Shown here piece by piece: positions 1 through 5,418 of a stretch of 5,418 nt of DNA (position 1 is the first letter of the stretch; each line of letters starts with the position of its first letter). The stretch comes from Patescibacteria group bacterium (GTDB taxonomy: Bacteria; Patescibacteria; Microgenomatia; Daviesbacterales; UBA10151), in NCBI GenBank assembly GCA_023380995.1, contig JAMCTD010000085.1, positions 1 to 5,418 of the forward strand. The letters are read 5' to 3'. The notes under the pieces are model-generated. The model was not told the DNA's origin. It made no database searches and saw only the letters and a list, made by a program, of their open reading frames with translations. The position numbers and the translations under genes were made by a program.

Positions 1-1
1 T

Positions 2-457
2 TTGAAAGACCAAATCCCTGCAGTTTTTGCTGATAAAGATAAAGTTCACCAAGTACTGCTTAATTTAATAGGTAATTCTATGAAATTTACCCATGTGGGT
101 GGAACAATTTCAGTTAGGTTTTTTACTGATGGTAGGGTTTTAGAAACTTCAATTCAGGATAATGGAGTAGGTATCTCAAAAGATGATCAATCAAGGTTAT
201 TTGAGAAATTTAGCAGGTTGGATAATTCTTATGTAGCAGCTGCTTCCTCAGGAGGAACAGGTTTGGGGCTTTATATATCCAAAAACTTAGTGCAACTGAT
301 GCATGGTAAAATTTGGGTCAGCTCAGAAGGTTTGGAAAAGGGTGCAAACTTTACCTTTTCTTTACCTGTAGCCAATAAAGAAGTTTTGGACCAGGCAGCA
401 AAATATACCCATGAGGTTTCCGATGGAGCCAAGTTACTAGAGCCGGTGGCAATATGA
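2..457 (+). CDS. Sensor histidine kinase, C-terminal ATPase domain (5' truncated by window)
   Basis: This is the ATP-binding (HATPase_c) domain of a two-component sensor kinase, which supplies phosphate to a conserved histidine for transfer to a response regulator. Only 151 residues are present; the sensor part and the histidine-bearing dimerisation domain lie outside the window, so the first codon (TTG) is not a real start. Motifs appear in the normal order: the N box (HQVLLNLIGNSMKFT, about residues 16-30), the G1 box DNGVGIS, the F box LFEKFSR and the G2 box GGTGLGLYISKNLV. The domain closes with GANFTFSLPV, followed by a tail of about 27 residues without clear features. It ends TGA-TAG, two stops in a row. 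A stand-alone receiver gene follows after 89 bases with its own promoter; the two may be partners, but this is inferred from position only. The stimulus cannot be told from this fragment. Confidence 0.93.
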   Translation: MKDQIPAVFADKDKVHQVLLNLIGNSMKFTHVGGTISVRFFTDGRVLETSIQDNGVGISKDDQSRLFEKFSRLDNSYVAAASSGGTGLGLYISKNLVQLMHGKIWVSSEGLEKGANFTFSLPVANKEVLDQAAKYTHEVSDGAKLLEPVAI

Positions 458-484
458 TAGAATGTAGAAACACACTAGACTCTT

Positions 485-511
485 GATACAACTAGTTTAC
501 ATAGTTGTATC
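485..511. repeat. Perfect hairpin, 10-bp arms and 7-base loop, before the response regulator promoter
   Basis: The arms GATACAACTA (485-494) and TAGTTGTATC (502-511) are exact reverse complements around the loop GTTTACA. A weaker outer stem pairs ACTAGA (474-479) with TCTAGT (524-529). TTGA boxes begin at 483 and 512, 29 bases apart, and the second is the -35 of the promoter that follows. There is no T-tract, so it is not an ordinary intrinsic terminator. The same 10/7/10 geometry occurs twice near 3405-3460 with different stem sequence. The function is unknown; an operator or an RNA 3' structure are both possible. Confidence 0.85.
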
Positions 512-540
512 TTGACTCTCAACTCTAGTCACTATAAGAT
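512..540 (+). promoter_or_regulatory. Sigma-70-type promoter for the response regulator operon, probably leaderless
   Basis: The -35 box TTGACT (512-517) and the -10 box TAAGAT (535-540) are separated by 17 bases. A start about seven bases past the -10 box would fall on the A of the ATG at 547, giving an mRNA with no 5' leader. That fits the absence of any Shine-Dalgarno sequence before this ATG. The -10 box matches consensus at only four of six positions. The shifted alternative TATAAG (533-538) leaves a 15-base spacer. Confidence 0.55.
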
Positions 541-546
541 CAGCTT

Positions 547-933
547 ATGGGCAACTCACAAAATAAGATATTGTTGATAGAGGATGATCAATTCCTAAGA
601 GAGTTTTACCAGGAGCTTTTGGTAAAAGAAGGATATGTGGTAGATGCCGCTTCTGATGGGGAACAAGCTTTAATTAAGCTGCAAAGTAATGAATACAACC
701 TTGCTCTTTTGGATATTATGCTTCCTAAAAAAGACGGAGTGCAGATATTAAAAGATTTAAAGGTTACCCCTGCTAAATCCTCAAACATTACCATTGTTGT
801 TTTGTCCAACTTAGGGCAGGATGCATTGATTAAAGAATGTCTTGACTTAGGAGCAGAAGGATACTTAATTAAATCTGCTTTGGATCCTGACCAGGTGCTC
901 TCAGAGGTCAAAAGCTACCTGCAGCAGAATTGA
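547..933 (+). CDS. Stand-alone receiver-domain response regulator (CheY-like)
   Basis: This 128-residue protein is a single phosphoacceptor receiver domain with no output domain, so it probably acts through protein-protein contact. The acidic pocket is E12-D13-D14 (LLIEDD). The phosphoacceptor is D56 in LLDIMLPKKDG, the switch Ser is S87 in VVLSN, and the conserved lysine is K109 in GYLIKS, so all key residues are present. The length is normal for a lone receiver, which supports TGA being a true stop here. The ATG at 547 has no ribosome-binding site but sits where the upstream promoter should start transcription. The stop codon overlaps the start of the pseudouridine synthase gene (TGATG), implying translational coupling. 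The kinase fragment upstream is the obvious candidate partner, but the hairpin and promoter between them show that the regulator can be expressed separately. Confidence 0.93.
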   Translation: MGNSQNKILLIEDDQFLREFYQELLVKEGYVVDAASDGEQALIKLQSNEYNLALLDIMLPKKDGVQILKDLKVTPAKSSNITIVVLSNLGQDALIKECLDLGAEGYLIKSALDPDQVLSEVKSYLQQN

Positions 934-1688
934 TGATGCTCCCCAAAATTATTTACCAAGATGACTGCTTATTGGTTTTAGATAAACCTCCTGGCTTAGT
1001 TGTAGATCCAGCTGATAGTGTTAAGGAAGAAACCCTGGCAGATATTTTAGTAAGGGATTTTAATATCAAGCTGTTTAGGGGAGGGATAGTCCACAGGTTG
1101 GATAAAGATACTTCAGGAATAATACTTGTTGCCAAAACCCAAGAGGCCTTAGATAATCTGCAAAATCAATTTAAAGAAAGGGATATTAAAAAAGAATATT
1201 TAGCCTTAGTTCATGGATTAATTGAGGAAAAGGGGGAGGTGGTGGGCAGTATTGGCAGAAACCCTGGCAACAGGGAGAAATTTACAGTATTAGAGGGTGG
1301 GAAAGAGGCTGTAACTGAGTATGAACCAGCAGAAAAGTTTAAAGTTCAAAGTTTAAAGTTTAAAGTTTGGTTTCCAGATTTTAATAAAATACAGATGAGA
1401 AAACTGGAAAGGCAAAATTATGGTGAATTTACTCTCCTAAAGTGTAAGCCCAAAACTGGACGGACTCATCAAATTAGGGTACATTTAAAGTATATCAACC
1501 ACCCAATTGTTTCAGATGAAAAGTATGTGGGAAGGAAGATGTACAGGTTGGATAAGAGGTGGTGTGACAGGATGTTTTTACATGCAGCAAAGATTGGGTT
1601 TAATCACCCTGTGTCTGGTGAGTGGATGGAGCTGGAAAGTGAATTGCCTGAGGATTTGAAAACAGCGTTAGTTGTCTTGTCATCATGA
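933..1688 (+). CDS. RluA-family RNA pseudouridine synthase
   Basis: Members of this family convert specific uridines in rRNA or tRNA to pseudouridine. The catalytic motif HRLDKDTSG is at residues 54-62 with the nucleophile at D57. It is preceded by the fold's opening motif LLVLDKPPGLVV (13-24), and the late motif KTGRTHQIRVHL is at 174-185. The protein has 251 residues and lacks the N-terminal S4 RNA-binding domain of RluD, so the target site cannot be named. ATG 933 overlaps the previous stop; ATG 936 is the alternative start. Residues about 137-163, between AVTEYEPAEKF and GEFTLLKCKP, look like an insertion relative to typical relatives. The insertion begins with a heptamer tandem repeat encoding KFKVQSLKFKV. 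Bases 1205-1233 (encoding LALVHGLIEEK, a natural-looking stretch) recur inverted inside the antiporter gene. The antiporter follows after 13 bases, probably in the same operon. Confidence 0.93.
   Translation: MMLPKIIYQDDCLLVLDKPPGLVVDPADSVKEETLADILVRDFNIKLFRGGIVHRLDKDTSGIILVAKTQEALDNLQNQFKERDIKKEYLALVHGLIEEKGEVVGSIGRNPGNREKFTVLEGGKEAVTEYEPAEKFKVQSLKFKVWFPDFNKIQMRKLERQNYGEFTLLKCKPKTGRTHQIRVHLKYINHPIVSDEKYVGRKMYRLDKRWCDRMFLHAAKIGFNHPVSGEWMELESELPEDLKTALVVLSS
1205..1233 (+). repeat. 29-bp inverted repeat, probable source copy (in pseudouridine synthase gene)
   Basis: These 29 bases, starting CTTAGTTCATGG and ending GAGGAAAAGG, are the exact reverse complement of 2066-2094; pairing fails at the next base on both sides. 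Here they encode residues fitting the normal YLALVHG motif of RluA-family enzymes, so this is taken as the native copy. Confidence 0.95.
1334..1368 (+). repeat. Five tandem AAAGTTT/AAAGTTC heptamers inside the pseudouridine synthase gene
   Basis: Five 7-base units follow head to tail: AAAGTTT, AAAGTTC, then AAAGTTT three times. They encode KFKVQSLKFKV at the start of an apparent protein insertion. A related four-unit array lies in tgt at 4354-4381 in the same reading frame. Confidence 0.9.
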
Positions 1689-1693
1689 CAAAA

Positions 1694-1699
1694 AGAGGA
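1694..1699 (+). promoter_or_regulatory. Ribosome-binding site deciding the antiporter start
   Basis: AGAGGA lies just before ATG 1702, with two bases between, which is closer than usual. It is the clearest Shine-Dalgarno-like sequence in the window. It supports ATG 1702 over the in-frame TTG at 1672, which would lie inside the previous gene. Confidence 0.5.
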
Positions 1700-1701
1700 T
1701 T

Positions 1702-2088
1702 ATGAATAACATTTTCATACAACTTGCCATTATTTTAACCTTTGCATCCACCCTTGGATTTATAATATATAAACTTAAACTGCCTCTTTTAATTGCTTAT
1801 TTAATAGCAGGACTATTGCTTGCTGCAGCATCTTCTTTTGATGTCAGTAAATCTTTGGCCCTGTCTTTTTTACCTGATATTGGCATTGCTTTTGTTTTAT
1901 TTTTAGTGGGGATGGAGCTTGACCTTAGGGAGCTTAAGAATTTTGGAAAGCAGATTCTTACTGTGGGAATTTTGCAAGTGATCATTACCGGGACGCTTGG
2001 CACTTATATTGCCCAAAGTTTTGGTTTTAGCACCAGGGAAGCAATATACATGGGTATTGGTTTGTCCTTTTCCTCAATTAATCCATGA
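1702..2088 (+). CDS. CPA2/Kef-type cation:proton antiporter, N-terminal fragment ended by in-frame TGA
   Basis: This is the first 128 residues of an inner-membrane monovalent cation:proton antiporter (Na_H_Exchanger domain, CPA2 family). Hydrophobic segments lie at about residues 4-23, 28-44, 57-75, 86-108 and 113-127. The family hallmarks LPLLIAYLIAGLLL and FLVGMELDL are present. Translation stops at TGA 2086-2088 within the motif that usually reads FSS followed by hydrophobic residues and then KLL; here it reads FSSINP-stop-TKLLLDRKD. The frame stays open afterwards to 3405, with no insertion or deletion, so one codon separates this piece from a full-length protein of about 567 codons. The stop and the odd residues INP before it lie in a 29-base inverted copy of the upstream gene. 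It could be a real nonsense mutation, a sequencing or assembly artefact, or, less likely, a read-through site. Confidence 0.85.
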   Translation: MNNIFIQLAIILTFASTLGFIIYKLKLPLLIAYLIAGLLLAAASSFDVSKSLALSFLPDIGIAFVLFLVGMELDLRELKNFGKQILTVGILQVIITGTLGTYIAQSFGFSTREAIYMGIGLSFSSINP

Positions 2089-2094
2089 ACTAAG
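2066..2094 (-). repeat. 29-bp inverted copy of the pseudouridine synthase gene carrying the TGA stop
   Basis: This is the exact reverse complement of 1205-1233, with 832 bases between the copies. It covers the antiporter codons around FSSINP-stop-T. The TGA is simply the reverse strand of TTCA in the source copy. The antiporter reading frame is kept across the patch, so it looks like a replacement rather than an insertion. In RNA the two copies could form a perfect 29-bp long-range stem. Confidence 0.95.
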
Positions 2095-2148
2095 CTTCTG
2101 CTTGATAGAAAGGATCTGACATCCTTATATGGAAAATTATCTATTGGG

Positions 2149-3405
2149 GTGCTGCTTTTGGAAGATTTAGTGGCAGTGGTAATTTTACTTGGATTATCTT
2201 CTTCCTTGTCTATTACAAACTTAGGAAAAGATTTTTTACCGGTTTTGATTTTTGCAGTTAAAGTAATATTTATTTTTGCCTTGGCTTTGGCAATTAACCG
2301 TTATATTTTAGGAAGGGTGTTTAAAGCTGTTTCAGACTCAGGAGAGCTGCTTTTTTTAACTGCTTTGGCTTGGTGTTTTGGGTTTATCACAGTATCTATG
2401 TTAATGGGTTTTTCAGTGATGATAGGAGCATTTTTGGCTGGGGTTGCTTTGGCTTCTTCCCCTTACCATTTTCAAATCCAGGGCAAAATTAAGCCTATGA
2501 GGGATTTTTTCACAGCTTTGTTTTTTGTTTATCTGGGAACCAGGGTCAGTTTTCCTTTAAATAATTTTTCTATTTATCCTTTGATTTTAATCTTTTCAAC
2601 TTATGCTGTAATTGTTAAACCACTCATATTTTTGCTGCTTTTTGGCTTGTTTGGTTTTAGGAAACACACCATGTTTCAAACAGCCATTAATTTATCCCAA
2701 GTTTCAGAGTTTTCCTTAATTATTTTACTGGTAGGATTTAACATGGGCCTGGTTAGTCAACCTACCTTGACTGTAATTGCCTTATCTTCCGTGATTTCGT
2801 TTGTTGCTTCATCAGTGATGATTTCCAATTCCCAAAGGATTTATAAATTTGTCTCTTTTGCAGTTTCTTTTTTTGAAAGAAGAAAACATCCTATATTGCA
2901 AAAAGATCCGGATTCCAAATTATCAGACCATGTTGTAGTAATAGGGGCGCACAGGGTTGGCGGGGAAATAGTGAGGTTTTTAAAAAGGGAAAGACATCCT
3001 TTGGTTGTTTTGGATTTTAACCCGCACCAAGTTGAAGTTTTATTAGCCCAACAAATACCGGTAATTTTCGGGGATATGTCTGATCCTGAGGTTTTAGATG
3101 TTTTAAACCTGGAGGAGGCTAAAATAATTATTTCTACTTCCCCTGATCTTAACGGTAATAAAACCCTGCTGGAGGATTTAAAATTAAGAGGCATTAATGT
3201 TCCGGTAATAGTCAGGGCAGAGACTGTCAAAGAGGCTCAAAGTTTATATAAAGGAGGAGCGGATTTGTGTATATTGCCGGAAGTTATGGCAGGAGATTTA
3301 TTGCTTGATATATTAAGGGAACACTTATCTGAAAAAAGTTATTTTAAAGATAGGCCCAGGATAGAATTGGAAAAACTCTCCAGAAAAACCTTAGCTTGGG
3401 GTTGA
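2149..3405 (+). CDS. CPA2/Kef-type antiporter, remainder with C-terminal TrkA-N domain
   Basis: This continues the antiporter in the same frame as the N-terminal fragment. The GTG at 2149 is only the first plausible start after the TGA; it lies in mid-motif (GVLLLEDLVAV, where Kef proteins usually have QD) and has no ribosome-binding site. Several more membrane segments follow, including MGFSVMIGAFLAGVALA and LSQVSEFSLIILLVGF, which are characteristic of the family. From about residue 260 there is a cytoplasmic Rossmann-type TrkA-N/RCK domain: VVVIGAHRVGGEIV, then the acidic D of VVLDFNP ending the second strand, suggesting NAD(H) or a related nucleotide as ligand. Such domains gate transport in Kef and Trk systems. 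Good codon structure over the whole 418 residues shows recent or no decay. If the TGA is real, this piece lacks the first membrane segments and is unlikely to transport on its own. The stop codon TGA overlaps the first hairpin of the next intergenic region. Confidence 0.85.
   Translation: MLLLEDLVAVVILLGLSSSLSITNLGKDFLPVLIFAVKVIFIFALALAINRYILGRVFKAVSDSGELLFLTALAWCFGFITVSMLMGFSVMIGAFLAGVALASSPYHFQIQGKIKPMRDFFTALFFVYLGTRVSFPLNNFSIYPLILIFSTYAVIVKPLIFLLLFGLFGFRKHTMFQTAINLSQVSEFSLIILLVGFNMGLVSQPTLTVIALSSVISFVASSVMISNSQRIYKFVSFAVSFFERRKHPILQKDPDSKLSDHVVVIGAHRVGGEIVRFLKRERHPLVVLDFNPHQVEVLLAQQIPVIFGDMSDPEVLDVLNLEEAKIIISTSPDLNGNKTLLEDLKLRGINVPVIVRAETVKEAQSLYKGGADLCILPEVMAGDLLLDILREHLSEKSYFKDRPRIELEKLSRKTLAWG
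2644..2662 (+). repeat. 19-base direct repeat, copy in antiporter gene
   Basis: GGCTTGTTTGGTTTTAGGA occurs here (encoding part of FGLFGFRK, a natural-looking stretch) and again at 5400-5418, where the window ends. The mismatch on the left is at base 2643; the right-hand limit is unknown because the other copy runs off the end. Confidence 0.9.
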
Positions 3406-3431
3406 CTACGTTCAGCTTACATGAACGTAGT
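3405..3431. repeat. Perfect hairpin, 10-bp arms and 7-base loop (first of a pair)
   Basis: The arms ACTACGTTCA (3405-3414) and TGAACGTAGT (3422-3431) pair perfectly around GCTTACA. This loop differs from that of the hairpin at 485-511 (GTTTACA) by one base, although the stems are unrelated. It begins on the last base of the antiporter stop codon. TTGAC boxes start at 3402 and 3431. No T-tract follows. Confidence 0.85.
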
Positions 3432-3433
3432 TG

Positions 3434-3460
3434 ACCACAATCATGAAAACTGATTGTGGT
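3434..3460. repeat. Perfect hairpin, 10-bp arms and 7-base loop (second of a pair)
   Basis: The arms ACCACAATCA (3434-3443) and TGATTGTGGT (3451-3460) pair perfectly around TGAAAAC. It starts exactly 29 bases after the previous hairpin. Its right arm runs into the -35 box TTGACA (3460-3465). A weaker third dyad, TATATA (3468-3473) with TATATA (3481-3486) around another 7-base loop ACCATTG, lies within the promoter itself and might be an autoregulatory operator. Confidence 0.85.
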
Positions 3461-3488
3461 TGACAAATATATAACCATTGTATATACT
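3460..3488 (+). promoter_or_regulatory. Near-consensus promoter for the toxin-antitoxin-tgt operon
   Basis: A perfect -35 box TTGACA (3460-3465) is followed after 17 bases by TATACT (3483-3488). Transcription should begin near 3495, about three bases before the antitoxin ATG at 3498, so the mRNA would be leaderless or nearly so. The TATATA dyad inside the spacer and -10 region is a plausible binding site for the antitoxin, since RelB-type antitoxins commonly repress their own promoter; this is inference. Confidence 0.75.
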
Positions 3489-3497
3489 TTAGTTACT

Positions 3498-3773
3498 ATG
3501 ACTACAGTAATCCATATTAAAGCTGATAAAGAAGTTAAAGAAAATGCCCAAAAGGCAGCCAAAGATCTTGGTTTGTCCTTGTCTGATGTAATTAATGCAG
3601 CCCTTAGGAATTTTATCAGAACCAGGGAAGTGATTTTTTCTGATATTCCACAAATGACTCCGGAACTGGAAAAAAGATTGGAGAGGGTTGAAGAAGATAT
3701 AAAGCATAATCGCAATATGTCTCCTAAGTTCAAGACAGCTAAGGAGTTTATAAAGTACCTGGATTCTTTATGA
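3498..3773 (+). CDS. RelB/DinJ-family antitoxin
   Basis: This 91-residue protein is the antitoxin of a type II toxin-antitoxin pair: it binds and neutralises the toxin encoded next and usually represses its own operon. The N-terminal half fits a ribbon-helix-helix DNA-binding domain: the strand TTVIHIKAD (residues 2-10), helix KEVKENAQKAAKDLG, turn LSLSD, and helix VINAALRNFI. The C-terminal half is charged (TPELEKRLERVEEDIKHNRN) and is expected to wrap the toxin. ATG 3498 is chosen because the promoter ends at 3488; an in-frame GTG at 3456 would lie upstream of the -35 box. The gene ends ATGA, overlapping the toxin start by four bases. Bases 3599-3625 recur inverted at the right end of the window. 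Confidence 0.9.
   Translation: MTTVIHIKADKEVKENAQKAAKDLGLSLSDVINAALRNFIRTREVIFSDIPQMTPELEKRLERVEEDIKHNRNMSPKFKTAKEFIKYLDSL
3599..3625 (+). repeat. 27-base inverted repeat, copy in antitoxin gene
   Basis: The sequence from AGCCCTTAGG to CAGAACCAG is the exact reverse complement of 5377-5403, bounded by mismatches on both sides. Here it encodes AALRNFIRTR in the second helix of the antitoxin, a natural position, so this is taken as the source copy. Confidence 0.95.
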
Positions 3774-4027
3774 TCATATCTTCGAATAAGGCTTTCGAAA
3801 AGGATTATAAAAAATTGCCTAAAAATATCCAGGAGAGATTTAAAGAAAGAATCCTACTTTTTCAAAAAGACCAATTTGATCCGGTTTTGAATAATCACTC
3901 GTTGAAGGGGCAATATTTAGGTTATAGAAGTTTAAATATATCAGGTGATTTGCGGGCAATCTTTAAAATAAATGGTAGTGAAGTTATTTTTGTAGCAATA
4001 GGTTCCCACAGCAATTTATATGGTTAA
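3770..4027 (+). CDS. RelE/YafQ-family mRNA interferase toxin
   Basis: This 85-residue toxin belongs to the RelE/YafQ family, ribosome-dependent endoribonucleases that cut mRNA in the A site. The fold is recognisable: FEKDYKKLP at the N-terminus, a helix pair, NHSLKGQYLGYRSLNI, then GDLRAIFKI and the closing VIFVAIGSHSNLYG. By alignment with E. coli YafQ, H43, D60 and H80 match residues implicated in catalysis, and Y84 sits near the position of its final Phe. The YafQ H63 and W68 positions are N56 and L61 here, so activity is likely but not certain. It overlaps the antitoxin by four bases (ATGA) and tgt by eight, with no ribosome-binding site of its own, indicating translation coupled to the antitoxin. 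Confidence 0.9.
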   Translation: MIISSNKAFEKDYKKLPKNIQERFKERILLFQKDQFDPVLNNHSLKGQYLGYRSLNISGDLRAIFKINGSEVIFVAIGSHSNLYG

Positions 4028-5216
4028 TTTTAAGGTTTTACATAAGGATGGGCAAGCCAGAATAGGAAGGTTAACTACACCTCATGGAGTGATTGAAACC
4101 CCAAACTTTAATCCAGTAGGAACACAAGGATCTGTGAAGGCTTTAGGGCCCCGTGAGCTTACCGAAATCGGCATCCAGATGATTTTGGCAAATACTTACC
4201 ATTTGATGCTTAGACCTGGCGCAGACCTCATAGAGAAGTTTGGAGGGTTGCATAAGTTTATGGGTTGGGATAAGCCAATTATGACTGATTCAGGGGGTTT
4301 CCAGGTATTTTCCCTGGGAGTAGCTTTGGAACATGGGGGAAGTAAAGTAGTGAAAAGTGCAAAGTTCAAAGTGCAAAGTGAAGATGAAAAGCAAAGACCA
4401 AGATTAAATAAAATCACAGAAGAAGGGGTGACTTTCCAGTCACACATTGATGGTTCAAAACATATCTTAACCCCTGAAAAATCCATAAAAATCCAACACC
4501 AACTTGGAGCTGATTTAATTGTGGCCTTTGATGACCATGAATCTTCCAAGCACACTAAAAAAGAAATGCTTGAATCAATAGAACTAACAGAAAAGTGGGG
4601 ATTAAGAAGTCTTAAGGCTCATAAGGGATTTGAACAAAAGCAATTAATGTATGGAGTGGTTCATGGAGGAACACACAAGGATTTGAGAGTAGGATCTGCC
4701 AAATTTACTGATGAATACTTTGATGCCATTGCCATTGGTGGTATTTATGGTGATAAAAAGAGCCTTGGTAAAATTGTGGAATGGGTAGTTTCAGAAGTTT
4801 CAGAAACCAAGCCCAGACATCTTTTGGGCATTGGAGAGGTGGAAGACTTATTTAATGGAATTGAGCGGGGGATAGACTTTTTTGACTGTGTAGCACCAAC
4901 TAGGCGGGCAAGGTTTGGCTCTCTGTATATCTCGCCCGGAAATGGCGGCAATAGGGCAAATAGCTTCGCGCTTAATATCAGGCAAAGTAAATTTATTTCC
5001 GATAAAAAACCTGTTGATTCTAACTGTAATTGTTACACCTGTCTTAACTTTTCCAAGGCTTATCTTCGCCACTTATACATGTCAGGAGAAATCCTATATC
5101 ACAATTTAGCCACATACCATAATGTCTATTTTATAAATAACTTAGTAAAAATGATAAGAGAGGCAATCGGGGCAAATAAACTTGATAAATTAAAACTTAG
5201 CTGGTTAGACTATTAA
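4020..5216 (+). CDS. tgt: tRNA-guanine transglycosylase
   Basis: Tgt exchanges the wobble guanine of GUN-anticodon tRNAs for a queuosine precursor. The protein has 398 residues. D90 (MTDSGGFQVFSL) and D289 (FDCVAPTRRARFG) match the two catalytic aspartates, the latter being the nucleophile. The zinc site is C336, C338, C341 and H367. Two base-pocket positions differ from canonical bacterial enzymes: the FDEC motif is FDDH (H173), and the Gln of GIVQGG is His (GVVHGG, H215). GGLAVGE is GGIYGDK. Residues about 101-129, between FSLG and NKITEEGV, form a loop insertion longer than in E. coli Tgt; it contains a heptamer-repeat-encoded KFKVQS. The gene starts inside the toxin gene with no ribosome-binding site, so it depends on the toxin-antitoxin promoter as far as can be seen. 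A hairpin terminator follows the stop. Confidence 0.95.
   Translation: MVNFKVLHKDGQARIGRLTTPHGVIETPNFNPVGTQGSVKALGPRELTEIGIQMILANTYHLMLRPGADLIEKFGGLHKFMGWDKPIMTDSGGFQVFSLGVALEHGGSKVVKSAKFKVQSEDEKQRPRLNKITEEGVTFQSHIDGSKHILTPEKSIKIQHQLGADLIVAFDDHESSKHTKKEMLESIELTEKWGLRSLKAHKGFEQKQLMYGVVHGGTHKDLRVGSAKFTDEYFDAIAIGGIYGDKKSLGKIVEWVVSEVSETKPRHLLGIGEVEDLFNGIERGIDFFDCVAPTRRARFGSLYISPGNGGNRANSFALNIRQSKFISDKKPVDSNCNCYTCLNFSKAYLRHLYMSGEILYHNLATYHNVYFINNLVKMIREAIGANKLDKLKLSWLDY
4354..4381 (+). repeat. Four tandem AAAGTGC-type heptamers inside tgt
   Basis: The units are AAAGTGC, AAAGTTC, AAAGTGC and AAAGTGA, head to tail. They encode AKFKVQSE, sharing KFKVQS and the same codon phase with the array at 1334-1368 in the pseudouridine synthase gene. 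Confidence 0.88.
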
Positions 5217-5217
5217 A

Positions 5218-5245
5218 TTAAGGGGAGCCAAAAAGCCCCCCTTAA
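5218..5245. terminator. Intrinsic-type terminator after tgt, possibly bidirectional
   Basis: TTAAGGGG (5218-5225) pairs with CCCCTTAA (5238-5245). The stem continues past one mismatch with GC/GC and closes on a CAAAAA loop. The following bases TATTTC give only a weak T-tract. On the other strand the hairpin is followed by TTAATTT-like sequence, so it could serve both tgt and the convergent minus-strand gene. Confidence 0.7.
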
Positions 5246-5251
5246 TATTTC

Positions 5252-5271
5252 AAATTCTTTGCAAAGAATTT
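5252..5271. repeat. Perfect 20-bp palindrome between convergent genes
   Basis: AAATTCTTTG is followed directly by its reverse complement CAAAGAATTT, with no loop. It lies just beyond the stop codon of the minus-strand gene. It may be part of that gene's termination region, or a protein-binding site. Confidence 0.75.
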
Positions 5272-5272
5272 T

Positions 5273-5418
5273 CTACACTACAGGTGCACCGCCTGTTGGG
5301 TTTTGTTCACCACCTTGTTCTCCTCCCATTCCGCTGTCAGCCGGCATAGCAGGTTGTTCTGAAACTGGTTCTGAAACTGGTTCTGATAAAATTCCTAAGG
5401 GCTTGTTTGGTTTTAGGA
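5273..5418 (-). CDS. Unrecognised protein, C-terminal tail only (5' part outside window)
   Basis: An open frame enters from the right edge and ends at TAG (5275-5273), giving 47 residues. The tail reads SEPVSEPVSEQPAMPAD, then a Gly/Glu/Gln-rich stretch (SGMGGEQGGEQ) ending NPTGGAPVV. It is low-complexity, probably disordered, and converges on tgt. The codons are GC-richer than those of the other genes. No family can be assigned from this tail. The first 14 or so residues (LKPNKPLGILSEP) come from bases 5377-5418, which duplicate the antitoxin and antiporter genes, so they may not belong to the real protein. Confidence 0.6.
   Translation of the reverse strand, partial: LKPNKPLGILSEPVSEPVSEQPAMPADSGMGGEQGGEQNPTGGAPVV
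5358..5386 (-). repeat. 12-base tandem repeat encoding SEPV units
   Basis: TCTGAAACTGGT is repeated twice (5358-5381), with a further TCTGA. On the minus strand it encodes SEPVSEPVSE. The third partial unit merges with the sequence shared with the antitoxin gene, since both contain CTGGTTCTGA. Confidence 0.8.
5377..5403 (-). repeat. 27-base inverted copy of antitoxin gene at right end
   Basis: This is the exact reverse complement of 3599-3625. It joins the convergent gene's tandem repeat on its left and overlaps by four bases (GGCT) with a copy of the antiporter gene on its right. Confidence 0.95.
5400..5418 (+). repeat. 19-base direct copy of antiporter gene, running off the window end
   Basis: It is identical to 2644-2662. 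The match continues to the last base, so its true length is unknown. Together with 5377-5403 it makes the last 42 bases entirely duplicated from elsewhere in the window. Confidence 0.9.

What the first reader, a model, noticed from the sequence alone, without database searches (positions are those of the whole stretch)
2066..2094. Antiporter stop codon lies inside a perfect 29-base inverted copy of the upstream gene
Seen: 2066-2094 is the exact reverse complement of 1205-1233. The patch keeps the antiporter frame but replaces the usual hydrophobic residues after FSS with INP-stop-T. The source copy encodes a normal RluA-family motif. Inference: the antiporter was overwritten by template switching or conversion from the neighbouring gene, giving a nonsense codon without a frameshift. 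An amplification or assembly chimera would look the same. If real, it is a clear case of a multi-base mutation copied from the opposite strand, and the transcript could also form a 29-bp stem.
Basis: partly seen in the sequence, partly recalled or inferred. Interest (0 to 1): 0.78.

Follow-up and report, generated by a model that had tools for sequence, protein, structure and literature searches.

The report
Inverted copy chimera breaks antiporter gene
A transporter gene in this uncultured bacterium's DNA record is interrupted by a tiny upside-down copy of the gene next door; the same record carries more such copied scraps at its end, so it is most likely a copying error made while the DNA was amplified, prepared or assembled, although a real mutation is not excluded.

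Summary
2066-2094 is the exact reverse complement of 1205-1233 and puts an in-frame TGA (2086-2088) into a cation:proton antiporter gene. It is far beyond chance: longest inverted match 17 nt in 200 shuffles, and 0 inverted exact pairs of 22 nt or more in 1,056,095 bases of relatives. The antiporter is the recipient: 20 of 20 syntenic relatives and 120 of 120 listed homologues keep T, four hydrophobic residues and K there. Only about 13 of the 29 bases need have been overwritten; the outer 12 and 4 probably matched beforehand (inferred from relatives).

Three local copies in 5.4 kb, with otherwise undecayed frames, point to a read-level chimera (strand switching during amplification or library making) kept by the assembler: 0.64. 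A real long-range double template switch is the main rival: 0.27. Raw reads, which I could not reach, would decide.

The parts
2066..2094 (+). Recipient patch: exact reverse complement of 1205-1233, inside the antiporter frame; holds the TGA at 2086-2088
2066..2077 (+). Left 12 nt of the patch (CCTTTTCCTCAA), probably native: inferred annealing site of the first switch
   Evidence: relative L011 has the same 12 nt at this place without a patch; inference
2078..2090 (+). About 13 nt that must have been overwritten
   Evidence: differs from the conserved motif in 20 of 20 relatives; exact limits inferred
2091..2094 (+). TAAG, probably native: inferred point of return to the original template, in register
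   Evidence: 6 of 20 relatives have TTAAG here; inference
1205..1233 (-). Donor of the patch, inside the RluA-family pseudouridine synthase gene (930-1688 +); normal family motif
1702..3405 (+). Cation:proton antiporter gene (Na_H_Exchanger + TrkA_N), interrupted by the stop at 2086-2088; both sides otherwise open in one frame
5377..5403 (+). Second inverted scrap: exact reverse complement of 3599-3625 (27 nt)
3599..3625 (-). Donor of the second scrap, inside the RelB-like antitoxin gene
5400..5418 (+). Third scrap: exact direct copy of 2644-2662 (19 nt), up to the window's last base; overlaps the second scrap by GGCT
2644..2662 (+). Donor of the third scrap, inside the antiporter gene

Best explanation
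The patch is a technical chimera kept in the record. During whole-genome amplification (such as multiple displacement amplification, MDA) or library preparation, a growing strand ending in CCTTTTCCTCAA annealed to its complement in the neighbouring gene (1222-1233), copied about 17 nt, and fell back onto its own template at TAAG. The assembler kept it, presumably because coverage was low. The same process made the two scraps at 5377-5418. Shown: the three exact copies, their orientation and distance, the visible 4-nt overlap between the second and third scrap, and which copy is foreign. Inferred: the 12-nt and 4-nt switch points, the amplification or library step, and the low coverage.
For: Two exact inverted pairs (29 and 27 nt) and an abutting 19-nt direct copy in one 5.4-kb record, against 0 inverted pairs of 22 nt or more in 1,056,095 bases of relatives. 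With the upper limit from those zero counts (3 per 1,056,095 bases; 0.015 expected in the window) two pairs would have a probability of about 1e-4 by hand, if independent. The last scraps reach the window's final base. All donors lie within 2.8 kb; two of three are inverted; the visible overlap is 4 nt (GGCT). This fits MDA chimeras: 85% inverted, mostly under 10 kb apart, 2-21 nt of complementarity (PMC1855051); two or more parts, distance 0 to over 5000 nt, overlap peak 6 nt (PMC4595205, abstract and passages). The broken gene shows no other decay: 1 of 128 and 1 of 438 residues unseen among 120 homologues, no further stop. No listed relative shares the allele.
Against: Nothing shows that the sample was amplified. 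Most chimeras described in the passages I saw are single joins; this patch needs two switches and a return exactly in register. In one MDA metagenome study chimeras were under 0.07% of the unmapped reads (PMC10945365), so a chimera would have to win over true reads. The parent contig is apparently 9,321 bases long, and I do not know that 5418 is its end. The 19-nt direct copy alone is at the edge of chance (1 of 200 shuffles reached 19 nt).
Confidence: 0.64

Rival explanations
1. A real and very recent multi-base mutation. During replication or break repair in the cell the nascent strand switched about 850 nt to the opposite strand through 12-nt microhomology, copied about 17 nt of the RluA gene, and returned in register, leaving a nonsense codon. 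The scraps at 5377-5418 would be further switches of the same complex event.
For: The geometry is that of the four-point template-switch model (PMC7954356, passages), and template switching between short inverted repeats makes multi-base changes in yeast genes (PMC8604942, passages). The return in register and the intact flanks suit a transient switch. The patch lies inside the window with normal coding sequence on both sides.
Against: 832 nt between donor and recipient is long: in the yeast study the inverted repeats that switched had shorter spacers than others. 0 comparable pairs in 1,056,095 bases of relatives. Two separate sites in 5.4 kb would need two events or one complex one. The gene is otherwise undecayed and uninterrupted in 40 of the 42 family genomes that have it.
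Confidence: 0.27
2. A purely computational error: the assembler, gap filler or polisher placed a wrong 29-base piece from the neighbouring gene's opposite strand, with no chimeric molecule.
For: The replacement is exactly length-neutral, as it would be if a wrong read were laid over a thin stretch. The copies are short (29, 27, 19 nt) and exact.
Against: The visible overlap between the second and third scrap is 4 nt (GGCT), much shorter than overlaps used by assemblers (general knowledge), so molecules carrying the junction are more likely.
Confidence: 0.07
3. A functional pair of inverted repeats, for example an invertible element that flips 1234-2065.
For: Perfect 29-bp inverted repeats flank 832 bp.
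Against: The recipient arm is absent in 20 of 20 relatives; both arms lie inside coding sequence; none of the eight frames scanned with Pfam is a recombinase.
Confidence: 0.02

Closest known systems
Inverted chimeras of multiple displacement amplification (Lasken and Stockwell 2007, PMC1855051; first of four parts of the text seen)
   Same: Segments on opposite strands joined within 10 kb through short complementary stretches; local donors
   Different: Described as single joins of two segments in reads; here a short piece with a return in register, in an assembled sequence; amplification of this sample is not known
Library-preparation chimeras, PDSM model (PMC10908179; abstract and one results section seen)
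   Same: Strands pair through inverted-repeat sequence and polymerase fills in the opposite strand
   Different: Described in human short-read data as soft-clipped read ends and low-frequency variants, not as an assembled consensus
Template-switch mutations (four-point model, PMC7954356; inverted-repeat switching in yeast, PMC8604942; passages seen)
   Same: A stretch replaced by an inverted copy from nearby, with a return to the original template
   Different: Those studies concern short-range events with a close ancestor for comparison; here 832 nt apart, and the nearest relatives are only 75% and 74% identical in DNA

Membership tests
MDA or library strand-switch chimera | Segments from the same neighbourhood (under 10 kb), mostly inverted | tested here: met
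   Gaps 832, 1751 and 2737 nt; two inverted, one direct
MDA or library strand-switch chimera | Short overlap at the junctions | tested here: inconclusive
   One junction visible (GGCT, 4 nt); the others (about 12, 4 and 10 nt) are inferred from relatives or from the adjoining tandem repeat
MDA or library strand-switch chimera | Sample was amplified, and the chimera is a minority among reads | not testable with these tools
   No reads and no sample data were available
Template-switch mutation | Inverted copy replaces native sequence, flanks intact | tested here: met
Template-switch mutation | Short range and a close ancestral sequence for comparison | tested here: inconclusive
   832 nt apart; nearest relatives 75% and 74% DNA identity
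Template-switch mutation | Present in the cell's DNA | not testable with these tools
   Needs reads or PCR
Invertible element | Inverted repeats kept at both ends in relatives, with a recombinase | tested here: not met
   Recipient arm absent in 20 of 20 relatives; no recombinase domain in the eight frames scanned
Cation:proton antiporter (KefB-type) | Na_H_Exchanger and TrkA_N domains | tested here: met
   PF00999 on both sides of the stop, PF02254 after it
Pseudogene in this record | Stop inside a gene that is intact in relatives | tested here: met
   40 of 45 family genomes have one uninterrupted frame covering at least residues 3-540 of 567 of the query; 3 have no match, 2 are in pieces

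The most novel reading that the evidence does not exclude
A Daviesbacteria-like cell went through one complex replication-repair event in which a polymerase hopped several times between strands over 0.8-2.7 kb through 4-12 nt microhomologies. It wrote 13-27 nt scraps into at least two places and silenced a conserved antiporter exactly in register: a natural bacterial case of microhomology-driven, multi-hop template switching that can be read from one sequence.
Probability: 0.2. Interest if true: 0.55.

Novelty: not a real feature. Interest (0 to 1): 0.2.

Why it matters
If it is an artefact, it is a clean example of how a short inverted copy in an assembled record makes a false pseudogene, and it suggests a simple screen: exact inverted pairs of 22 nt or more within 5 kb, of which there were none in 1,056,095 bases of relatives. 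If it is real, it would be a directly readable long-range template-switch mutation in an uncultured bacterium.

Tried and rejected
Chance match: rejected. Antiporter as donor, RluA as recipient: rejected; the RluA motif is normal in the 15 of 19 RluA-bearing loci that my pattern matched (the other 4 were not looked at by eye), and the antiporter motif is conserved in all 20 loci and 120 listed proteins looked at. Lineage-wide truncation: rejected; of 45 family genomes 42 have a match, 40 as one uninterrupted frame; G010 is in two pieces that start at contig edges, and G043 in four pieces. Short antiporter proteins in the database: of 24 hits the 13 that contain FSS all read FSST, none with the window's residues. 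Invertible element: rejected. Patch in viral contigs: 0 matches. Further patches sought as clusters of residues unseen among homologues: none in RluA, either antiporter piece or the antitoxin (only 4 homologues for the last); clusters in HK, RR, YafQ and TGT rest on 4 to 18 homologues and I did not follow them. Papers: five searches; seen were one of four parts of PMC1855051, abstract, outline and one section of PMC10908179, and passages of PMC9484634, PMC8604942, PMC7954356, PMC10945365, PMC4595205 and PMC6515389. I did not search for the record by name and make no claim that such cases are absent from print.

Unexplained: neither antiporter piece of the window was found in the protein database, although its RluA protein was.

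Full report
What the window is. A 5,418-base piece of a Daviesbacteria-like (Patescibacteria) genome: end of a histidine kinase (2-457), response regulator (547-933), RluA-family pseudouridine synthase (930-1688), cation:proton antiporter (1702-3405, interrupted), RelB-like antitoxin (3456-3773; 21.0 bits, just below the curated cut-off of 22.4), YafQ-type toxin (3770-4027) and queuine tRNA-ribosyltransferase, TGT (4020-5216). Kinase, regulator, RluA and antiporter are found together in 16 of the 21 related loci. The nearest relatives are 80% (L001) and 77% (L002) identical in the antiporter's second part, and 75% and 74% in the gene's DNA.

2066-2094 is the exact reverse complement of 1205-1233. 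In 200 dinucleotide shuffles of the window the longest inverted match was 11-17 nt. A census of exact inverted pairs with gaps of 50-5000 nt, simple repeats left out, gave 2 of 22 nt or more in the window (29 and 27 nt). It gave 0 in 1,056,095 bases of relatives (400,000 from G002, 400,000 from G040, 256,095 from L001-L021), where the longest was 21 nt, seen twice.

Which copy is foreign. In the 20 of 21 loci that reach the place (L021 does not) the antiporter reads SST, four hydrophobic residues, K. Of the 2,052 homologues found, 120 were listed. All 120 have T, four hydrophobic residues and K there (113 by a first pattern and 7 read by eye; all 120 by a second pattern). The window has SS-INP-stop-T-K, the same length, so the replacement is in register. 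The donor motif (K-x-Y-x-ALVHG) is normal in the 15 of 19 RluA-bearing loci that my pattern matched. The window's RluA protein has 2 of 251 residues unseen among 119 homologues.

How much was replaced. L011, which has no patch, carries CCTTTTCCTCAA at this very place, and 6 of 20 relatives carry TTAAG at the other end. So the left 12 and right 4 bases of the 29 are probably native and would be the annealing sites; about 13 bases (2078-2090) are what the event wrote. This is inference from relatives of about 75% DNA identity or less, not from an ancestor.

The window's last 42 bases are made of two more exact copies: 5377-5403 is the reverse complement of 3599-3625 (27 nt), and 5400-5418 repeats 2644-2662 (19 nt, to the last base). 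They overlap by GGCT, a directly visible 4-nt microhomology. The 27-nt copy begins inside a tandem repeat of 12 nt (5356-5386), so that junction may have about 10 nt of overlap (inferred). The 19-nt direct copy alone is at the edge of chance (1 of 200 shuffles reached 19); its weight comes from abutting the 27-nt copy. In 11 of 11 relatives looked at, the stretch after the TGT gene holds a short minus-strand frame rich in P, G, D, N and Q (by eye). The window has the C-terminal part of such a frame, and the scraps lie in its continuation.

Interpretation. Three exact local copies in one record, two of them inverted, with short junction overlaps, no comparable inverted pair in a megabase of relatives, and no decay in the rest of the broken gene (1 of 128 and 1 of 438 residues unseen among 120 homologues) are best explained by strand switching during amplification or library making, kept where coverage was low. 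The MDA chimera profile fits: mostly inverted, under 10 kb, 2-21 nt of complementarity (PMC1855051), sometimes more than two parts (PMC4595205). What does not fit smoothly: most described chimeras are single joins; the patch returns exactly in register; nothing tells that the sample was amplified; and chimeras can be a very small part of the reads (under 0.07% of unmapped reads in PMC10945365). A real template switch is the main rival: the four-point model and yeast cases have the same geometry but act more locally. I put 0.64 on a chimera at read level, 0.27 on a real event, 0.07 on a purely computational error and 0.02 on a functional inverted repeat.

Limits. No genome is held for the window and no reads were available. 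Its RluA protein is listed on one contig of 9,321 bases, so the window is probably part of a longer record; I do not know whether 5418 is that record's end. Neither piece of the window's antiporter appeared in the protein database, which I cannot explain. The estimate of about 1e-4 for two such pairs at the background rate is by hand, treats the pairs as independent and uses the upper limit from zero counts.

Noticed in passing
window 5377-5418: Two more exact scraps: 5377-5403 is the reverse complement of 3599-3625, and 5400-5418 a direct copy of 2644-2662. Used as evidence in the report.
   Followed up: yes
window 3405-3460 and 485-511: Three perfect hairpins with 10-bp stems and 7-nt loops. 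Two of them (29-nt period, separated by GTTGAC) are 58 nt that L002 lacks; the third sits in a TTGACTC-type repeat where L009 has none. L001 and L004 have other hairpins at the antiporter's stop codon.
   Followed up: partly
window 1332-1373 and 4352-4379: The same heptamer-type repeat (AAAGTTC or AAAGTTT) lies in frame inside both the RluA and the TGT gene; in TGT the residues there are unseen among 11 homologues.
   Followed up: partly
window 1702-3405: Neither piece of the window's antiporter was found in the protein database that holds its RluA neighbour on a 9,321-base contig.
   Followed up: no
window 3456-4027: RelB-like and YafQ-type toxin-antitoxin pair between the antiporter and TGT genes; both were found in L002, L004, L009 and L012, not in the other loci except an antitoxin match in L010.
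   Followed up: no
genome G043, contigs C36 and C18: The antiporter matches in four pieces on two contigs: a second possibly broken antiporter, or a draft-assembly fault.
   Followed up: no
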